A program made the position numbers and the translations under genes. This document shows, piece by piece, positions 1-64,000 of a DNA stretch of 64,000 nucleotides (position 1 is the stretch's first letter; each line of letters begins with the position of its first letter). Location: NCBI RefSeq assembly GCF_017313765.1, contig NZ_JAFLNC010000001.1, positions 558,001 through 622,000 on the forward strand, read 5' to 3'. The notes under the pieces are model-generated. The model saw only the letters and a list, made by a program, of their open reading frames with translations. It made no database searches and was not told the DNA's origin. The stretch is from Sneathiella sedimenti. GTDB lineage: Bacteria; Pseudomonadota; Alphaproteobacteria; Sneathiellales; Sneathiellaceae.

Positions 1-447
1 AACGAAAAATTTGCGCATAAGCTGGACTTCATGACGGAGATGTCGAACTGGTTCACAGAGCGCCGGACAGAGGACAATAAGCTCATTCTCGTCGGAGATC
101 TTAACGTCGCTCCGTTGGAAACTGACGTGTGGAACCATAAACAGCTTTTGAAGGTCGTCAGCCATACCCCGATAGAAGTTGAGCATATGGCACGAATTTA
201 TGATTCCCATGACTGGATCGACGCAATGCGTCACTTTGTGCCGGAACCGGAGCCGCTTTATTCCTGGTGGAGCTATCGCGCCCGTGACTGGCGCGCGTCC
301 AACCGGGGTCGCCGGCTTGATCATGTTTGGGTAACACCTGCTCTCAAATCTCATCTGAAGAGAATGGAAATCACCCTGGATGCCCGTGATTGGGAGAAAC
401 CCTCAGATCATGCACCCGTCATTGTCGATTTTACTAATTTACGGTAG
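1..447 (+). CDS. xthA: Exodeoxyribonuclease III, 3' part (gene starts before the window)
   Basis: The reading frame is open from base 1, so the true start lies upstream and only about 148 C-terminal codons are visible. The product is an endonuclease/exonuclease/phosphatase-fold enzyme that nicks DNA at abasic sites and trims 3' ends during base excision repair. Visible family motifs are LVGDLNVAPLETDVW (the GDxN catalytic block), YSWWSYRARDW, NRGRRLDHVWVTPAL (R-DH motif) and the terminal SDHAPVIVDF with the catalytic Asp-His pair. The stop is TAG at 445-447. Missing N-terminal metal-binding residues cannot be judged. The family call is firm; the choice of xthA over another ExoIII paralogue is an inference. 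Confidence 0.9.
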   Translation, partial: NEKFAHKLDFMTEMSNWFTERRTEDNKLILVGDLNVAPLETDVWNHKQLLKVVSHTPIEVEHMARIYDSHDWIDAMRHFVPEPEPLYSWWSYRARDWRASNRGRRLDHVWVTPALKSHLKRMEITLDARDWEKPSDHAPVIVDFTNLR

Positions 448-667
448 ACATCTTACCAGCATAATTTAGTCATCCCGCTTTCTCAATATTGACTGTGTAA
501 TTGCCCCGTGGCGCATTCAGACTGTAAGCGCAAGTAAAGACCTGTTGACGGGTTTTACACTGGTCGGAATCCATTTCCTGTCGCCAAATCCACCCGACGG
601 TTAGGACTTGCTCAAGGCGAAGGCTTGCGGCAAAGTCGGAGAATAATAATAAAAATGGGAGGGAAAA

Positions 668-1465
668 ATGGCAATGGAGTCATCAAATGGCGGCCGCTTG
701 GAAGGGAAAATCGCTCTGATTACAGGGGCAGCGTCTGGAATTGGCAAAGCAACGGCGGAACGGTTCGCCCGCGAAGGCGCAAAAGTTGCACTCACCGACA
801 TTGATGCCGAAAAGGGCAAAAAGTTAGTGGATGAGCTAACGAAGGCGGGACATGAGGCCTTTTATCAGAACCTTGACGTGATAGACCAGGACGATTGGCT
901 GACCGTCGTAGACACCGTTACAACCCGGTGGGGAAAGCTGGATATTCTTGTCAATTCTGCTGGAATTGGGCGTGCCAAGGGCCTGCTTGATATGAGCTAT
1001 GATTTTTGGCGCCAGACAATATCCATCAATCTGGACGGCACCTTCCTCGGCACGCAAGCTGCAGTTGGCAGCATGAAGGACACAGGCGGTGGCGCTATCG
1101 TCAATATTTCATCCGTACTTGGATTCGTAGGGATGTCCAACATTTCCGCCTATGCCGCCAGCAAGGGAGGCGTGCGGCTCTTTACGAAGGCGGCGGCCAT
1201 CGAATGCGCGGAAAAAGGCTACAATGTGCGTGTCAATTCTGTGCACCCGGGATATATCGAAACGCCAATGGTCATGCGGCGGTTCGATAAAATCGCCGAT
1301 GCGGAACGTGAAGCGGAGGAAACGAGATTGAAAAAATCGCATCCGCTTGGCCGCCTCGGCAAACCCGAAGAAATCGCATCGATGATCCTTTATTTAGCTT
1401 CCGATGAAGCGGCATTCGTGACTGGTGCGGAATTTGTAGCGGATGGCGGTTATTTAGCTCAATAG
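668..1465 (+). CDS. SDR-family NAD(P)-dependent oxidoreductase
   Basis: This is a classical short-chain dehydrogenase of 265 residues, a cytosolic Rossmann enzyme for alcohol/ketone interconversion. It shows the cofactor glycine motif TGAASGIG, an acidic residue after beta-2 (ALTDID, which favours NAD), NSAG, the catalytic Ser in NISSVLG, and Tyr-x-x-x-Lys in SAYAASKGG. The C-terminal pattern FVTGAEFVADGGY is typical. A GGGAGGG-like ribosome site at 657-663 sits just before ATG 668. It resembles cyclopentanol or 7-alpha-hydroxysteroid dehydrogenases, but the substrate cannot be read from sequence. It is a single gene, convergent with the methyltransferase 6 bp away. Confidence 0.9.
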   Translation: MAMESSNGGRLEGKIALITGAASGIGKATAERFAREGAKVALTDIDAEKGKKLVDELTKAGHEAFYQNLDVIDQDDWLTVVDTVTTRWGKLDILVNSAGIGRAKGLLDMSYDFWRQTISINLDGTFLGTQAAVGSMKDTGGGAIVNISSVLGFVGMSNISAYAASKGGVRLFTKAAAIECAEKGYNVRVNSVHPGYIETPMVMRRFDKIADAEREAEETRLKKSHPLGRLGKPEEIASMILYLASDEAAFVTGAEFVADGGYLAQ

Positions 1466-1471
1466 CGCCAG

Positions 1472-1960
1472 TCAGACTTGCCGATAGATGTGATAGCGCC
1501 CCTCGGCCACGCCGTCCGGAAGCGGGCAGGATTGCCAGATTTTGACGTCAAACGGTTGATCACTGACAATGATCGCACCGTAGGATAGCAGCTTCGGAAG
1601 GCTTCTTCCCAGCGCATGGGCGAGCGAAACACTCGCCGCCTTGTCACCGGAGCCGATATCGCAATGGGCTAGAACCGCTTTTTCCGTCATCCTTTCAAGC
1701 GCAGTAGGAACGGTTTCGAGAAAATCGCCGACGATCATATGCTCAGGATCCGGAATACAGTCAGGATGCGCTTTCACATGACGGTCAAACACATAGATGT
1801 CCCGTGTCGGCATCAAGCTGCGCAGATGATCGAAAGTGCGGCCATTTCCAAGGCCAAGCTCCAACATACTACCCGGGATATTCTCAATTAGGCTCACCGC
1901 GTGATTGAGGCAATCGCGCTGCGCACTGACGCGCCGAATAAAACTATCAAGCCTGCTCAT
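1472..1960 (-). CDS. Small class I SAM-dependent methyltransferase
   Basis: The 162-residue protein has a Rossmann-type SAM site in [17 protein letters not shown], then an acidic loop ([13 protein letters not shown]) and GDFLETVP. The C-terminal half has the beta-strand [14 protein letters not shown]. The length and motifs match a small alphaproteobacterial methyltransferase family usually annotated only by fold. The acceptor is unknown. Its ATG overlaps the end of queG by 14 bp, and queG in turn overlaps the glutathione transferase gene, so the three are probably one translationally coupled operon. No link to queuosine synthesis can be shown. Confidence 0.75.
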
Positions 1961-3113
1961 TATTGTTCCTTTTGCTTAGCGTCCATTCTGTCCGAACTTC
2001 CGCATCTGTTTCCTGACCTACCAGTTTATCGAATGTCTCGCTATAAACCTCTGGAATGGCCAGACGACCCAATGCCCACACCGCGGCAACACGCACTATT
2101 GGTGATTCATCCGTTAAAAGCGAGGTAACAGCGTCCAGAAACTCAGGTCGCCCGCTGTTACCGATTGCAATCAGGACATTGCGCACGAAGCGGTTTCGCC
2201 CGAGCCTTTTGACCGGCGATCCCGAAAAAAGCGTGCGAAATGCCGTATCGTCCAGCTTTACAAGATCGGCCAGCAAAGGGGCGATCAGTTCAGGGCGTGG
2301 ATGAAGTTTTAACTCGCTTGCCCTCTTCGCATATTTGTTCCAGGGGCACACCGCCAGACAATCATCACATCCGTAAATCCGGTTGCCGATTAGCGGTCTC
2401 ATCTCTCGCTCAATATGCGCTTTCGTCTCAATCGTGAGATAGGAGATACAGCGCCTTGCGTCGAGTTGATACGGCGCGGGAAATGCGTTGGTCGGGCAGA
2501 TATCGAGACAGGCCGTACAAGAACCGCAACTGCCCTCCACCGCCACATCGGGGGCTATTTCGTGGGTCGTGAATATGCACCCTAGGAACAGCCATGAGCC
2601 AAATTCCCGACTTAACAGGTTGGTGTGCTTGCCCTGCCATCCGAGGCCCGCTTTCGCGGCGAGCGGCTTCTCCATCACCGGTGCGGTATCTACAAAGACC
2701 TTTACGTCACCGCCGTAATCCCGGACAATCCCTCGGGCAAGCCGCTTGAGTTTTTTCTTCACGACATCATGATAATCCCGGCCCTGCGCATAAACCGAAA
2801 TGACACCTCGATCGCTCTCTTCTAAATAGGCAAGAGGATCGATTTCAGGGCCATAATTGAGCCCAAGCATGATGACTGATTTTGCGTCCGGCCAAAGCGC
2901 CTGGGGATGCTGGCGGCGTGCCGCTTTCTCGACAATCCAGTCCATATCGCCGTACCGCCCGGCCGCGATAAAGTCTTCAAGATATTTTCCGGGCTGCGCG
3001 CCAAACTCCGCTGGCGCAAAACCGACCGTGTCAAATCCTTCAGCCAGCGCAGCCGCGCGCAATTCAGCCCTGTTGACAGAGCCTTGGGAGGGATTAGAAG
3101 TCGAGGTCGGCAT
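1947..3113 (-). CDS. queG: Epoxyqueuosine reductase
   Basis: QueG performs the last step of queuosine synthesis, reducing epoxyqueuosine in the anticodon of tRNAs with GUN anticodons. It is cytosolic and uses cobalamin and two [4Fe-4S] clusters. Two ferredoxin-like cysteine motifs are visible, [14 protein letters not shown] near residue 195 and [16 protein letters not shown] near residue 250. A C-terminal HEAT-like repeat follows ([16 protein letters not shown]). A longer frame opens at 3248, but the preceding residues read like frame noise. ATG 3113 (MPTSTSNP, 388 residues) matches family length and overlaps the upstream glutathione transferase gene by 20 bp. Confidence 0.95.
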
Positions 3114-3762
3114 AATGGGGAGGTGCTGGCATGCCCGGCAGATTGTCTGCCAGGATAGCGCGAAAACTCGGCCGTGACTTCGCCCTTGCGTACCATATCT
3201 TGGCCGCGGGATGCTGCTCCCACGGAACATCGCCAAGATAGTCCACACTGGAAAGCTGGGCAGCAGCGGCTATATCGGCCAGGCTGAAGTCATCCCCTGC
3301 CAGCCAGGACCGCCGTTCCACCAGATAGGTAATATATTCAAGATGGTAGTGAATATTGTGATGGCCGGCGCGGATCGCTGCCGTATTCGGCGTCCCCGAT
3401 TTTGTCAGCCGTTTCATGATCTTTTCTTCAACGAGATTATCTGTCACCTCGATAAAGAACTTCCGGTCGAACCAACCCACCAGTCGTCTTGTCTCCGCAC
3501 GGGCAATTTTGTCTTCGGGGAGAAGCCGGATGTCTTCGTAGGTTTCTTCCAGATACTCACAAATCGCCTGGCTATCAGCCAAGGTGATCTCATTCTCATC
3601 GACAAGGACGGGGACTTCGCCAGCGGGGTTACGGGCAAGGAAGCCGTGTCTTCTCTCCCACGGTTTTTCGATTTTAAGGTCGAATTGAAGCCCTTTTTCA
3701 GCTAGGGCGAGGCGCACCTTGCGGCAGGCCGGAGTTATCCAAAAATGATAAAGTGTACGCAT
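3094..3762 (-). CDS. Glutathione S-transferase family protein
   Basis: The 222-residue protein has the two-domain GST layout. The N-terminal thioredoxin-like domain starts [24 protein letters not shown] and includes the cis-Pro motif GEVPVLVD and the glutathione-contacting [13 protein letters not shown]. The helical C-terminal domain includes the N-capping block [16 protein letters not shown]. Members catalyse glutathione conjugation, peroxide reduction or dehalogenation. A Ser-Pro-x-Cys type start (here TPACRK) suggests a Cys-containing active site. It is the first gene of the overlapping trio GST-queG-methyltransferase; the same GST-queG pairing occurs in other alphaproteobacteria. The physiological substrate is unknown. 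Confidence 0.88.
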
Positions 3763-3849
3763 GGGGGGACATTACCCCATGCGGAAGGAATGTAGAATAG
3801 GGTGATTGGAGGATTTTACGAAAAATATCGCAACAGCAGGGTGCACCAA

Positions 3850-4122
3850 TCAATTAACCGGGTAAATCCTGAGGCTATCACTTCGCTTCAACAGCCGCGC
3901 GCATTCGCAACGAATTCGTTCAAACATTTCCGCAACGCGGATTTTCCCACGCTGATCAAGACGGGCTACCTGTCTGAGGGCCATTTCCGGCGCATCTTCT
4001 CCATAGATCAGAATAAATCGTCGTGCCACCCATTTGACGTCTTCTGTGCTGATAATCGGGTCCGCGTGTTTCAGGGAGAAGTTGCCGGGATCACCCGCAT
4101 CAATGGTTGTCATATTTTCCAT
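3850..4122 (-). CDS. Small hypothetical protein (about 90 aa)
   Basis: I do not recognise this product with certainty. The body has the pattern WVARRFILIYGEDAPEMALRQ then LDQRGKIRVAEMFERIRCECARLL. That recalls the many short alphaproteobacterial helical proteins of unknown function with a hG-x-DA---A-----L--G----W--I layout. It has no signal peptide, membrane segment or Cys motif. The frame extends to a GTG at 4179 without a ribosome site; ATG 4122 or ATG 4113 is more plausible. It stands alone between the GST operon and the gltB terminator. Confidence 0.5.
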   Translation of the reverse strand: MENMTTIDAGDPGNFSLKHADPIISTEDVKWVARRFILIYGEDAPEMALRQVARLDQRGKIRVAEMFERIRCECARLLKRSDSLRIYPVN

Positions 4123-4274
4123 ACTCGGTTCGCCTGTCAGAATGTTTACAGTTGTTTCCGTTTTTAAGTAAGCAAGCACCGTGCCAAGGAAATACGGCTG
4201 TGACCGTCAGCTATGACCAAGAATATTCAGATAAAAAGGAATTTCTGCCTGATATTGGGAAAATTCTACCCATT

Positions 4275-4308
4275 AAAAAAGCCGGGACGATCTGATCCCG
4301 GCTTTTTT
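4275..4308. terminator. Bidirectional intrinsic terminator
   Basis: A perfect 13-bp stem (AAAAAAGCCGGGA against TCCCGGCTTTTTT) with an 8-base loop. Its A and T flanks make it work in either direction. It ends gltBD transcripts coming from the right. Confidence 0.9.
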
Positions 4309-4326
4309 AATGTGGCAATGCCGCCC

Positions 4327-7300
4327 TCAGGCTCTCTGCTGGGCAACCTCATCAGATAGCGGATGCTCAAGTTTGTTCATCATTTCCTTGGGGCAGATCT
4401 GGTAAAAGCGATCCCGCTCCCATCCCCAATCGGCGAGCAGTGCCTGAGCGAACTTGGAATGCGTGTTTTCCGCATGATCCGCAATCATCTCCTTCAGCAC
4501 GCCCTCCCAATAGCTGGATGCGAGCCGCTGATAAACAACAGACTCCTCGTTAATGTGAACTGGTAACAGGTCGTCAACATCATAGACGAAGGCCATGCCC
4601 CCGGTCATACCGGCGCCGAAGTTATCTCCAACAGCGCCAAGAATAACCACCGTACCGCCGGTCATATATTCGCAGCCATTGGTTCCGCACCCTTCAACCA
4701 CGGTGACCGCCCCGGAATTTCGGACTGCGAACCGCTCGCCGGCCTGACCAGCGGCATAAAGTGCGCCGGAAGTCGCGCCATAGAGAACCGTATTACCGAT
4801 AATGGCATTTTCGTTCCATTTCAGAGGGCTTGAGGTAACCGGGCGAACGACGATCGTTCCGCCAGAAAGCCCCTTGCCGCAGTAATCGTTGGCGTCTCCC
4901 AGTACTTCCAGTTTCAAGCCCTGAACCGCGAATGCCCCAAGAGACTGCCCCGCAGAACCGCGTAGCCGAACAGTGATATGGCCGGGTTCAAGGCCGGTCA
5001 TGCCGAAAGTCCGTACAATACGCGAGGAGAGCTTGGTTCCGATGGCCCGGTGCGTATTGCGGATGCTGTAGGCAAGCTGCTTTTTCTCTCCACCTTTTGT
5101 GAAAACGCTTGCGGCATCCATAATCATCTGCGCATCCAATGTTTCAGGAACGGGAACCGGCCCCTCATTGATACAATATCTGGGGTTGTTCCCGGCATCC
5201 GCCTCCGCGAGCAATGGATTCAGATCGAGGTCATCCAGATGCGCCGAACCACGGCTGACCTGGGAGAGCAGGCTGCTACGCCCAACGATTTCTTGCAAGG
5301 AGCGATAACCGAGCTGCGCCAGAATCTCACGCACCTCTTCGGCGAGGAAACTGAAGAGATTAACGACCTTATCCGCATTTCCCTCATACTTTTTACGCAA
5401 TTCCTCATCCTGCGTACAGATACCGACTGGGCAGGTATTGGAATGACATTGCCGCACGAGAATACAGCCAAGCGCAACCAGTGCGCCTGTCCCAAGGCCA
5501 TACTCTTCGCCCCCCATCATGGCGCTGATAACGATATCACGGCCGGTCTTCATCCCACCATCGACCCGGAGCAACACCCCATGGCGGAGCTTGTTCAAAG
5601 TCAGTACCTGGTTGACTTCCGGCAGGCCCATTTCCCAGGGAACGCCCGCATATTTAAGCGATGTCTGCGGGCTTGCGCCGGTTCCGCCCGAGTTACCGGA
5701 AATCATAATGACATCCGCTTTTGCCTTGGCAACACCCGCCGCAACCGTTCCGATGCCCGCTTCTGCAACCAGCTTGACGCAGACACGCGCCTCCGGGTTG
5801 ATCTGCTTCAGGTCGTAAATGAGCTGCGCCAGATCTTCAATGGAATAGATATCATGATGCGGCGGCGGCGAAATCAGGGTCACGCCCGGTGTTGAATTAC
5901 GTAGTTTCGCAATCATCTCCGACACCTTGAAACCGGGAAGCTGTCCGCCTTCACCGGGCTTGGCGCCTTGTGCGATTTTAATCTCAATCTCTTCACAATT
6001 ACTGAGATATTCTGCTGTCACACCGAACCGTCCGGAGGCAATCTGCTTGATCGCGGAGTTGGCGTTGTCCCCGTTGGGACGTGGCTTGAACCGGCTCACG
6101 TCTTCTCCGCCTTCACCGCTATCGGACTTGCCGCCAATCCGGTTCATGGCGATGGCAAGCGTCTCATGCGCCTCCTTGCTGAGCGCACCAAGGCTCATCG
6201 CTCCGGTAACAAACCGCTTGCGAATTTCCGTAATGCTCTCAACTTCATCAATTGGGATCGGTTTGCGGGGTGACTTGAAGTCCAGCAAATCGCGCAGATT
6301 TACCGGCGCCATCTTCCGCATTCCCTCGCTATATTTTTTGTAAAGCGAATAGCTATCCTTTTCGACTGCCGACTGCAGCAGATGGACCAACTCTCCATCG
6401 AAAGAATGCACCTCACCGGATGCCCTGTAGCGATACAGTCCTCCAACAGGCAGGCTGATCACATCCTCTCGATAGGCTTTTTCATGCTGTTCGAGAATTT
6501 TGTGCTGAATTCCGGGAAGGCCAATTCCGGAAATCCGTGACGGCATGCCCGGGAAAAATTCTGCCACGAGCGCGCGCGACAGGCCAACAGCCTCGAAGTT
6601 GTAGCCCCCACGGTAGGAGCTGATTACAGAAATGCCCATTTTGGACATGACTTTCAGCAGGCCCTGATCGACAGCCTCTTTCGCCCGTGCAAGACAACTC
6701 CGGATATCATGGCCCGGGAAAAGACCCCGTTCATGACGATCCAGAATCGCTTCCTGCAACAAATAGGCGTTGACCGTCGTCGCTCCGACACCAATGAGAA
6801 CGGCAAAATACTGGACATCCAGACATTCACCTGATCGAATATTTATGGAGGTAAAGGTCCGCAGCCCCTCGTTCACAAGATGCGTGTGAACCCCTGCCGC
6901 CGCCAAAATAGATGGAATGGGCGCACGGTCGGCGCTTGAATTCATATCACTGAGGATCAGATGGGCGCAACCACCCCGGACGGCGTTTTCAGCCTCAGCC
7001 CGGATATGCCGCAAGGCTTTGGATAGGGCTTCCGGACCATCCGTGACATCGAACGTGCAATCGATCTCCTGCGCAGCATCACCCATATATTTCTGCATGG
7101 CGTCAAACTCGCCATTTGTCAGTACAGGTGATTCCAGGGACAGGATTTCCGCCTGGCTCTTGTCCTCATCCAGAATATTATTCAGGTTGCCCAGCCGGGT
7201 TTTCAAGGTCATGACGCGGCGTTCGCGCAAACTGTCAATGGGAGGATTTGTCACCTGGCTGAACCGCTGCCGGAAATAATGATGCAGGCCACGATACTGC

Positions 7301-8907
7301 TTCGACAGAACGGCAAGCGGTGTATCATCGCCCATCGAGCCAACAGCCTCTTTTCCGTCCTCGACCATTGGCTGGACAATTAGTTCCAGGTCTTCCAACG
7401 ACCAGCCGGAACACAGTTGCCGTTTACGCAGCTCTTGACGGTCGAAACGACGTGTTTCTTCGGACCCTTCAATCTTGCTACCAAGATCGACCGTGTTCTC
7501 AATCCACTTTTCAAAGGGCTGGGCATTGGCCATCTTGTCCTTCAGTTCGCGATTGAAATAGAAACGGCCCTTCTTCAGGTCAACACCAATCATCTCGCCC
7601 GGCCCAACACGGCCCTTGCGCGTAATCTTGGATTCATTGACAGGCACCATTCCCGTCTCCGATCCCACCAGCAGCAAGTTGTCACCGGTGATCGTGTAGC
7701 GAAGTGGCCGTAGTCCATTGCGGTCCATCCCGGCGATGACCCAGCGCCCATCCGTTGCGCAAATAGCGGCTGGCCCGTCCCAAGGCTCCATCACCGAGTT
7801 GCAATAGGCATACAGGGCCTTATGCTTTGCCGGCATATTTTCCTTGTTGCCCCAACTCTCCGGGATCAGGAGCGTTTTTGCCATCGGCGCACTGCGCCCG
7901 GCGCGAACCAGCACCTCAAACACCGCATCTAGGGCCGCACTGTCAGAACTTCCTGCCTGGACAATTGGCTTTACGTCATCTGACTTGTCCCCAAAGGTAT
8001 TGGAAACCATCCGAATTTCATGGCTTTTCATCCAGTTGATGTTGCCACGAATTGTGTTGATCTCGCCATTGTGGGCCAGCATCCGGAAGGGCTGAGCCAG
8101 ATTCCATGTCGGGAATGTATTGGTTGAGTAGCGTTGATGATAAATCGCGAATGTCGATACAAACCTGTCATCTAGAAGATCAGGATAAAAGCTCGACAGC
8201 TGCTCGGCCAGGAACATTCCCTTGTAGATGATCGAGCGGCAGGACAGGGTACAGATGTAGAATCCGCTGATATGGGCCGCCAGTACTTTCTTCTCAATCC
8301 GGCGACGAATGATATAGAGATCGCGCTCGAACTCGTCATCATCGACGCCTCTTGTATTGGCAATCATGATCTGCTCGATCTCGGGGCGGGTCGCATTGGC
8401 TTTTTCACCAATAATGCTCGCGTCCACCGGCACCTGCCGCCAACCATAAATGTAATAGCCAAAGGCGAGAATTTCGCTTTCAACAATTGTTCGGCAGGTC
8501 TCCTGAGCCTCGAAATTCGTTTTCGGCAGGAACACCATCCCGACGGCCAGTTTGCCATCGATGGGTTCATGCCCCGTACGCATGATATGTTCTTTGAAGA
8601 AGTCCTGCGGAATCTGCACATGAATTCCGCAACCGTCACCCGTCTTCCCGTCAGCATCCACGGCGCCGCGGTGCCAGACTGCCTTCAGGGCATCGATTCC
8701 GGCCTCAACAACAGCGCGCGACGGCTTGCCGTCGATCGCGGCAACAAGGCCAACGCCGCAGTTATCTTTTTCCTCAGCCGGGTCATACATCCCGTTGGCC
8801 TGAAGATGAGCCGCATTCTCGGTCCAGGATTTGACAAATTCTTCGCCCATGGAGAGATCGCCTTGCTGATTTTCAATATGCTTTTTCATTTTTCCATCCC
8901 ACTCCAT
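4327..8907 (-). CDS. gltB: Glutamate synthase (NADPH) large subunit
   Basis: The 1526-residue alpha subunit of GOGAT uses glutamine, 2-oxoglutarate and reducing power from GltD to make two glutamates. The nucleophilic Cys of the class II glutaminase domain is in DNCGVGLV at residue 50, so about 49 N-terminal residues are probably removed. Downstream are the central domain, the FMN-binding synthase domain (SGEGGED, PGEGGQLPG, GNSGGTGASP), the 3Fe-4S cysteines in CHSNTCPVGIC near residue 1150, and the GXGXG helix domain with GGTIVV and GCGTNGCEYMTGG. ATG 8907 shares one base with the gltD stop (TAATG), so the pair is translationally coupled. Length is normal. Confidence 0.98.
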   Translation of the reverse strand: MEWDGKMKKHIENQQGDLSMGEEFVKSWTENAAHLQANGMYDPAEEKDNCGVGLVAAIDGKPSRAVVEAGIDALKAVWHRGAVDADGKTGDGCGIHVQIPQDFFKEHIMRTGHEPIDGKLAVGMVFLPKTNFEAQETCRTIVESEILAFGYYIYGWRQVPVDASIIGEKANATRPEIEQIMIANTRGVDDDEFERDLYIIRRRIEKKVLAAHISGFYICTLSCRSIIYKGMFLAEQLSSFYPDLLDDRFVSTFAIYHQRYSTNTFPTWNLAQPFRMLAHNGEINTIRGNINWMKSHEIRMVSNTFGDKSDDVKPIVQAGSSDSAALDAVFEVLVRAGRSAPMAKTLLIPESWGNKENMPAKHKALYAYCNSVMEPWDGPAAICATDGRWVIAGMDRNGLRPLRYTITGDNLLLVGSETGMVPVNESKITRKGRVGPGEMIGVDLKKGRFYFNRELKDKMANAQPFEKWIENTVDLGSKIEGSEETRRFDRQELRKRQLCSGWSLEDLELIVQPMVEDGKEAVGSMGDDTPLAVLSKQYRGLHHYFRQRFSQVTNPPIDSLRERRVMTLKTRLGNLNNILDEDKSQAEILSLESPVLTNGEFDAMQKYMGDAAQEIDCTFDVTDGPEALSKALRHIRAEAENAVRGGCAHLILSDMNSSADRAPIPSILAAAGVHTHLVNEGLRTFTSINIRSGECLDVQYFAVLIGVGATTVNAYLLQEAILDRHERGLFPGHDIRSCLARAKEAVDQGLLKVMSKMGISVISSYRGGYNFEAVGLSRALVAEFFPGMPSRISGIGLPGIQHKILEQHEKAYREDVISLPVGGLYRYRASGEVHSFDGELVHLLQSAVEKDSYSLYKKYSEGMRKMAPVNLRDLLDFKSPRKPIPIDEVESITEIRKRFVTGAMSLGALSKEAHETLAIAMNRIGGKSDSGEGGEDVSRFKPRPNGDNANSAIKQIASGRFGVTAEYLSNCEEIEIKIAQGAKPGEGGQLPGFKVSEMIAKLRNSTPGVTLISPPPHHDIYSIEDLAQLIYDLKQINPEARVCVKLVAEAGIGTVAAGVAKAKADVIMISGNSGGTGASPQTSLKYAGVPWEMGLPEVNQVLTLNKLRHGVLLRVDGGMKTGRDIVISAMMGGEEYGLGTGALVALGCILVRQCHSNTCPVGICTQDEELRKKYEGNADKVVNLFSFLAEEVREILAQLGYRSLQEIVGRSSLLSQVSRGSAHLDDLDLNPLLAEADAGNNPRYCINEGPVPVPETLDAQMIMDAASVFTKGGEKKQLAYSIRNTHRAIGTKLSSRIVRTFGMTGLEPGHITVRLRGSAGQSLGAFAVQGLKLEVLGDANDYCGKGLSGGTIVVRPVTSSPLKWNENAIIGNTVLYGATSGALYAAGQAGERFAVRNSGAVTVVEGCGTNGCEYMTGGTVVILGAVGDNFGAGMTGGMAFVYDVDDLLPVHINEESVVYQRLASSYWEGVLKEMIADHAENTHSKFAQALLADWGWERDRFYQICPKEMMNKLEHPLSDEVAQQRA

Positions 8908-10349
8908 TACGAAGCCAGCACTGTTTGTTCACTCATCTGCTTTTCGGTCAAGAACTGGTGGACAGACTGTGCGGCATCACGCCCGTCACGAATGGCCCAG
9001 ACCACCAGAGACGCGCCCCGGACAATGTCGCCAATGGCGAACACCCCTTCAAGGTTGGTCATCGATGTCTTGAAATTGACCGATACAGTGCCCCAGTTGG
9101 ATACTTCCAGGCCCGGTTCATCAAAAAGCTGGGGAATATCTTCTGAATCGAAACCGAGCGCCTTAATCGCCAGATCGCAAGGAATATCATGCTCCGACCC
9201 GTCAATTTCGACCGGCACCTGACGGCCGGTGGAATCCGCAATTCCCAAATGCATGTTGATTGCCTTGACGCCATTTACCTTGTCATCGCCAAGAAACGCT
9301 TTCGGCGCGGAAAGCCAGACAAACTCGACGCCTTCCTCTTCTGCATTTAATACTTCACGGAGCGATCCGGGCATATTTTTACGATCGCGGCGATAGAGAC
9401 ATTTTACAGACTTCGCCCCCTGTCGTACCGCCGTGCGGACACAGTCCATGGCCGTATCGCCGCCGCCGATGACGACGACATTCTTTCCTGACGCATTCAG
9501 GGTCCCGTCCTCAAATGCCGGGACTTCATCGCCAAGACCTTTCCGATTGGACGCTGTTAAATATTCAAGCGCCGGCACAATACCCCCGAGGCCGCTCCCC
9601 GGCACCGAAATGTCCCGAGATTTATAGACGCCGGTCGCAATAATGACAGCGTCGTGCTTCTCCCGGAGTTCGGCAAGCGTCGCGTCGCGACCAACTTCAA
9701 AATTCAGGTGGTAGGTAACACCGCCATCCGCCAGAAGCTTGGCACGCTTTTCCACGACATCTTTTTCCAGCTTAAAGCTCGGAATTCCGTAAATCAGCAA
9801 CCCGCCAACACGGTCGTAGCGGTCATAGACATGGACCTGATAGCCTCTCTTACGCAGTTCATCCGCGGCCGCAAGACCGCCCGGACCCGCCCCGATGATT
9901 CCGATGGATTGTTCGCGTTCCACGCTTGGACTATTCGGCTTGACCCAGCCCTTCTCCCATGCGGTGTCCGTAATGTATTTTTCGACAGCGCCAATCGTTA
10001 CAGATTCGAAACCCTTTTCAATGACACATGAACCTTCGCAAAGGCGGTCCTGCGGGCAGATGCGACCACAAATCTCCGGAAAGTTATTTGTCGACTGGCT
10101 GACTTCATAAGCCTCTTCCAGTCGGCCTGCCGCCGTCATCATGAGCCAGTCAGGAATATTATTCTGGACCGGGCAATGAACCTGACAATAGGGGATACCG
10201 CACTGTGAACACCGGCTTGCCTGTTCCGTAGCCCGATCACTATCAAACTCATCATAAATCTCACCGAAATCCTGGCGACGCTTTTCCGCAGAGCGCTTTG
10301 CCGGCATTTTCTTTTCCAATGAAACGAATTTCAGCATTTTTTCAGTCAT
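8907..10349 (-). CDS. gltD: Glutamate synthase (NADPH) small subunit
   Basis: The 480-residue beta subunit passes electrons from NADPH through FAD to the large subunit. N-terminal cysteine sets CSQCGIPYCQVHCP and CGRICPQDRLCEGSC ligate the 4Fe-4S clusters. The FAD fold GIIGAGPGGLAAADELRKRG is near residue 150 and the NADPH fold VVVIGGGDTAMDC near residue 290. The end has the FAD-binding VFAIGDIVRGASLVVWAIRDGR. It is the first gene of the gltDB operon, transcribed leftward, with a 312-bp upstream gap for control. The gene order gltD-gltB is the reverse of the E. coli order. Confidence 0.97.
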   Translation of the reverse strand: MTEKMLKFVSLEKKMPAKRSAEKRRQDFGEIYDEFDSDRATEQASRCSQCGIPYCQVHCPVQNNIPDWLMMTAAGRLEEAYEVSQSTNNFPEICGRICPQDRLCEGSCVIEKGFESVTIGAVEKYITDTAWEKGWVKPNSPSVEREQSIGIIGAGPGGLAAADELRKRGYQVHVYDRYDRVGGLLIYGIPSFKLEKDVVEKRAKLLADGGVTYHLNFEVGRDATLAELREKHDAVIIATGVYKSRDISVPGSGLGGIVPALEYLTASNRKGLGDEVPAFEDGTLNASGKNVVVIGGGDTAMDCVRTAVRQGAKSVKCLYRRDRKNMPGSLREVLNAEEEGVEFVWLSAPKAFLGDDKVNGVKAINMHLGIADSTGRQVPVEIDGSEHDIPCDLAIKALGFDSEDIPQLFDEPGLEVSNWGTVSVNFKTSMTNLEGVFAIGDIVRGASLVVWAIRDGRDAAQSVHQFLTEKQMSEQTVLAS

Positions 10350-10661
10350 CAGGCTTTCCCGTTCCGGACCTCAGTCTTGAGGCGCGGGCAAATAACAACA
10401 GCATTGTTCACGTTACAAATCCAACCGCGAGTAGGGAGACCGATCTTTTGAGGCCTTCGCACCGAAGGCTTAAATCACCACAAACACGCAAATTCTGATT
10501 TTGAATAACTCAATTGTCAGAGAATGGCCAGCAAAAAATGACATATAAGTCATCTATACTGACCTATATTTTGTCGATTTTTGCGGTTTTTTGCTGCCCC
10601 GGCCCGGAAATTTCCGTTGGGGTAAAAAATTTAGTTCCGTTTCGGACCTTTGCGTAGCGGG
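10350..10661. promoter_or_regulatory. Upstream region of gltD: two dyads, no assigned promoter
   Basis: This 312-bp gap contains no open gene. I see a 7-bp hairpin GCCTTCG/CGAAGGC with a 3-base loop at 10453-10469 and an inverted repeat TGAC-N6-GTCA at 10539-10552. Leftward transcription of gltDB must start here, but no -35/-10 pair or -24/-12 (sigma-54) element stands out. Either dyad could be an operator or a leader structure; that is inference. Confidence 0.4.
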
Positions 10662-11600
10662 TTAAAGTGGTGCACCACCTCGGCGGTAGCGGCGCAGGTA
10701 TTCTGGTACCACCGCATCGACTGTAGCCGGCTGAATTCCAAGATCCTGAAGATTCGGAAATTCCCCGCTCGCCACATTGTCATGCTTTAAAAGTTTGACT
10801 TGGTCCGGTGTCAATTGGGGCCGCCCCGGCGCCAATACCATAACGCAAGCCATGATGGACATTGCGCCAGAGGGTACGGGCATCAACACACACTTGCGCC
10901 CTGTAAAGGTGAGAACTTTTTCCAAGAGTTCCTTGAAGCTGTATACATCCGGCCCTGTCAGTTCCCAGGTTTTTCCCTGCTGCGCGGGTGTTTCAATAAT
11001 CCGGACAATCGCGTCTGCCAGATCCTCCACCCAGATTGGCTGCATCTTCATCTTGCCGCCATCGGCCAGCGGAAAGACCGGTGCCAGGGACAAAATGCTG
11101 GCAAACCGGTTGAAGAAATCATCGTCGAGACCAAACACGACGGACGGGCGGAGAATTGTCGCCCCCGGAAACTCTTTAGCCGCCAGCTCTTCGCCGACGG
11201 CCTTACTGCGGGCATAGGCCGATTCATGATTCTTTTCCGCACCGAGGGCGGACATATGAATGAGCTGTTTCGCGCCGGCCGATTTTGCCGCCGCAGCGAT
11301 CCGTTCCGCCGCGTCCACATGCAGGCGACCGAAGTTCTGCGCGCCTTTCTCATAGAGAATGCCAACGAGATTGATGACTATTTCGGCGCCCGCAACGGCC
11401 CGCTCCACGGATTGCTGATCCCGGACATTCGTCTTGACGCCGGCAATCTGGCCAACAACGCCCTGCGTCATTAATTGAGCTGCGCTTTCAGGATCGCGGA
11501 CCGCGAGGCGAATTTGGTACCCTTTCGACGCCAGACGGCCGACCAGGTGCCGACCTATGAAACCGGAACCTCCAAAAATGGTAATCAAATGACCCGACAT
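10662..11600 (-). CDS. NDUFA9-like NAD(P)H-binding protein (atypical SDR)
   Basis: The 312-residue protein starts with a Rossmann motif, ITIFGGSGFIGRHLVGRLASKG, and an Arg-rich beta-2 end (RLAVRDPE). It continues with NLVGILYE, the segment QLIHMSALGA and YARSKAVGEELA. This pattern fits the complex I NDUFA9 family of atypical short-chain dehydrogenases, which are found with alphaproteobacterial complex I as an accessory NADPH-binding subunit. The catalytic Tyr-Lys is retained as YARSK, yet most family members are thought non-catalytic. It is a single gene, divergent from tRNA-Leu. Confidence 0.82.
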   Translation of the reverse strand: MSGHLITIFGGSGFIGRHLVGRLASKGYQIRLAVRDPESAAQLMTQGVVGQIAGVKTNVRDQQSVERAVAGAEIVINLVGILYEKGAQNFGRLHVDAAERIAAAAKSAGAKQLIHMSALGAEKNHESAYARSKAVGEELAAKEFPGATILRPSVVFGLDDDFFNRFASILSLAPVFPLADGGKMKMQPIWVEDLADAIVRIIETPAQQGKTWELTGPDVYSFKELLEKVLTFTGRKCVLMPVPSGAMSIMACVMVLAPGRPQLTPDQVKLLKHDNVASGEFPNLQDLGIQPATVDAVVPEYLRRYRRGGAPL

Positions 11601-11734
11601 TCCTTAATTCCTCTGCTCACGGGCGACCTTAATATCGTGCCCAATGTATCTCTGTTGATGCCAATATCTACCCGCTTAGATCGGCAACGCCAAGAGCAAA
11701 CGGTAAAATTCTTCAATTCTTTTGACGAAGTTTG

Positions 11735-11763
11735 TTGACATATGGCCAAGCGCTTTATATCAG
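11735..11763 (+). promoter_or_regulatory. Candidate sigma-70 promoter for tRNA-Leu
   Basis: A consensus TTGACA at 11735-11740 is followed after 17 bp by TATCAG at 11758-11763. A start near 11770 would lie a few bases before the mature tRNA. The -10 is imperfect; the overlapping TTTATAT at 11754-11760 gives a shorter spacing. Confidence 0.5.
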
Positions 11764-11778
11764 AGGCGTCGATAAGTT

Positions 11779-11865
11779 GCCCAGGTGGCGGAATTGGTAG
11801 ACGCGCTAGCTTCAGGTGCTAGTTTCTGTATGGAAGTGGAAGTTCGAGTCTTCTCCTGGGCACCA
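11779..11865 (+). tRNA. tRNA-Leu (anticodon CAG)
   Basis: An 87-base class II tRNA with encoded CCA. The acceptor stem GCCCAGG (11779-11785) pairs with CCTGGGC (11855-11861), followed by ACCA. The D arm reads GGCGGAATTGGTAGACGC, as in bacterial tRNA-Leu. The anticodon stem CTAGC/GCTAG encloses the loop TTCAGGT with anticodon CAG at 11813-11815, reading CUG codons. The T arm contains GTTCGAGTC. It sits alone, and the accessory oxidase/RHS pair begins 330 bp downstream on the same strand. Confidence 0.97.
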
Positions 11866-12196
11866 TCCCCCTTTTACTAACTAGAAATTCGGCAGGATTT
11901 TCCTGTTAATCCATTACGCGTGGGTTCCGACCAGGTCGGAATAGCCGATTTTCCGCACCACGGCGCCATTTAGTTGGCCTTGCTTCTCCATTCCGGCGCA
12001 CAATTATGCCAATGCGCCCACCCCATTCCAATTGCCCTATGCCTGTATAAATGGTTACAACTTACCTGACTATCAGTATTAAAGATAGAAAAACTAAATA
12101 ATCACATCCTCTATTTCCAATCGTTTATTAGTCGATACGCCAAATAACTAGAGGTTATTAATGTATTTGGCTCAATATTAGAAAGGAAATACATAA
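11866..12196. promoter_or_regulatory. Upstream region of the amino-acid oxidase gene, with a perfect palindrome
   Basis: No gene is visible in this 331-bp gap, which becomes AT-rich towards its right end. Its clearest element is a perfect dyad TTCCGACC-A-GGTCGGAA at 11925-11941, suited to a dimeric repressor. A smaller dyad CAGGA-TTT-TCCTG lies at 11893-11905. The oxidase gene has a GAAAGGAAAT ribosome site just before ATG 12197. A convincing -35/-10 pair was not found. Confidence 0.45.
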
Positions 12197-14356
12197 ATGT
12201 CGGAGAAAAAACTAGACGTAAGTGATTCGAGTGAAAGTGCAGAAAGCGGCCTAATGATTGCGACCGTCCGCTCGACCAGCAAGCCATGGTGCGCCACCTA
12301 TCCCGGGCCAGCCGACCGGAATTTCAACTACAGGAAACTGCTCGACAATTCAGAAAATGGAATAGGTAACGCCAGCAAGTCCCCCATTAAAGTCGCGATT
12401 ATCGGCGCCGGACCTGCCGGGTTGACTGCTGCCCATGAACTGGCGCGGAGCGGGCTCAAGAATATTCATTTATATGAGGCAAGCAACCGGTATGGCGGGC
12501 GGTTCTGGACCAAAACGCTTGATCCTGATAATGGCGAAGAGCAGTACTCCGCGATGGATGCGGGGGCAATGAGAATGCCGCCGTTTATTGACGAGCGGGC
12601 AAAAAGAGAAAACCCAAATCCAGAGCAAAGACGCGCTGAAATCCGTGGCGGCTGCTCTATTTTGTCATACTACTTGAACAAGTTTCAAATCTCGACTGGC
12701 GAATTTCCCAATCCCGGATCAAAAATTGCGAAAACCGGAATTTACTATAACGAGGGATCGCTTGAACCAGATATCAAGACTGATAACGACGAAGAGGAAG
12801 AAAGGTTTCAGGAAGACCATAGGGAAACTAACCAACGCGGGAAGGGGACGATGCTTATCTGGCATGGGGATCAGAATGACCCTCCAAACGAGAAGTTGCG
12901 AAACGTTAAAAAGAAGTGGGACGACTGGGGGAATAAAGTAAAAAAATATGTCCGCAAAGCCTACCCAACGCCAGGTTGGCCTGATTTCTGGAAAAAAATT
13001 GTCACTAACTACTACGATAAAACATTCCGGGATGTTGTTCTTTTGCCGGTGATTGACGACGACGAAGAACATCAAAAAGGCAATTTCGGTGGTCTTGGAA
13101 TGACGGAAGAAGAGGCCCGGATATTTTACGTAATCGGCGCTGGTGATGGCGGTTGGGGGTCCTTCTTTAATCTCAGTTTCTTATATGTTTACAGGACATT
13201 TATTCACGGATTTGGAACAGACCTGCAAGTGATCGAAGGACTGTTTGACGAGAATGGAAACCGCCTGCGAGGACCAGGGCAGAATAACCATACGTTCGAT
13301 AGCCTTGGAGGACAAATTGCGACACCAAAATATCTTGGAACATCAACTATTACAGATTGCCTCCTCTTCGGGGAAATAGGCGGTCAAAGTAATACACCCG
13401 CGCTTTATGGAAACCACGTCAAAGGGATGATCTCAAAAGAGCCGAAAGCTGACGGGTTGCGCCTGTTCTTTGATAGCCCGGTCTCCAAGATCGAGAAATT
13501 GGAAAACGGAAAGGTTAAGCTGCATGTAAAATATGGCGTCGACAAATCTTTTAACTTCGATTTTGCATCCCAAGAATATGATGCCGTCATTGTTACTGTC
13601 CCGACCCACCAGTTCGGAACAGAAATCGAAGTAAGTGGTTTCAACCCTAAAGACGAATGGCCGTATGATTTGCAGGCCTATCTGGCCCAGGCGCATTGGG
13701 AACCCTGTGTGAAGGTCTTTGTTGAACTGATAACACCCTATTGGGAGGATCCCGAATGTCCGATCCCGCAAATTATAGAGAGTGAAACCTTTATCCGCGA
13801 CACATACGGGGTCAGAATAAATAAGGGCACCAAAGGTAAACAAACGGGCATCCTGCTACTGAGTTACACCTGGTGGCGCGACGCGACAAAGCTCGTTGGT
13901 TACGAAGATCAGGAACTGATCAACCTCGCAGTCAAAGAAGCGGACCGGATGCTGAAGAACTGCAAGAATATGGGTTCATACGATATTTCCCGTTATGTCA
14001 AATTTACCAAGGACCAGTTTGGCAATATCAATTACAAAGGCTGGGTCCACCATTGGGAATTGCAAAAGAACTATAAAGGCGCGGCACGGCTTTACGATCA
14101 GCGGACCTGGAAAAATACCCAGGTACCGATGATGTATAACCAGCTATACAGCAAGAAATCAAAGCTTTACTTCGCCGGCGAAGGATATCACGTCGATGCC
14201 GGCTGGGTCGAACCGGCATTCCGAACAGCGATAGACTCTGTTTTGCGCATTTTCCTCCATAACGGAATCAATATTCTTACAGAGGATTTCAATTTCGAGA
14301 GGGATTACCCTGAATACGATCCGAACTTTGATCCCGCGACCCATAAAGTTGAATAA
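12197..14356 (+). CDS. L-amino-acid-oxidase-like flavin amine oxidase
   Basis: The 719-residue flavoenzyme has the FAD dinucleotide fold VAIIGAGPAGLTAAHELARSG near residue 70, the second FAD motif RYGGRFWT, and GAMRMPPF near residue 125. That last motif is typical of L-amino acid oxidases and the tryptophan/lysine 2-monooxygenase group. The C-terminal FAD/substrate closure is YFAGEGYHVDAGWVEPAF near 657. The expected reaction is oxidative deamination or decarboxylation of an amino acid with oxygen, releasing peroxide; the substrate is unknown. It has no signal peptide. An Asp/Glu-rich insert occurs around residues 190-215. It is followed by its own terminator and then the giant RHS gene. Base use looks more AT-rich than flanking core genes. 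Confidence 0.82.
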   Translation: MSEKKLDVSDSSESAESGLMIATVRSTSKPWCATYPGPADRNFNYRKLLDNSENGIGNASKSPIKVAIIGAGPAGLTAAHELARSGLKNIHLYEASNRYGGRFWTKTLDPDNGEEQYSAMDAGAMRMPPFIDERAKRENPNPEQRRAEIRGGCSILSYYLNKFQISTGEFPNPGSKIAKTGIYYNEGSLEPDIKTDNDEEEERFQEDHRETNQRGKGTMLIWHGDQNDPPNEKLRNVKKKWDDWGNKVKKYVRKAYPTPGWPDFWKKIVTNYYDKTFRDVVLLPVIDDDEEHQKGNFGGLGMTEEEARIFYVIGAGDGGWGSFFNLSFLYVYRTFIHGFGTDLQVIEGLFDENGNRLRGPGQNNHTFDSLGGQIATPKYLGTSTITDCLLFGEIGGQSNTPALYGNHVKGMISKEPKADGLRLFFDSPVSKIEKLENGKVKLHVKYGVDKSFNFDFASQEYDAVIVTVPTHQFGTEIEVSGFNPKDEWPYDLQAYLAQAHWEPCVKVFVELITPYWEDPECPIPQIIESETFIRDTYGVRINKGTKGKQTGILLLSYTWWRDATKLVGYEDQELINLAVKEADRMLKNCKNMGSYDISRYVKFTKDQFGNINYKGWVHHWELQKNYKGAARLYDQRTWKNTQVPMMYNQLYSKKSKLYFAGEGYHVDAGWVEPAFRTAIDSVLRIFLHNGINILTEDFNFERDYPEYDPNFDPATHKVE

Positions 14357-14372
14357 AGAATTTTAACAGCCG

Positions 14373-14405
14373 AATCCCCGGACGTCCACGTGCGGGGATT
14401 TTTTT
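14373..14405 (+). terminator. Intrinsic terminator after the oxidase gene
   Basis: The stem AATCCCCG/CGGGGATT encloses a 12-base loop and is followed by a run of seven T. It lies 17 bp after the oxidase stop and 31 bp before the RHS start, so the RHS gene probably has its own weak promoter or relies on read-through. Confidence 0.85.
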
Positions 14406-14435
14406 ACCCGAATATACAATTTTTAGGTGTTTATT

Positions 14436-17400
14436 ATGATGCTTAAACCACAAATAAGTCTGCGCAGGATTGCGGCCTTTCCATTAGGCTTTAACGGCCA
14501 TTTCGACATTACTTTTCTTCAATGGATATATAGAACTCTGCTAGTTTTTACGTTATCCGTATCTCTGATCGTGACCCAGGTATTGTGGTCGGCGATGGCC
14601 GCTGCTGCGGGCCCCTACAACGCTTTGCCAGTTTCGGTAACCTCTGACAACTTGGAGGGGCCTTCCGTGACCACTGCAAGCCTGCAGCCATATGGTGCAG
14701 AAAACCCCGGGATCGTGGATCTCCCCAGCGGAAAAGTCAAATTCTCCCAGCCGCTTACAGTCTTGTCGGATGTTGGTCCGGGTTTCAACATTGATATGTT
14801 TTACTCAAGCCAGACGCCGGGATCTCTGGAGTCTGCCTCCGCAGCTACCGCCCGTGCGAATGCGGGGAATGGCTGGTCTGTTCCGGTCTTAAATCAGCGC
14901 ATTGTGAGACAACACAGCTCTGACACCAATGATCGAAACGACCGTTTCTTTCTGCAGGACGGGGAGCGCTCCGTCGAGCTGCTTCCGATTGGTCAAACAA
15001 TGCTCAATGACCGCCGTTTGAAGATATCCTTTACGACGACCGAGGGCGACAGCAGCATTATTAACTGGTATAGAAACGACTCCTTGCCAAATCCCGAAAA
15101 TATCCGCGACAGTAGTAAAGATGAGTACCTACCCAGCTATTGGGAAGTCATAAACAAATATGGTGAAATTTCCCGCTATGGAGATTACGAAAGCAAGTCT
15201 AGCATCCTCGCCAATAGAGCCATAAGCCCCTACGACATCGGGACGGCCAATAAGCAAAAAACAAGCGTTGCGGACCTTTCCGGTGGCGAGAAATCGGCTG
15301 CCCTTTGCGCCTTGATTACAGCAGGACGTCCGGCCTCCTGTCATTTCCTTGCCGTCGAACTCTCAAGTCAACCTGAAGACTCCAACTCATCCAGAAAGAT
15401 ATTCACTGAAAGCGCTTGGAACCTCGCAGAGCGGGAAGATCCGATCACCGGCATGGCGACAATATTATCATATGCCTGCTCTTTCGACGTTAATAGGCCG
15501 AATGCCTCTAGCACCTGCTTGCCTTACCAAGTCGCGTCAGCAGGTGGCAATGTTGTGTCATTCAATTATCAAATACCAACAATGGCAAGCAGGCCTGTTG
15601 ATCCGCTTTGCTCTAGTACACCCCAGGGAACCGACCGCACCGCGGAAGAAGTTATGCCTTCTTCGCAGGAAATTCTATTAACGGCCCTGGATGTATTCGC
15701 CGTATCGGCAAGAGCAAGAGCGAAAAAAACTATTCGGAAACTAGAAAGCACTGCTATTTCCTACTGCCCGCTAAGCTCGGGCAAGAATAAGGAAAACGTC
15801 GCCTACTTACCCTACGCAATCCGCTTTTTTACTGCGTCAAAGGGAGAGGCGATCCTCTCGGAACCAGCAACTCTCTTTGATTACTATACCACCGGAAATG
15901 ACGCGGACGAGAATGCCGCCCGGTACGGAGCCTTGAAATCCGTTACTAATCCATATGGCCAGCGCATTGTCATCTCATATCAACGGAATTTGATTGATTT
16001 ACAAACCGCATTTCTGGGAGAAAGTAATCATGCGTTTTGGGAAAATCCCAACAAGTCGGCGGAGGATTACACCGTCGCCTCCGTTTCCGTAGATAGCGGG
16101 TATCAATCTTCTTCCCTTTTCTATGATTATAATAGCGGCAAGCCCAATTCGCCGATTAAATATACCGCCCTGAACGGACATTCCATTATTTATCCCTCCG
16201 TGAAAATCATCTATGGCGATGTCAGACATCAGGCTGCGATCAGTTATATTGAAGCAGATTTTTATGCGGGAGATATGAGGAAAACGGTTCCTGAAATCTT
16301 CACGCTTAAAGATGCAGAAAATGGAGCGCGACCGAAAAATTCCGCTCTAACCGAGACATTGCTTAACGCAGCTCGCGGACTACCATACGAAACCCGAGTT
16401 GGTATCCGTGATGCGGATGGATCTGAATCAATTCATCGGCAGGTCAGCACGAAATATCTCGCTCTGCATGTCAGTCAACACGATAGCGAGGGAAAAGCCG
16501 TCGTTACCAAAAGAGCGATCCTGCCCTATGAACAGAAAGATGTTCGTTATGAACTTCATGGCGGCAAGGATAGCACTACCTCGGCCACCACAGTCAAAGT
16601 CCATACATATGACAATTATTTCCAGTCTTTATCAAACTCGACAACTACGACACAGTTCAACCACGGCTCAGAAGATGGCAAACCCACAATTGGGAATCAG
16701 GATATCTCGCAGTTAACAATAACTGAGTACATACTACGGGCCATTTTCGTAAAAGAATATGCGCCACACCTACTAAACCAGAACCGATTGAACGAGGTTT
16801 ATGCACGCATCACAACGGCGAAAAACGAGAGCTCTCCAGAGGTCATAAAAAAGGCCACAATCAACGGGTTTTCATCCTTCAACTCACCTGTAGCGGAGCA
16901 ACATGGGCCGCTAATCTCCAATATTAGTTACGAGCTAAGACTAGGAGAAAATTGGCAATCACCGGTGCAATTCCTGTTGGATTATCCACCAACGAAGGTT
17001 GTGGAGGACGAAAAATGGATGGCGGATTCCGAGATTATCCGGAGAGAATTGACGACGGGATATCCAATTGCCTCCCGGCTTGCCACTGGAGAGACGTATA
17101 AAACACTTTCCGCCTATGAAAATAGGAATGACCCTTCCTTAAGCTACCCAAGACGATATGAGTATGCCCATTTCGCTTTGGGAAAGGACGAAGGACAATC
17201 TTCGAATGTTGACGTTCCGGCCACCTATATCGGATTTGAAAAGTACGAGGACATTGCATTTGATGAACTGATAAATGTACTGCCAAGCTGCTCATCACAT
17301 GCGCTGGGAATCAGTGTTTCAGGCGGTGTACTGGCTCAAGGGCCTGATGCAAATTCAGGGAACAGGTACTGTGACAGATCGGTAAAGACAACAGCCGGTT

Positions 17401-20400
17401 CAAAATCACGCCCGCTTGCCGTCTCATTAAACTCAAATTTTGCACCCAAGAAAACCCAACCTTATGTCGTCAGTGCATGGGTGAGGCCGGTAAAAGGCGG
17501 TGTTTGTGACATACTTCCAGATGCAGATCTATTAGAAGAGGCTGTGCGCCGCAGTACCGCTTCAGACCATTATGCCGAAACCCTGTCCGCAAACCCAGAT
17601 GATGAAAAATGGTTTTACATAGAAGCGACGACGCCCAATGGCGCGGATATGGCACCAGGATCGACCCTGTTAACATGTGAAGGTGCTGTGGACGATATTC
17701 GCGTATCTCCCCTGGGCAGCAAGTTTAACGCAGTTGTTTATGATACAGATATTTCGTCGAGTAGTTACGGGTTGCCGATAGCATCCCATGCAGACAACGG
17801 GATGATATCTCGAGCGCTTTATGGCGACGACGGCAAAAAGGTTGCTGAGATGCTTCAGGATATTGACAAACCCCAATGTGCCCTCAGTTCACCGAATTGC
17901 CGATCGCTGCATACCCTTACAGACCTGTCCATAGCAAGCGGGATGAGCCGTTGGGAAGGCCATAACCGGCCCGCGCCTGACTTCCGCGCCAGTTTCAATC
18001 CTGCGATACCAAACCACGAATATTCCGGCATTGAGGCCCGCGGCACAAACACCGCTGCTTATTTCAAGGAAATACTAGGCAGCCAGAAAGTCACGATTAG
18101 GAACTCTGACAAATTCTTTGTCCGGTTCGATACAAAAACCCTAGGTGAAAAGGGTGTTTCACTGACCTTAGGGCCAACGGGTTCTGACACCCCCTCGAAA
18201 CTGGATATCCAGTTTGATAGGGAACTCATCGTCAAACTGAATGGTAAATCAATGGCTCTGCCGCCCGGAAAGAGGGTTGCCCCGGAGGAATTTCTGATTG
18301 CGGTGCATAACGCACTTTCTGGAAATCCTGCGTTAATCATTTTGGCCGATGGAAATTTGATCGTCAGTCACTTTCCACCCGCTAAAGGGGTTTCAGACAG
18401 TACAAGTGATGTTGCCGTTATGCTAACCGGGGATGAACTCAGGCAGATTATCTTTGCCCCCTGGGCAGGCACAGTTACTGCCTCCTATACTGACGGATCT
18501 GGACGCGTCATCGAAGATCATGCCCTTAGCGGGTTCCTTGGAACAGACAATGTTTTCCATTTCACAGATGTCGCCCACGCAAACTGGTATGGTGGGGACG
18601 GACAACAAAATTTAGTGTCGAAGCCGGTTGAATATACGGCGCCAGCTAGCCAGGATGCCTCTGTTCCGAAACATCGAAAATTTAGTCCCGGATATCCGAT
18701 TGGATCTCAAAAACTGATCCCGAACCTTCTGCAATTCCGTGGCGTGAAATACGCTACCAACCCTTCCAGGACTCAAGCCTCTCCTACTCCCATCCGTAAT
18801 TTTGGGGCAATTGATTGGTCCAGATTAACTCTATTCGCCAAGACTGAAAATTTACTCAGTTTCGACATAGCCTTTGATCCGAAAACCGGCGATGGGGAGG
18901 ATTTACATTATGCCATCCAATTCGGAACATCAAAAGCAAGCCCTGCCGTCAAGGGAGCGATGTCACGGATATCCAAATCTGAACAAAACCTTGCTTGGCA
19001 ACATGTTTCCGTTTCCGTGGACAGTCATAAAACCGGGAAGGAAACCTTGATCCGCGTGGAAGACAAGAGTGGAGACATTGCTCTGGGCAATGTTTATATC
19101 CGGAATCTACAATGGAACGGAGTCGACAGTATTCAATTTGCAAATAATCATGCTGGCGACGATAGGGATTTTCGCAAAAATCATACCTACACCAATGGAA
19201 TTCCCACAGTAAAGGTTGATCAAAAAAGCAGTTTGTTCGTTTTTTCGGGACTGCAAGACAGTTTGCTGACGGTTGGTCTGAATAGTTCCGATCTATACCA
19301 GTTTTACTCCGGTAAAAACCCTGGGCAACTCTGGTTCAGCAATGCAGACAAGGATGCAGTATTTGCGTTCGCAAACATCGATCATCGGGTAAATGCTCCT
19401 AGCCCTGGAACATCCGGTCAGTCAAGCAACGCGTTGTTGTCTCCCTATAAGGAAATGGAACAGAACCAACCTCCCTCTGGCTTCAGATACCGCGATCATG
19501 AATCTGTTTTCCCTCAAGGAAACGGCCTCCTTAGCTTCACACTGGAAGACGGGCTTGGAAACCCTGTTATCTCCGGCAAATCTTCACACAGCCCAAATGA
19601 TCAAATAACGAAGAACACCATGAAATTTGATGGCTTTGTATATGATTTAATGAAGAAGTCGCAAATTGCAGACAGCGTCGGAACAGCCGCACCGATAGGT
19701 TCTTACCGGGAAACCAGACTTCCGCTGTGGTATCAGGAAAACCACAAGTCAAGCGAGCTGGTGTCAGCGCAAACCATCCATAACACAACCTATGATCTAC
19801 TCGGCCACTGGACGTCACAACAGCGAACCGACTCGGCGGATCACAGCATCTTTACGGACCGCATTGGCCGCACAAGAATTATTGTCCGTGGGCCTGGATT
19901 CGACCAAAATATCAAGGAGCGCGCGCCCAAACAGATTGTCAGCTACTTTAAACGCGACACCTACGGTCGCCTTATTGAGAGTGGTCGGCTGAAAAATGTC
20001 AATTATACCGCGTTGCAGTGGATGTCGACGACAGCGGATTCCGCGTTTGATGACTCAAAATTACTGGACTTAAAGTCCTGCATCGTTGCTCAAAAAAAGT
20101 ACGATAGCTACAGCGATGTTCCATTGTACGCCAAGTCCTCAGGAAGCAACTCGCAAGCGAAGAATCTTTCCGCAGATACGAGGCTTCAGTCTAGTCTTCT
20201 AAACGGTCGAGGGTTAAGCATTGCTGAAATACAATATTCAAGAACCGTTTCCGAAAACGAGGACGGCTGGAACCAGAACGCCCTAACGGATGATGGATGC
20301 AATAACCAAAAGAATGATACAGAGGCAGGGTTAGGCAATTATGTTCTAACGACAGAAATATATGATCAATATGGCCGTCCTCTCCATGATTTCACAAATA

Positions 20401-22901
20401 TTGTCACTGTTGACGATCGCGGACTTAGAAACGGATCCCTCTACCTAAAATCCCATCAATTCGACTCTGACGGTAACTATATCAGAGTATTTTATCCTTC
20501 AGATGCCGACGGCAATTCGGGTGATTTTTCTATCACGGCACAGAAGGACCGCCTTGACCGGATTAGCTCTCTAACAAAAACAATTGGTGGTCAGTCTTCG
20601 CAATTATGGAAGGTGGCCGATTTCAGGTTTGGAGAACCGGTTTCAGAGATTTATGCGATGGGCACCGATAAAAACAAAGACCAAACGTATATAACGAAGG
20701 AGGTAAAATACAATTTTCAGAACATGCCGGTAGCAATCACTCAAAAAGACCAGGACGGCAAGCTGCTTTTGCTGGAAGAATTTGGGTATCTCAGCGACTT
20801 GGGGACACCCGGCACCCAAGCCCATAGGGCCTGTCATGACCTCAATCTCACACAGTACAGCTATAACCTAATTGCTTGGAAGCGGTTGTCCGGAGATGCC
20901 TGGTTTGACAAGGATGCTGTGTCAGACCTGCAATCGAACAGCGATGAACGGTGTTATGGATATGACGGGGATGGACAACTCACAAAAATCGTACGAGTGC
21001 TAAACGAAGAGAAAAACACCCGAAGCGACCTGCAGATAGAGACATTCCAGTATGATGAGAATGGCAATATCGTTCAAAAGCATAGCCGTAAGCTCGTTGC
21101 CCTGAATGAGGCCAATACACCAGAGTATCTCTGCGAAAGTAGGCTCTTTGAACTGGACAATGACGGCAATTCCATCGCCCAAGCATCCTATAATTCTGGC
21201 GTCTGCAGCAATAATTCGGGCGACACAAGTAATTCAGGTGACAACCCTGGGAATCCCGGGTTTGAGCGAGATAACACTGATCGTAAATCTAACTTCAGCT
21301 ATGACACACGCTACGGCACTTTAAATACATTCGCCACTCCAGATATCGACAAAGTTGTGATTACGCGGGATGCGGACGGTATCCGGCCTGTAAATGTCGC
21401 ATTTCAATCACGCGATGCTGAAGGTAGCTTTAAGTTCCAGGATGGCCCGGACGGACGCGCCGTTGAAATAAAAACGGTTGGCGAAACGCAGACAAGCCGG
21501 CATTTCGTAAGGGCGGGCTTCATCCGACCTATCGCGGAATTCCAGACGAATGCGAAAAATACGTCTGTTACCTACAGTCTGCCTGGTGGAGGACAGTATA
21601 ATGCGGAGACCGGAATGACATTTTTCCCGGTTAAGGACTATCTGAATTCGACACGCGGTATACTCCAGCAGGGCGAAATCGTTGCCAAGTATGATTACGA
21701 TATTACCGGCAAGCCGACGGTAACGGACAGCTGTTACGGAACCTGCGAGGCCGGGCAGTACGAGTATCTTTACCAGGGGCAGCGGTTTCTTGAGTTTGGT
21801 GCTGATAAACAGAATACTTTGGCCGGCCTTTATGCTTTCCCCGCACGGCTATATGATCCAGACCAAATGCGCTGGGCATCTCTTGATGAGGCGTTTGACA
21901 GCATTTCTCCTTATACAGCCATGGCCAATAACTGGGTGAATTTTACGGATCCGGACGGCAATGTTGTTACATTTTGGATCGCCGTGGGGTTAGCCGGTTT
22001 TACAGGAGCAACTTTGGCCGTTGGCGCGTTGTTTAGAAACAGCTCGTCAACCAATATGGCGTTGACGACCATCCGGGCCTTAAACGCCGCACAATTGCAC
22101 TACAAAGGATTTCTGATAATTCACATTGTGAGGGAAGGACTGATTGCCTTTGGCCCCCGCCCGCAATTCGACCGGGTTCTGCATATACTCCAGGTTCCCG
22201 TCAATATGATGCTGCTCTTGACGTTCCTGTTAATGACCAAGAACTGGGTCACAGGAGGTCGACCGAGCGTTACCGGTACGACCCCCCGCTACAATCGGGG
22301 AAGCTGGCGACAGATTGCCGGGGTCATCCTGTCAAAAACAGCCTGGCAGGCTATTATCGGATATGCGTCCTACCGAGGGATTGGCGCACAAGCGGTTATC
22401 ACCGTATACCCGGCTTTGGTTTTGGGCGAACTCAGCTATATGCTTGCCGCTCACCAATTCAGGATTAGACAGAGAAGCGATTTTTGGGCCGATCCGGATG
22501 TCCCGGCCTCAATTGCATCTGTGATGAACTCGAGGAGGGCTTCGTTCCTGTATGGAATGTCCGGGGCGACGGTATCCACTCTCGTTCTTGGCGGTATGTG
22601 GCAAGGCTATGAGAACCCGCCTCCGACACGCTATTGGGGGCATCGCCAAGGCCTCGTTTCAGGACAAGCCGGAATTGCCTGGAATGCCTTAACTATGATC
22701 GTTGTCGAGGGAATAATTTATGTTTTCTGGATAGGGACCCAGGAAGCCCTGTACAGAATTCTGGTGATCAGGCACCGGAATTCATTTCCCCGCGATCCAA
22801 TTCCGATACCAATGCCTGTGGATGAACTTAATCTGGAAGATTTTGTTCCTGCAACCAGACTTCAAATAGAGACGCAACCGTTTCAGGAGGACGATGAATA
22901 A
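14436..22901 (+). CDS. Giant secreted RHS/YD-repeat protein with a polytopic membrane C-terminal domain
   Basis: A protein of about 2821 residues. ATG 14436 (or 14439) is preferred over GTG 14427 because AGG lies at a suitable distance. A hydrophobic segment near residues 33-58 ending SAMAAAAG looks like a long Sec signal. The N-terminal third has the RHS/SpvB-like pattern DLPSGKVKFSQPL then GNGWSVPVL. YD-type repeats follow from about residue 1780 (DLLGHWTSQQ, DTYGRLIESG, YDQYGRPLHD, YDGDGQLTKI, YDENGNIVQK, YDITGKPTVT). The RHS core ends with AFPARLYDPDQMRWASLDE and NNWVNFTDPDGN near residue 2509. The last ~310 residues hold six or seven hydrophobic helices and match nothing I know. By analogy with polymorphic toxins this tail would be the effector domain (inference). 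No immunity gene is seen downstream. Confidence 0.85.
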   Translation: MMLKPQISLRRIAAFPLGFNGHFDITFLQWIYRTLLVFTLSVSLIVTQVLWSAMAAAAGPYNALPVSVTSDNLEGPSVTTASLQPYGAENPGIVDLPSGKVKFSQPLTVLSDVGPGFNIDMFYSSQTPGSLESASAATARANAGNGWSVPVLNQRIVRQHSSDTNDRNDRFFLQDGERSVELLPIGQTMLNDRRLKISFTTTEGDSSIINWYRNDSLPNPENIRDSSKDEYLPSYWEVINKYGEISRYGDYESKSSILANRAISPYDIGTANKQKTSVADLSGGEKSAALCALITAGRPASCHFLAVELSSQPEDSNSSRKIFTESAWNLAEREDPITGMATILSYACSFDVNRPNASSTCLPYQVASAGGNVVSFNYQIPTMASRPVDPLCSSTPQGTDRTAEEVMPSSQEILLTALDVFAVSARARAKKTIRKLESTAISYCPLSSGKNKENVAYLPYAIRFFTASKGEAILSEPATLFDYYTTGNDADENAARYGALKSVTNPYGQRIVISYQRNLIDLQTAFLGESNHAFWENPNKSAEDYTVASVSVDSGYQSSSLFYDYNSGKPNSPIKYTALNGHSIIYPSVKIIYGDVRHQAAISYIEADFYAGDMRKTVPEIFTLKDAENGARPKNSALTETLLNAARGLPYETRVGIRDADGSESIHRQVSTKYLALHVSQHDSEGKAVVTKRAILPYEQKDVRYELHGGKDSTTSATTVKVHTYDNYFQSLSNSTTTTQFNHGSEDGKPTIGNQDISQLTITEYILRAIFVKEYAPHLLNQNRLNEVYARITTAKNESSPEVIKKATINGFSSFNSPVAEQHGPLISNISYELRLGENWQSPVQFLLDYPPTKVVEDEKWMADSEIIRRELTTGYPIASRLATGETYKTLSAYENRNDPSLSYPRRYEYAHFALGKDEGQSSNVDVPATYIGFEKYEDIAFDELINVLPSCSSHALGISVSGGVLAQGPDANSGNRYCDRSVKTTAGSKSRPLAVSLNSNFAPKKTQPYVVSAWVRPVKGGVCDILPDADLLEEAVRRSTASDHYAETLSANPDDEKWFYIEATTPNGADMAPGSTLLTCEGAVDDIRVSPLGSKFNAVVYDTDISSSSYGLPIASHADNGMISRALYGDDGKKVAEMLQDIDKPQCALSSPNCRSLHTLTDLSIASGMSRWEGHNRPAPDFRASFNPAIPNHEYSGIEARGTNTAAYFKEILGSQKVTIRNSDKFFVRFDTKTLGEKGVSLTLGPTGSDTPSKLDIQFDRELIVKLNGKSMALPPGKRVAPEEFLIAVHNALSGNPALIILADGNLIVSHFPPAKGVSDSTSDVAVMLTGDELRQIIFAPWAGTVTASYTDGSGRVIEDHALSGFLGTDNVFHFTDVAHANWYGGDGQQNLVSKPVEYTAPASQDASVPKHRKFSPGYPIGSQKLIPNLLQFRGVKYATNPSRTQASPTPIRNFGAIDWSRLTLFAKTENLLSFDIAFDPKTGDGEDLHYAIQFGTSKASPAVKGAMSRISKSEQNLAWQHVSVSVDSHKTGKETLIRVEDKSGDIALGNVYIRNLQWNGVDSIQFANNHAGDDRDFRKNHTYTNGIPTVKVDQKSSLFVFSGLQDSLLTVGLNSSDLYQFYSGKNPGQLWFSNADKDAVFAFANIDHRVNAPSPGTSGQSSNALLSPYKEMEQNQPPSGFRYRDHESVFPQGNGLLSFTLEDGLGNPVISGKSSHSPNDQITKNTMKFDGFVYDLMKKSQIADSVGTAAPIGSYRETRLPLWYQENHKSSELVSAQTIHNTTYDLLGHWTSQQRTDSADHSIFTDRIGRTRIIVRGPGFDQNIKERAPKQIVSYFKRDTYGRLIESGRLKNVNYTALQWMSTTADSAFDDSKLLDLKSCIVAQKKYDSYSDVPLYAKSSGSNSQAKNLSADTRLQSSLLNGRGLSIAEIQYSRTVSENEDGWNQNALTDDGCNNQKNDTEAGLGNYVLTTEIYDQYGRPLHDFTNIVTVDDRGLRNGSLYLKSHQFDSDGNYIRVFYPSDADGNSGDFSITAQKDRLDRISSLTKTIGGQSSQLWKVADFRFGEPVSEIYAMGTDKNKDQTYITKEVKYNFQNMPVAITQKDQDGKLLLLEEFGYLSDLGTPGTQAHRACHDLNLTQYSYNLIAWKRLSGDAWFDKDAVSDLQSNSDERCYGYDGDGQLTKIVRVLNEEKNTRSDLQIETFQYDENGNIVQKHSRKLVALNEANTPEYLCESRLFELDNDGNSIAQASYNSGVCSNNSGDTSNSGDNPGNPGFERDNTDRKSNFSYDTRYGTLNTFATPDIDKVVITRDADGIRPVNVAFQSRDAEGSFKFQDGPDGRAVEIKTVGETQTSRHFVRAGFIRPIAEFQTNAKNTSVTYSLPGGGQYNAETGMTFFPVKDYLNSTRGILQQGEIVAKYDYDITGKPTVTDSCYGTCEAGQYEYLYQGQRFLEFGADKQNTLAGLYAFPARLYDPDQMRWASLDEAFDSISPYTAMANNWVNFTDPDGNVVTFWIAVGLAGFTGATLAVGALFRNSSSTNMALTTIRALNAAQLHYKGFLIIHIVREGLIAFGPRPQFDRVLHILQVPVNMMLLLTFLLMTKNWVTGGRPSVTGTTPRYNRGSWRQIAGVILSKTAWQAIIGYASYRGIGAQAVITVYPALVLGELSYMLAAHQFRIRQRSDFWADPDVPASIASVMNSRRASFLYGMSGATVSTLVLGGMWQGYENPPPTRYWGHRQGLVSGQAGIAWNALTMIVVEGIIYVFWIGTQEALYRILVIRHRNSFPRDPIPIPMPVDELNLEDFVPATRLQIETQPFQEDDE

Positions 22902-23027
22902 GATAACTCAATGTCGAAATCAAAGAAGTAGAATTGGACAACTCACAACTAACCACGTTCAAGAGTTGGTCCGTCAATCGTAACCCTTAAAAAATATATA
23001 TTTTTCTGTGGTTTAAATCAGTACCAC

Positions 23028-23052
23028 CCCGCCGTATCCACCGCACGGCGGG
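23028..23052. repeat. GC-rich hairpin after the RHS gene
   Basis: The arms CCCGCCGT and ACGGCGGG (8 bp) enclose a 9-base loop, about 125 bp after the RHS stop. No T run follows on either strand, so it is not a standard terminator. The 377-bp gap 22902-23278 otherwise holds AT-rich DNA and, at its right end, the amide operon promoter and leader. Confidence 0.5.
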
Positions 23053-23125
23053 ATGGTCAGCAAAGGGAATTTAAGAAAAAAATAGGGTGGAAATTTGTTA
23101 GAAAATTTCGTTAAATAAAATTTTC

Positions 23126-23153
23126 TTGACTTAAAAGAAACAACTGCTAATTT
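23126..23153 (+). promoter_or_regulatory. Candidate sigma-70 promoter of the amide operon
   Basis: TTGACT at 23126-23131 and TAATTT at 23148-23153 are separated by 16 bp. This would start RNA at about 23160, which is exactly the first arm of the ANTAR-type hairpin. No sigma-54 -24/-12 element is visible. Confidence 0.5.
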
Positions 23154-23158
23154 TATAG

Positions 23159-23235
23159 TACGCATTGAAGCGTAGAAAATTGTAAGCGACGTAGCTGAAC
23201 ACCATTCAATTGGGTGATGCTTGTCGCTTTTTTGT
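23159..23235 (+). promoter_or_regulatory. Antitermination leader: ANTAR-type hairpin plus intrinsic terminator
   Basis: The first hairpin is TACGC-ATTGAA-GCGTA (23159-23174). Its six-base loop has A first and G fourth, the known signature of RNAs bound by ANTAR proteins such as AmiR, NasR and EutV. A terminator follows, with AAGCGAC (23184-23190) paired to GTCGCTT (23223-23229), inner pairing AGC/GCT and CACC/GGTG, then T5-G-T5. A second hairpin inside the terminator, CATTCA-ATTGGG-TGATG (23203-23219, one bulged T), also has an A1/G4 six-base loop and competes with the CACC/GGTG arm. The operon encodes its own ANTAR protein at its far end. Confidence 0.7.
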
Positions 23236-23278
23236 TTTTGTGTTCGGTCGCGTCCAAATTAACAGGAGGACGTGGTTA

Positions 23279-24487
23279 ATGAAAACAATTCTATCAGGAG
23301 TTTGCGCACTCGCGCTTACGGCAAGCCTATCTATGGGAACCGCAGTTGCCGGCACCAAGATTGGCGCAATTTTTGACCTGACCGGCGGTCTGAACATATA
23401 TGGTATTCAACAGAACAATGCCCTGCAATTGGCTGTTGAAGAAATTAATGCTAACGGCGGCGTGTTGGGCGAACCCATTGAAGTTGTCTCGTATGACGCA
23501 CAGTCAGAACTCAGTAAATATACCCAGTTTGCCAACACGGCCATTCTCCGTGACAAGATCACCGCACTCTTCGCGGGTTTAACGAGTTCATCCCGCGAAG
23601 CCATCCGGCCCATCGTACGCAAAGCCAACATTCCCTATTTCTATTCTTCCCTCTATGAGGGCGGCGCTTGCGACAAGGTAACCTTCGTGACCGGTTCATC
23701 GGCCTCACAGCAAATGTCTAAATTGATCGAATGGGGCGTAAGCACATACGGGCCGAAAATTTACATTATGGCTCCAGATTATAATTTCGGTACAATTTCT
23801 GCCCATTGGGTCCATGAATACGCTACGCGAAATGGCGGCGAGGTTGTTGGAGAAGATTTCCTGCCTCTCACCGTTTCTGATTACGCGCCAACCCTTCAGA
23901 AAATTCAGGCTGCAAAGCCGGACTTCGTCGTGGCCCTTCCGGTCGGCGCCAACCAAACAGGCTTTCTAGAACAGTTCGCAGCCGCGGGCCTGAAAGACCG
24001 CATTGGTATTGTTTCCACCAATTATGGTTCGGGCAACCAACAAGTCGTTGTCTCTCCTCAGGCCGGTAAGGGCATTATTGCAAGTGCTGGTTACTTCATG
24101 GAAGTGGCGAACGATCAGAACGCCGAATTCGTAAAAAAATGGCAGGCTAAGTACGGCACGGATACGCCTATCGTTTCCGGCGCCGTGGACGTCTGGAATG
24201 CCGTTCATCTGTGGGCATTGGCAGTAAACAAGGCAAATTCTTCGGAGACCGAAGCTGTCATCAGTGCCTTGGAGAGCGGCCTAAGCTTTGACGCTCCGAA
24301 TGGTAAGGTGTCCTTGGACTCCAAATCCCACCACTTGAACCAGAACATCTACATTGCAGAAGGTAATGCAGATCACGGCTTCGATATCCTGGTTACGTTT
24401 ACGGACGTACCCGCCGTCTTCGAAGCGGACAAATGCGACCTGGTTAAAGATCCCGGGTTGGCAGAGCATTTTACACCTGAAAGCTGA
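23279..24487 (+). CDS. Periplasmic amide/urea-type ABC transporter binding protein
   Basis: The 402-residue solute-binding protein is of the type I (LivJ/AmiC/UrtA/FmdD) fold. It has a clear Sec signal, MKTILSGVCALALTASL ending GTAVAG, and a mature start TKIGAIFDLTGGLNIYG. The lobes carry LAVEEINANGGVLGEPIEVVSYD, GLTSSSREAIRPIVRK and IYIMAPDYNFG. ATG 23279 is chosen because AGGAGGA lies 8 bp upstream and the signal peptide starts there; a longer in-frame start at 23210 would sit inside the terminator hairpin. It resembles the cytosolic sensor encoded at 29462. Short amides or urea are likely ligands (inference from the AmiC/AmiR and amidase context). Confidence 0.9.
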   Translation: MKTILSGVCALALTASLSMGTAVAGTKIGAIFDLTGGLNIYGIQQNNALQLAVEEINANGGVLGEPIEVVSYDAQSELSKYTQFANTAILRDKITALFAGLTSSSREAIRPIVRKANIPYFYSSLYEGGACDKVTFVTGSSASQQMSKLIEWGVSTYGPKIYIMAPDYNFGTISAHWVHEYATRNGGEVVGEDFLPLTVSDYAPTLQKIQAAKPDFVVALPVGANQTGFLEQFAAAGLKDRIGIVSTNYGSGNQQVVVSPQAGKGIIASAGYFMEVANDQNAEFVKKWQAKYGTDTPIVSGAVDVWNAVHLWALAVNKANSSETEAVISALESGLSFDAPNGKVSLDSKSHHLNQNIYIAEGNADHGFDILVTFTDVPAVFEADKCDLVKDPGLAEHFTPES

Positions 24488-24499
24488 TTTTTTAAGGGG

Positions 24500-24521
24500 G
24501 TGCCGCGACGATCCGCGGCAC
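24500..24521 (+). repeat. Intercistronic hairpin (REP-like)
   Basis: A perfect 8-bp stem GTGCCGCG/CGCGGCAC with loop ACGATC, extendable to about 11 bp, lies 12 bp after the binding-protein stop. It lacks a T run, so it more likely protects the upstream mRNA end and lets the binding protein be made in excess over the membrane components. Confidence 0.7.
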
Positions 24522-24544
24522 TCCATATTCATCGGAAAAGAAAA

Positions 24545-25405
24545 ATGGATTATTTTGCGACGGTATTAATTTCATCGCTCTCGAGTGCATCAATCTTATT
24601 GATCGCAACACTCGGACTGGCTGTAGTGTTCGGCTTGATGGGCGTGATTAACTTGGCGCATGGTGAGTTTATCATGATGGGCGCCTACTCTGCGCTTACC
24701 GCCACGCAGCTGGGCATCCCCTTTATTCTAGCTATTCCGGTTGCAGTGCTGGTGACAATGGTCTTCGGCGCGCTCGTGGAAATAATCATTATTAGGCGCC
24801 TGTACGGAAGACTGTTTGACACAATGCTGGCCACCTGGGGACTAAGCTTGGCTCTCTATCAAGGCGCGGTGTTGATCTTTGGCTCGGTTTCTCCGGGAAT
24901 TGGCATGCCCCAAATTAACTTCAACGTCGGAGACTATACTCTGGCGGCTTATCCAATATTCATGATTCTCGTTGCCGCCGTAATGCTTGCAGGCATTTAT
25001 GCCCTTCTTACACGGACTGTCTACGGCATGAAGGCACGCGCTGCCATTCAGGTGCCTGATATGGCGCGGGCAATAGGAATCGATTCCGCTCGAACAAATA
25101 CGCTGACGTTCGCCATTGGTTGCGGACTGGCCGGGTTTGCCGGAGCAATCCTCCTCCCAATTGTTCCGGCAACCCCCTCGATGGGCTTTGCATTTGTGAT
25201 CAAGGCATTTTTGACTGTTGTCATTGCCGGACCGGTTACTCTTGCAGGAAGTGCACTGGCCGCTATTGGCGTGGGTACCGGCGCCAGCGTTGTCGCCAGC
25301 TTCATGACATCAGTTGCTGGCGACCTTTTCTTCTTCATCCTGACTGTTGTCCTGCTACGGCTATACCCCCTGGGGGTTTCCGCCAAGTGGCGTATTAAGC
25401 TTTAG
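24545..25405 (+). CDS. LivH/UrtB-type ABC transporter permease
   Basis: A 286-residue inner-membrane permease of the branched-chain amino acid/urea importer class. It has about eight hydrophobic helices, the LivH hallmark GLMGVINLAHGEFIMMGAYSA near the start, and the cytoplasmic coupling region KARAAIQVPDMARAIGID. ATG 24545 (MDYFATV) is preferred, with GGAAAAG upstream; the frame also runs back to 24500, but that start would lie in the hairpin. It forms the membrane channel together with the permease half of the next gene. Confidence 0.92.
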   Translation: MDYFATVLISSLSSASILLIATLGLAVVFGLMGVINLAHGEFIMMGAYSALTATQLGIPFILAIPVAVLVTMVFGALVEIIIIRRLYGRLFDTMLATWGLSLALYQGAVLIFGSVSPGIGMPQINFNVGDYTLAAYPIFMILVAAVMLAGIYALLTRTVYGMKARAAIQVPDMARAIGIDSARTNTLTFAIGCGLAGFAGAILLPIVPATPSMGFAFVIKAFLTVVIAGPVTLAGSALAAIGVGTGASVVASFMTSVAGDLFFFILTVVLLRLYPLGVSAKWRIKL

Positions 25406-25414
25406 GGGGTAAAC

Positions 25415-27253
25415 ATGGAGCACAATCTAACAACCGCCGAAAAAATTCATGGATCAATCGGCATTTCAGCGCCCACAATCGCCGTTATTATCGCCCTTGG
25501 CATTTCCGGAATGCTTGACCCCTATTTGGCGTATGTCGCGTCCTTGTGGGTAATATATGGTCTTCTGGGTATGAGCCTTGATTTGGTTTGGGGCCGCGGA
25601 GGTGTCCTGAGTCTCGGTCAAACCGCCTTTTACGGATTAGGCGGCTATTTTGGCTCAGTTGTCGCTATCAACTTCTCCGAACTTACAGGCAACAGCCTTA
25701 TCTGGGCGTTGCCAACAGGGGCGGCTTGTGGTGCCCTGTCTGCGGCTGTGATCGGATATCTGATATTCTACGCCCGCACCGGACCTCTTCAGACGACAAT
25801 CCTTACCTATACGTTCACCATCTTGTTATGGACGTTGTCACAGTCCTTCAAGATTACCATCGGAGAAGCCAAAATTGGTGGTGACAACGGCATGGCCAAT
25901 ATTCCCGGCATGATTTTGGACTTCGGCGAGGATGCGACCACGCTCGAGCCAAATGCAATGTTTGCAACTGTGGTTGTTATTTCCGCAGTCATATATTTCG
26001 CCGTACGTCTACTCATGAGCGGTCCTTTCGGCAGAGTAGTTGACTGCATCCGGATCGACGGGGAGAAAACAGAGCTACTTGGCTACGATATCCGGAAATA
26101 TCAGCTGCAGAATTTTATGATTGCCGGTGCCATCGCAGGTATAGCCGGAGCTTTGTTCGCAGCCTGGTCAAATTACCTCAACCCCTCGATTTTCTCAGTT
26201 CAGGAAGCATTGATGGTGCCGATATATGTTTTGGTCGGCGGTGCCGGAACTTTGTCAGGTGCATTTATCGGATCCGTGCTTATCGGCGGATTGTCGTTTT
26301 GGCTCGGTGGCGGCGCCATCAGCGGCCAAACCACACTCATTTTAGGATTGGTGTTGATTGTCCTCGTGATCTTCCTGAAAAACGGCATTCTTGGGGCGCT
26401 GAATAGCTTATGGCTGCGTTTTCTTCCTGATCGCAATCGGGCGGTACACTCCATCAAGCCCGTAACGATAGATGCGTCGGTCGTGGAAAATATTCTAGCT
26501 GACGCGGAAGTCGCGGCAGGCCCGCCAAAATCCCTGGAGACGAAAAATGCCACCAAGGCATTTGGTGGCGTTATACCTGTCAACGACGTATCGCTGAAAT
26601 TTGAGCCCGGCATCCCCCATTCTGTTATTGGTCCGAATGGCGCGGGAAAAAGTTCCTTCCTTAAAGTCTGCGTCGGGATGTATCCGCCGGATTCCGGGGA
26701 CGTCCTGCTCGGCGGCGAAAACGTCTCGCATTCGCCTATTTTCCAATGCGTTGCCAAAGGGTTGGGAGTTAAGAACCAAAAACCTCAGGTATTTGGCGAG
26801 TTGTCCATTTTCGAAAATTTATGGACCGCCGCCTTTTCGATGACGCGCGACAAGAACAAAGCCAACCAGATCGCCGATCAAATTCTAACCATGCTGGGCA
26901 TGCATGAACAGGGAAATGTGGAAGCATCCGCCCTGTCTCACGGGCAGCAGCAATGGCTGGATATCGGTATGGTGCTCTGCCTGACTCCGCGAACTATTCT
27001 GTTCGATGAACCCGCGGCCGGGATGACGAATGAGGAAACCCGCGAACTATCTCACCTGGTTAGAATTCTCGCGAAGAAAACAACGGTCCTGGTAGTAGAG
27101 CATGACATGGAATTTGTACGCACCCTGGACGGAATGGTGACAGTCCTTCACCAAGGTGCGTTTTTCGCGAAGGGCGATATCGTAAAATTGCGAGCCGATG
27201 ACCGAGTTCTGGATATCTATTTGGGGAGGCGCGCACATGTTCAAAGTATCTGA
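25415..27253 (+). CDS. Fused LivM-type permease and LivG-type ATPase
   Basis: A 612-residue fusion. Residues 1 to about 330 are a polytopic LivM/UrtC-like permease (GMSLDLVWGRGGVLSLGQTAFYG, VGGAGTLSGAFIGS). After a linker rich in charged residues, residues 365-612 are an ABC ATPase with Walker A GPNGAGKSS, signature LSHGQQQWLDIG, Walker B ILFDEPAAGM and the switch His in VVEHDMEF. In most relatives these are separate proteins, though such fusions are known in this transporter family. The frame is continuous across the junction. It pairs with LivH (previous gene) and LivF (next gene, overlapping by 17 bp). Confidence 0.92.
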   Translation: MEHNLTTAEKIHGSIGISAPTIAVIIALGISGMLDPYLAYVASLWVIYGLLGMSLDLVWGRGGVLSLGQTAFYGLGGYFGSVVAINFSELTGNSLIWALPTGAACGALSAAVIGYLIFYARTGPLQTTILTYTFTILLWTLSQSFKITIGEAKIGGDNGMANIPGMILDFGEDATTLEPNAMFATVVVISAVIYFAVRLLMSGPFGRVVDCIRIDGEKTELLGYDIRKYQLQNFMIAGAIAGIAGALFAAWSNYLNPSIFSVQEALMVPIYVLVGGAGTLSGAFIGSVLIGGLSFWLGGGAISGQTTLILGLVLIVLVIFLKNGILGALNSLWLRFLPDRNRAVHSIKPVTIDASVVENILADAEVAAGPPKSLETKNATKAFGGVIPVNDVSLKFEPGIPHSVIGPNGAGKSSFLKVCVGMYPPDSGDVLLGGENVSHSPIFQCVAKGLGVKNQKPQVFGELSIFENLWTAAFSMTRDKNKANQIADQILTMLGMHEQGNVEASALSHGQQQWLDIGMVLCLTPRTILFDEPAAGMTNEETRELSHLVRILAKKTTVLVVEHDMEFVRTLDGMVTVLHQGAFFAKGDIVKLRADDRVLDIYLGRRAHVQSI

Positions 27254-27935
27254 CGCAACAGGTGGGTATGGGAAAACCGTCATTATTCATGATGTAAGCC
27301 TTAATGTTTGGGAGGGCGAGATCGTCGCGCTTCTAGGGCGTAACGGCGTCGGCAAATCAACTTTAATGAAATACATGACGGCTATTATTCCCGCGAAGAA
27401 AGGCAAAGTGGAAATAGCCGGTCGCCCGGCCCCGAACACGACATTTGGCCGCGCCAGGGTCGGCCTGGGATATGTACCGCAAGGGCGGTTTGTGTTTCCC
27501 CGCATGTCTGTTATCGAGAACATCGCCGTCGCGGCGGCCACCAATGGCAAGAATGCCACTATGGCCGTCGAGGAAGCGTTGGAGGAATTTCCACTCCTCA
27601 GACCGAAAGCAACCGCGTTGGCAGGTGGCCTGTCCGGCGGACAGCAGCAAGTCCTCGCATTGGCGCGCGCACTGGCGGCAGATCCTTGCATATTGTTGCT
27701 GGACGAACCAACGGAAGGCGTTCAGCCCTCAATCATTGATGAAATTGCCGGAACACTCCTTCGAATAAACAAGGAACGGGGCATTTCCATGCTTGTCGCT
27801 GAACAGGATTTAGACTTCTGCCTGTCCATTGCTGAAAGAGCCTATGTCATGGAGAGAGGAACTATCCGTCTGGAAACAGACCGGGAAAGCCTGCGTAAGG
27901 ACAAGGCTCTGCAGCAAGAGTTGCTTGGGGTGTGA
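27237..27935 (+). CDS. LivF/UrtE-type ABC transporter ATPase
   Basis: A 232-residue ATPase with Walker A GRNGVGKST, the Q-loop region GYVPQGRFVFPRMSV, signature LSGGQQQVLALARAL, Walker B ILLLDEPTEGV and switch His replaced by Gln in VAEQDLDF, as is usual for LivF. ATG 27237 (MFKVSDATGGYG) has GGGGAGG upstream and overlaps the end of the fusion gene by 17 bp, implying coupled translation. It forms a heterodimer with the ATPase half of that fusion to drive import. Confidence 0.93.
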   Translation: MFKVSDATGGYGKTVIIHDVSLNVWEGEIVALLGRNGVGKSTLMKYMTAIIPAKKGKVEIAGRPAPNTTFGRARVGLGYVPQGRFVFPRMSVIENIAVAAATNGKNATMAVEEALEEFPLLRPKATALAGGLSGGQQQVLALARALAADPCILLLDEPTEGVQPSIIDEIAGTLLRINKERGISMLVAEQDLDFCLSIAERAYVMERGTIRLETDRESLRKDKALQQELLGV

Positions 27936-27936
27936 C

Positions 27937-28095
27937 ATGACGCAGAAAATACCTTTATCCGAACAGCAAAAACATCATATCGAGGCGACCCTCAAGAGAA
28001 TTACAGAAGGGCTAGCAAAAAAATGCGATCCAGATCTGGAGCCGTCTCATATCTTTAATCCGGAGGCGTTTAGTGAGAAAAGAGTTGAGCGTTGA
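27937..28095 (+). CDS. AtzG/DUF4089-like small amidase partner (52 aa)
   Basis: A tiny protein starting MTQKIPLSEQQKHHIEATLK and ending around LEPSHIFNPEAF. The combination of a short helical body and a C-terminal EPxxxFxPE tail is the DUF4089/AtzG pattern, a GatC-like small subunit that wraps an AtzE-type amidase. ATG 27937 starts 1 bp after the LivF stop, and its end overlaps the amidase GTG by 23 bp. The position directly before the amidase supports the call. It is shorter than the roughly 68-residue AtzG, so this is a family-pattern assignment, not a proven homology. Confidence 0.65.
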   Translation: MTQKIPLSEQQKHHIEATLKRITEGLAKKCDPDLEPSHIFNPEAFSEKRVER

Positions 28096-29449
28096 GAAGA
28101 GCTGGACTGTCAGTTCTCAGTCCAAGGCAATGGCGGCCGGCGATGTTTCGGCAATGGAATTAGCGAACGTCGCGCTGGGGTTGGCCGCAGATAAGACTGT
28201 CCTGAATGCCATTGTGTCACTGGATCCGGAAATTGTTCGCCAGCAGGCTGCTGCGTCGGATGTACGCCGGAAATCCGGTAAACTTTTGAGCGAGATTGAT
28301 GGCGTTTGCATCGCAGTGAAAGATAACTTTTGGACAAAAGATTATCCCACGACGGCCTGTTCGAATGCGGCACCCATATATCCGGAGAATGTAGATTCAT
28401 CGGTTGTGGAAAAACTTCGGTCTGCGGGTGCCGTAATTTTTGCCAAGACTAACATGCATGAATGGGCATATGGCGCAACAAATGGAACGTCCAGTATAGG
28501 CCCCACAAGGAACCCCCATAACGTCGAGCATATTACCGGGGGAAGCAGCGGAGGTTCTGCGGCGGTGGTTGCCGCCGGAATTGTACCTGCTGCCTTAGGA
28601 AGCGATACCGGCGGGTCGGTCCGCATTCCATCCGGGGCCTGCGGGATTTATGGATTTAAACCTAGCTACGGCCGTGCGTCACGGCATGGTGTATTGCCGT
28701 TATCCTGGTCATTGGATGCGCCGGGTCTGATGGCCACTACATTACATGACCTTGAACTTCTACTTCCGTATTTCATCGGCGCTGATCAGGCGGATAGAAC
28801 CACGATCCATTCCAAACCCTACACATCGGGCAAAACCATCGAGCACCCAAGGCTCGTCAATCTTGTTGGCACAGGACTGGAGCGGAGTGAGGAAGTCGAT
28901 GCAACGCTCAATCATGCCCTGCGGCAGGTTCAAGCATTTGCAGAAATTCATACAGGTGAAATACCGGACCTCGGCTCCTACTTCGCGGCGTGGGAGGCAA
29001 TCCTTCACGCCGAAGCCACCAGCTTTCATGCCGAACAGCTTGCCAATGACCCCTCCGGATATAGCTCGGTCACCCGATCACATCTCGAGGCTGGAAAATT
29101 GTTGTCGGCGACCGAGTTATTAAAAGCACAACAATTGCGAACTGAGTTTTGCCGTGCAATAGATGAGCTATTGAAAAATGCGGACGCGTTGGTATTGCCA
29201 ACCCTCCCCGTCACCGCGCCAAAACTTGGTGAAGACTGGCAGGAGTTCGGGAATTTGCGGGTTACAAGTCAGGACAGCATGACGTGGTTTTGCTGGCTCG
29301 GCAATCTTGCAGGTCTTCCCTGTCTCTCGATCCCTTGCGGACTATCCAGCGCAGGCCTGCCAGTCGGCATGATGTTAATGGGCTGCGCGGGAGAGGACGA
29401 AAAACTGTTTAATGCGGCACGTAAGTTGGATTTAGCCATAAATCCTTGA
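28073..29449 (+). CDS. Amidase signature family hydrolase
   Basis: The 458-residue enzyme hydrolyses C-N amide bonds with a Ser-cisSer-Lys triad. The Lys is in AVKDN (Lys83), the cis-Ser in GGSSGGSAAVVAAG (about Ser158), and the nucleophile in GSDTGGSVRIPSG (about Ser182). FKPSYGRASRHGVLPLSWSLD is also typical. The GTG start at 28073 is supported by CGGAGG 8 bp before it and by overlap with the AtzG-like gene. The neighbours suggest it hydrolyses what the transporter imports, possibly an AtzE-like substrate, but aliphatic amides and other small amides are equally possible. Confidence 0.92.
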   Translation: MRKELSVEKSWTVSSQSKAMAAGDVSAMELANVALGLAADKTVLNAIVSLDPEIVRQQAAASDVRRKSGKLLSEIDGVCIAVKDNFWTKDYPTTACSNAAPIYPENVDSSVVEKLRSAGAVIFAKTNMHEWAYGATNGTSSIGPTRNPHNVEHITGGSSGGSAAVVAAGIVPAALGSDTGGSVRIPSGACGIYGFKPSYGRASRHGVLPLSWSLDAPGLMATTLHDLELLLPYFIGADQADRTTIHSKPYTSGKTIEHPRLVNLVGTGLERSEEVDATLNHALRQVQAFAEIHTGEIPDLGSYFAAWEAILHAEATSFHAEQLANDPSGYSSVTRSHLEAGKLLSATELLKAQQLRTEFCRAIDELLKNADALVLPTLPVTAPKLGEDWQEFGNLRVTSQDSMTWFCWLGNLAGLPCLSIPCGLSSAGLPVGMMLMGCAGEDEKLFNAARKLDLAINP

Positions 29450-29461
29450 TAGGATAGAGAT

Positions 29462-30598
29462 ATGAAACAGAGCCCGTTCAGCTTTGGAGTCTTGTTCTCG
29501 CAATCAGGGACAATGGCAGTAACCGAAACCGCGCATCTACAGGGAATTCTTCTCGCCTGCGAAGAAATAAACAACGCGGGCGGCATCAACAACCGGTTGC
29601 TTGATCCGATAATTCTTGATCCGAAGAGTGATGCGTCCACATACGCGCGAATGACGACAGAATTGCTATTGCGCCATAACGTCAATGTTATATTCGGATG
29701 CTGTCTCTCCTCAAGCCGAAAGCGTGTATTGCCAATCGTAGAAAGGTTCAATGGCGTGCTCTTCTATCCTTCGGTCTATGAAGGGTTTGAGTATTCCCCA
29801 AATGTGATTTATGGGGGCGCCACGCCTAACCAGATGATCATTCCGCTATTGGAATATTTATTTACCAAAGGCCAGAAAAAGGCGGTCCTCATTGGAACGG
29901 ATACTCTTTTTGCACGCGAAATCAACCGGATCGTCGCCGAGTTCTTATCAGAAAGCGGCGGTTCTTTTGTTACAAAGAATTATGTCCCGCTGGGCACCCC
30001 AAAAGAGGCATTTAGAAATATCGCGCTGCGTACCATTGAAAGCCAGCCTGACATAATTCTCTCAACCTTTGTCGGGGGCGAAATTCGAAAATTCTATGAA
30101 AGCTTTTCGGAATTATCGGAAAGTCACAAGTTGCCCCAAATTGCCTCCCTTACGACAACAGAGTCGGAATTGGCGCTTCTTCCGGAATCCGCGCGCGCAG
30201 GGCATTTGACGGTTTCCTCCTACTTTGGTTCGGAAGATGATCAGCCGAACCAGAAGTTTGTCGAGCTCTATAAATCGAAATTTGGAAACTCGCGACAGCC
30301 AAGCGTATATACACAGACGACTTACAATCAAATCCACATGCTTTCCGAGGCTTTGAAATGGTCAGCGAGCGACTCAACCGAAGATATCCTGAGCTCTCTA
30401 TCCAGCGTTTCCCTTGAGGTGCCTGGTGGGCGAATTTCTCTGGACAGCAATACAAATCATACTATTCTTAAACGCCTGATAGGCGAGTCAAACAAAAATG
30501 GTGAGTTCAAAATAGTTTGGAGCAGCCCGGACTTTGTTAACCCTGATCCTTACTTGATGAGCTATGACCGTCTGATTGTTGCTAATAGGATGACATGA
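29462..30598 (+). CDS. amiC: AmiC-like cytosolic amide sensor
   Basis: The 378-residue protein has the periplasmic-binding fold (FGVLFSQSGTMAVTETAHLQG, ACEEINNAGGINNRLLDPIILD, YPSVYEGFEYSPNVIYGGATPNQ) but no signal peptide, so it stays in the cytosol. In Pseudomonas, AmiC binds AmiR and silences it until an amide is bound. The Tyr-rich YPSVYEGFE region and GATPNQ correspond to the family's ligand site. Its stop overlaps the next start as ATGA (30595-30598), which fits 1:1 production with the AmiR partner. The gene symbol is by similarity of fold and context. Confidence 0.88.
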   Translation: MKQSPFSFGVLFSQSGTMAVTETAHLQGILLACEEINNAGGINNRLLDPIILDPKSDASTYARMTTELLLRHNVNVIFGCCLSSSRKRVLPIVERFNGVLFYPSVYEGFEYSPNVIYGGATPNQMIIPLLEYLFTKGQKKAVLIGTDTLFAREINRIVAEFLSESGGSFVTKNYVPLGTPKEAFRNIALRTIESQPDIILSTFVGGEIRKFYESFSELSESHKLPQIASLTTTESELALLPESARAGHLTVSSYFGSEDDQPNQKFVELYKSKFGNSRQPSVYTQTTYNQIHMLSEALKWSASDSTEDILSSLSSVSLEVPGGRISLDSNTNHTILKRLIGESNKNGEFKIVWSSPDFVNPDPYLMSYDRLIVANRMT

Positions 30599-31182
30599 CC
30601 GACTCAGAGATATCTATTCTGAGAACTTTGCGGAAAACTCGAACGCTCGTCTTACACCCTGATGACGAGGATGGCGTAGCTTTGACACGCCACTTGGTGC
30701 GCGTCGGTTGTGTCGCTGACCGGGTATGGCCGGCACCATCCGAATTGCCACAGGAAGTTAATGTTGTCCTGTTTCTTCTTAGCCCGGACGAAGATAGCAA
30801 TTCTTATGAATGGATGAGCTCGGAAGCAGATGTCGCCCGCATTGCGATCATATCCTACGAGACACCTGAAATCCTTGTTCAACTGGACAAGCTGAATGCT
30901 CATAGTATTTTAACGAAACCTATCCGACACTTCGGTGTTCTTGCCGCTGTTACGAATTCCATTCAGGTTTCCAATCATATTGCGCGTCTTCGGCGGCGAA
31001 TTCGCCTGCAAGACGAAACCCTCAAAGGGCGGCGAAAAGTCGAAACGGCTATCGGTATTCTCAGAAAGTCCAGGGGAATTTCTGAGGAGGAAGCCTATCG
31101 TCTGCTAAGGGAAAAATCGATGAGGGATCGCATCCCGATCAGCGAACTTGCGGAAGCATTTATCGTTTCCAGCGACCTTTAG
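30595..31182 (+). CDS. amiR: AmiR-like ANTAR transcription antiterminator
   Basis: The 195-residue protein has an N-terminal degenerate receiver-like domain (RTLVLHPDDEDGVALTRHL) without a clear phosphoacceptor set. A coiled-coil follows (HIARLRRRIRLQDETLKGR), then a C-terminal ANTAR domain, about residues 130-190, with VETAIGILRKSRGISEEEAYRLLREKSM. ANTAR proteins bind paired hairpins in leader RNA and stop terminators forming. A fitting target precedes the first gene of this operon. Translation is coupled to the sensor gene through ATGA. Confidence 0.92.
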   Translation: MTDSEISILRTLRKTRTLVLHPDDEDGVALTRHLVRVGCVADRVWPAPSELPQEVNVVLFLLSPDEDSNSYEWMSSEADVARIAIISYETPEILVQLDKLNAHSILTKPIRHFGVLAAVTNSIQVSNHIARLRRRIRLQDETLKGRRKVETAIGILRKSRGISEEEAYRLLREKSMRDRIPISELAEAFIVSSDL

Positions 31183-31497
31183 ACGTCATCCGCACTTTCA
31201 ACCAATATCGCGGCGTTCGATGCGCTCAATTAACTGAGCTACTTAGACCTGATGCTCTCGGATTAAGGAGCTTGACGGCTGGCTGGAAAAGAGACAGAGC
31301 CGACCAACAAATCCCTTCTTGTGTTACCAAAATACTGCTGGTATACAATGCAAAGAAGGTGGGGATTTTTTCTCTTGTTTTTCAACAACATATAAACATT
31401 TAGTACTCGATTTATCTTCTGAGCGCGAATGTTTTAGCATATATTTACGGTTATGTCCCTATCCTACTCGACGCGCTAGCCGGTACCGGAGGATGAA
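31183..31497. other. Intergenic gap with a tRNA-like remnant and a candidate promoter
   Basis: This 315-bp gap holds no open gene. On the minus strand, 31222-31242 reads like a tRNA D arm (GTAGCTCAG, then TTAATT, then GAGCGC). A 4-bp anticodon-like stem with a 7-base loop follows leftwards, but the T arm and matching acceptor are missing. On the plus strand TTGTGT (31319-31324) and TATACA (31342-31347), 17 bp apart, could be the nrnC promoter. Confidence 0.45.
31319..31347 (+). promoter_or_regulatory. Candidate sigma-70 promoter for nrnC
   Basis: TTGTGT and TATACA are separated by exactly 17 bp. The implied 5' leader is about 145 bases, with a GGAGG ribosome site just before ATG 31498. Confidence 0.4.
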
Positions 31498-32112
31498 ATG
31501 GCAATTTTTCTGCATCATGGCGACCTTCCCGACGATGTCGACCTCGGGTCGTCCATTGCTGTGGACAGCGAGACGATGGGGCTGCTTCCTCATCGTGACA
31601 GACTTTGCCTGGTACAGCTCTCTTCTGGCGACGGCAATGCTCATCTCGTGAAGTTTGACGGGAAAAGCTACGAAGCACCAAATCTTGTGCGGCAGCTTGG
31701 CGACCCCGATCGGCTCAAGATATTCCATTTCGGCCGGTTTGATATTGCCGTTATGGAGCATTATCTCAACGTCACCTGCGCCCCGATTTATTGCACAAAA
31801 ATTGCGTCGCGCCTTGTCAGAACTTTCACTGACCGGCATGGATTAAAAAATCTGTGCCAGGAAATACTCGGCATTGATATTTCCAAGCAGCAACAATCCT
31901 CAGATTGGGGATCGGATGAACTGTCGGACGCGCAAATGGAATATGCTGCATCCGATGTTCTCTACCTGCATCAGCTTAAATCACGCCTAGATGAAATGTT
32001 GCTGCGGGAAGGACGTATGGAATTGGCGGAACAATGTTTCAAGTTCCTGCCGACACGCGCACAGCTTGATCTGGCCGGCTGGATGGACACAGACATATTC
32101 GCACATAGCTAA
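31498..32112 (+). CDS. nrnC: NanoRNase C, RNase D-like 3'-5' exonuclease
   Basis: The 204-residue DEDDy exonuclease matches the short alphaproteobacterial NrnC form and lacks the HRDC domains of RNase D. Motif I is AVDSETMGL (Asp and Glu), motif II FHFGRFD, and motif III YAASDVLYL with Tyr and Asp. The landmarks GDLP at the start, PHRDRLCLVQLSSGDG, TDRHGLKNLCQE, ISKQQQSSDW and the terminal DIFAHS are shared with Bartonella/Brucella NrnC. It degrades two- to five-base RNA fragments, the essential last step of RNA turnover where Orn is absent. A GGAGG site precedes ATG 31498. Confidence 0.93.
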   Translation: MAIFLHHGDLPDDVDLGSSIAVDSETMGLLPHRDRLCLVQLSSGDGNAHLVKFDGKSYEAPNLVRQLGDPDRLKIFHFGRFDIAVMEHYLNVTCAPIYCTKIASRLVRTFTDRHGLKNLCQEILGIDISKQQQSSDWGSDELSDAQMEYAASDVLYLHQLKSRLDEMLLREGRMELAEQCFKFLPTRAQLDLAGWMDTDIFAHS

Positions 32113-32138
32113 GGCAGGGCGGCTAGACGCTATTAACC

Positions 32139-32167
32139 TTGTTAAGAAGGCGCAATTTTCTTATATA
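32139..32167 (+). promoter_or_regulatory. Candidate sigma-70 promoter of the kdsD-lpt-rpoN block
   Basis: TTGTTA (32139-32144) and TATATA (32162-32167) are 17 bp apart. A start near 32175 gives a leader of about 68 bases before kdsD. Confidence 0.45.
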
Positions 32168-32242
32168 TTGATGAACTTCAGCTATTACATGTCGGGCCGG
32201 TAAGGACTGTGCCGGAAAACGCAAACAGACGGCGGACGGTTA

Positions 32243-33244
32243 ATGACAATTTCAAAGGAAGCGGCAACAACTCAGTTTGACGAAATGGCCGATCTTGTTG
32301 CTGCCCGGAAAGTCTTGAAAGCTGAAGCAGATGCACTGTTACAGCTTCTTGATGACCTTGACGGGGAATTTGTCAAAGCCCTCGATTTTATCTTCAACGC
32401 GCGCGGTCGTGTGATCGTCAGCGGCATGGGGAAAAGTGGGCATATCGGCAACAAGATCGCAGCTACGCTGGCGTCCACAGGAACACCCGCGCAATTCGTC
32501 CATCCCGCTGAAGCCAGTCATGGCGACCTGGGTATGATCACAAAGGACGATGTGGTCCTGTGCCTGTCTAATTCTGGCGGCACAAAAGAGCTGAGCGATA
32601 TCATTGCCTATACCCGAAGGTTCCATATCCCGCTCATCGCAATCGTTGGAAAAGCTGACAGCACGCTTGGCCGCCGTGCGGATGCCTTATTGCTCCTGCC
32701 CGATGTCCCCGAAGCCTGCCCGATGGGTCTGGCCCCGACAACCTCCACGACCGCAGCCCTCGCGATGGGAGATGCGTTGGCGGTCGCATTGCTGTCACGC
32801 CGCGGGTTTGGTGCGGAGCAGTTCCGCGTCTTCCACCCCGGCGGTAAACTCGGCGGGTCACTCATCAAGGTAGCGGACCTGATGCATACCGGGGACGCCA
32901 TGCCGCTCGTCGATGAGAACACGTTGATGAGTGAAGCACTGATAGAAATATCGGCAAAAAGTTTTGGCTGTGTTGGAATACTGGACGCAGACAAAGCGCT
33001 CATCGGTATCATTACAGATGGCGATTTACGGCGCCATATGGGCTCGGATCTTCTTGGTAAGCCCGTCAATGAAGTGATGACCCGCAACCCACAGACAATC
33101 TCCTCCCGAGCGCTTGCCGGTGAAGCTCTGGCGCAGATGAATTCGACCGGCTTTAATGGCATTACATGTCTTTTCGTCGTCGATGAAAATCAGACGATCG
33201 GGATTATCAGTGTGCATGATTGCCTGCGCAGCGGGGTCATGTAA
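32243..33244 (+). CDS. kdsD: Arabinose-5-phosphate isomerase
   Basis: KdsD converts ribulose-5-phosphate to arabinose-5-phosphate, the first step to Kdo for lipopolysaccharide. The 333-residue protein has an N-terminal SIS sugar-isomerase domain (VSGMGKSGHIGNKIAATLASTG, HPAEASHGDLGMI, LSNSGGTKEL) and two C-terminal CBS domains (VADLMHTGDAMPLV, IGIITDGDLRRHM, VNEVMTRNPQTIS). The length is typical. Three bases separate its stop from lptC, so it begins the Kdo and LPS export operon. Confidence 0.95.
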   Translation: MTISKEAATTQFDEMADLVAARKVLKAEADALLQLLDDLDGEFVKALDFIFNARGRVIVSGMGKSGHIGNKIAATLASTGTPAQFVHPAEASHGDLGMITKDDVVLCLSNSGGTKELSDIIAYTRRFHIPLIAIVGKADSTLGRRADALLLLPDVPEACPMGLAPTTSTTAALAMGDALAVALLSRRGFGAEQFRVFHPGGKLGGSLIKVADLMHTGDAMPLVDENTLMSEALIEISAKSFGCVGILDADKALIGIITDGDLRRHMGSDLLGKPVNEVMTRNPQTISSRALAGEALAQMNSTGFNGITCLFVVDENQTIGIISVHDCLRSGVM

Positions 33245-33247
33245 AAA

Positions 33248-33925
33248 ATGAAACGCGCGGATGCCATTCCGACAAAAGACGAAATTTCTAACGAAACGCT
33301 CGCTGGTACGGCTGATTTCATTGGTACGCCAGGACTCGCGGAAATGAAATTCAATGCCCGCTACAGCCATTTTGTTGCTGTCATTAAGTTTATATTATTG
33401 GGTCTCGCAATCCTGCTGGTTGGATTGGCCTTTATTCTCCCTAACCTCGACAAGCCGGAGGGATTCACACTCGATTACGCGGATGTCACGGTGTCAGATG
33501 ATGGCCTGACGATGAAAAACCCGCAATATGTCGCAAGCGACATTAACGAGCGCCAATATGTTGTTACGGCGGATACAGCGACTCAGAAGACGGCAACCGC
33601 CTCCCTAGTGTCGCTTAAGAATATTCAGGCAGATATCACGCTGCCCAGCAAGGACTGGATTTCCATATCGGCACCGAAAGGAGATCTGGATACGGAAACT
33701 GGCGTACTTGATCTCTACGGTAAAATTGACATTTTCAGTGACAGCGGCAATCAACTTTCCGCCAACTCGGCCCGCGTCAATCTGAAGAAGCGGACGATCA
33801 CAAGTAAAAACCGGCTGAAAGGGCATGGCCCGCTTGGCGCCATTGAAGCGGATAGTCTTGCCGCAGATCAGATTACTGGTAACATACGATTTGACGGCAA
33901 TGTCAAATTGACTATCAATCCTTAG
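33248..33925 (+). CDS. lptC: LPS export periplasmic bridge protein LptC
   Basis: A 225-residue bitopic protein with a charged N terminus and one membrane segment around residues 43-66 (AVIKFILLGLAILLVGLAFILP). A periplasmic beta-jellyroll domain follows (VTVSDDGLTMKNPQYV, SISAPKGDLDTETGVLDLYGKIDIFSD). LptC links the LptB2FG extractor to LptA in the transenvelope bridge. Sequence conservation is low in this family, so the call leans on the topology and on lptA and lptB downstream. Confidence 0.88.
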   Translation: MKRADAIPTKDEISNETLAGTADFIGTPGLAEMKFNARYSHFVAVIKFILLGLAILLVGLAFILPNLDKPEGFTLDYADVTVSDDGLTMKNPQYVASDINERQYVVTADTATQKTATASLVSLKNIQADITLPSKDWISISAPKGDLDTETGVLDLYGKIDIFSDSGNQLSANSARVNLKKRTITSKNRLKGHGPLGAIEADSLAADQITGNIRFDGNVKLTINP

Positions 33926-33946
33926 AGAATACTTGGACACCCTCGA

Positions 33947-34504
33947 ATGCGTAGGCTGATACAAAAAGCAAAAATACTAATCCTTGCCATTGGCCTTTCT
34001 TCCGCCGGGCTGCCCCAGGGTGCTTGGGCTCAATCTGCGCTCACGGGAGGCAGCATCGATTCCAATCAACCAATAGAGATCACCGCAGACTCACTTGAGG
34101 TGGAGCAAGCCAACCAGCTTGCAATATTTGAAGGCAATGTTCAGGTTGTCCAAGGCAACATCAGGATGCGCGCCGCGAAGCTGGTGGTTCATTATGCCGA
34201 CAAGAGCCAGTCAAAGAATGGGGAGCCAGCCAACATTCGCCAGATAGATGCTATGGGAGACGTTTTCCTGTCCAGTCCGCGTGAAACGGCGCAGGGCGAC
34301 AAGGGCGTCTATGATGTGACAAATAAGCAAATTGATTTACAGGGAAATGTGGTACTAACGCAGGGAAAGAATGTTCTGCGTGGCAACAAATTGACACTTG
34401 ACCTGATCACCGGCAAAAGCCGGGTTGACGGTGGTGGCACGACCGGCGGAAGCACGGGCCGTGTGAAAGGGATATTTGTTCCTGAGAAAAAAGCCAATGA
34501 GTAG
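33947..34504 (+). CDS. lptA: LPS transport periplasmic protein LptA
   Basis: A 185-residue periplasmic protein with a signal peptide ([23 protein letters not shown]) and an OstA/LptA beta-jellyroll. The fold is visible in [49 protein letters not shown] and [16 protein letters not shown]. LptA polymers carry lipopolysaccharide across the periplasm to LptD. It follows lptC by 21 bp and precedes lptB by 14 bp. The C-terminal tail is Gly/Thr-rich, as in other alphaproteobacteria. Confidence 0.92.
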
Positions 34505-34518
34505 AGTATGAGGCAATT

Positions 34519-35292
34519 ATGACAACAGGAACAGATGAACTGGATCAGGGGCCTCGCCTGGTTGCGGAAAATACCGGCCTGAGAGCACAGAATATCGGGA
34601 AGTCCTTCAAAAAAAGGCCAATCCTTCGCGGCGTTGATATTACCGTTAGTCGCGGTGAAGCCGTTGGTCTTCTGGGACCTAATGGCGCCGGGAAGACGAC
34701 CAGCTTCTACATCATTTCAGGACTGCTGCGGCCCGATTATGGCACGATTTATCTTGATGGCCGAGATGTCACGGAACTACCGATGTACCGGCGTGCCCGT
34801 CTGGGTATTGGCTATCTTCCTCAGGAAGCCTCGATTTTCCGCGGCATGAATGTCGAGCAGAATATTCGATCCGTTCTGGAACTTATCGAGCCTGTCCGGG
34901 AAAAGCGCGAGAACCAGCTGGAGAGCCTTCTGGCGGAGTTTTCCATTTCCCATCTTCGACGCACGCCATCCATTGCGCTGTCTGGTGGTGAACGCCGCCG
35001 GGTTGAAATTGCCCGCGCACTGGCGGGCAAGCCAAATTACATCATGCTCGACGAGCCATTGGCGGGCATCGATCCGATCGCGGTTGGCGACATACGTGAT
35101 CTTGTTTCTCATCTCAAAGACCGCGGAATTGGTGTGCTGATCACTGAGCATAACGTGCGTGAAACGCTTGATATCATTGATCGTGCATATATTCTTAACG
35201 AAGGACGTGTCATAAAGGAAGGAAACCCGTCGGAGATCGTTTCCGACGAAGGAGTGAGACGCGTATATTTGGGGGATCGCTTCAATCTCTAG
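34519..35292 (+). CDS. lptB: LPS export ABC transporter ATPase LptB
   Basis: The 257-residue cytosolic ATPase powers LptB2FG. Walker A is GPNGAGKTT, signature [15 protein letters not shown], Walker [14 protein letters not shown] and switch His LITEHNVRE. The LptB hallmark [20 protein letters not shown] is present. An N-terminal extension of about 20 residues before the core ([16 protein letters not shown]) is short and acidic. The order lptC-lptA-lptB-rpoN is the usual proteobacterial one. Confidence 0.96.
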
Positions 35293-35325
35293 ACTACTCG
35301 GGATTGACAGGGATCAGGAGTGACA

Positions 35326-36873
35326 ATGGCGCTAACGCCCAGACTTGATCTAAGGCAAAGCCAGCAACTTGTGATGACACCTCAGTTGCAGCAGGCTATT
35401 AAGCTGTTGCAACTGTCCAATCTGGACCTGGCCGCCTATGTGGAGCAGGAACTGGAGAAAAATCCGCTTCTTGAACGGGCGGACAGCTTGCCGGGTGAAG
35501 ATGAGTACCCTGCCTCAGACGATGGTGGAGATGTTGACAATGACGGAGACTTTGCGTCGCTTGAGGAAATAAGCATTTCCGAAGATGCCCCGCTGTCCGC
35601 AGCTGAAAACACTGCCATCGATACGGATTACGACAATATCTATACGAGCGACGCCCCTCTTGATGCCCCATCTGAAGCAATCGGCGCGGACGCGGCGAAT
35701 ACAGGCATTCTGTCCGCCAGTACGGGAGGCAGCAATTCTTTTTCCGGCGCGGATCTTAATCTTGAGAATACCCTGAGTGAGGATCTTTCCCTTCGCGACC
35801 ATCTCGATCAGCAGTTAAATCTTCTCTCCCTTACTCCCGCAGACAGGCTAATCGCGTCCTACCTGATTGATATGGTGAGTGATGCAGGATATCTCGTTGG
35901 CGACCTGGAAGAAGCCTCAGAAAACCTTGGCTGCACGACAGAGCGGCTTCAGTCCGTCCTGGAAATCTTGCGGGGTCTGGAACCAACAGGAGTGTTTGCA
36001 ACAGACCTAGCCGACTGCCTCGCTCTACAGCTAAAGGAAAAGAACCGTTACGATCCGGCTATCGCGGCATTGCTTGAAAACCTGGAAATGCTGGCAGAAG
36101 GAAATCTCAAGGGACTTCTGGAAGTCTGCGACATTGATCAGGAAGATCTCGCGGAAATGATTTCGGAAATCAAAGCGCTGGACCCAAAACCCGGGCTGCA
36201 ATTCGGTGGCGAGGTTGCCCAGACAGTTGTGCCCGACGTTTTTGTTCAACGTCGGCCGGATGGCGGATGGCAAATCGAACTGAACAGTGAGACACTGCCC
36301 AAGGTTCTCGTCAACAACCGCTATTACTCGGTTATCAACAACAAATCGCGGCGTAAGGAAGAGAAAGAATATCTGTCCGAATGTCTGAATTCGGCTAACT
36401 GGCTGGTAAAATCTTTGGACCAGCGCGCCCATACTATCTTGAAGGTAGCCACCGCACTTGTTGAAGAACAGGAAATGTTCTTCACTCAAGGCATTGAATT
36501 TCTCCGCCCGCTAAACCTTAAAACCATAGCCGAGGCGATTTCGATGCATGAAAGTACCGTTAGCCGGGTTACCTCCAATAAATATCTGGCGACGTCGCGC
36601 GGCGTATTTGAGCTGAAATACTTCTTTACCTCAGCGATTAACTCGACATCCGGAGGCGATTCCCATTCAGCCACATCCGTCCGGCATAAATTAAAACAGC
36701 TTATTGATGATGAGGCCCCAAATCGCATCCTTTCAGATGACAAAATCGTCGAATTGATGAAACTTCAGGGGATAGATATTGCACGACGCACCGTTGCAAA
36801 GTATCGTGATGCTATGAATATACCGTCGTCCGTGGAACGGCGTAGAATGAAAAAGCAGTTGATTGCTTCATAA
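35326..36873 (+). CDS. rpoN: RNA polymerase sigma-54 factor
   Basis: The 515-residue sigma-54 recognises -24/-12 promoters and needs AAA+ activators. Region I is the Gln/Leu-rich start (LRQSQQLVMTPQLQQAIKLLQ). An acidic region II spans about residues 50-130. The core-binding domain follows, then the helix-turn-helix (LKTIAEAISMHESTVSRVTSNKY) and the RpoN box RRTVAKYR near residue 484. GTG 35320 lies within the AGGAG ribosome site, so ATG 35326 is the better start. It is the fourth gene after kdsD. Confidence 0.96.
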   Translation: MALTPRLDLRQSQQLVMTPQLQQAIKLLQLSNLDLAAYVEQELEKNPLLERADSLPGEDEYPASDDGGDVDNDGDFASLEEISISEDAPLSAAENTAIDTDYDNIYTSDAPLDAPSEAIGADAANTGILSASTGGSNSFSGADLNLENTLSEDLSLRDHLDQQLNLLSLTPADRLIASYLIDMVSDAGYLVGDLEEASENLGCTTERLQSVLEILRGLEPTGVFATDLADCLALQLKEKNRYDPAIAALLENLEMLAEGNLKGLLEVCDIDQEDLAEMISEIKALDPKPGLQFGGEVAQTVVPDVFVQRRPDGGWQIELNSETLPKVLVNNRYYSVINNKSRRKEEKEYLSECLNSANWLVKSLDQRAHTILKVATALVEEQEMFFTQGIEFLRPLNLKTIAEAISMHESTVSRVTSNKYLATSRGVFELKYFFTSAINSTSGGDSHSATSVRHKLKQLIDDEAPNRILSDDKIVELMKLQGIDIARRTVAKYRDAMNIPSSVERRRMKKQLIAS

Positions 36874-36891
36874 ATGGGGATGCATAAAATG

Positions 36892-36913
36892 GTGCCTCGG
36901 GCACGGCATTTTT
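36892..36913 (+). terminator. Candidate terminator after rpoN
   Basis: GTGCC-TCG-GGCAC forms a short 5-bp stem, followed after GGCA by a run of five T. It is weak and may be only partly efficient. Confidence 0.45.
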
Positions 36914-36932
36914 CCGTTTCAAATAGCGTGTG

Positions 36933-36961
36933 TTGACATTGCCACGCGCAAAAACTATGGT
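36933..36961 (+). promoter_or_regulatory. Sigma-70 promoter for hpf-ptsN
   Basis: A consensus TTGACA (36933-36938) and TATGGT (36956-36961) are spaced by 17 bp. They predict a leader of about 65 bases. Confidence 0.6.
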
Positions 36962-37030
36962 CCCGCCCTCAAATGGAATTAAGCGCTATTTTTCGGCGGA
37001 TATTGGTCTCACTTCAAGGATTGGATCGTT

Positions 37031-37627
37031 GTGATGCATGTGATTGTAAAAGGTAAGCAGATTGATGTCGGCGATGCCCTTCGCGAGCATATCGAAGGGA
37101 ATCTGGAGAACGGCGTTTCCAAATATTTCGATAATGCGATAGATGCGCAAGTAACGTTGAGCCGGAACAGCCATAACTTCCACACGGAGTGTAATGTCCA
37201 CATTGGCTCCGGCATCGATGTCGCCGCCTCTGCAGATCATACAGATGCCTACAGCAGTTTCGATTCTGCGCTGGAACGCATAGAGAAACAGCTCCGCCGT
37301 TACAAACGGCGTCTTAAAAGCCATCATGGCAAAGAACGCTATCAAGCGAAGATGGCTTTTGCCGCACAAAGCTATGTCCTTGCGCCGGAACCAGAAGAAG
37401 ACCCATCAGAACATGAAACGCAGGACGACTGGCAACCGATTATTATCGCGGAGAGCAACGCGAATATTCCGGACTGCTCTGTTGGCGAAGCCGTGATGCG
37501 CATGGACCTTGCCAACGTGCCTGCGATGATGTTCCATAATTCCTCGACGAAAGAGCTGAATGTGGTGTACCGGCGGCCTGATGGAAATATCGGCTGGATC
37601 GACCCCAAGGTCGAAAAGTCCGTATAA
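37031..37627 (+). CDS. hpf: Ribosome hibernation promoting factor, long form
   Basis: The 198-residue protein has the S30AE/YfiA N-terminal domain (VIVKGKQIDVGDALREHIEGNLENGVSKYF, RIEKQLRRYKRRLKSH). The C-terminal dimerisation domain of long HPF is also present (CSVGEAVMRMDLANVPAMMFHNSST, NVVYRRPDGNIGWI). It joins 70S ribosomes into inactive 100S dimers in stationary phase. The start is GTG 37031 or ATG 37034; AAGGA at 37016-37020 fits the GTG slightly better. It lies between rpoN and ptsN, the classical arrangement. Confidence 0.94.
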   Translation: MMHVIVKGKQIDVGDALREHIEGNLENGVSKYFDNAIDAQVTLSRNSHNFHTECNVHIGSGIDVAASADHTDAYSSFDSALERIEKQLRRYKRRLKSHHGKERYQAKMAFAAQSYVLAPEPEEDPSEHETQDDWQPIIIAESNANIPDCSVGEAVMRMDLANVPAMMFHNSSTKELNVVYRRPDGNIGWIDPKVEKSV

Positions 37628-37669
37628 TTTTATTTGTTGCCGTCTATACGACCAACTAGATCAGGTATC

Positions 37670-38134
37670 ATGGAAATCAGTGATCTTATTCAGCCGCAGA
37701 CAGTCTTTGCGGATCTGAAAGCCACAAGCAAGAAACAGGCTTTGCAGGAGCTGGCACGTCGTGCTGCAGCTGTTACAGGCTGTCCAGAGCGGGACATTCT
37801 CGACGTTCTAATCGAACGCGAACGCCTGGGCACTACCGGAATCGGCAAGGGTATTGCTATACCTCACGGGAAACTACCCGGAATTGACAAGGTATATGGG
37901 ATTTTCGCAAAGCTGAGCACCGGTGTCGATTTCGATTCGATGGACAATTTGCCCGTCGATCTTCTGTTTTTGCTGCTTGCTCCGGAATCGTCCGGCGCCG
38001 ATCACCTCAAGGCACTTGCCCGTGTTTCCCGCACGCTTCGGGACAAGGGGCGGTGTGAGAAATTGAGAGGCAGCCAAGATGCGGATGCCCTATATGCAAT
38101 CCTGACGGAAGAGGGCGCGCAGTCGGCTGCCTGA
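37670..38134 (+). CDS. ptsN: Nitrogen-PTS EIIA component
   Basis: The 154-residue EIIA-Ntr receives phosphate from NPr and signals nitrogen/carbon state, for example to potassium transport and to sensor kinases. The phosphorylated His is in GIAIPHGKLPG, preceded by ERERLGTTGIGKG. ATG 37670 (MEISDLIQPQTVFADL) matches the family start; an in-frame upstream start at 37634 lacks support. It closes the rpoN-hpf-ptsN block and is convergent with the DUF1150 gene. Confidence 0.95.
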   Translation: MEISDLIQPQTVFADLKATSKKQALQELARRAAAVTGCPERDILDVLIERERLGTTGIGKGIAIPHGKLPGIDKVYGIFAKLSTGVDFDSMDNLPVDLLFLLLAPESSGADHLKALARVSRTLRDKGRCEKLRGSQDADALYAILTEEGAQSAA

Positions 38135-38164
38135 TCTGGTGATGGGAATGTCCCGCTTTGGTGT

Positions 38165-38383
38165 CTAGTTGACGAGAAATGCCTCGAAATCGTTCTGGCG
38201 GGCGACAACCAGTGCGGTATCGGCTGATTTTTCCTCTCCAAGTTGCTGGCCGTTGGCTGCAAAAATGCGAAATACAACGGTCCCGCTTTCTTCGAAGGCA
38301 CGAACATAAGCCATATCCATTGATCCCAGCATACCGAAGGCAGCGGGACTTAAGTGGCGGAGAGTAGCTTCTTGATATTGCAT
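38165..38383 (-). CDS. DUF1150 family protein
   Basis: A 72-residue protein (HLSPAAFGMLGSMDMAYVRAF, RIFAANGQQLG, VVARQNDFEAFLVN) that fits the small alphaproteobacterial DUF1150 family. Its function is unknown. The family is commonly encoded just after an hsp20 gene, as here, with a 34-bp gap and its own AAGGAG site. That suggests co-transcription under heat control. It has no signal peptide or metal motif. Confidence 0.85.
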   Translation of the reverse strand: MQYQEATLRHLSPAAFGMLGSMDMAYVRAFEESGTVVFRIFAANGQQLGEEKSADTALVVARQNDFEAFLVN

Positions 38384-38417
38384 TTTAAAAACTCCTTAAC
38401 GCGACCCCAATTATCTA

Positions 38418-38876
38418 TTATTCAATAAATTCCGACGAATTGACGGGTTTCATCTCTTTTTTTGAACTTTTCTTTCTGATCTTGATCTGACGGCTTTCCG
38501 TTTTTGGTATCGGTAATTGTAGATCGATATGCAGAAGTCCATTCTCCATATCCGCGCCCGTAACTTTCAAACCCTCCGCAAGTACAAATTTACGTTGGAA
38601 CTGACGAGCGGCGATTCCACGATGCAGGAAGACTCGCTCCGATTCGTCCCTCTGCTTACCATGAATGATAAGTTGATTTTGTTCCAGCGTTATCTGCAAA
38701 TCATCCTCGGTAAAACCGGCAACGGCAAGCGTAATGCGCAATTCGCTGTTGCTCAATTGTTCAATATTATAAGGCGGATAACCTTCTTTCGAAGACTTTG
38801 AAAGCTGGTCGAGAATCTGTTCAAAGCGGTCAAACCCCAGCATGAGCGGGTGATTAAATGATGATGCGCGTGGCAT
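38418..38876 (-). CDS. Small heat shock protein, Hsp20 family
   Basis: The 152-residue ATP-independent holdase is of the IbpA/rhizobial HspA type. The alpha-crystallin domain covers about residues 35-130 (YNIEQLSNSELRITLAVAGFTEDDLQITLEQNQLIIHG, FLHRGIAARQFQRKFVLAEGLKV, ENGLLHIDLQLP). It retains the N-terminal FDRFEQILDQLS. The usual C-terminal I-x-I anchor may be QIKIRK. The leader folds as a ROSE-type RNA thermometer that hides the ribosome site. Confidence 0.93.
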   Translation of the reverse strand: MPRASSFNHPLMLGFDRFEQILDQLSKSSKEGYPPYNIEQLSNSELRITLAVAGFTEDDLQITLEQNQLIIHGKQRDESERVFLHRGIAARQFQRKFVLAEGLKVTGADMENGLLHIDLQLPIPKTESRQIKIRKKSSKKEMKPVNSSEFIE

Positions 38877-38886
38877 GCTACATATT

Positions 38887-38933
38887 CTCCTCCAAATGAG
38901 CGAGCCAGCTGCGAATTAGATATTAACCGCAGC
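38887..38933 (-). promoter_or_regulatory. ROSE-like RNA thermometer in the hsp20 leader
   Basis: On the minus strand a stem GCTGCG/CGCAGC (38908-38913 with 38928-38933) is followed by a hairpin CTC-g-CTC, loop ATTTG, GAGGAG (38887-38904). The second hairpin pairs the whole GGAGGAG ribosome site and bulges a single G. It contains UCGCU opposite AGGA, matching the ROSE consensus U(U/C)GCU with the bulged G facing the Shine-Dalgarno. The ATG follows 10 bases downstream. ROSE elements melt on heat shock and are standard for alphaproteobacterial hsp20 genes. Confidence 0.75.
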
Positions 38934-38967
38934 CATTAATAGCCCAAAAAAGGCACTATCAGTGAAT

Positions 38968-38996
38968 TATGTAAGGATTAGATGCGATGTCATCAA
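38968..38996 (-). promoter_or_regulatory. Candidate promoter of hsp20
   Basis: Read leftward, TTGATG and TACATA are 17 bp apart. The overlapping CTTGATG and CCTTACAT also resemble a heat-shock sigma-32 pair. The predicted start gives an 80-90 base leader that contains the complete thermometer. Confidence 0.5.
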
Positions 38997-39072
38997 GGTA
39001 GGGTTTTACAAATTTCATGCGCAAGGTATAAGTCGGTCACTACTTTCGACAAGAACAAAAATGGAAAACAGA

Positions 39073-40584
39073 ATGAGCATCGACCCGCAAAAGCAGGATT
39101 TAAAGATAGGTATCGTCGGCGCCGGCGCCATGGGCCGGGGCATCGCCCAAGTATCCGCAACTGGCGGCATGCCGGTATATATTTATGACGCGGCCGATGG
39201 CTCGGCGACAGCGGCAAAAGATTTCATTACCTCAATGATCAGCCGGTCCGTTGAGAAGGGTCGCATGGAAAAAAGTGACGGCGACGCGGCCATTGCGCGC
39301 GTTCATGTTGCGAGCAGCATCGAGGGACTGTCGGATTGCGATCTGGTCGTCGAGGCAATTGTTGAGAATATTGACATCAAGCAGAAGGTTTTCCGGCAGT
39401 TGGAAAGTGTTGTCCGCCCGGAAACCATTATCGCGTCTAACACGTCCAGTATCCGCATTTCCTCCATCGCCTCGGCTTGCACACATCGTAACCGGATTGC
39501 AGGCCTGCATTTCTTCAACCCCGTTCCCCTGATGAAACTGGTCGAAGTGATCAATGGCACGGATACCAGTGAAGATGTCACGAAGGCGCTGGAAGTCATT
39601 GGAAAGCGGATGGGCCGCGTTCCGGTAGTTGTCAAGGATGCGCCTGGTTTCCTCGTTAATCTTGGAGGGCGTGCCTATACCACAGAAGCCCTGCGGATTG
39701 TTTCTGAAGGCGTTGCAACACCGTTCCAGGTGGACGCCATTATGCGTGATGCCTGCGGGTTCCGTATGGGCCCATTCGAGCTTATTGACCTTACAGGGAT
39801 CGACGTCAATTTTCCGGTCAGCCAGATTATTTACAACGGCTATTTCCAGGATAAGCGCCTTTCCACTTACCCATTGCATGAAAGCATGATGGAAGCAGGC
39901 CGCCTCGGTAAGAAAACGAAGGCCGGTTTCTATGAGTATACTGAAGATAGCACCATTATACGCCCGGACGTGACGGAGGAGGTCTCTGCGAGTCCCGCCC
40001 GTCGCGTCATCCTTGCCGAACCGTCCACGACACTGGACGGCCTCTTGCGGGACCTTGGTGTCAGCGTCCTGTCAGAGGACGATGGTGTGTCGCCTATTCT
40101 TGCCGATCCGATTGGGGAGGATTGCACGGCGTTATGTGCCCGGCTCGGCCTTGATTCAAAACGCCTGGTTGCCATCGACACCCATACAGGCGTTTTCTCT
40201 CGGGCAACCGTCATGGCGGCCCCGGGCGCAAACGAAGAAACCGTTCAATCCGTCATGGCAATGCTGAGTGCGGTTTCGGGCGGCGTGACCCGCATCAAGG
40301 ACAACCCGGGTTTCGTTGCGCAACGTATCCGCGCCATGATCGCGAACCTCGGCTGTGAGATGGCCCAGATCGGGGTTGCAACGCCGGAGGATATCGACAA
40401 AGGCATGAAGCTTGGCCTTAATTATCCGCTGGGTTCCGTGGAGCTTGCCGAGAATATGGGCACCAAAAACTGCTTACGGATTCTGGAAAAACTCCAGGAA
40501 ATTACCGGGGAGGACCGCTATCGGCCAAGCCAATGGCTTCGCCGACGCGCAATTCTGGACCTCCCGATCCACACACGGGACTAA
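39073..40584 (+). CDS. 3-Hydroxyacyl-CoA dehydrogenase (PaaH-like)
   Basis: A 503-residue NAD-dependent dehydrogenase of beta-oxidation or phenylacetate-type pathways. The NAD fold IGIVGAGAMGRGIAQVSATGG is near the start. Catalytic His is in GLHFFNPVPLMKLVEVI and Glu in LVVEAIVENID; the C-terminal 3HCDH domain has DAPGFLVNLGGRAYTTEA. A second partial 3HCDH module (DNPGFVAQRIRAMIANLGCEMAQIG, ENMGTKNCLRILEKLQ) makes up the PaaH-type length. ATG 39073 has GGAAA upstream; ATG 39061 is possible. Longer starts would enter the hsp20 promoter. Confidence 0.93.
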   Translation: MSIDPQKQDLKIGIVGAGAMGRGIAQVSATGGMPVYIYDAADGSATAAKDFITSMISRSVEKGRMEKSDGDAAIARVHVASSIEGLSDCDLVVEAIVENIDIKQKVFRQLESVVRPETIIASNTSSIRISSIASACTHRNRIAGLHFFNPVPLMKLVEVINGTDTSEDVTKALEVIGKRMGRVPVVVKDAPGFLVNLGGRAYTTEALRIVSEGVATPFQVDAIMRDACGFRMGPFELIDLTGIDVNFPVSQIIYNGYFQDKRLSTYPLHESMMEAGRLGKKTKAGFYEYTEDSTIIRPDVTEEVSASPARRVILAEPSTTLDGLLRDLGVSVLSEDDGVSPILADPIGEDCTALCARLGLDSKRLVAIDTHTGVFSRATVMAAPGANEETVQSVMAMLSAVSGGVTRIKDNPGFVAQRIRAMIANLGCEMAQIGVATPEDIDKGMKLGLNYPLGSVELAENMGTKNCLRILEKLQEITGEDRYRPSQWLRRRAILDLPIHTRD

Positions 40585-40590
40585 CTGCCG

Positions 40591-40622
40591 AAACGCCCAT
40601 CTACTGGATGGGCGTTTCTTCT
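40591..40622 (+). terminator. Intrinsic terminator after the hydroxyacyl-CoA dehydrogenase
   Basis: A perfect 10-bp stem AAACGCCCAT/ATGGGCGTTT with a 7-base loop, followed by CTTCTT. It overlaps the 3' end of the convergent 87-residue gene. Confidence 0.75.
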
Positions 40623-40864
40623 TCTCGTTCTGACGCCATCTGCGCCATTTCCTGAAGTGCACCGGCTGCGTTGCCGCCAAGGCTGGTTTCAACAGCCTGC
40701 ATCATTGTGGCAATAACTGCCGCCGTGAAATGTTCGCGCTCTAGTCCCGCGGACAAACAATCGTGTAGCGCAGTATCGAGATGGCCGGTGATTATTTCAG
40801 CGGCTTTCTCCAACTTGTGCTGGGTGTCATCATCGGGCACGGGGTTTGAAATATTGTCAGTCAC
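40601..40864 (-). CDS. Hypothetical 87-aa protein after the nitrile hydratase genes
   Basis: I do not recognise this product. It is an acidic, mostly helical protein (KLEKAAEIITGHLDTALHDCLSAGLEREHFTAAVIATMMQAVE) with a charged C terminus whose codons lie inside the terminator stem. It has one Cys and no membrane segment. It follows the nitrile hydratase activator by 65 bp on the same strand, so co-transcription is plausible. A role in the hydratase system is only suggested by position. Confidence 0.6.
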   Translation of the reverse strand: MTDNISNPVPDDDTQHKLEKAAEIITGHLDTALHDCLSAGLEREHFTAAVIATMMQAVETSLGGNAAGALQEMAQMASEREEETPIQ

Positions 40865-40929
40865 GAGCTTTCCAGTTTTCTAGATTGAACTGACCAGAGA
40901 CATAAGGCTTTGTTTCACGATACGCAAAT

Positions 40930-41292
40930 CTATTTCCGGGATTTATGGATATCGATTGGCTGTCCATGGGGGGTATGCTCCGATGCTTCGCGCCATTCCG
41001 CTTTACGCGTCGACAATTGCTCTGCCGTCAGCAAGTTTTTCTGGGCGACGATTTTCTCGAGCGCAGACAGCCAGCAAAGATAGTAGGCCGTGTTTCCGAC
41101 CCCCTGCCCTGACGCAGTATCAGCCGAAATTTCAGCGCCAAAAACATCCGCCCATTCGCTCCAGCTGAACTGGCCAGCTTCATTCAGTTTCACTGTCATC
41201 GCAAAGGCCTGCGCCTGCCATGGTTCTTCAAATACCGGACCGTCGCCATCCTGCGGAATATCGATAGCCTGAAGTACGGGGTCAAGTTGCAT
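40930..41292 (-). CDS. Nitrile hydratase activator/accessory protein
   Basis: A 120-residue protein with the pattern GPVFEEPWQAQAFAMTVKLNEAGQFSWSEWADVFG and TAYYLCWLSALEKIV. This is the beta-like accessory family (NHase activator) that carries cobalt and the alpha subunit during self-subunit-swapping maturation. ATG 41292 (MQLDPVLQAID) overlaps the beta-subunit stop by 11 bp; the longer frame upstream is beta-gene shadow. Order alpha, beta, activator is standard for cobalt-type enzymes. Confidence 0.88.
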   Translation of the reverse strand: MQLDPVLQAIDIPQDGDGPVFEEPWQAQAFAMTVKLNEAGQFSWSEWADVFGAEISADTASGQGVGNTAYYLCWLSALEKIVAQKNLLTAEQLSTRKAEWREASEHTPHGQPIDIHKSRK

Positions 41293-41950
41293 CGCCCGGC
41301 GCCTCCAAATAGTCATCCCACAGGTCGATAAAGATATAGTCGCCTTCGGTGCCATCCGGCCCCCAAAGCTCCGTCGAAGCAAACTTCACACTGTATAGCG
41401 GCTGCGGATCACTGCCGCCATGCGCGCTAGCATCCGGGAAAACATGAGGGCCGTAATTGGCAACGATTTCCCCAATGTGCCCCCTTGCGTAACGGGGAAG
41501 GCGGGTATGCCCTACTGGATGGATGTTTTTTGCGCGCACTTTATCCCCCACCTTGAAGCGTGCAGGTTTTCCATCTTCTGCGATAAAGTTTCCGCCTTTG
41601 TCCATCACCGGATCGACGTCCTCGGCCTTCAGGGCCGGTTTCGGAGTAGTAACCGGTCTTGGCTCTTGAGCGCCGGCAAGCTCTTCTTCTGAAATCAGAC
41701 CCTTCTCGGTCAAGATACGGATTAGGCCATCAAGCCAGATTTCGTAATAGCTGCTGCCAAGATAGGTTGCCGGATCCATGCGTTCCCGGGCATGACGTGA
41801 TTCATCTAGATTACGCACGCCGACAGCGGTAATCGCGTTGTTAATCGCAAACATCCGCTTTTCCCAATCCGCATGGAAAACCGGTTCATTCTCCCCAGGT
41901 TCAACCGGGCCCATGCCATGCATGCCGCCCATGTCATGAATGCCGTTCAC
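41282..41950 (-). CDS. nthB: Nitrile hydratase subunit beta
   Basis: A 222-residue beta subunit starting at GTG 41950: NGIHDMGGMHGMGPV is the conserved family N terminus, and GGAGG lies upstream within the end of the alpha gene. The C-terminal SH3-like domain is visible in FKVGDKVRAKNIHPVGHTRLPRYARGHIG and YSVKFASTELWG. It packs against alpha to form the active heterodimer that hydrates nitriles to amides. One base separates it from the alpha stop. Confidence 0.95.
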   Translation of the reverse strand: MNGIHDMGGMHGMGPVEPGENEPVFHADWEKRMFAINNAITAVGVRNLDESRHARERMDPATYLGSSYYEIWLDGLIRILTEKGLISEEELAGAQEPRPVTTPKPALKAEDVDPVMDKGGNFIAEDGKPARFKVGDKVRAKNIHPVGHTRLPRYARGHIGEIVANYGPHVFPDASAHGGSDPQPLYSVKFASTELWGPDGTEGDYIFIDLWDDYLEAPGDAT

Positions 41951-41951
41951 C

Positions 41952-42572
41952 TCAAGCGCCCTCCGCCATAGCGGGTCGGTCCGCTTCCCGCGTGCCAATC
42001 ATGCTGTCGCGATTAACCAGCCGCGCAAGTGCCTCTTCATCCATTCCGTCTGTTCCCTCTGGTCGTTTCGGGATAACGAGATATCGGGTTTCCGCTGTAC
42101 TGTCCCAAACCCGGACTTCCATATCATCAGGCAAAAACGTTCCAAATTCCTCTAGGACCTTGCGCGGTTCCCGGACGACGCGCGCCCGATAGGGCGCAGA
42201 TTTATACCAGACCGGCGGCAAGCCCAGCACCGGCCAGGGGTAGCAGGAGCAGAGCGTACAAACGACGACATTATGGATCTTGTCCGTGTTCTCGACCGCC
42301 ACCAATTCTTCGCCTTGTGCGCCAGTATAACCAAACTCTGCTACCGCCGATGTCGTATCTGCCAGCAACCGCTCTCGAAAGGCCGCATCCACCCACGCCC
42401 GTGCGACGACTTTTGCGCCATTCTTCGGTCCCACCTTGTTTTCATATCGGTCAATCAGTGCATCAAGCGCCTCTGCCTCTACCAACCCCTTTTCAATGAG
42501 CAGGGATTCAAGGCTTTTCACGCGAAGAACTGTGTCCGGCAGTGGATCGTCGTGTTTATGATTGGATGCCAT
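41952..42572 (-). CDS. nthA: Nitrile hydratase subunit alpha, cobalt type
   Basis: The 206-residue catalytic subunit holds the metal site [12 protein letters not shown]. The CTLCSC form with Thr is typical of cobalt enzymes, whereas iron enzymes have CSLCSC. The two inner Cys become oxidised to sulfinic and sulfenic acids and ligate the metal. Other conserved parts are [41 protein letters not shown] and [19 protein letters not shown]. It is the first gene of the operon and is divergent from the AhpD-like gene. Confidence 0.96.
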
Positions 42573-42745
42573 TAATTCCCCCCAAAGCAGTCTTGCTTGT
42601 TCTTAATCATTCGTTAAGGCTCTATCAGCGAATATAAGCTGCATTTTTATGGAGTTCAAAAGCATTTGCGAAAAATAAGCAGGACTGTTGCCGCACAGCT
42701 TTGTACTGCGCTGTCCGTCCGGATCGCAATTACGAGGGGAGAGAA

Positions 42746-43324
42746 ATGACCTGGATCAGAACTATCCCAATGGAACAGGCAGATGGCCCCCTAAGGAACC
42801 TCTATGAACAGATCAAGGGAGAAGACGGCGAACTCGATACCGTCATGGTCGCGCATTCGCTCCGCCCGCATTTGATGGAAGGGCACAGAATACTGTCCCA
42901 GAATGTCCTGAACAACAGTGCCAACGCCCTCGCGAAATGGAAACTGGATGCGATCGGTGTCTATGTCAGCCTGTTGAACGGATGCGACTATTGCGCGGAT
43001 TTCTATTTCAAGGCGCTCTGCGCACTGATGGAAGACGAGGAGGACTCGAAGCGGCTCTGGTCCGCCTTGGAAGCAGACCAACCGGACCTTGTTCTCGCCG
43101 GTCCGGATCTGGCAATGATGCTCTATGCCAATCTGTTGACAACACGGCCAAACCAGATCTCTGTCAGCATGATCGACGAGCTTCGGAATTCAGGTCTTTC
43201 GGATGGTGAAATTCTCGAAATTAATCAGGCCGTTTCTTATTTCTCATACGTCAACCGTACTGTTCTCGGCCTCGGAGTGTATGAGACGGGAGACGATGTA
43301 AAGGCGCAGACCTCCTACACCTGA
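42746..43324 (+). CDS. AhpD/carboxymuconolactone decarboxylase-like protein
   Basis: A 192-residue helical protein of the peroxidase-related AhpD-like group. The CxxC redox pair lies in LLNGCDYCADFYFKAL near residue 80, but the His of the canonical CxxCxxxH motif is a Tyr here. Other typical pieces are MVAHSLRPHLMEGHRIL and SYFSYVNRTVLGLGV. ATG 42746 (MTWIRTIP) follows GAGGGGAGAG. It is divergent from nitrile hydratase; a shared function is unproven. Likely role: a peroxide- or radical-related thiol oxidoreductase. Confidence 0.78.
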   Translation: MTWIRTIPMEQADGPLRNLYEQIKGEDGELDTVMVAHSLRPHLMEGHRILSQNVLNNSANALAKWKLDAIGVYVSLLNGCDYCADFYFKALCALMEDEEDSKRLWSALEADQPDLVLAGPDLAMMLYANLLTTRPNQISVSMIDELRNSGLSDGEILEINQAVSYFSYVNRTVLGLGVYETGDDVKAQTSYT

Positions 43325-43424
43325 TTTCGGGCAACGAAGCTAAACCCAATTGCGACAATCAAAGTCTTGTGCTTTGAGATTAAACTCCATACCCTCCCGC
43401 TTTTATGAGTTAAGAGGGAGCCCC

Positions 43425-44327
43425 ATGGGAAGCACTGCCGTCATCACCGCCACGAACCTTGTCAAGCGGTACGGCACGCTTGAAGTGGTCAAGGGAATCA
43501 ATTTTTCCGTGCCGGCGGGACAGTGTTTCGGTTTGCTCGGGCCAAACGGTGCCGGGAAATCAACAACCATGCGGATGATCATGGGCCTCTCTGAAATAAC
43601 CTCCGGTGAGTTGGAAGTGTTCGGCGAAACCGCCACCGACATGAGCCGGGAGGTAAAAGCAAAAATCGGCCTAGTGCCGCAGGAAAGCAATCTCGACCCC
43701 GATATCACGGTTCGGGAAAACCTGGTTGCGTTTGGCCGTTACTTTGCTCTCTCCAAGCCCGTCATCGACCAGCGCAGCAAAAAACTGCTGGATTTCATGC
43801 AACTCAGCGATAAGGAGTTTGCTCCGGTGAATGCCTTATCCGGCGGCATGAAGCGCCGCCTAACAATTGCGCGGGCCCTTATTGGCGATCCTGAAATGGT
43901 GATCCTTGATGAGCCGACTACAGGGCTCGACCCGCAGGCACGTGTCCTCATCTGGAAACAGTTGATGGAACTTAAAAGGGACGGAAGAACCCTTCTGCTG
44001 ACAACCCACTATATGGATGAAGCGCAGCGGCTTTGTGACCAGATTGTCGTCATTGACAACGGCATGATTCTCGATCAGGGCACACCTGATGAATTGATCG
44101 CCCGCCATGTGAAGGGATTTGTGTTCGAAGTGCAAAAGCCCAACCTTGCCGCCTCTCCAGATGATCGATGGGAACAGGAGGATATTGGGGATTCCGTGCT
44201 CTATTTTGTCGATGACACCGCGGAATTCATTGTCGATTTGCCCCAAGACGCAATCTATCTGCATCGCCCCGCCAATCTTGAAGATGTTTTCCTGCGCCTG
44301 ACCGGAAGAAAGCTGAGAGAGAATTAA
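43425..44327 (+). CDS. NodI-type ABC transporter ATPase
   Basis: A 300-residue ATPase with Walker A GPNGAGKST, Q-loop LVPQESNLDPDITVREN, signature LSGGMKRRLTIARAL, Walker B MVILDEPTTGLDP and TTHYMDEAQRLCD. The NodI/DrrA-type C-terminal extension (FEVQKPNLAAS, HRPANLEDVFLRLTGRKL) is present. ATG 43425 has AGAGGGAG upstream. It pairs with the ABC-2 permease starting 6 bp after its stop. NodI/NodJ exports lipo-oligosaccharide in rhizobia, but homologues are common in non-nodulating bacteria, so the substrate is unknown. Confidence 0.9.
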   Translation: MGSTAVITATNLVKRYGTLEVVKGINFSVPAGQCFGLLGPNGAGKSTTMRMIMGLSEITSGELEVFGETATDMSREVKAKIGLVPQESNLDPDITVRENLVAFGRYFALSKPVIDQRSKKLLDFMQLSDKEFAPVNALSGGMKRRLTIARALIGDPEMVILDEPTTGLDPQARVLIWKQLMELKRDGRTLLLTTHYMDEAQRLCDQIVVIDNGMILDQGTPDELIARHVKGFVFEVQKPNLAASPDDRWEQEDIGDSVLYFVDDTAEFIVDLPQDAIYLHRPANLEDVFLRLTGRKLREN

Positions 44328-44332
44328 GCCCG

Positions 44333-45109
44333 ATGAAAATGCCGGAATCTGTATATGTGTTGGCGGTATATAATCGTCAGTATCGGGTGTTCAGAAAACT
44401 TCTGGGCTCCTCTCTTGTCTCAAATGTTGCCAACCCCATTCTGTTCTTGTTTGCCTTTGGCTTTGGCATGGGCTCCTTCATCGACACCATGTCGGGGATG
44501 GATTACCTGACATTCGTCGTTGCCGGAATGATTGGTTATTCCGCTGCCTTCGCTGCAAGTTTCGAGACGTCGATTGGTGCTTTTACCCGCTATTTTCTAC
44601 AGAAAAACTGGGACGCCATTCTCTCAACCCCGGTTACGCTTGCGGAATTAATGATGGGGGAAATTCTCTGGGCTTCAGTGAAGGCCCTGTTCTCGGCCGT
44701 GTGCGTCCTGATTGTTGGCTGGATATGGGGTGGCGTACCAACATCATTTGAACCGCTGATTGCCCTGCCGATTGTTTTCCTGGGGTCAGTATGCTTCGCA
44801 TGCGCTGGCTTGGTCGCCACGGCCTACGCGAAAGGATATGAATTTTTCGCCTATTTCTTCACATTCTGGATAACGCCGATGTTTGTGTTCTGCGGTGTGT
44901 TTTTCGACATCGGCCGATTTCCGGATTTTATCCAGTATCTTGCCTGGGGCTTCCCAATGACGCATCTGGTGGCAGCCATTCGCCCCCTTACCGCCGGCAC
45001 GGAAGTGGATGTCGCCGCAACCCTGCTGCATGTAGGCTATATCATTGTGTTCAGCGCCGCAGCTTTCTGGGTTGCCCACAGAAAGCTGCGTCAGCGGCTG
45101 TATGACTGA
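44333..45109 (+). CDS. NodJ-type ABC-2 permease
   Basis: A 258-residue inner-membrane permease with about six helices and the NodJ/DrrB pattern. SLVSNVANPILFLFAFGFGMG, MIGYSAAFAASFETSIGAFTR and GVFFDIGRFPDFIQYLAWGFPMTHLVAAIRPL are recognisable. It forms the exporter with the ATPase before it, whose stop lies 5 bp upstream. It starts at ATG 44333 or 44339. It converges with maeB, separated by 15 bp with only a tiny hairpin (AATAC-GCT-GTATT). Confidence 0.9.
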   Translation: MKMPESVYVLAVYNRQYRVFRKLLGSSLVSNVANPILFLFAFGFGMGSFIDTMSGMDYLTFVVAGMIGYSAAFAASFETSIGAFTRYFLQKNWDAILSTPVTLAELMMGEILWASVKALFSAVCVLIVGWIWGGVPTSFEPLIALPIVFLGSVCFACAGLVATAYAKGYEFFAYFFTFWITPMFVFCGVFFDIGRFPDFIQYLAWGFPMTHLVAAIRPLTAGTEVDVAATLLHVGYIIVFSAAAFWVAHRKLRQRLYD

Positions 45110-45124
45110 AATACGCTGTATTCT

Positions 45125-47392
45125 TTACTGACTGGCTTCATGCGCCGCCAGCGCCGCCATATTGACAAGGTCGGAAACGGTCGCGCCGATCGGAACAATC
45201 TGCACCGGCTTTGACAATCCAACAAGCAACGGACCAATTACCTTGCTCTCCCCCAGAACCGGCATGAGTTTCGATGCGATATTGGCGGAATGCAGGCCGG
45301 GCATGACCAGAACATTGGCCGGCCCCGACAAACGACAGAACGGATAGAAGCTGGCCATCAGTTCCGGGTCCAGCGCGACATCCGCTGAAATATCGCCTTC
45401 ATATTCAAAATCGAGCTCTTCACGATCCATTATCTCCACGGCCTTGCGGATACTGTCGGCCGTGTAATGTTTCGGGTTTCCAAAATTGGAATAGGACAAC
45501 AGCGCGACACGCGGCTCATGCCCCAGGCGCCTTGCGACTTCTGCCGTTTCCTTGGAAATAGTGACAAGCTCTTCTGCTGTTGGCAAAGTGGTAACGGTCG
45601 TATCAGCCATAAAGACAGTCCGGTCACGGCCGACGATGACAGAAACCCCGATGACCAATTGATCGGGCTTAGGATCGATCACTTTCTGGATTTCCTTGAA
45701 GGCAACTGAGAAACGCCGGGTAACGCCCGTAAGAACCGCATCCGCATCCCCCATGGCAACCATGCAGGCCGCGAAAATATTACGGTCCCGATTTACAAGT
45801 CTGGCGCAATCCCGGCGCAGATAGCCGTTCCGCTGAAGCCGTTCATAAAGGAAATTGTAATATTTTTCCCGATGCTCCATTTCACGCGCATTGTAAATCT
45901 CGATATTCTCAGAACCCTCAATGCCGATCTCGGCCATGATTTTCCGAATTTCATCCTCTCGGCCAATAAGCACGGGAATGCCGTATCCGGCTTTCTGGAA
46001 TTCAACAGCCGCGCGGATAACCTTTTCTTCTTCACCTTCGGCAAACACCACCCGGCGCGGCGCGGCGCGCACTTCATCGAGGATAAGCTGCAGCGAACCC
46101 GCCGTCGGGTCGAGACGCGCCCGAAGCTCGTTCCGATATGCCTGCTCATCGATAATGGGGCGGCGGGCAACGCCACTGTCCATCGCCGCTTTCGCAACGG
46201 CCGTCGGCACATGGCTGATCAGCCGCGGATCGAACGGCACCGGAATGATATAGTCCGGGCCATAGATTGGCCGCTTGCCCTTATAGGCGGCGGCCACTTC
46301 ATCGGGAACATCCTCCCGTGCCAATTCGGCCAAAGCCTCGGCAGCGGCGATCTTCATTTCCTCATTGATTGTCGTCGCCCGCACATCGAGGGCACCGCGG
46401 AAAATATAAGGAAAGCCGAGGACATTATTAACCTGATTCGGAAAGTCGGAACGTCCCGTTGCTACAATGGCGTCTTTACGTACTTCTGCAATTTCCTCGG
46501 GCCGGATCTCCGGATCGGGATTGGCCATGGCGAAAATAATCGGCTTGTCCGCCATGCTTCCGACCATCTCCTTGCTGACAGCCCCCTTTACCGAAAGCCC
46601 CAGGAAAATATCCGCGCCGACCATGGCTTCTTCCAGTGTCCGGGCATCAGTGGTAATCGCATGGGCGGACTTCCACTGGTTCATCCCGTCTTCGCGGCCC
46701 TGATAGATAACGCCCTTGGTATCGCAAAGAATGGCATTATCGTGCGGCAATCCCATCGCCTTGATCAGTTCAAGGCAGGCAATTGCGGCGGCCCCGGCGC
46801 CGTTCACCACAACCTTGCAGGTCTTGAGATCTCGCCCTGTCAGGTCCAGCGCATTAATGATACCGGCGGCGCAAATAATCGCGGTGCCATGTTGATCATC
46901 GTGAAAGACCGGAATATCCATCGCCTCGCGCAGGCGCTGCTCAATTATAAAACATTCCGGTGCCTTAATATCTTCAAGATTGATTCCCCCGAAACTCGGC
47001 CCCATCAGCCGGACACAATTGACAAATTCGTCAACGTCTTCGGTATCAAGCTCAAGATCAAAACAATCGATATCGGCAAAGCGCTTGAAAAGAACTGCCT
47101 TCCCTTCCATTACCGGCTTGGAACCGAGAGCACCCAGATTGCCAAGACCAAGGACGGCCGTACCATTGGAAATAACGGCGACGCGATTGCCTTTCGTGGT
47201 GTAGTCATACACTCGCTCGGGATCGTCAGCGATCGCAAGGCACGGCCCCGCAACACCTGGTGAATAGGCAAGGGAAAGATCCTGTTGAGTAGCCACGGCC
47301 TTGGTCGCCACAATTTCAAGTTTCCCGGGCTTGCCCTGCGCGTGATAACGCAGTGCTTCTTCATACTGGCTGAAATCCGGCTTATCGCTCAT
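45125..47392 (-). CDS. maeB: NADP-dependent malic enzyme (maeB type)
   Basis: A 755-residue two-part protein. Residues 1 to about 425 are a malic enzyme with YSPGVAGPCLAI, the Tyr/Lys site region GNLGALGSKPVMEGKA, the metal ligands in HDDQHGTAII and the NADP fold VVVNGAGAAAIACLEL. The C-terminal ~330 residues are a phosphotransacetylase-like regulatory domain (VVFAEGEEEKVIRAAVEFQK, ADTTVTTLPTAEEL, MPGLHSANIASKLM). It decarboxylates malate to pyruvate, making NADPH; the Pta domain usually senses acetyl-CoA. Divergent from mutS. Confidence 0.96.
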   Translation of the reverse strand: MSDKPDFSQYEEALRYHAQGKPGKLEIVATKAVATQQDLSLAYSPGVAGPCLAIADDPERVYDYTTKGNRVAVISNGTAVLGLGNLGALGSKPVMEGKAVLFKRFADIDCFDLELDTEDVDEFVNCVRLMGPSFGGINLEDIKAPECFIIEQRLREAMDIPVFHDDQHGTAIICAAGIINALDLTGRDLKTCKVVVNGAGAAAIACLELIKAMGLPHDNAILCDTKGVIYQGREDGMNQWKSAHAITTDARTLEEAMVGADIFLGLSVKGAVSKEMVGSMADKPIIFAMANPDPEIRPEEIAEVRKDAIVATGRSDFPNQVNNVLGFPYIFRGALDVRATTINEEMKIAAAEALAELAREDVPDEVAAAYKGKRPIYGPDYIIPVPFDPRLISHVPTAVAKAAMDSGVARRPIIDEQAYRNELRARLDPTAGSLQLILDEVRAAPRRVVFAEGEEEKVIRAAVEFQKAGYGIPVLIGREDEIRKIMAEIGIEGSENIEIYNAREMEHREKYYNFLYERLQRNGYLRRDCARLVNRDRNIFAACMVAMGDADAVLTGVTRRFSVAFKEIQKVIDPKPDQLVIGVSVIVGRDRTVFMADTTVTTLPTAEELVTISKETAEVARRLGHEPRVALLSYSNFGNPKHYTADSIRKAVEIMDREELDFEYEGDISADVALDPELMASFYPFCRLSGPANVLVMPGLHSANIASKLMPVLGESKVIGPLLVGLSKPVQIVPIGATVSDLVNMAALAAHEASQ

Positions 47393-47489
47393 CGACCCGT
47401 GTCCTCACAAAACTCTTGTCATCTAATTCAAGTATATAAAAATACGATTAAGCAGTTGGCAAAATGGCCTGCTATGGTAGTTTTCCCTC

Positions 47490-50156
47490 ATGCCTACCCT
47501 AGTAAAAACCAAGTCGCAACCGAATAAATCAGTAACGCCCATGATGGAGCAGTATCTTGCCATCAAAGCGGCACATCCAGACAGCTTGCTGTTCTACCGG
47601 ATGGGAGATTTTTACGAGTTGTTTTTCGATGACGCGGAAGTCGCGTCGAAGGCACTGGATATTGCCCTGACGAAACGCGGCAAGCATGCCGGCGACGACA
47701 TACCAATGTGCGGTGTTCCTGTTCATGCAGCAGACAGCTATCTGCAGAAGTTGATCCGCAAGGGGCATCGCGTCGCCGTAGCCGAACAGACGGAAAGTCC
47801 GGCGGAGGCAAAGAAAAGGGGCTCTAAAGCCGTTGTTGCGAGGGAGGTTGTCCGTCTGGTTACGCCAGGCACCATTACCGAAGACAGCCTTCTTGACGCA
47901 AGGAGCCATAATTTCCTACTCGCGCTGGCGCGCGCCGGGAAAGATTACGCGATGGCCTGGCTTGATATATCCACCGGCGAGTTTTTTGCGGCGTCCACCG
48001 AGCCAGAAGAGCTGGCGGCGCAAATTGCCCGCCTGCAACCCGGTGAGATTCTTGTTTCGGATAAATGGCTGGATGAAGCAAATTTTTCAGAACTGATGAA
48101 CGAATGGGGCAAGGCGCTGACCCCGCTCCCGTCCGTACGTTTTGACAGCCAAAATGGCGAAAAGCGCCTCAAAGCCCTGTTCGATGTGGCGACCCTTGAC
48201 GCCTTTGGCGCCTTTAATCGCGCGGAGCTGGCCGCAGCGGGGGCGTTGGTGGACTATGTGGAGCTCACTCAGAAGGGCAAATTTCCCTTGATCAAGGTGC
48301 CGGTAAAGCTCGCGGCATCCGATGTCATGTCCATTGACGCAGCGACTCGACGCAACCTAGAGCTAATCCGCACAATGACAGGAGATCGGACCGGAAGCCT
48401 GCTGGCCACCATTGATCGGACGGTTACAGGTGGTGGAGGACGCCGTCTAGCCGCCGACTTATCCAGTCCCCTCACCGATCCGGCAAAAATCGCAGAACGA
48501 CTGGATATGGTCAGTTACTTTACAAGCGATCATGGTCGGCGAGAGCAGCTTCGGGAAATCCTGAGACGTTGCCCCGACACGGAACGGGCGCTCTCTCGAT
48601 TAATGCTGGGCCGCGGCGGACCGCGCGATCTCGCAGTAATACGTGACGGTCTCGGCGAAACTGCCAATATACGCGCCGGCATAGCGACAAGTGGGCTTGA
48701 TTCCCTTCCCGCTGGCCTGATGACCGCAAGCGAACAGCTTGGATACCACGCCGAACTTGTGGAACTCCTGCGGGCGGCGCTCGCGCCAGACGTTCCCTTG
48801 CTCGCCCGGGATGGAGGGTTTATCGCCCGTGGATTTCGCGTCGATCTGGAGGAACTCCGGACGCTGCGCGACGAAAGCCGTCGCCATATCGCCAATCTGC
48901 AGGCGGCCTACGCGAAAGACGTCGATGTTCCCTCCCTCAAAATAAAACATAACAATGTGCTTGGATACTTTATCGAAATCACGCCCCGATTCGTCGATAA
49001 AATGACAGAGCAGTTTATCCATCGCCAAACCATGGCAAATGCCGTGCGGTATTCGACGGTTGAGCTTGGAGAGTTGGAAGACAAAATATCCCGCGCCGCG
49101 GACCGGGCGCTCGCCTTGGAGATTTCGCTATTTGATGAGCTGGTCGGCAAAGTGAAAGAGGCGGGCCCGGCAATCCTGGCAGCGGCCGAGGCAATTGCCC
49201 GGATCGACGTCGCGGTAAGTCATGCAGAACTGGCTGTTGAACAATCCTATTGCCGCCCCGTTGTCGATAACAGCCTCAGCTTTGAGATTACCGGCGGCCG
49301 CCATCCGGTCGTCGAGGCTGCGCTTAAATCCAGTGCGGAAGCCGATTTTGTCGCTAATGACTGCTGCCTCAACGAGGCCCAGCGACTCTGGCTTCTGACA
49401 GGCCCCAACATGGCCGGTAAGAGCACGTTTTTACGGCAGAACGCGTTGATTACGATATTGGCGCAGATGGGTGCCTTTGTTCCCGCGAACACCGCCCATA
49501 TTGGCGTAGTTGATCGGCTTTTCAGCCGCGTTGGTGCCGCCGATGATCTCGCCCGCGGTCGTTCAACCTTTATGGTCGAAATGGTAGAGACCGCCTCTAT
49601 CCTCAATCAGGCAGGCCCCCGCGCCCTTGTCATCCTTGACGAAATTGGGCGTGGAACCGCGACTTATGACGGACTTTCCATTGCCTGGGCGACTGTTGAG
49701 AATCTGCATGACGTAAATCAGTGCCGGTCTTTGTTCGCAACTCATTATCACGAATTGACAGCCCTTGCGTCAAAGCTCGACGCTCTCCAGAATCACAGCA
49801 TGCGCGTCCGCGAATGGAAAGGCGACGTTATCTTTCTGCATGAGGTCGGAGAAGGCTCGGCAGATCGATCTTACGGCATTCAGGTAGCAAAGCTGGCCGG
49901 CCTTCCAAAAGCCGTCATTAAGCGGGCGGAAGCAGTCCTTACAGCGCTGGAAGAAAAGGATCAGGGGTCAGCGGCCACGCGGCTCGCAAATGATCTGCCG
50001 CTTTTCTCGACCGTAATTGCGGAGTCGGCCGCGCAGGAAAAAACAAAAATGCCGTCCAAGCTCGAAGAAAGGCTCAAGACTATCAATGTTGACGATCTCT
50101 CGCCTCGCGACGCACTCAATCTGCTTTATGAGCTCAAGGAACTGGGGCGTGACTGA
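47490..50156 (+). CDS. mutS: DNA mismatch repair protein MutS
   Basis: The 888-residue protein recognises mismatches and starts repair. The mismatch-binding motif is [15 protein letters not shown] (Phe-x-Glu) near residue 37. The clamp and lever domains follow. The ATPase has Walker [10 protein letters not shown] near residue 638, Walker [17 protein letters not shown] near 716 and the signature [13 protein letters not shown]-terminal MLH-binding/dimer region ends [16 protein letters not shown] 47490 is used; ATG 47538 would also keep the domain. Confidence 0.97.
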
Positions 50157-50242
50157 CCAACTATTTAATGACAAGGCCGTTACAACTCATTAGGTTTCAA
50201 CTCAATAATTGACATTAAGAATAACAATAAAGGAGACACCGT

Positions 50243-51013
50243 ATGTTTGATCTTTCCGGAAAAAATATTGTCATTACCGGCTCCAGCAAGGGGATCGGCA
50301 AGGCAATTGCCCATCAAATGGCACTGGCCGGTGCAAAAGTCACGATCTCAAGCCGGAAGGCCGAGATTTGCGAAGAAGTGGCGAAGGAAATCAATGACAG
50401 CTTGCCGGAAGGCAGCAGCGGCAAGGCAGTCGTCATCCCGTGCAATATCAACTCCAAAGAGTCTCTGCAAAATCTGGTGGATGAGGCGCACAAACAGCTG
50501 GGCGAGATTCATGTACTGGTTTGCAATGCCGCGCTAAATCCCTTCTTTGGTCCGTCCACCGATATTCCGGATGATGCGTTTGACAAGATTATGGCAGCCA
50601 ACATCAAGTCAAACCATTGGCTCTGCAACATGGTTCTGCCGGAGATGAAGGCCCGCAAGGATGGCGCAATTATTATTGTCTCCTCGATCGGCGGCATTCG
50701 TGGCTCTGCGGTTCTGGGCGCTTACAGTATTTCCAAGGCAGCAGATATGCAGCTTGTCCGCAACCTGGCCGTAGAACATGGCGCGGATAATATTCGCGTG
50801 AATGCAATTGCACCAGGGTTGATCCAGACAAACTTCGCCCGCGCGCTCTGGGAAGATCCTGAGATCCTGAAACGCGCGACATCACGTGCCCCATTGCAGC
50901 GTATCGGTCAGCCGGAAGAGATTGCTGGTGCGGCCATTCTTATGGCCTCCGACGCAGGGACTTTCCTGACAGGTCAGACGATTGTGATCGATGGCGGCCA
51001 GACGATCACCTGA
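50243..51013 (+). CDS. SDR-family oxidoreductase
   Basis: A 256-residue classical short-chain dehydrogenase. The cofactor motif is TGSSKGIGKAIA, followed by SSRKAE, where Ser/Arg suggests NADP(H). NAAL stands in place of NNAG. Catalytic Ser is in IIIVSSIGGIRG and Tyr-x-x-x-Lys in GAYSISKAAD. AAAGGAGA precedes the ATG. It resembles the DHRS4/gluconate 5-dehydrogenase group. A stand-alone gene between mutS and the convergent lysE-like gene. Confidence 0.9.
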   Translation: MFDLSGKNIVITGSSKGIGKAIAHQMALAGAKVTISSRKAEICEEVAKEINDSLPEGSSGKAVVIPCNINSKESLQNLVDEAHKQLGEIHVLVCNAALNPFFGPSTDIPDDAFDKIMAANIKSNHWLCNMVLPEMKARKDGAIIIVSSIGGIRGSAVLGAYSISKAADMQLVRNLAVEHGADNIRVNAIAPGLIQTNFARALWEDPEILKRATSRAPLQRIGQPEEIAGAAILMASDAGTFLTGQTIVIDGGQTIT

Positions 51014-51024
51014 TCGAACCTTTA

Positions 51025-51651
51025 TTATATTGCGGTCAGCTGTTCGTTAATCAGGCTGGCCGCAATAAGAAACATCATTGCGGCGACAATCAGATCAAGA
51101 CTGCGGGCACCTGTCCGGTTTTGCATCAACGGCGCAAGCAGACGGGCGCCATACCCAATACCGAAAAACCAGATGAAAGACGCAATGATTGCCCCGCTGA
51201 CAAAATAGATACGGGCATTTATTTCATATCCGGCCGCTATTCCTCCCAGCAAGATTACCGTATCCAGATAGACGTGAGGGTTCAAAAGACCGAATGCGAG
51301 TGTCAAGAGAACCGCTTTTCGCCTTGAGCTCACAACAGGCGTCTCATCCGTCGTCTGCATAATATCTGGCCAAATAGCCCGACGGCAGGAAAGTAGGCCA
51401 AAAAGGATCAGAAATATCGCTCCGCCCCAGCTCGCCCATGGTACCAGCTCGGGGAAAGCCGCGATGGCGGAGCCGAGACCCATCGCTCCCAACAGAATTA
51501 ACGAGCCATCAATCAGGGACGATAACAGGCAAATAATGAATATCTGATCCCGCCGGGCGCCCTGTCGCAGGACAAACAGGTTCTGTGCGCCAATGGCGAT
51601 GATAAGCGCGGCGCCAAGCATTGCGCCTTCAGCAAATGCCCAGAAATTCAT
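51025..51651 (-). CDS. LysE/ArgO-family amino acid exporter
   Basis: A 208-residue inner-membrane protein with six hydrophobic helices. The family start GAMLGAALIIAIGAQNLFVLRQGARRD and the second-half motif LLTLAFGLLNPHVYLDTVILLG (the N-P-H-x-Y-L-D signature) are clear. It probably expels lysine, arginine or a related basic amino acid. It starts 5 bp after the stop of the DUF1801 gene, so the two form one leftward unit. No LysG-type regulator is adjacent. Confidence 0.9.
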   Translation of the reverse strand: MNFWAFAEGAMLGAALIIAIGAQNLFVLRQGARRDQIFIICLLSSLIDGSLILLGAMGLGSAIAAFPELVPWASWGGAIFLILFGLLSCRRAIWPDIMQTTDETPVVSSRRKAVLLTLAFGLLNPHVYLDTVILLGGIAAGYEINARIYFVSGAIIASFIWFFGIGYGARLLAPLMQNRTGARSLDLIVAAMMFLIAASLINEQLTAI

Positions 51652-51655
51652 AATG

Positions 51656-52078
51656 TCAGCACTTTACCAAAAGGGATTTGCGCCGGTGATAGGTCAATGC
51701 CGTGGTAATAAATTCCCGGAGTTCCGCTATTGCAATAGTATCATCGGGAGAAAAAAGTATGGCGCGCGTACCCCTGTAATGAAAAATATCCGGATATCTC
51801 TCTTTGAATTCAGCGATGAGACTAGTCTGGCAATGCACAAAAAGACCGTAAGTGCTTTTTTCCCTAGACGGCGCGAGTCGGATTGGCGTGCCGGCCCTAC
51901 CACTTGCATTATAGCTCGGCTCGCCCCACTTCAGCGTTTCAGTCAATACCACATCGCCGATGGCATCCGCAGTCTCGAAAATGAGCTGTCTCAATGCCAG
52001 CAACTTGTTTCTCAGATCTTCTGGGTAGGATTTATAGACCGCAGCAACCGATAAATCCTCTATATCATACTGCGTCAT
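51656..52078 (-). CDS. DUF1801 (YdhG-like) domain protein
   Basis: A 140-residue cytosolic protein with the DUF1801 pattern: AVYKSYPEDLRNKLLALRQLIFE, VVLTETLKWGEPSYNA, YGLFVHCQTSLIAEFKERYP and AILFSPDDTIAIAELREFITTALTYH. The LKWGEPSY block is the best-conserved part of the family. Its molecular function is unknown. It is the first gene of a pair with the LysE-type exporter. Confidence 0.85.
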   Translation of the reverse strand: MTQYDIEDLSVAAVYKSYPEDLRNKLLALRQLIFETADAIGDVVLTETLKWGEPSYNASGRAGTPIRLAPSREKSTYGLFVHCQTSLIAEFKERYPDIFHYRGTRAILFSPDDTIAIAELREFITTALTYHRRKSLLVKC

Positions 52079-52232
52079 GATAAATGCCCAATAAGTAATT
52101 CGCCGCGCTATTTTAAAGGTAGCCGATTATATATTTCGGGCATTTTATCCCGATATTTGCTAAACAGCGTCTCAGCAAAGTTTAAAAGGCTGTCTGTCCT
52201 ATATCAAGCTCGGCAGGCAAATTGGATAATAG

Positions 52233-55025
52233 ATGGAAAAAATTCCAAACCAAAAAGAGATCATCGACCGCCGCGCATTAGTGCAATCGATCGCGACGGC
52301 GGCCGAGGAATTCGCTCCGACCAGTTTTGAGTTCCGGCAAGAAATCCTGCGGCAATTCAAGACAAGCCTCGATCACGGCAGTAAGGTCGTGGAAGAGCGC
52401 TTTCTGCAATCGAATAAGGGCCGGGCAATGATGTATGCCCAGTGTTTTCTGGTCGACCAGATTATCCGTAGTATTTTCGATGTTGCGACCCAATACATCT
52501 ATCGATTAAGCAACCCAACTCCTGAGGAAAAACTGTCGCTTGTCGCCGTTGGCGGATATGGCCGCGGTGAGCTTGCGCCCAGTTCAGACGTCGACCTGCT
52601 GTTTCTCTTTCCTTACAAACAGACATCCTGGTGCGAACAGGTGATCGAGTTCGTTCTCTATATGCTTTGGGACCTTGGCCTGAAAGTCGGCCACTCCACA
52701 CGCACCGTGAGCGAATGTATCCGCCTTGCTAAAAAGGACACAACGATCCAGACCGCCTTACTGGAAGCGCGCTATGTCTGGGGCGATCAGGATATGTTCA
52801 AGGAGATGTATCGTAAATATATGAAGGAGGTTGTTTCCGGGCATAGCCGCGAGTTCATTGAGGCCAAACTGCAGGAACGGAAAGAACGCCACGATCGTTT
52901 CGGCAATTCCCGCTATGTTGTGGAACCAAATATCAAAGAGGGGAAAGGCGGGCTGCGCGACCTTCAGACCCTGTTCTGGATAGCAAAATTTCTACACGGG
53001 ACAACAGATATTTCCAAACTTGTGGCACTTGGGGTCTTTACAGAGAAGGAACGACGCAAATTCACCAAGGCGTCCAATTTCCTCCGTTCGGTCCGATGCC
53101 ACCTGCATTATCTGACCGGTCGCCCCGAAGAACGGATTACTTTCGACGTTCAGACAGAGCTCGCCAAGCGGCTTCACTACAAGGATCATGCCGGGACCAG
53201 CGGGGTTGAACGGTTCATGAAGCATTATTTCCTCGTTGCGAAGGATGTTGGCGACCTGACACGTATTTTTTGCGCCAATCTGGAAGCCGAACAACAGAAG
53301 AAAAGCCGCTTGCCACTCCCGCGCCTCGGCCTCGCCAAACGGAAACTGAAAGGGTATGTCGTCGAAAGTGGTCGCATCAATGTGGCGCATGAAGATGATT
53401 TCAAGGAAGACCCGATCCGGATGCTGGAATTGTTCCACCTGGCTCAGGAGAAGGGCCTGGATGTCCATCCGAATGCGCTGCGCCTAATCCGCCAGGACCT
53501 TAAGCTGATCAACCGGAATATTCGCAATGATGAACGGGCCAACCAACTCTTTTTGGAGATGATGACCAGCCGCAAGGATCCGGAAACAACCTTGCGACGC
53601 CTGAATGAAGCTGGCGTATTTGGCCGCTTTGTTCCCGATTTCGGACGAGTTGTCGCCCAGATGCAGCATGACATGTATCATGTATATACGGTTGACGAGC
53701 ACACCATTCGCGCCATCGGTATCATCTCGCAGATCGAGGATGGCGCCTTGAAGGAGGATCATCCGCTTTCTCATAATATCATGCCAAAGATCGTGTCGCG
53801 GAATGTCCTGTACTGCGCCGTCCTGATCCATGATATCGCCAAGGGGCGAGGTGGGGATCACTCAATATTGGGAGCGGAGGTGGCGGAGAAACTCTGCCCA
53901 AGGCTTGGGCTGTCGCCGTCTGAAACGGAGACAGTTGCCTGGCTTGTGCGATATCATTTGGCATTCAGCGCGTTTGCGTTCAAGCGGGATATCTCTGACC
54001 CGAAAACAATTGAGGATTTTGTCAAAATTGTTCAAAGCCCGGAGCGCTTGCGGCTTCTGCTTGTCCTGACTGTCGCCGATATCCGTGCGGTTGGACCGAG
54101 TGTCTGGAACGGCTGGAAAGGGCAGCTTCTTCGGGAGCTTTATTATGCGTCCGAAAATGCTCTTACAGGGGGTCATATCTCCGAAGGCCGGGCGGAGCGC
54201 GCCAAGCATTACCAGGAGGAACTACGCGGCCTTCTAAGTACCTGGAAAAAAGACGAAATTGAGGCGCACATAGAGCGCTTCTATCAATCCTACTGGATCG
54301 GGACCAGCAGTGAGGATCGCGTTACCCACGCAGAGCTCATGCAAAAAGCTGACAAGGAAAAGTCCCTATTTACCATCGAGTCAAAGAGCGATCCCTTCCG
54401 GTCTATTACCGAGGTTCTTGTTTACACCGCAGACCATCCGGGCCTGTTTTCCCGGATCACCGGCGCGATGTCGGTAAGCGGCGCCAACATCGTCGACGCG
54501 AAAATTCACACGACGACGGATGGTATGGCACTCGATACTTTTTACATTCAGGATTCCGAAGGCAAGGTTTACGATCAACGGGGTCGCATGAAAAAATTGC
54601 GTCAGGCAATCGAAGATACATTGCAGGGCGCACGCAGACCCCATCTGGAGATCATGGACCGGCGGGAATCGAGCCTGCCGAGCCGGACTGAAATTTTTAC
54701 GGTTCAACCGGCTGTCATCCTCGATAACAAGGCATCCAACACTCATACGGTTATCGAAGTTCGGGGGCGTGACCGGCCCGGGTTGCTTGCCAACCTGACA
54801 CGGACATTGTTCACATTGTCTCTTTCCATCTCATCGGCACATATTGCCACCTACGGCGAACGGGCGGTTGACGTATTTTATGTTAAGGACAGCTTCGGCC
54901 TCAAAATCACCAACAAGGTCAAGCTTGCCAATATCGAGAAGAAGTTGCTCCACGCCCTCACGGAGGATATGGAGCCGAAAAGAAAATCGGTGCGCGCAAA
55001 AAATACGGCGAGCAGCGGAAGCTGA
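52233..55025 (+). CDS. glnD: Bifunctional PII uridylyl-transferase / uridylyl-removing enzyme
   Basis: The 930-residue central nitrogen sensor adds UMP to PII proteins when glutamine is low and removes it when high. The nucleotidyl-transferase site is GGYGRGELAPSSDVDLLFL near residue 105. The HD hydrolase site is LIHDIAKGRGGDHS near residue 530. Two C-terminal ACT domains bind glutamine (ADHPGLFSRITGAMSVSGANIVDAK near 730; GRDRPGLLANLTRTLFTLSLSIS near 842). Length is normal. murJ follows after 36 bp. The 154-bp upstream gap has an inverted repeat TTTGCT/AGCAAA at 52156-52179. Confidence 0.97.
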   Translation: MEKIPNQKEIIDRRALVQSIATAAEEFAPTSFEFRQEILRQFKTSLDHGSKVVEERFLQSNKGRAMMYAQCFLVDQIIRSIFDVATQYIYRLSNPTPEEKLSLVAVGGYGRGELAPSSDVDLLFLFPYKQTSWCEQVIEFVLYMLWDLGLKVGHSTRTVSECIRLAKKDTTIQTALLEARYVWGDQDMFKEMYRKYMKEVVSGHSREFIEAKLQERKERHDRFGNSRYVVEPNIKEGKGGLRDLQTLFWIAKFLHGTTDISKLVALGVFTEKERRKFTKASNFLRSVRCHLHYLTGRPEERITFDVQTELAKRLHYKDHAGTSGVERFMKHYFLVAKDVGDLTRIFCANLEAEQQKKSRLPLPRLGLAKRKLKGYVVESGRINVAHEDDFKEDPIRMLELFHLAQEKGLDVHPNALRLIRQDLKLINRNIRNDERANQLFLEMMTSRKDPETTLRRLNEAGVFGRFVPDFGRVVAQMQHDMYHVYTVDEHTIRAIGIISQIEDGALKEDHPLSHNIMPKIVSRNVLYCAVLIHDIAKGRGGDHSILGAEVAEKLCPRLGLSPSETETVAWLVRYHLAFSAFAFKRDISDPKTIEDFVKIVQSPERLRLLLVLTVADIRAVGPSVWNGWKGQLLRELYYASENALTGGHISEGRAERAKHYQEELRGLLSTWKKDEIEAHIERFYQSYWIGTSSEDRVTHAELMQKADKEKSLFTIESKSDPFRSITEVLVYTADHPGLFSRITGAMSVSGANIVDAKIHTTTDGMALDTFYIQDSEGKVYDQRGRMKKLRQAIEDTLQGARRPHLEIMDRRESSLPSRTEIFTVQPAVILDNKASNTHTVIEVRGRDRPGLLANLTRTLFTLSLSISSAHIATYGERAVDVFYVKDSFGLKITNKVKLANIEKKLLHALTEDMEPKRKSVRAKNTASSGS

Positions 55026-55061
55026 TGGGCAGCGCAGGTTCGCCAGTGCTATAGGGGAAGC

Positions 55062-56618
55062 ATGAGTTTGATTAAGTCCGTGGCCACAGTCGGTGGCTTT
55101 ACCATGATCAGTCGGGTTCTCGGTTTTTTACGCGACATCCTGATGGCATCGGTATTGGGCGCCGGGCCGGTGGCGGACGCATTTTTTGTTGCCTTTCGCA
55201 TCCCAAACATGTTTCGGCGCCTGGTCGCTGAAGGCGCCTTTTCCGCCGCCTTTATCCCGCTGTTTGCGCGTAAGCTGGAAGCCGATGGCAAAGAGGCTGC
55301 TCTGACGTTTGCCGGTCATGCATTGAGTATTCTTGTCGGCTTTCTCCTTATTTTTTCAGCACTTTTCATGATCTTCATGCCGGTCATGATGTTATTGCTG
55401 GCACCCGGGTTTACACCAGAGGGTTTACGTTTTGACTTAGCCGTCGAGTATACCCGTATCACCTTTCCCTATCTGATCGCGATGGCTGTCGTGGCCCTTT
55501 TAGGCGGCATTCTGAACGCCTTCTATAAATTCGCGGCGATGGCGGCGGCGCCGATCCTGCTGAATATCATCCTGATTGCCTGTTTGCTGATAGGCATTAA
55601 CCGAAGCGAGAGCCATGTTGGTATGCTGCTCGCCGTCGGGGTGGCGATTGCCGGACTGGCGCAGGTTGTTTTCCTCGTCATCGCCTGCCAGCGGGCGGAA
55701 ATCGGGGTCAAGCTTCGCCGGCCCGTATTTAACGCGGATATCAAGCGATTGTTCCGGTTGATGGTCCCCGGCGCGATTGGCGCAGGTGTAATGCAGATCA
55801 ACATTCTGGTCGGAACAATAATCGCCTCCTTCCTAGCAACAGGGTCCATCTCCTATCTTTACTATGCGGACCGGGTTTACCAGTTGCCTCTGGGCGTAAT
55901 AGGTATTGCAGTTGGCACGGCGCTTCTACCTATGCTCTCCCGTCAACTGCGGAAAGGCGAAGAGACAGCGGCAATGAACAGCATGAACCGCGCGATGGAG
56001 CTTTCCTTGCTCCTGACCTTACCGGCAGCGGCAGCACTGATGGTTATTCCGGAAGAAATTACCTCTGTCCTATTCCAACATGGGGAATTTACTGCGGTCG
56101 CCAGCCAAGCCACGGCATCGGCTCTGCTTGCCTTTGCAACGGGGCTTCCAGCTTTTGTTCTTGTCAAGATTCTTGCGCCGGGCTTTTTCGCGCGGGAGGA
56201 TACGACAACGCCGGTGATTGTCGGCATCTTCGCCATGATTATGAATGTAGTGCTAAGCCTTTTCCTCATCCGCTATCTGGATCACGTCGGAATCGCGCTT
56301 GCGACATCCCTCTCCTCCTGGTTTAACGTCCTCCTCCTGTTTATTATTTTACGCCGGCGCGGTCACTATACAGCGGACGCGCGGCTACTTCGTCGGCTCG
56401 TCGGTATGATCGTCGCGTCCGTAATCATGTCCGTCGGCCTCTATTTCGCTCGGGAAAATCTGGCAGGCGCCTTCACGGGAGATTTACCTGTAAGGGTCGG
56501 GGCGCTCATTGCGCTTGTAGTCGGCGGTGGTGTGCTCTATGCGGTCAGCGGTATTCTTACCGGGACAGCACGCCTGCAGGAGATAAAATCAATGCTGAAA
56601 CGCCGCCCCGAAGCGTAA
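55062..56618 (+). CDS. murJ: Lipid II flippase MurJ
   Basis: A 518-residue polytopic protein (about 14 helices) of the MOP superfamily that flips lipid II for peptidoglycan synthesis. Conserved segments are TMISRVLGFLRDILMASVLGAGPVADAFFVAFRIPNMFRRLVAEGAFSAAFIPLF at the start, covering the key Arg residues, plus YADRVYQLPLGVIGIAVGTALLPMLS. It follows glnD closely, as in many alphaproteobacteria, and precedes trpS. Confidence 0.96.
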   Translation: MSLIKSVATVGGFTMISRVLGFLRDILMASVLGAGPVADAFFVAFRIPNMFRRLVAEGAFSAAFIPLFARKLEADGKEAALTFAGHALSILVGFLLIFSALFMIFMPVMMLLLAPGFTPEGLRFDLAVEYTRITFPYLIAMAVVALLGGILNAFYKFAAMAAAPILLNIILIACLLIGINRSESHVGMLLAVGVAIAGLAQVVFLVIACQRAEIGVKLRRPVFNADIKRLFRLMVPGAIGAGVMQINILVGTIIASFLATGSISYLYYADRVYQLPLGVIGIAVGTALLPMLSRQLRKGEETAAMNSMNRAMELSLLLTLPAAAALMVIPEEITSVLFQHGEFTAVASQATASALLAFATGLPAFVLVKILAPGFFAREDTTTPVIVGIFAMIMNVVLSLFLIRYLDHVGIALATSLSSWFNVLLLFIILRRRGHYTADARLLRRLVGMIVASVIMSVGLYFARENLAGAFTGDLPVRVGALIALVVGGGVLYAVSGILTGTARLQEIKSMLKRRPEA

Positions 56619-56651
56619 ATCGGTTGACGATCCGCAAGCCGCCTGCAATAA

Positions 56652-56690
56652 GGCCGGGATCAATTCCCGGGCAATGCCCAATCCCCGGCC
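56652..56690 (+). repeat. GC-rich nested hairpin between murJ and trpS
   Basis: GGCCGGG (56652-56658) pairs with CCCGGCC (56684-56690), and inside lies GGGC-AAT-GCCC (56669-56679). No T run follows. It could be part of the trpS leader or a transcript-end structure. Confidence 0.45.
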
Positions 56691-56756
56691 CCGACGATCT
56701 GATTGTCAGTCCGTCAATTTTGGGGCCCGTGTCCAAAGCGTGAGGAGCTTTTAGTT

Positions 56757-57755
56757 ATGTCTCGTATTTTCTCCGGCGTTCAGCCAAGTGGCAACCTTCA
56801 TCTCGGTAACTATCTCGGCGCGATCCGTAATTTCGTCGGGTTACAGGATGATTATGAGTGCATTTATTGTGCTGTTAATATGCATGCCATTACCGTCTGG
56901 CAGGATCCGGAAGCGTTACGCAACAATACACGGGAAGTAGCCGCCGCCTATCTCGCCGCGGGAGTAGACCCAAAGCGGTCTATTATTTTCGCCCAAAGCA
57001 CCGTTGCTGCCCATGCGGAGCTCGCTTGGATATTCAACTGTGTTGCCCGCCTTGGCTGGTTGAACCGCATGACCCAGTTCAAGGAGAAAGCCGGAAAGAA
57101 CCGCGAGAATGCCTCTGTCGGCCTGTATGCCTACCCCAATCTGATGGCGGCGGACATTATGGTCTATAAGGCAACCCATGTGCCTGTCGGGGAGGACCAG
57201 AAACAGCATCTGGAGTTGACCCGCGATATCGCGCAGAAATTCAACAATGACTATGGAACTGAAACCTTCCCGCTGGTGGAGCCTTTGATCTTTGGCGCGG
57301 CTACACGGGTGATGTCCCTCCGCGATGGATCGAAGAAAATGTCAAAGTCAGATCCCAGCGACTATTCGCGTATTACTTTCACGGACGACCGGGACAGCAT
57401 CGCAAAGAAACTCCGCAAAGCGCGGACGGATGCCGATCCACTTCCCGAAACGGAAGAGGGCTTGAAGGATCGCCCGGAAGCCGCCAACCTCGTCGGGATA
57501 TACGCTGCGCTTGCCGATCTCAGTAAGCAGGAAGTGCTGAGTGAATTTGCTGGCGCTCCTTTTTCAACGTTTAAGCCAGCGCTTACCGACCTAGCCGTTG
57601 AAAAATTTGGCCCAATCGGCGAGGAAATGAAAAAGCTGATGGCCGACCCGGCGCATGTGGATGCCATATTGAAAGAAGGGGCCGAACGTGCCGCCGCACT
57701 AGCTGCGCCAGTATTGGCTGAGGTGAAGGAAGTCGTTGGATTTATTCATCCTTAA
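56757..57755 (+). CDS. trpS: Tryptophanyl-tRNA synthetase
   Basis: The 332-residue class I synthetase has the HIGH-like motif [10 protein letters not shown], the Trp/ATP pocket region [30 protein letters not shown], and [12 protein letters not shown] 56757 ([12 protein letters not shown]) is preceded by GAGGAG at a good distance; the longer frame from 56703 lacks support. The mutS-glnD-murJ-trpS neighbourhood is common in alphaproteobacteria. Confidence 0.97.
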
Positions 57756-57842
57756 GGAAGTCCGCTTGTAAGTCGGGTCGAAACAACATACATCTTTAAT
57801 TGAAGCCACATGAACAGATCACGCGGTGACGGGGCAGGATAG

Positions 57843-58832
57843 ATGAGCGAAATCGGCAATAGCGGCGGCGATACCAAACGGATTGGTGGGCGCGCAGCGG
57901 CAGTTCGGGAAAGCGCAAAGCGAAGCTGGAAAGTCTTCGCAATTCTTATTCTGCTGTTCCTGTTGCTCTATTATCCCGTCGGCATGATCATGATCAATAA
58001 TATTGACGATGATACGGAATTCGTGCCGACCGGTACAAATGTTGTTGCCGGAGGCAGTCATGCAGTGGACATGATGGCCGGCCTGATAGATCGGGAAATC
58101 AACGTTAACCGCTGGACAGCGAATGACCCTTTCTTCATGCCGTCTGCCGCCCTCGACAATATGCCGAATTACCAGCAGGGAATTATTTCCGCCCTCGCGC
58201 GGTTCGGCTTTGAGCTAACCGACCAGATTGGGCGAACACGCGGATCCAGTCAAACAGACCCGGATTTGCAGGAAGCCGCGGGCCTGCTCCAGTATTCCGG
58301 TACAAAATGGGCGTGGGATCCGACGATTTCTCTCTTGCCGACCGCAGCATCCGAAGAACAGTATGAAAAAGCCCGCTCTTCTCTCATCAGCTATAACAAG
58401 CGGCTGGCCAATGGCAAGGCCGTCTTCGAACGGCGCGCCGATAACCTGCTGGCGACCCTTGACCGGATTGCCCTTGATATGGGGTCCTCTACCGCAACGA
58501 TCGACCAGCATATCGACGAAAATTCCGGTGATATCATTGATTTCCAGGCAGACAATATTTTTTATGGCGTCAAAGGGCAGGCGTACGGCTATTACATGCT
58601 CCTGAAGGCACTGTCACAGGATTATGAAAGCCTGATCAAGGAGCGTAATCTTACCAATGCCTGGGCGCAGATGCTGGCGAGCCTCAAATCCGTGATCGAT
58701 CTTGATCCCTTTATTGTCATCAACGCGGCGCCAGATTCCCAGTTTCTCCCCAATCATCTGACAGCCCAGGGCTTTTACGTGTTGCGTGCCCGGACGCAGC
58801 TACAAGAGATCAGCAACATTCTCTTGAAATAA
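57843..58832 (+). CDS. DUF2333 family membrane-anchored protein
   Basis: A 329-residue protein with a cytosolic N-terminal stretch, one transmembrane helix near residues 36-53 (FAILILLFLLLYYPVGMIM) and a large periplasmic domain. The domain has DPFFMPSAALDNMPNYQQGIISALARFGFEL, SLLPTAASEEQY and NRRADNLL-like helices (FERRADNLLATLDRIALDMG). These match DUF2333, whose function is unknown. It stands between trpS and a universal stress gene. Confidence 0.85.
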   Translation: MSEIGNSGGDTKRIGGRAAAVRESAKRSWKVFAILILLFLLLYYPVGMIMINNIDDDTEFVPTGTNVVAGGSHAVDMMAGLIDREINVNRWTANDPFFMPSAALDNMPNYQQGIISALARFGFELTDQIGRTRGSSQTDPDLQEAAGLLQYSGTKWAWDPTISLLPTAASEEQYEKARSSLISYNKRLANGKAVFERRADNLLATLDRIALDMGSSTATIDQHIDENSGDIIDFQADNIFYGVKGQAYGYYMLLKALSQDYESLIKERNLTNAWAQMLASLKSVIDLDPFIVINAAPDSQFLPNHLTAQGFYVLRARTQLQEISNILLK

Positions 58833-58885
58833 ACCCGCTGATAGTGGCAGGATAATTTTCCCCTAGAACAACTGACGGAGTCTGT

Positions 58886-59371
58886 ATGTCAGAGGAGACC
58901 CAGAGCGGCGTACGCAACAAATTTCTTGTCGTCGTCGACGAAACACCGGAATGCAAGTCGGCAATCCGCTTCGCGAGCCGCCGGGCCTGGCATGTCGGGG
59001 GCGGCGTGATCCTGCTGTATGTTATCGAGCCACCGGAATTCCAGCACTGGATGGGGGTGGAACAGGCAATGCGCGAAGAAGCCCGTGAAGCTGCTGAAGA
59101 ACTCTTGCTGAACCTCGCGGAGGAAATTCAGAAGGAAACGACCATTGTGCCGGAATTCGTCATTCGCGATGGTCACAAGAAGGAAGAGGTGCTGGCGCTG
59201 ATTGAGGAAGACTCCGATATTCGCGTTCTTGTCCTGGCCGCGTCCCCGGATACCGGTGGACCGGGCCCATTGATCAAAAGTCTCGTTGGGGAAATGTCCG
59301 GGACTTTCGCAATCCCGATTACCGTGGTACCAGGAAATTTGACCACTCGGCAGCTGGATGCGGTTACGTAA
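58886..59371 (+). CDS. Universal stress protein, UspA family
   Basis: A 161-residue alpha/beta protein: KFLVVVDETPECKSAIRFASRRA at the start, GGVILLYVIEPPEFQHW, VPEFVIRDGHKKEEVLALIEED, VLVLAASPDTGGPGPLIKSLVGEMSG and ITVVPG at the end. The Gly-rich SPDTGGPGPLIKSL corresponds to the ATP-binding loop. The variant is common in alphaproteobacteria. It follows the DUF2333 gene by 53 bp and has its own terminator. Confidence 0.9.
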   Translation: MSEETQSGVRNKFLVVVDETPECKSAIRFASRRAWHVGGGVILLYVIEPPEFQHWMGVEQAMREEAREAAEELLLNLAEEIQKETTIVPEFVIRDGHKKEEVLALIEEDSDIRVLVLAASPDTGGPGPLIKSLVGEMSGTFAIPITVVPGNLTTRQLDAVT

Positions 59372-59396
59372 TCCCGCCGGTTGTAGTTCCAACCTG

Positions 59397-59436
59397 AAAC
59401 CGCGCCCTCGATTCGCGATTTAGCCGGTTTTTATTT
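59397..59436 (+). terminator. Intrinsic terminator after the usp gene
   Basis: AAACCG (59397-59402) pairs with CGGTTT (59425-59430), with a second stem CGCG/CGCG inside, followed by T-rich TTATTTG. Confidence 0.5.
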
Positions 59437-59681
59437 GAACTAAATTTGTCCAAAATGGACCGAAATCTTTTAACCAGCTGAATCAATTAATAAATTTCTT
59501 TTGTAAATATCTACTCTTGAATTCGCAAGTAGAGACACACATATTTCATCCTCGGCCCAAGGTGACGTAAAAAGCATTTTGGGCCTATATATTGTGTATC
59601 GGATTGACATTTTAGTCTATATATTGTGCTTTATTAGGATATGGCACAGTTGATGGCTTAGGGCGCAACGCAAGTTTTATC
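59437..59681. promoter_or_regulatory. AT-rich upstream region with a spaced 12-bp direct repeat
   Basis: No gene is visible between the usp terminator and the Bax-like gene. CTATATATTGTG occurs twice in perfect copy, at 59585-59596 and 59617-59628, start to start 32 bp (about three helical turns). TTGACA (59604-59609) lies between the copies, but no well-spaced -10 is clear. Confidence 0.5.
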
Positions 59682-60680
59682 ATGCAGCTATTTAAATCCA
59701 GTATCAGACTAAACAAGTTTGCAACGTTGGCGGTTATTGTCCTGGCAGTTGCGTATGTTGTGCCTGATTTTATCGGCCGCACTTCCGACGACAAAACGTC
59801 GTCTTTTAATGGTGGCCGAACATTATTCGCCAAAAATGCGTCGTCGCCTGGTCGCAAGCCGGGGGAAATTTCCGCGCACGATCATGCGGATCAGTTCGAT
59901 ATGGCATCGCTGGAAACCGCACTGGATCAGGTAGACTACCAGTTACAGGACATTCGTGAAGGACATCCTGTTCCGCGCTTTTATGTAGAGCAAATCCCGG
60001 TCGATATTGACGATATAACGGATGTAGAACAACGCAAAAAAACCTTTATCAAGCTCGTTCTGCCCTTGATTTTGAGCACAAACGAGAAAATCCTGGAAAG
60101 GCGGGAACGTCTTGCGGATCTGCTTAAGAAAAAGGAACAAGGGGAACGAATCGGGCCTTCGGACCGCAAATGGCTTGATCAAATGGCCGTTCGCTACCGA
60201 GAGGACATTGCCGATCCGGAACGACTGATGCTGAAAGTGGATAAGGTTCCTGTATCGCTCGCGCTTGCACAGGCCGTAGAAGAATCCGGATGGGGCACCT
60301 CACGCTTCGCCCGTGAAGGAAATGCGCTCTTCGGTCAGCGAGTCTGGTCGACCGGCAAAGGAATAGTGCCGGAAGAGCGGGCTGAAAATGAAACCCATGA
60401 AGTAAAAGCCTTCAAGTCCATAGCCGACTCGATCGCTGCCTATATTCATAATCTCAATTCCCATGCAGCCTATGCTGAATTTCGGGAAATTCGGGCCCGT
60501 CATCATTCTGGCGTCCTAGCCGCGTATGAGGATCCGCCGCTCATTGACACGCTGCATGTTTATTCCGAAAAAGGGCCTGAGTATGTGGATAATCTTCGGT
60601 CGCTGATCGAGATAAACCAGTTCGATGACTTTGAAGATGCTATCCTCGCGCCGGAGCAGCTGGCCGCCAACCGTCCGTAG
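59682..60680 (+). CDS. Bax-like glucosaminidase-domain protein
   Basis: A 332-residue protein with an N-terminal membrane anchor or uncleaved signal (FATLAVIVLAVAYVVPDFIG) and a low-complexity linker. The C-terminal glucosaminidase-type domain has VPVSLALAQAVEESGWGTSRFAREGNALFGQRVW, with catalytic Glu in the EESGWG motif, and later FKSIADSIAAYIHNLNSHAAY. This matches E. coli Bax and related cell-wall N-acetylglucosaminidases acting in the periplasm. It is preceded by a direct repeat that may be an operator. Confidence 0.88.
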   Translation: MQLFKSSIRLNKFATLAVIVLAVAYVVPDFIGRTSDDKTSSFNGGRTLFAKNASSPGRKPGEISAHDHADQFDMASLETALDQVDYQLQDIREGHPVPRFYVEQIPVDIDDITDVEQRKKTFIKLVLPLILSTNEKILERRERLADLLKKKEQGERIGPSDRKWLDQMAVRYREDIADPERLMLKVDKVPVSLALAQAVEESGWGTSRFAREGNALFGQRVWSTGKGIVPEERAENETHEVKAFKSIADSIAAYIHNLNSHAAYAEFREIRARHHSGVLAAYEDPPLIDTLHVYSEKGPEYVDNLRSLIEINQFDDFEDAILAPEQLAANRP

Positions 60681-60715
60681 TCCTCACCCAATCTCCGTTT
60701 ATTTCTATCGCTGCG

Positions 60716-60753
60716 TCTTTCCATCTCGCAAATATTTGAGGGATATGGAAAGA
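60716..60753. promoter_or_regulatory. Nested palindromes upstream of the SDR gene
   Basis: Outer arms TCTTTCCAT (60716-60724) and ATGGAAAGA (60745-60753) enclose an inner perfect palindrome CAAATATTTG (60729-60738) with almost the same centre. This looks like an operator or cruciform between the Bax-like gene and the SDR-Ldh2 pair. Confidence 0.45.
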
Positions 60754-60827
60754 TAGCCGGACGCCTAATCTGAAAAAGGCGCCGCTTCATGCTGAACGCG
60801 CCATAAGAAAAACAAAAAGGGGGGATC

Positions 60828-61598
60828 ATGGATCGATTGGCAAACAAAGTCGCACTGGTGACTGGGGCCGCTACCGGAATTGGCCTCGCAACGACCCGCC
60901 GCTTCATCGAGGAAGGGGCCTTTGTCCTGATGACCGACATCAATGCGGAAGCCGGAAAGGCTGCGGCGAAAGCACTCGGCAAGATGGCGCAGTTTTTAGA
61001 ACAGGACGTCACGAAGGAAGCCGACTGGCAAAGGGTCATGGCCACGATCGCCGCCGATAGCAAGGGAATAGATATTCTGGTGAACAACGCAGGTATTCTT
61101 GCAATCGGGGATCATCAAACTATAGAAGATACGGACCTCGCTCATTGGCAGGCCATCCAAAAGGTTAATGTCGAGGGTGTTTTTCTAGGTTGTCAGGCTG
61201 CCGTCAAGGCGATGAAGGGTCGTGGCGGCTCCATCGTCAATATTTCATCTGTTGCTGCCATTATCGGCACGCCAACACTCGCGGCGTATGGCGCTTCAAA
61301 AGCAGCGGTAAGGCAACTGACAAAAACCGTCGCCATTCACTGCGCCAGTAAAGATTACGGCATTCGGTGCAACTCCGTGCATCCTGATCCGGTGCGCACG
61401 AATATGGGCGACGAATTGATGGGTATGTACGGCGGGAAAGTCGACGCAGGCTGGAAAGCCATTCCAGGGCGCGTTCCATTAAAAATCCCGGCCGAGCCTG
61501 TGGACATTGCCAATTGTATTCTCTTCCTCGCCTCTGACGAGGCCCGCCATGTCACCGGATCTGAACTTGTCGTCGATGGCGGCATGACCGCAATCTAA
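60828..61598 (+). CDS. SDR-family NAD-dependent oxidoreductase
   Basis: A 256-residue classical short-chain dehydrogenase: TGAATGIGLATTRRF, acidic MTDINAEAG (favours NAD), NNAGILAIGD, catalytic Ser in NISSVAAIIG and Tyr-x-x-x-Lys in AAYGASKAAV, ending HVTGSELVVDGGM. GGGGGG precedes the ATG. It resembles cyclopentanol/3-alpha-hydroxysteroid type enzymes and the SDR at 668. Thirty bp separate it from the Ldh2-type gene, so they are likely one unit acting on a hydroxy acid or sugar acid. Confidence 0.9.
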   Translation: MDRLANKVALVTGAATGIGLATTRRFIEEGAFVLMTDINAEAGKAAAKALGKMAQFLEQDVTKEADWQRVMATIAADSKGIDILVNNAGILAIGDHQTIEDTDLAHWQAIQKVNVEGVFLGCQAAVKAMKGRGGSIVNISSVAAIIGTPTLAAYGASKAAVRQLTKTVAIHCASKDYGIRCNSVHPDPVRTNMGDELMGMYGGKVDAGWKAIPGRVPLKIPAEPVDIANCILFLASDEARHVTGSELVVDGGMTAI

Positions 61599-61627
61599 TA
61601 ATAATAAATTACGGGAGTAATCGATTA

Positions 61628-62671
61628 ATGCGTATTGAGCATGATATCCTGCAGGAATTCGTTGAGGCAATTTTCAAGGCTGCCGGGAGTAGTCCCACGG
61701 AAGCCGCGATCGTTGCCGATCACCTCGTCCTTGCCAACCTTTCTGGCCATGACAGCCATGGCGTCGGGATGATCCCCCGCTATGTGGAGAATATCAAGGC
61801 CGGATTCCTTCGCCCCAACGAGCATGTGGAGTTACTCAAGAAGGATGGCTCTATTCTGGTGTTCGATGGTCGCGCCGGATTTGGTCAGGTCGTCGCGCGG
61901 GAAGCGACGGCGCAAACCATTGCTGTCGCTCAGGAAACCGGGCTCGCACTTTCAGCTTTACGGAATGCCCATCATATTGGCCGCGTCGGCACCTATGGGG
62001 AGCAATGCACAGATGCGGGTCTTGTTTCCATTCACTTTGTCAATGTTACCGGTCATAGAGGTCTTGTCGCGCCGCATCGCGGTTCGGATGCCCGCTACGG
62101 TACTAATCCGATCTGCATTTCCCTCCCCGATACCGCGCAAGAGCCCCGCATAATTCTCGATTTTGCTACAAGCAAGGTCGCCCTCGGGAAGATCCGGGTT
62201 GCCCATAACAGCGGCAAGAAGGTCGACGAAGGGCTGCTTATCGACAATGACGGTAACGCAACCACTGATCCGGGCGTCATGTTTGCAGACAAGGTTGGGT
62301 CGCTCCTTCCTCTGGCGGAACACAAGGGGTATGGCCTTGCGCTCATGTGCGAACTGTTGACAGGTGCGATTGGCGGTGGCGGAACGATCCAGCCAAAAAA
62401 CACCCGTGATACCCGTATCATCAACAACATGCTTTCGATCGTTATTGATCCAACTCGCCTGACGGATACGGACTATATCGCGAGCGAGATGAAGGCCATG
62501 TGTGATTACGTTCGCGACTCCCCGCCGCGCGCAGGGTATGACAACGTGATTGTGCCCGGCGATCCGGAGCGGGAACAACGGGAATTGCGCCGTACCCACG
62601 GCATCGAAATAGACGAGGAAACCTGGCGCCAGATCACCGAGGCTGCGGCCAGCCATAATGTGACCTTGTAA
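61628..62671 (+). CDS. Ldh2/malate-lactate dehydrogenase family oxidoreductase
   Basis: A 347-residue NAD(P)-dependent oxidoreductase of the Ldh2 (YlbC/ComC/sulfolactate) family, structurally unlike ordinary LDH. Conserved parts are ANLSGHDSHGVGMIPRYVENI with the active His, ALRNAHHIGRVGTYGEQC, APHRGSDARYGTNPICISLP, ILDFATSKVALGKIRVA and LAEHKGYGLALMCELLTG. It oxidises 2-hydroxy acids such as malate, lactate, ureidoglycolate or sulfolactate; the substrate here is undefined. It follows the SDR gene closely and converges with the aldolase gene. Confidence 0.92.
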   Translation: MRIEHDILQEFVEAIFKAAGSSPTEAAIVADHLVLANLSGHDSHGVGMIPRYVENIKAGFLRPNEHVELLKKDGSILVFDGRAGFGQVVAREATAQTIAVAQETGLALSALRNAHHIGRVGTYGEQCTDAGLVSIHFVNVTGHRGLVAPHRGSDARYGTNPICISLPDTAQEPRIILDFATSKVALGKIRVAHNSGKKVDEGLLIDNDGNATTDPGVMFADKVGSLLPLAEHKGYGLALMCELLTGAIGGGGTIQPKNTRDTRIINNMLSIVIDPTRLTDTDYIASEMKAMCDYVRDSPPRAGYDNVIVPGDPEREQRELRRTHGIEIDEETWRQITEAAASHNVTL

Positions 62672-62680
62672 TCGGAGTTT

Positions 62681-62710
62681 ACCGTCTGAAAATATCCCTC
62701 TTCAGACGGT
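62681..62710. terminator. Hairpin between convergent genes
   Basis: A perfect 10-bp stem ACCGTCTGAA/TTCAGACGGT with a 10-base loop lies between the Ldh2 and aldolase stops. The flanking T run is weak on both strands, so it may act partly through Rho or as a 3' stabiliser. Confidence 0.6.
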
Positions 62711-62715
62711 AGTCC

Positions 62716-63492
62716 TTATTTCTTGAGGTTTTTTAACAGATCATCCGCTGCACTTGTCACAAGACCTGTATCGCCAGCGCAGAGGAGGAAATCAAACCCT
62801 TGCGCAAAGAGTTCGTTCGTCTGCTTTGCGCCCTTCGAAATGCATCCAAGGAAGGCGGGGCTCGCCTTGATGCGGTCCCGCGCCTCCTCAAAAAGTGCTT
62901 TCACCTCCGGATCATCAAATTCCGCAAGTTTATTGATACTCCCGGACAGATCATTGGGGCCGATAAACAGCATATCGACGCCATCGACAGCGGCAATACT
63001 TTCAATATTACCAACGGCCTCCTTCGTTTCAATCTGACAGATGATCATCAAGTCATTGTCGAGATTGTCGCGATATGACCGAGCGGTCCGTCCATAGCCG
63101 CCGGCCCGTGCCGCGCCAAAACCCGCACTCCGTATTCCTGTCGGTGGATAACGGCAGGCAGCAACGGCCGCCTTTGCTTCTTCCGCTGTATTAACTGAGG
63201 GCACCATGATCCCGTCCATTCCGGCATCGAGCGATCGCTTGATCAGAACGGTATCATTCCAGGGTACCCGCATCAGAATAGTCACGTCACTTACTGAACG
63301 CGCCGCGCGATGCTGGTCGATCGCAGTTTCGAGGCTTCCAGAGCCATGTTCATGATCAATCATGAGAGCGTCAAATCCAGCCCCTGCCACAATCTCCGCC
63401 ATATCCGAGGAATTGGAGAAGAGCCAGCAGGCTGCTGCTTTTTCACCGGCTTTTAGTTTTTCTTTTAGTTTGTTTGGGCGATACATCGGCAT
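62716..63492 (-). CDS. HpcH/HpaI family aldolase
   Basis: A 258-residue class II (metal-dependent) aldolase cleaving 4-hydroxy-2-oxo acids to pyruvate and an aldehyde. Visible are DALMIDHEHGSG with the catalytic His, MRVPWND with the Arg, the metal Glu in CQIETKEAV and the metal Asp in FIGPNDLSGS. The loop RYPPTGIRSAGFGAARAGGYG is typical. Start ATG 63492 (MPMYRPN), alternatively 63486. Together with the SDR and Ldh2-type dehydrogenase it suggests sugar-acid or aromatic side-chain catabolism. Confidence 0.93.
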   Translation of the reverse strand: MPMYRPNKLKEKLKAGEKAAACWLFSNSSDMAEIVAGAGFDALMIDHEHGSGSLETAIDQHRAARSVSDVTILMRVPWNDTVLIKRSLDAGMDGIMVPSVNTAEEAKAAVAACRYPPTGIRSAGFGAARAGGYGRTARSYRDNLDNDLMIICQIETKEAVGNIESIAAVDGVDMLFIGPNDLSGSINKLAEFDDPEVKALFEEARDRIKASPAFLGCISKGAKQTNELFAQGFDFLLCAGDTGLVTSAADDLLKNLKK

Positions 63493-63510
63493 TCCTCATT
63501 TTGATTGCTA

Positions 63511-64000
63511 TTATTTCGGGATGTAAAAGAGAGATCCGAACCAGCGCCAGCGTCGATCCGGTCCAAGAAGAGTACAATTAATTCGGCCCCGGCCGGGCTT
63601 GAAGTCGGCTGTCAATCGTATCTCGATCCGCGCATCGCCGATTTTTTCGATCGGGACGGCCCCGCCTGTCTGGTTGGAGGAAAAACACGAAAGGCCGCTG
63701 AGGTTACCGTAATCCTCGGCAATGGTGAAACCGAAATTGGGAGGATTGCGCTTCAATACATTATCAGATGGCGTCACATCCGTTACCCGCAAAGGCAAGG
63801 CATTCGCGGCCAACCGAAAACGCCCGATACCACCATAATTCTCGCTCATGGCAAACCGCGGCAGTTCAAGACGGTCATGGCCGGAATAGGAAACACCGGA
63901 CTGTTGGCCAAACGCGGCCTTGAAGCCAATTTTGCGAATTACGGCTTTCACCTCATTCCCATACTCGCCGTAAGGATAGGCGAATATGGCAGGCACAAAC
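63511..64000 (-). CDS. Polysaccharide deacetylase family protein, C-terminal part (runs off the window)
   Basis: The frame is open to the right edge, so the N terminus lies outside. Visible are AIFAYPYGEYGNEVKAVIRKIGFKAAFG, the conserved C-terminal block of NodB-type polysaccharide deacetylases, then GHDRLELPRFAMSENYG. About 100 further residues end RWRWFGSLFYIPK. The NodB metal motifs (Asp-Asp, HSH) would be upstream and cannot be checked. It lies 18 bp upstream of the aldolase gene on the same strand. Confidence 0.75.
   Translation of the reverse strand, partial: FVPAIFAYPYGEYGNEVKAVIRKIGFKAAFGQQSGVSYSGHDRLELPRFAMSENYGGIGRFRLAANALPLRVTDVTPSDNVLKRNPPNFGFTIAEDYGNLSGLSCFSSNQTGGAVPIEKIGDARIEIRLTADFKPGRGRINCTLLGPDRRWRWFGSLFYIPK

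What the first reader, a model, noticed from the sequence alone, without database searches (positions are those of the whole stretch)
23159..23235. ANTAR antitermination leader controlling an operon that encodes its own AmiC/AmiR pair
Seen: hairpin TACGC-ATTGAA-GCGTA with an A1/G4 six-base loop, then an intrinsic terminator (AAGCGAC/GTCGCTT plus T run), then the binding-protein gene. A second A1/G4 hairpin with loop ATTGGG lies inside the terminator. Known: ANTAR proteins bind paired six-base-loop hairpins and prevent termination. Inferred: the AmiR-like protein encoded 7.4 kb downstream reads this leader, giving amide-induced positive feedback. The 28-base gap between the hairpins and the nesting of the second one are unusual compared with the simple tandem layout.
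Basis: partly seen in the sequence, partly recalled or inferred. Interest (0 to 1): 0.75.

Follow-up and report, generated by a model that had tools for sequence, protein, structure and literature searches.

The report
RNA switch heading an amidase operon
This is a short RNA switch in a marine Sneathiella bacterium that lets the cell read through to its urea/amide uptake and amidase genes when its AmiC/AmiR sensor pair detects the substrate; it is a conserved example of a known kind, with one of its two hairpins at a different place than first thought and a slightly unusual loop.

Summary
The leader is real and is almost certainly an ANTAR antitermination leader. The true P2 is AGC-GACGTA-GCT at 23185-23196, 10 nt after P1, and it overlaps the terminator's 5' arm: textbook topology, not a nested one with a 28-nt gap. 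Seven orthologous operons keep P1 and P2; P1 has two fully compensated pairs, and no shuffle reached the covariation score. A model built without the window or its near twin finds the site at E=2e-8 (next match 0.36). The genome encodes one ANTAR protein, the AmiR ending this operon. Only the 5 of 25 genus genomes with this AmiR ortholog match the leader model strongly. Similar dual hairpins with terminators lie downstream of amiR in most of 17 distant amiC-amiR loci scanned. Deviation from the 2012 definition: P2 loop position 1 is G here, and A, G or T across AmiR-linked leaders. Promoter spacing suggests P1 sits at the transcript's 5' end. Operon-borne AmiC/AmiR feedback is already known from Pseudomonas amiE.

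The parts
23126..23130 (+). TTGAC, conserved -35-like element; puts the expected transcription start at about 23160
   Evidence: identical in all 7 orthologous leaders, 34,34,35,35,35,35,38 nt before the P1 core; -10 is weak, no experimental start site
23159..23174 (+). P1 hairpin TACGC-ATTGAA-GCGTA (core 23160-23173), loop A1/G4
   Evidence: two fully compensated pairs among 7 orthologs, 100% of core cells paired
23175..23184 (+). 10-nt linker GAAAATTGTA
   Evidence: sequence; canonical range 5-12 nt in E. faecalis eut (PMC3369931)
23185..23196 (+). P2 hairpin AGC-GACGTA-GCT, the antiterminator; loop G1/G4; overlaps the terminator 5' arm
   Evidence: conserved in orthologs; forcing it abolishes the terminator
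23184..23239 (+). intrinsic terminator: AAGCGAC(23184-23190)/GTCGCTT(23223-23229) plus U-rich tail 23230-23239
   Evidence: terminator-like stem plus T-run in the orthologs
23279..24487 (+). UrtA/AmiC-like periplasmic binding protein (first gene of operon)
   Evidence: Peripla_BP_6 7.2e-80; TIGR03669 urea_ABC_arch 360 bits, below cut-off
24545..25405 (+). permease, UrtB-like
   Evidence: PF02653, TIGR03622/TIGR03409, below cut-off
25415..27253 (+). permease-ATPase fusion, UrtC-UrtD-like
   Evidence: PF02653 + PF00005
27198..27935 (+). ATPase, UrtE-like
   Evidence: PF00005, TIGR03410 242 bits, below cut-off
27937..28095 (+). 52-aa ORF conserved before the amidase in the orthologous operons
   Evidence: no Pfam match
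28073..29449 (+). amidase-signature hydrolase (AtzE/GatA-like)
   Evidence: PF01425 4.1e-96; AtzE family 285 bits, below cut-off
29462..30598 (+). AmiC-like sensor protein (no signal peptide evident in the sequence, so probably cytoplasmic)
   Evidence: Peripla_BP_5 1.4e-107; P. aeruginosa AmiC 1pea/1qo0 3.2e-67
30595..31182 (+). AmiR-like ANTAR antiterminator, the only ANTAR protein over cut-off in the genome
   Evidence: AmiR_N 9.1e-30, ANTAR 2.2e-14; 1qo0 AmiR 1e-22; genome search

Best explanation
An AmiR-type ANTAR antitermination leader. Transcription starts at about the foot of P1. Without inducer, the AmiC-like protein holds AmiR, the strong terminator (23184-23239) forms, and most transcripts stop before the transporter genes. 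When AmiC binds its ligand (probably a small amide or urea-like compound), AmiR is released. Its ANTAR dimer recognises the hexaloops of P1 (23159-23174) and P2 (23185-23196). Stabilised P2 uses up the terminator's 5' arm, so polymerase reads on through the urea/amide ABC transporter, amidase, amiC and amiR. Because amiC and amiR are the last two genes, induction raises the regulator pair as well. Shown here: structure, conservation, covariation, mutual exclusivity in silico, a single ANTAR protein in the genome, and co-occurrence. Inferred: protein binding, the ligand, the start site and the feedback.
For: Seven orthologous leaders keep both hairpins: 95.9% of cells paired, covariation 0.381 versus 0.181 in shuffles (0/500 reach it), and slid controls at most 0.095. 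The jack-knife model without the window and S. litorea finds 23159-23198 at E=2e-8, next 0.36. With the full model it is the only strong site in the 3.58-Mb genome, E=2.9e-10, next 0.79. Within the genus, 5 of 25 genomes match strongly (E < 1e-6) and these are the five with the AmiR ortholog; the full model was built from these leaders, so the informative part is the lack of a strong match in the other 20. There is only one ANTAR protein over the cut-off in the genome. Forced P2 removes the terminator, -27.8 to -17.0 kcal/mol. Dual hairpins with an overlapping terminator lie after amiR and before the transporter genes in distant loci L035, L104-L109, L143, L147, L148, L150, L151, L153, L155 and L156. 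AmiR and AmiC match the solved P. aeruginosa complex 1qo0. Linker and topology match the published mechanism.
Against: P2 has only three pairs, two of them invariant, so covariation for P2 rests on one pair (A-U to U-A in L033; unpaired in L030; L025 is scored unpaired because of a one-column misalignment). P2 loop position 1 is G, whereas mutating A1 lowered induction in E. faecalis eutP. S. chinensis P1 loop ATATGG lacks G4. The predicted start-site spacing could trim the P1 foot. No published ANTAR covariance model was available here, and Rfam gave no match. No experimental data.
Confidence: 0.87

Rival explanations
1. One reading: P2 is TCA-ATTGGG-TGA (23206-23217) nested between the terminator arms, about 30 nt after P1.
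For: The string has an A1/G4 hexaloop and three pairs.
Against: Forcing it leaves the outer terminator stem paired, so it cannot antiterminate by exclusion. No A1/G4 hexaloop is found in the terminator interior of the five diverged orthologs. In eutP, lengthening the linker to 14 nt or by 20 nt strongly reduced or abolished antitermination (PMC3369931, PMC8934654).
Confidence: 0.03
2. An ordinary terminator/attenuator with a 5'-terminal protective hairpin, read by no ANTAR protein.
For: P1 would sit at the predicted 5' end, where stable hairpins can protect transcripts (inference).
Against: Conserved loop identities, short linker, P2 overlap with the terminator, co-occurrence with AmiR and the same layout beside distant amiC-amiR genes.
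Confidence: 0.07
3. An ANTAR leader read by a different ANTAR protein, such as NasT.
For: Other ANTAR proteins, probably NasT-like, exist in other genomes of the genus.
Against: This genome has a single ANTAR protein over the cut-off, the operon's own AmiR; genus members that have only other ANTAR proteins lack a strong leader match.
Confidence: 0.02

Closest known systems
Pseudomonas aeruginosa amiE leader with AmiC/AmiR (PMC3369936, PMC3369931)
   Same: AmiC-like sensor, AmiR with pseudo-receiver and ANTAR domain, leader with P1 and P2 overlapping the terminator, regulator genes inside the controlled operon
   Different: Controls a urea-type ABC transporter plus an amidase-signature enzyme instead of the nitrilase-type AmiE (the latter from general knowledge); P2 loop starts with G; amiC-amiR are the last genes, amiR 7.4 kb downstream
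Enterococcus faecalis eut leaders read by EutV (PMC3369931, PMC8934654)
   Same: Dual hexaloop RNA, 10-nt linker inside the 5-12 nt range, P2 exclusive with the terminator
   Different: EutV is phosphorylated by EutW; AmiR is expected to be held by AmiC; A1 is present in both eut loops
amiC-amiR loci of other Pseudomonadota found here (L035, L104-L109, L143-L156)
   Same: Same dual hairpin plus terminator
   Different: There the leader lies between amiR and the transporter genes (plus one upstream of amiC in L109), so amiC-amiR are outside that leader's transcript

Membership tests
ANTAR-target RNA (dual hexaloop antiterminator) | Two short stems (at least 3 bp) with six-base loops | tested here: met
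   P1 5 bp, P2 3 bp; conserved in orthologs
ANTAR-target RNA (dual hexaloop antiterminator) | A at position 1 and G at position 4 of both loops (strict 2012 form) | tested here: not met
   P1 loop ATTGAA meets it; P2 loop GACGTA has G4 but G at position 1. In AmiR-linked leaders P2 position 1 is A, G or T
ANTAR-target RNA (dual hexaloop antiterminator) | Hexaloops with a single point variation tolerated, linker 2-25 nt (relaxed form, PMC8164766) | tested here: met
   One deviating position, linker 10 nt
ANTAR-target RNA (dual hexaloop antiterminator) | P2 overlaps and excludes the 5' arm of an intrinsic terminator | tested here: met
   23185-23196 overlaps 23184-23190; forced P2 abolishes the terminator
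ANTAR-target RNA (dual hexaloop antiterminator) | Match to the published ANTAR covariance model | not tested
   That model is not held here; Rfam 15 gave no match; own jack-knife model used instead
ANTAR-target RNA (dual hexaloop antiterminator) | Bound by an ANTAR protein that causes read-through | not testable with these tools
   Needs biochemistry
AmiC-AmiR regulatory pair | AmiR_N pseudo-receiver plus ANTAR domain, beside an AmiC-type binding protein | tested here: met
   amiC and amiR overlap by 4 bp

The most novel reading that the evidence does not exclude
AmiR-type ANTAR proteins read the two hairpins unequally: in P1 the first loop base is mostly A, while in P2 it may be A, G or T with only G4 kept. 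Together with a P1 that starts at about the first transcribed base, this would mean that P1 is the recruitment site and P2 a loosely specified hand-off site, as the 2022 EutV structural model suggests.
Probability: 0.25. Interest if true: 0.45.

Novelty: new variant of a known kind. Interest (0 to 1): 0.32.

Why it matters
It adds a well-supported, self-contained ANTAR system (one protein, one strong RNA site in the genome) in Sneathiella that controls urea/amide uptake. It also suggests that the A1 rule for the second hairpin is relaxed in AmiR-linked leaders, so strict A1/G4 searches will miss real sites or, as here, pick a wrong hairpin.

Tried and rejected
Rfam gave only a chance sroH match. 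The simple promoter/terminator scan found no terminator, probably because of its loop limit of 8 nt, and its promoter hit (TTAAAA/TATAGT) is not the conserved TTGAC. Model R1 did not recover the more distant AmiR leaders above chance; a structure-only scan of the amiR-downstream gaps did, although several gaps gave extra hits (up to six).

Full report
What is in the sequence. Between a large upstream ORF (14427-22901) and an ATG at 23279 lies a leader with hairpin P1 (TACGC-ATTGAA-GCGTA, 23159-23174) and an intrinsic terminator (23184-23239). The region folds with z = -2.68 against dinucleotide shuffles, 1 of 200 folding as well. The operon that follows encodes a UrtA-like binding protein, UrtB-like and fused UrtCD-like subunits, a UrtE-like ATPase, a 52-aa protein, an amidase-signature enzyme, an AmiC-like protein and an AmiR-like ANTAR protein. 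amiC follows the amidase by 12 bp and overlaps amiR by 4 bp. The genome is Sneathiella: the nearest named relative found is S. litorea, AmiR 96% identical.

The second hairpin. Aligning seven orthologous leaders (window, S. litorea L028, S. chinensis L029, Sneathiella MAG L030, L025, L031, L033) shows that the most conserved block after P1 is GCgACGyaGCtGAAC, the 5' arm of the terminator. It contains a small hexaloop hairpin: AGC-GACGTA-GCT in the window (23185-23196), AGC-GACGTA-GCT (L029), GC-GACGCA-GC (L030), AGC-GACGCT-GCT (L025), AGC-AACGCA-GCT (L031), TGC-AGCGCA-GCA (L033). Linkers are 10-15 nt. Linkers in E. faecalis eut are 5-12 nt, and changes to 3, to 14 or by +20 nt impair antitermination there (PMC3369931, PMC8934654).

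Covariation and chance. P1 has two pairs with full compensatory changes (A-U/G-C and C-G/U-A) and no broken core cells. For the whole structure the covariation score is 0.381, against 0.181 for shuffles (0/500) and at most 0.095 for slid partners. P2 contributes one compensated pair and two invariant ones. An independent model without the window and S. litorea scores the window site 42.3 bits, E = 2e-8, next best 0.36. The full motif with terminator occurs once in the window; the shuffle expectation is 0.06, with the caveat that the loop pattern was set after seeing the orthologs. In the whole genome there is one strong match (E = 2.9e-10, next 0.79).

Mechanism test in silico. Forcing P2 (23185-23196) removes the terminator and costs about 11 kcal/mol, which protein binding or co-transcriptional kinetics must supply. 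Only the former is an antiterminator by exclusion.

Which protein reads it. The genome has one ANTAR protein over the family cut-off, the AmiR at 30595-31182. In 25 genomes of the genus, strong leader matches (E < 1e-6) occur in exactly the five with this AmiR ortholog. Nine others have only other ANTAR proteins, probably NasT-like, and no strong match. Part of the positive result is circular because those leaders built the model; the negatives are not. AmiR and AmiC align over nearly their length with P. aeruginosa AmiR and AmiC of structure 1qo0.

Distant loci. Scanning 17 gaps downstream of amiR in other Pseudomonadota without any constraint on loop sequence finds dual hexaloop + overlapping terminator candidates in all of them. 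By eye the candidate is convincing in about 14 (L146 and L149 have no clear P1, and L150 has several candidates). No shuffled control was run for this gap scan, and several of these genomes are close relatives of one another. The best P2 loops keep G4, but their first base is A, G or T. The P1 loop is mostly A1/G4 with exceptions (GGGGAT in three relatives, AGGAAT and AGGATT). So the strict A1 rule does not hold for P2 here. In these loci amiC-amiR lie upstream of the leader; in the Sneathiella-type operon they lie at its end, so feedback through this leader is specific to that layout. P. aeruginosa also has amiC and amiR inside the amiE operon (PMC3369936), so feedback of this kind is not new.

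Start site. TTGAC (23126) is present in all seven leaders at 34-38 nt before the P1 core although the sequence between varies. Window and S. litorea are 119/120 identical from the first P1 core base to the ATG but only about 57-63% identical upstream. Both suggest that transcription starts at about the foot of P1. The outer core pairs of P1 are the ones that covary, so they are probably transcribed. This is inference; no start site is mapped.

Verdict. A conserved, AmiR-read ANTAR leader. Novelty is modest: a variant P2 loop and the operon content. It is filed as a variant because the strict A1/G4-in-both-loops form was tested and not met, although the relaxed published definition is.

Noticed in passing
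window 27937-28095: A 52-aa ORF directly before the amidase gene is conserved in the orthologous operons (32-98% identity) and matches no Pfam family; its place recalls atzG before atzE in the atzDGEHF cyanuric acid operon (PMC6219798).
   Followed up: partly
window 23126-23160: TTGAC at a nearly constant 34-38 nt before P1 in seven orthologs, and a sharp change from about 60% to 99% identity with S. litorea at the first base of the P1 core: the transcript probably begins at P1.
   Followed up: partly
L025 and L030 leaders: P1 and P2 loops share GACG, so P1 could also pair with the terminator 3' arm; the forced-P2 fold shows this, a possible second antiterminating interaction.
   Followed up: no
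window 14427-22901: A 2824-aa ORF upstream of the leader looks like a large RHS/YD-repeat type protein; not tested.
   Followed up: no
L109 around 10777 (minus strand): A second dual-hairpin plus terminator lies upstream of amiC in this genome, so there both amiC-amiR and the transporter may be under ANTAR control from separate leaders.
   Followed up: no
L031 (MAG contig labelled Candidatus Endobugula): The operon in L031 is close to the Sneathiella-type operon although the bin is labelled as a different lineage: mis-binning or horizontal transfer.
   Followed up: no
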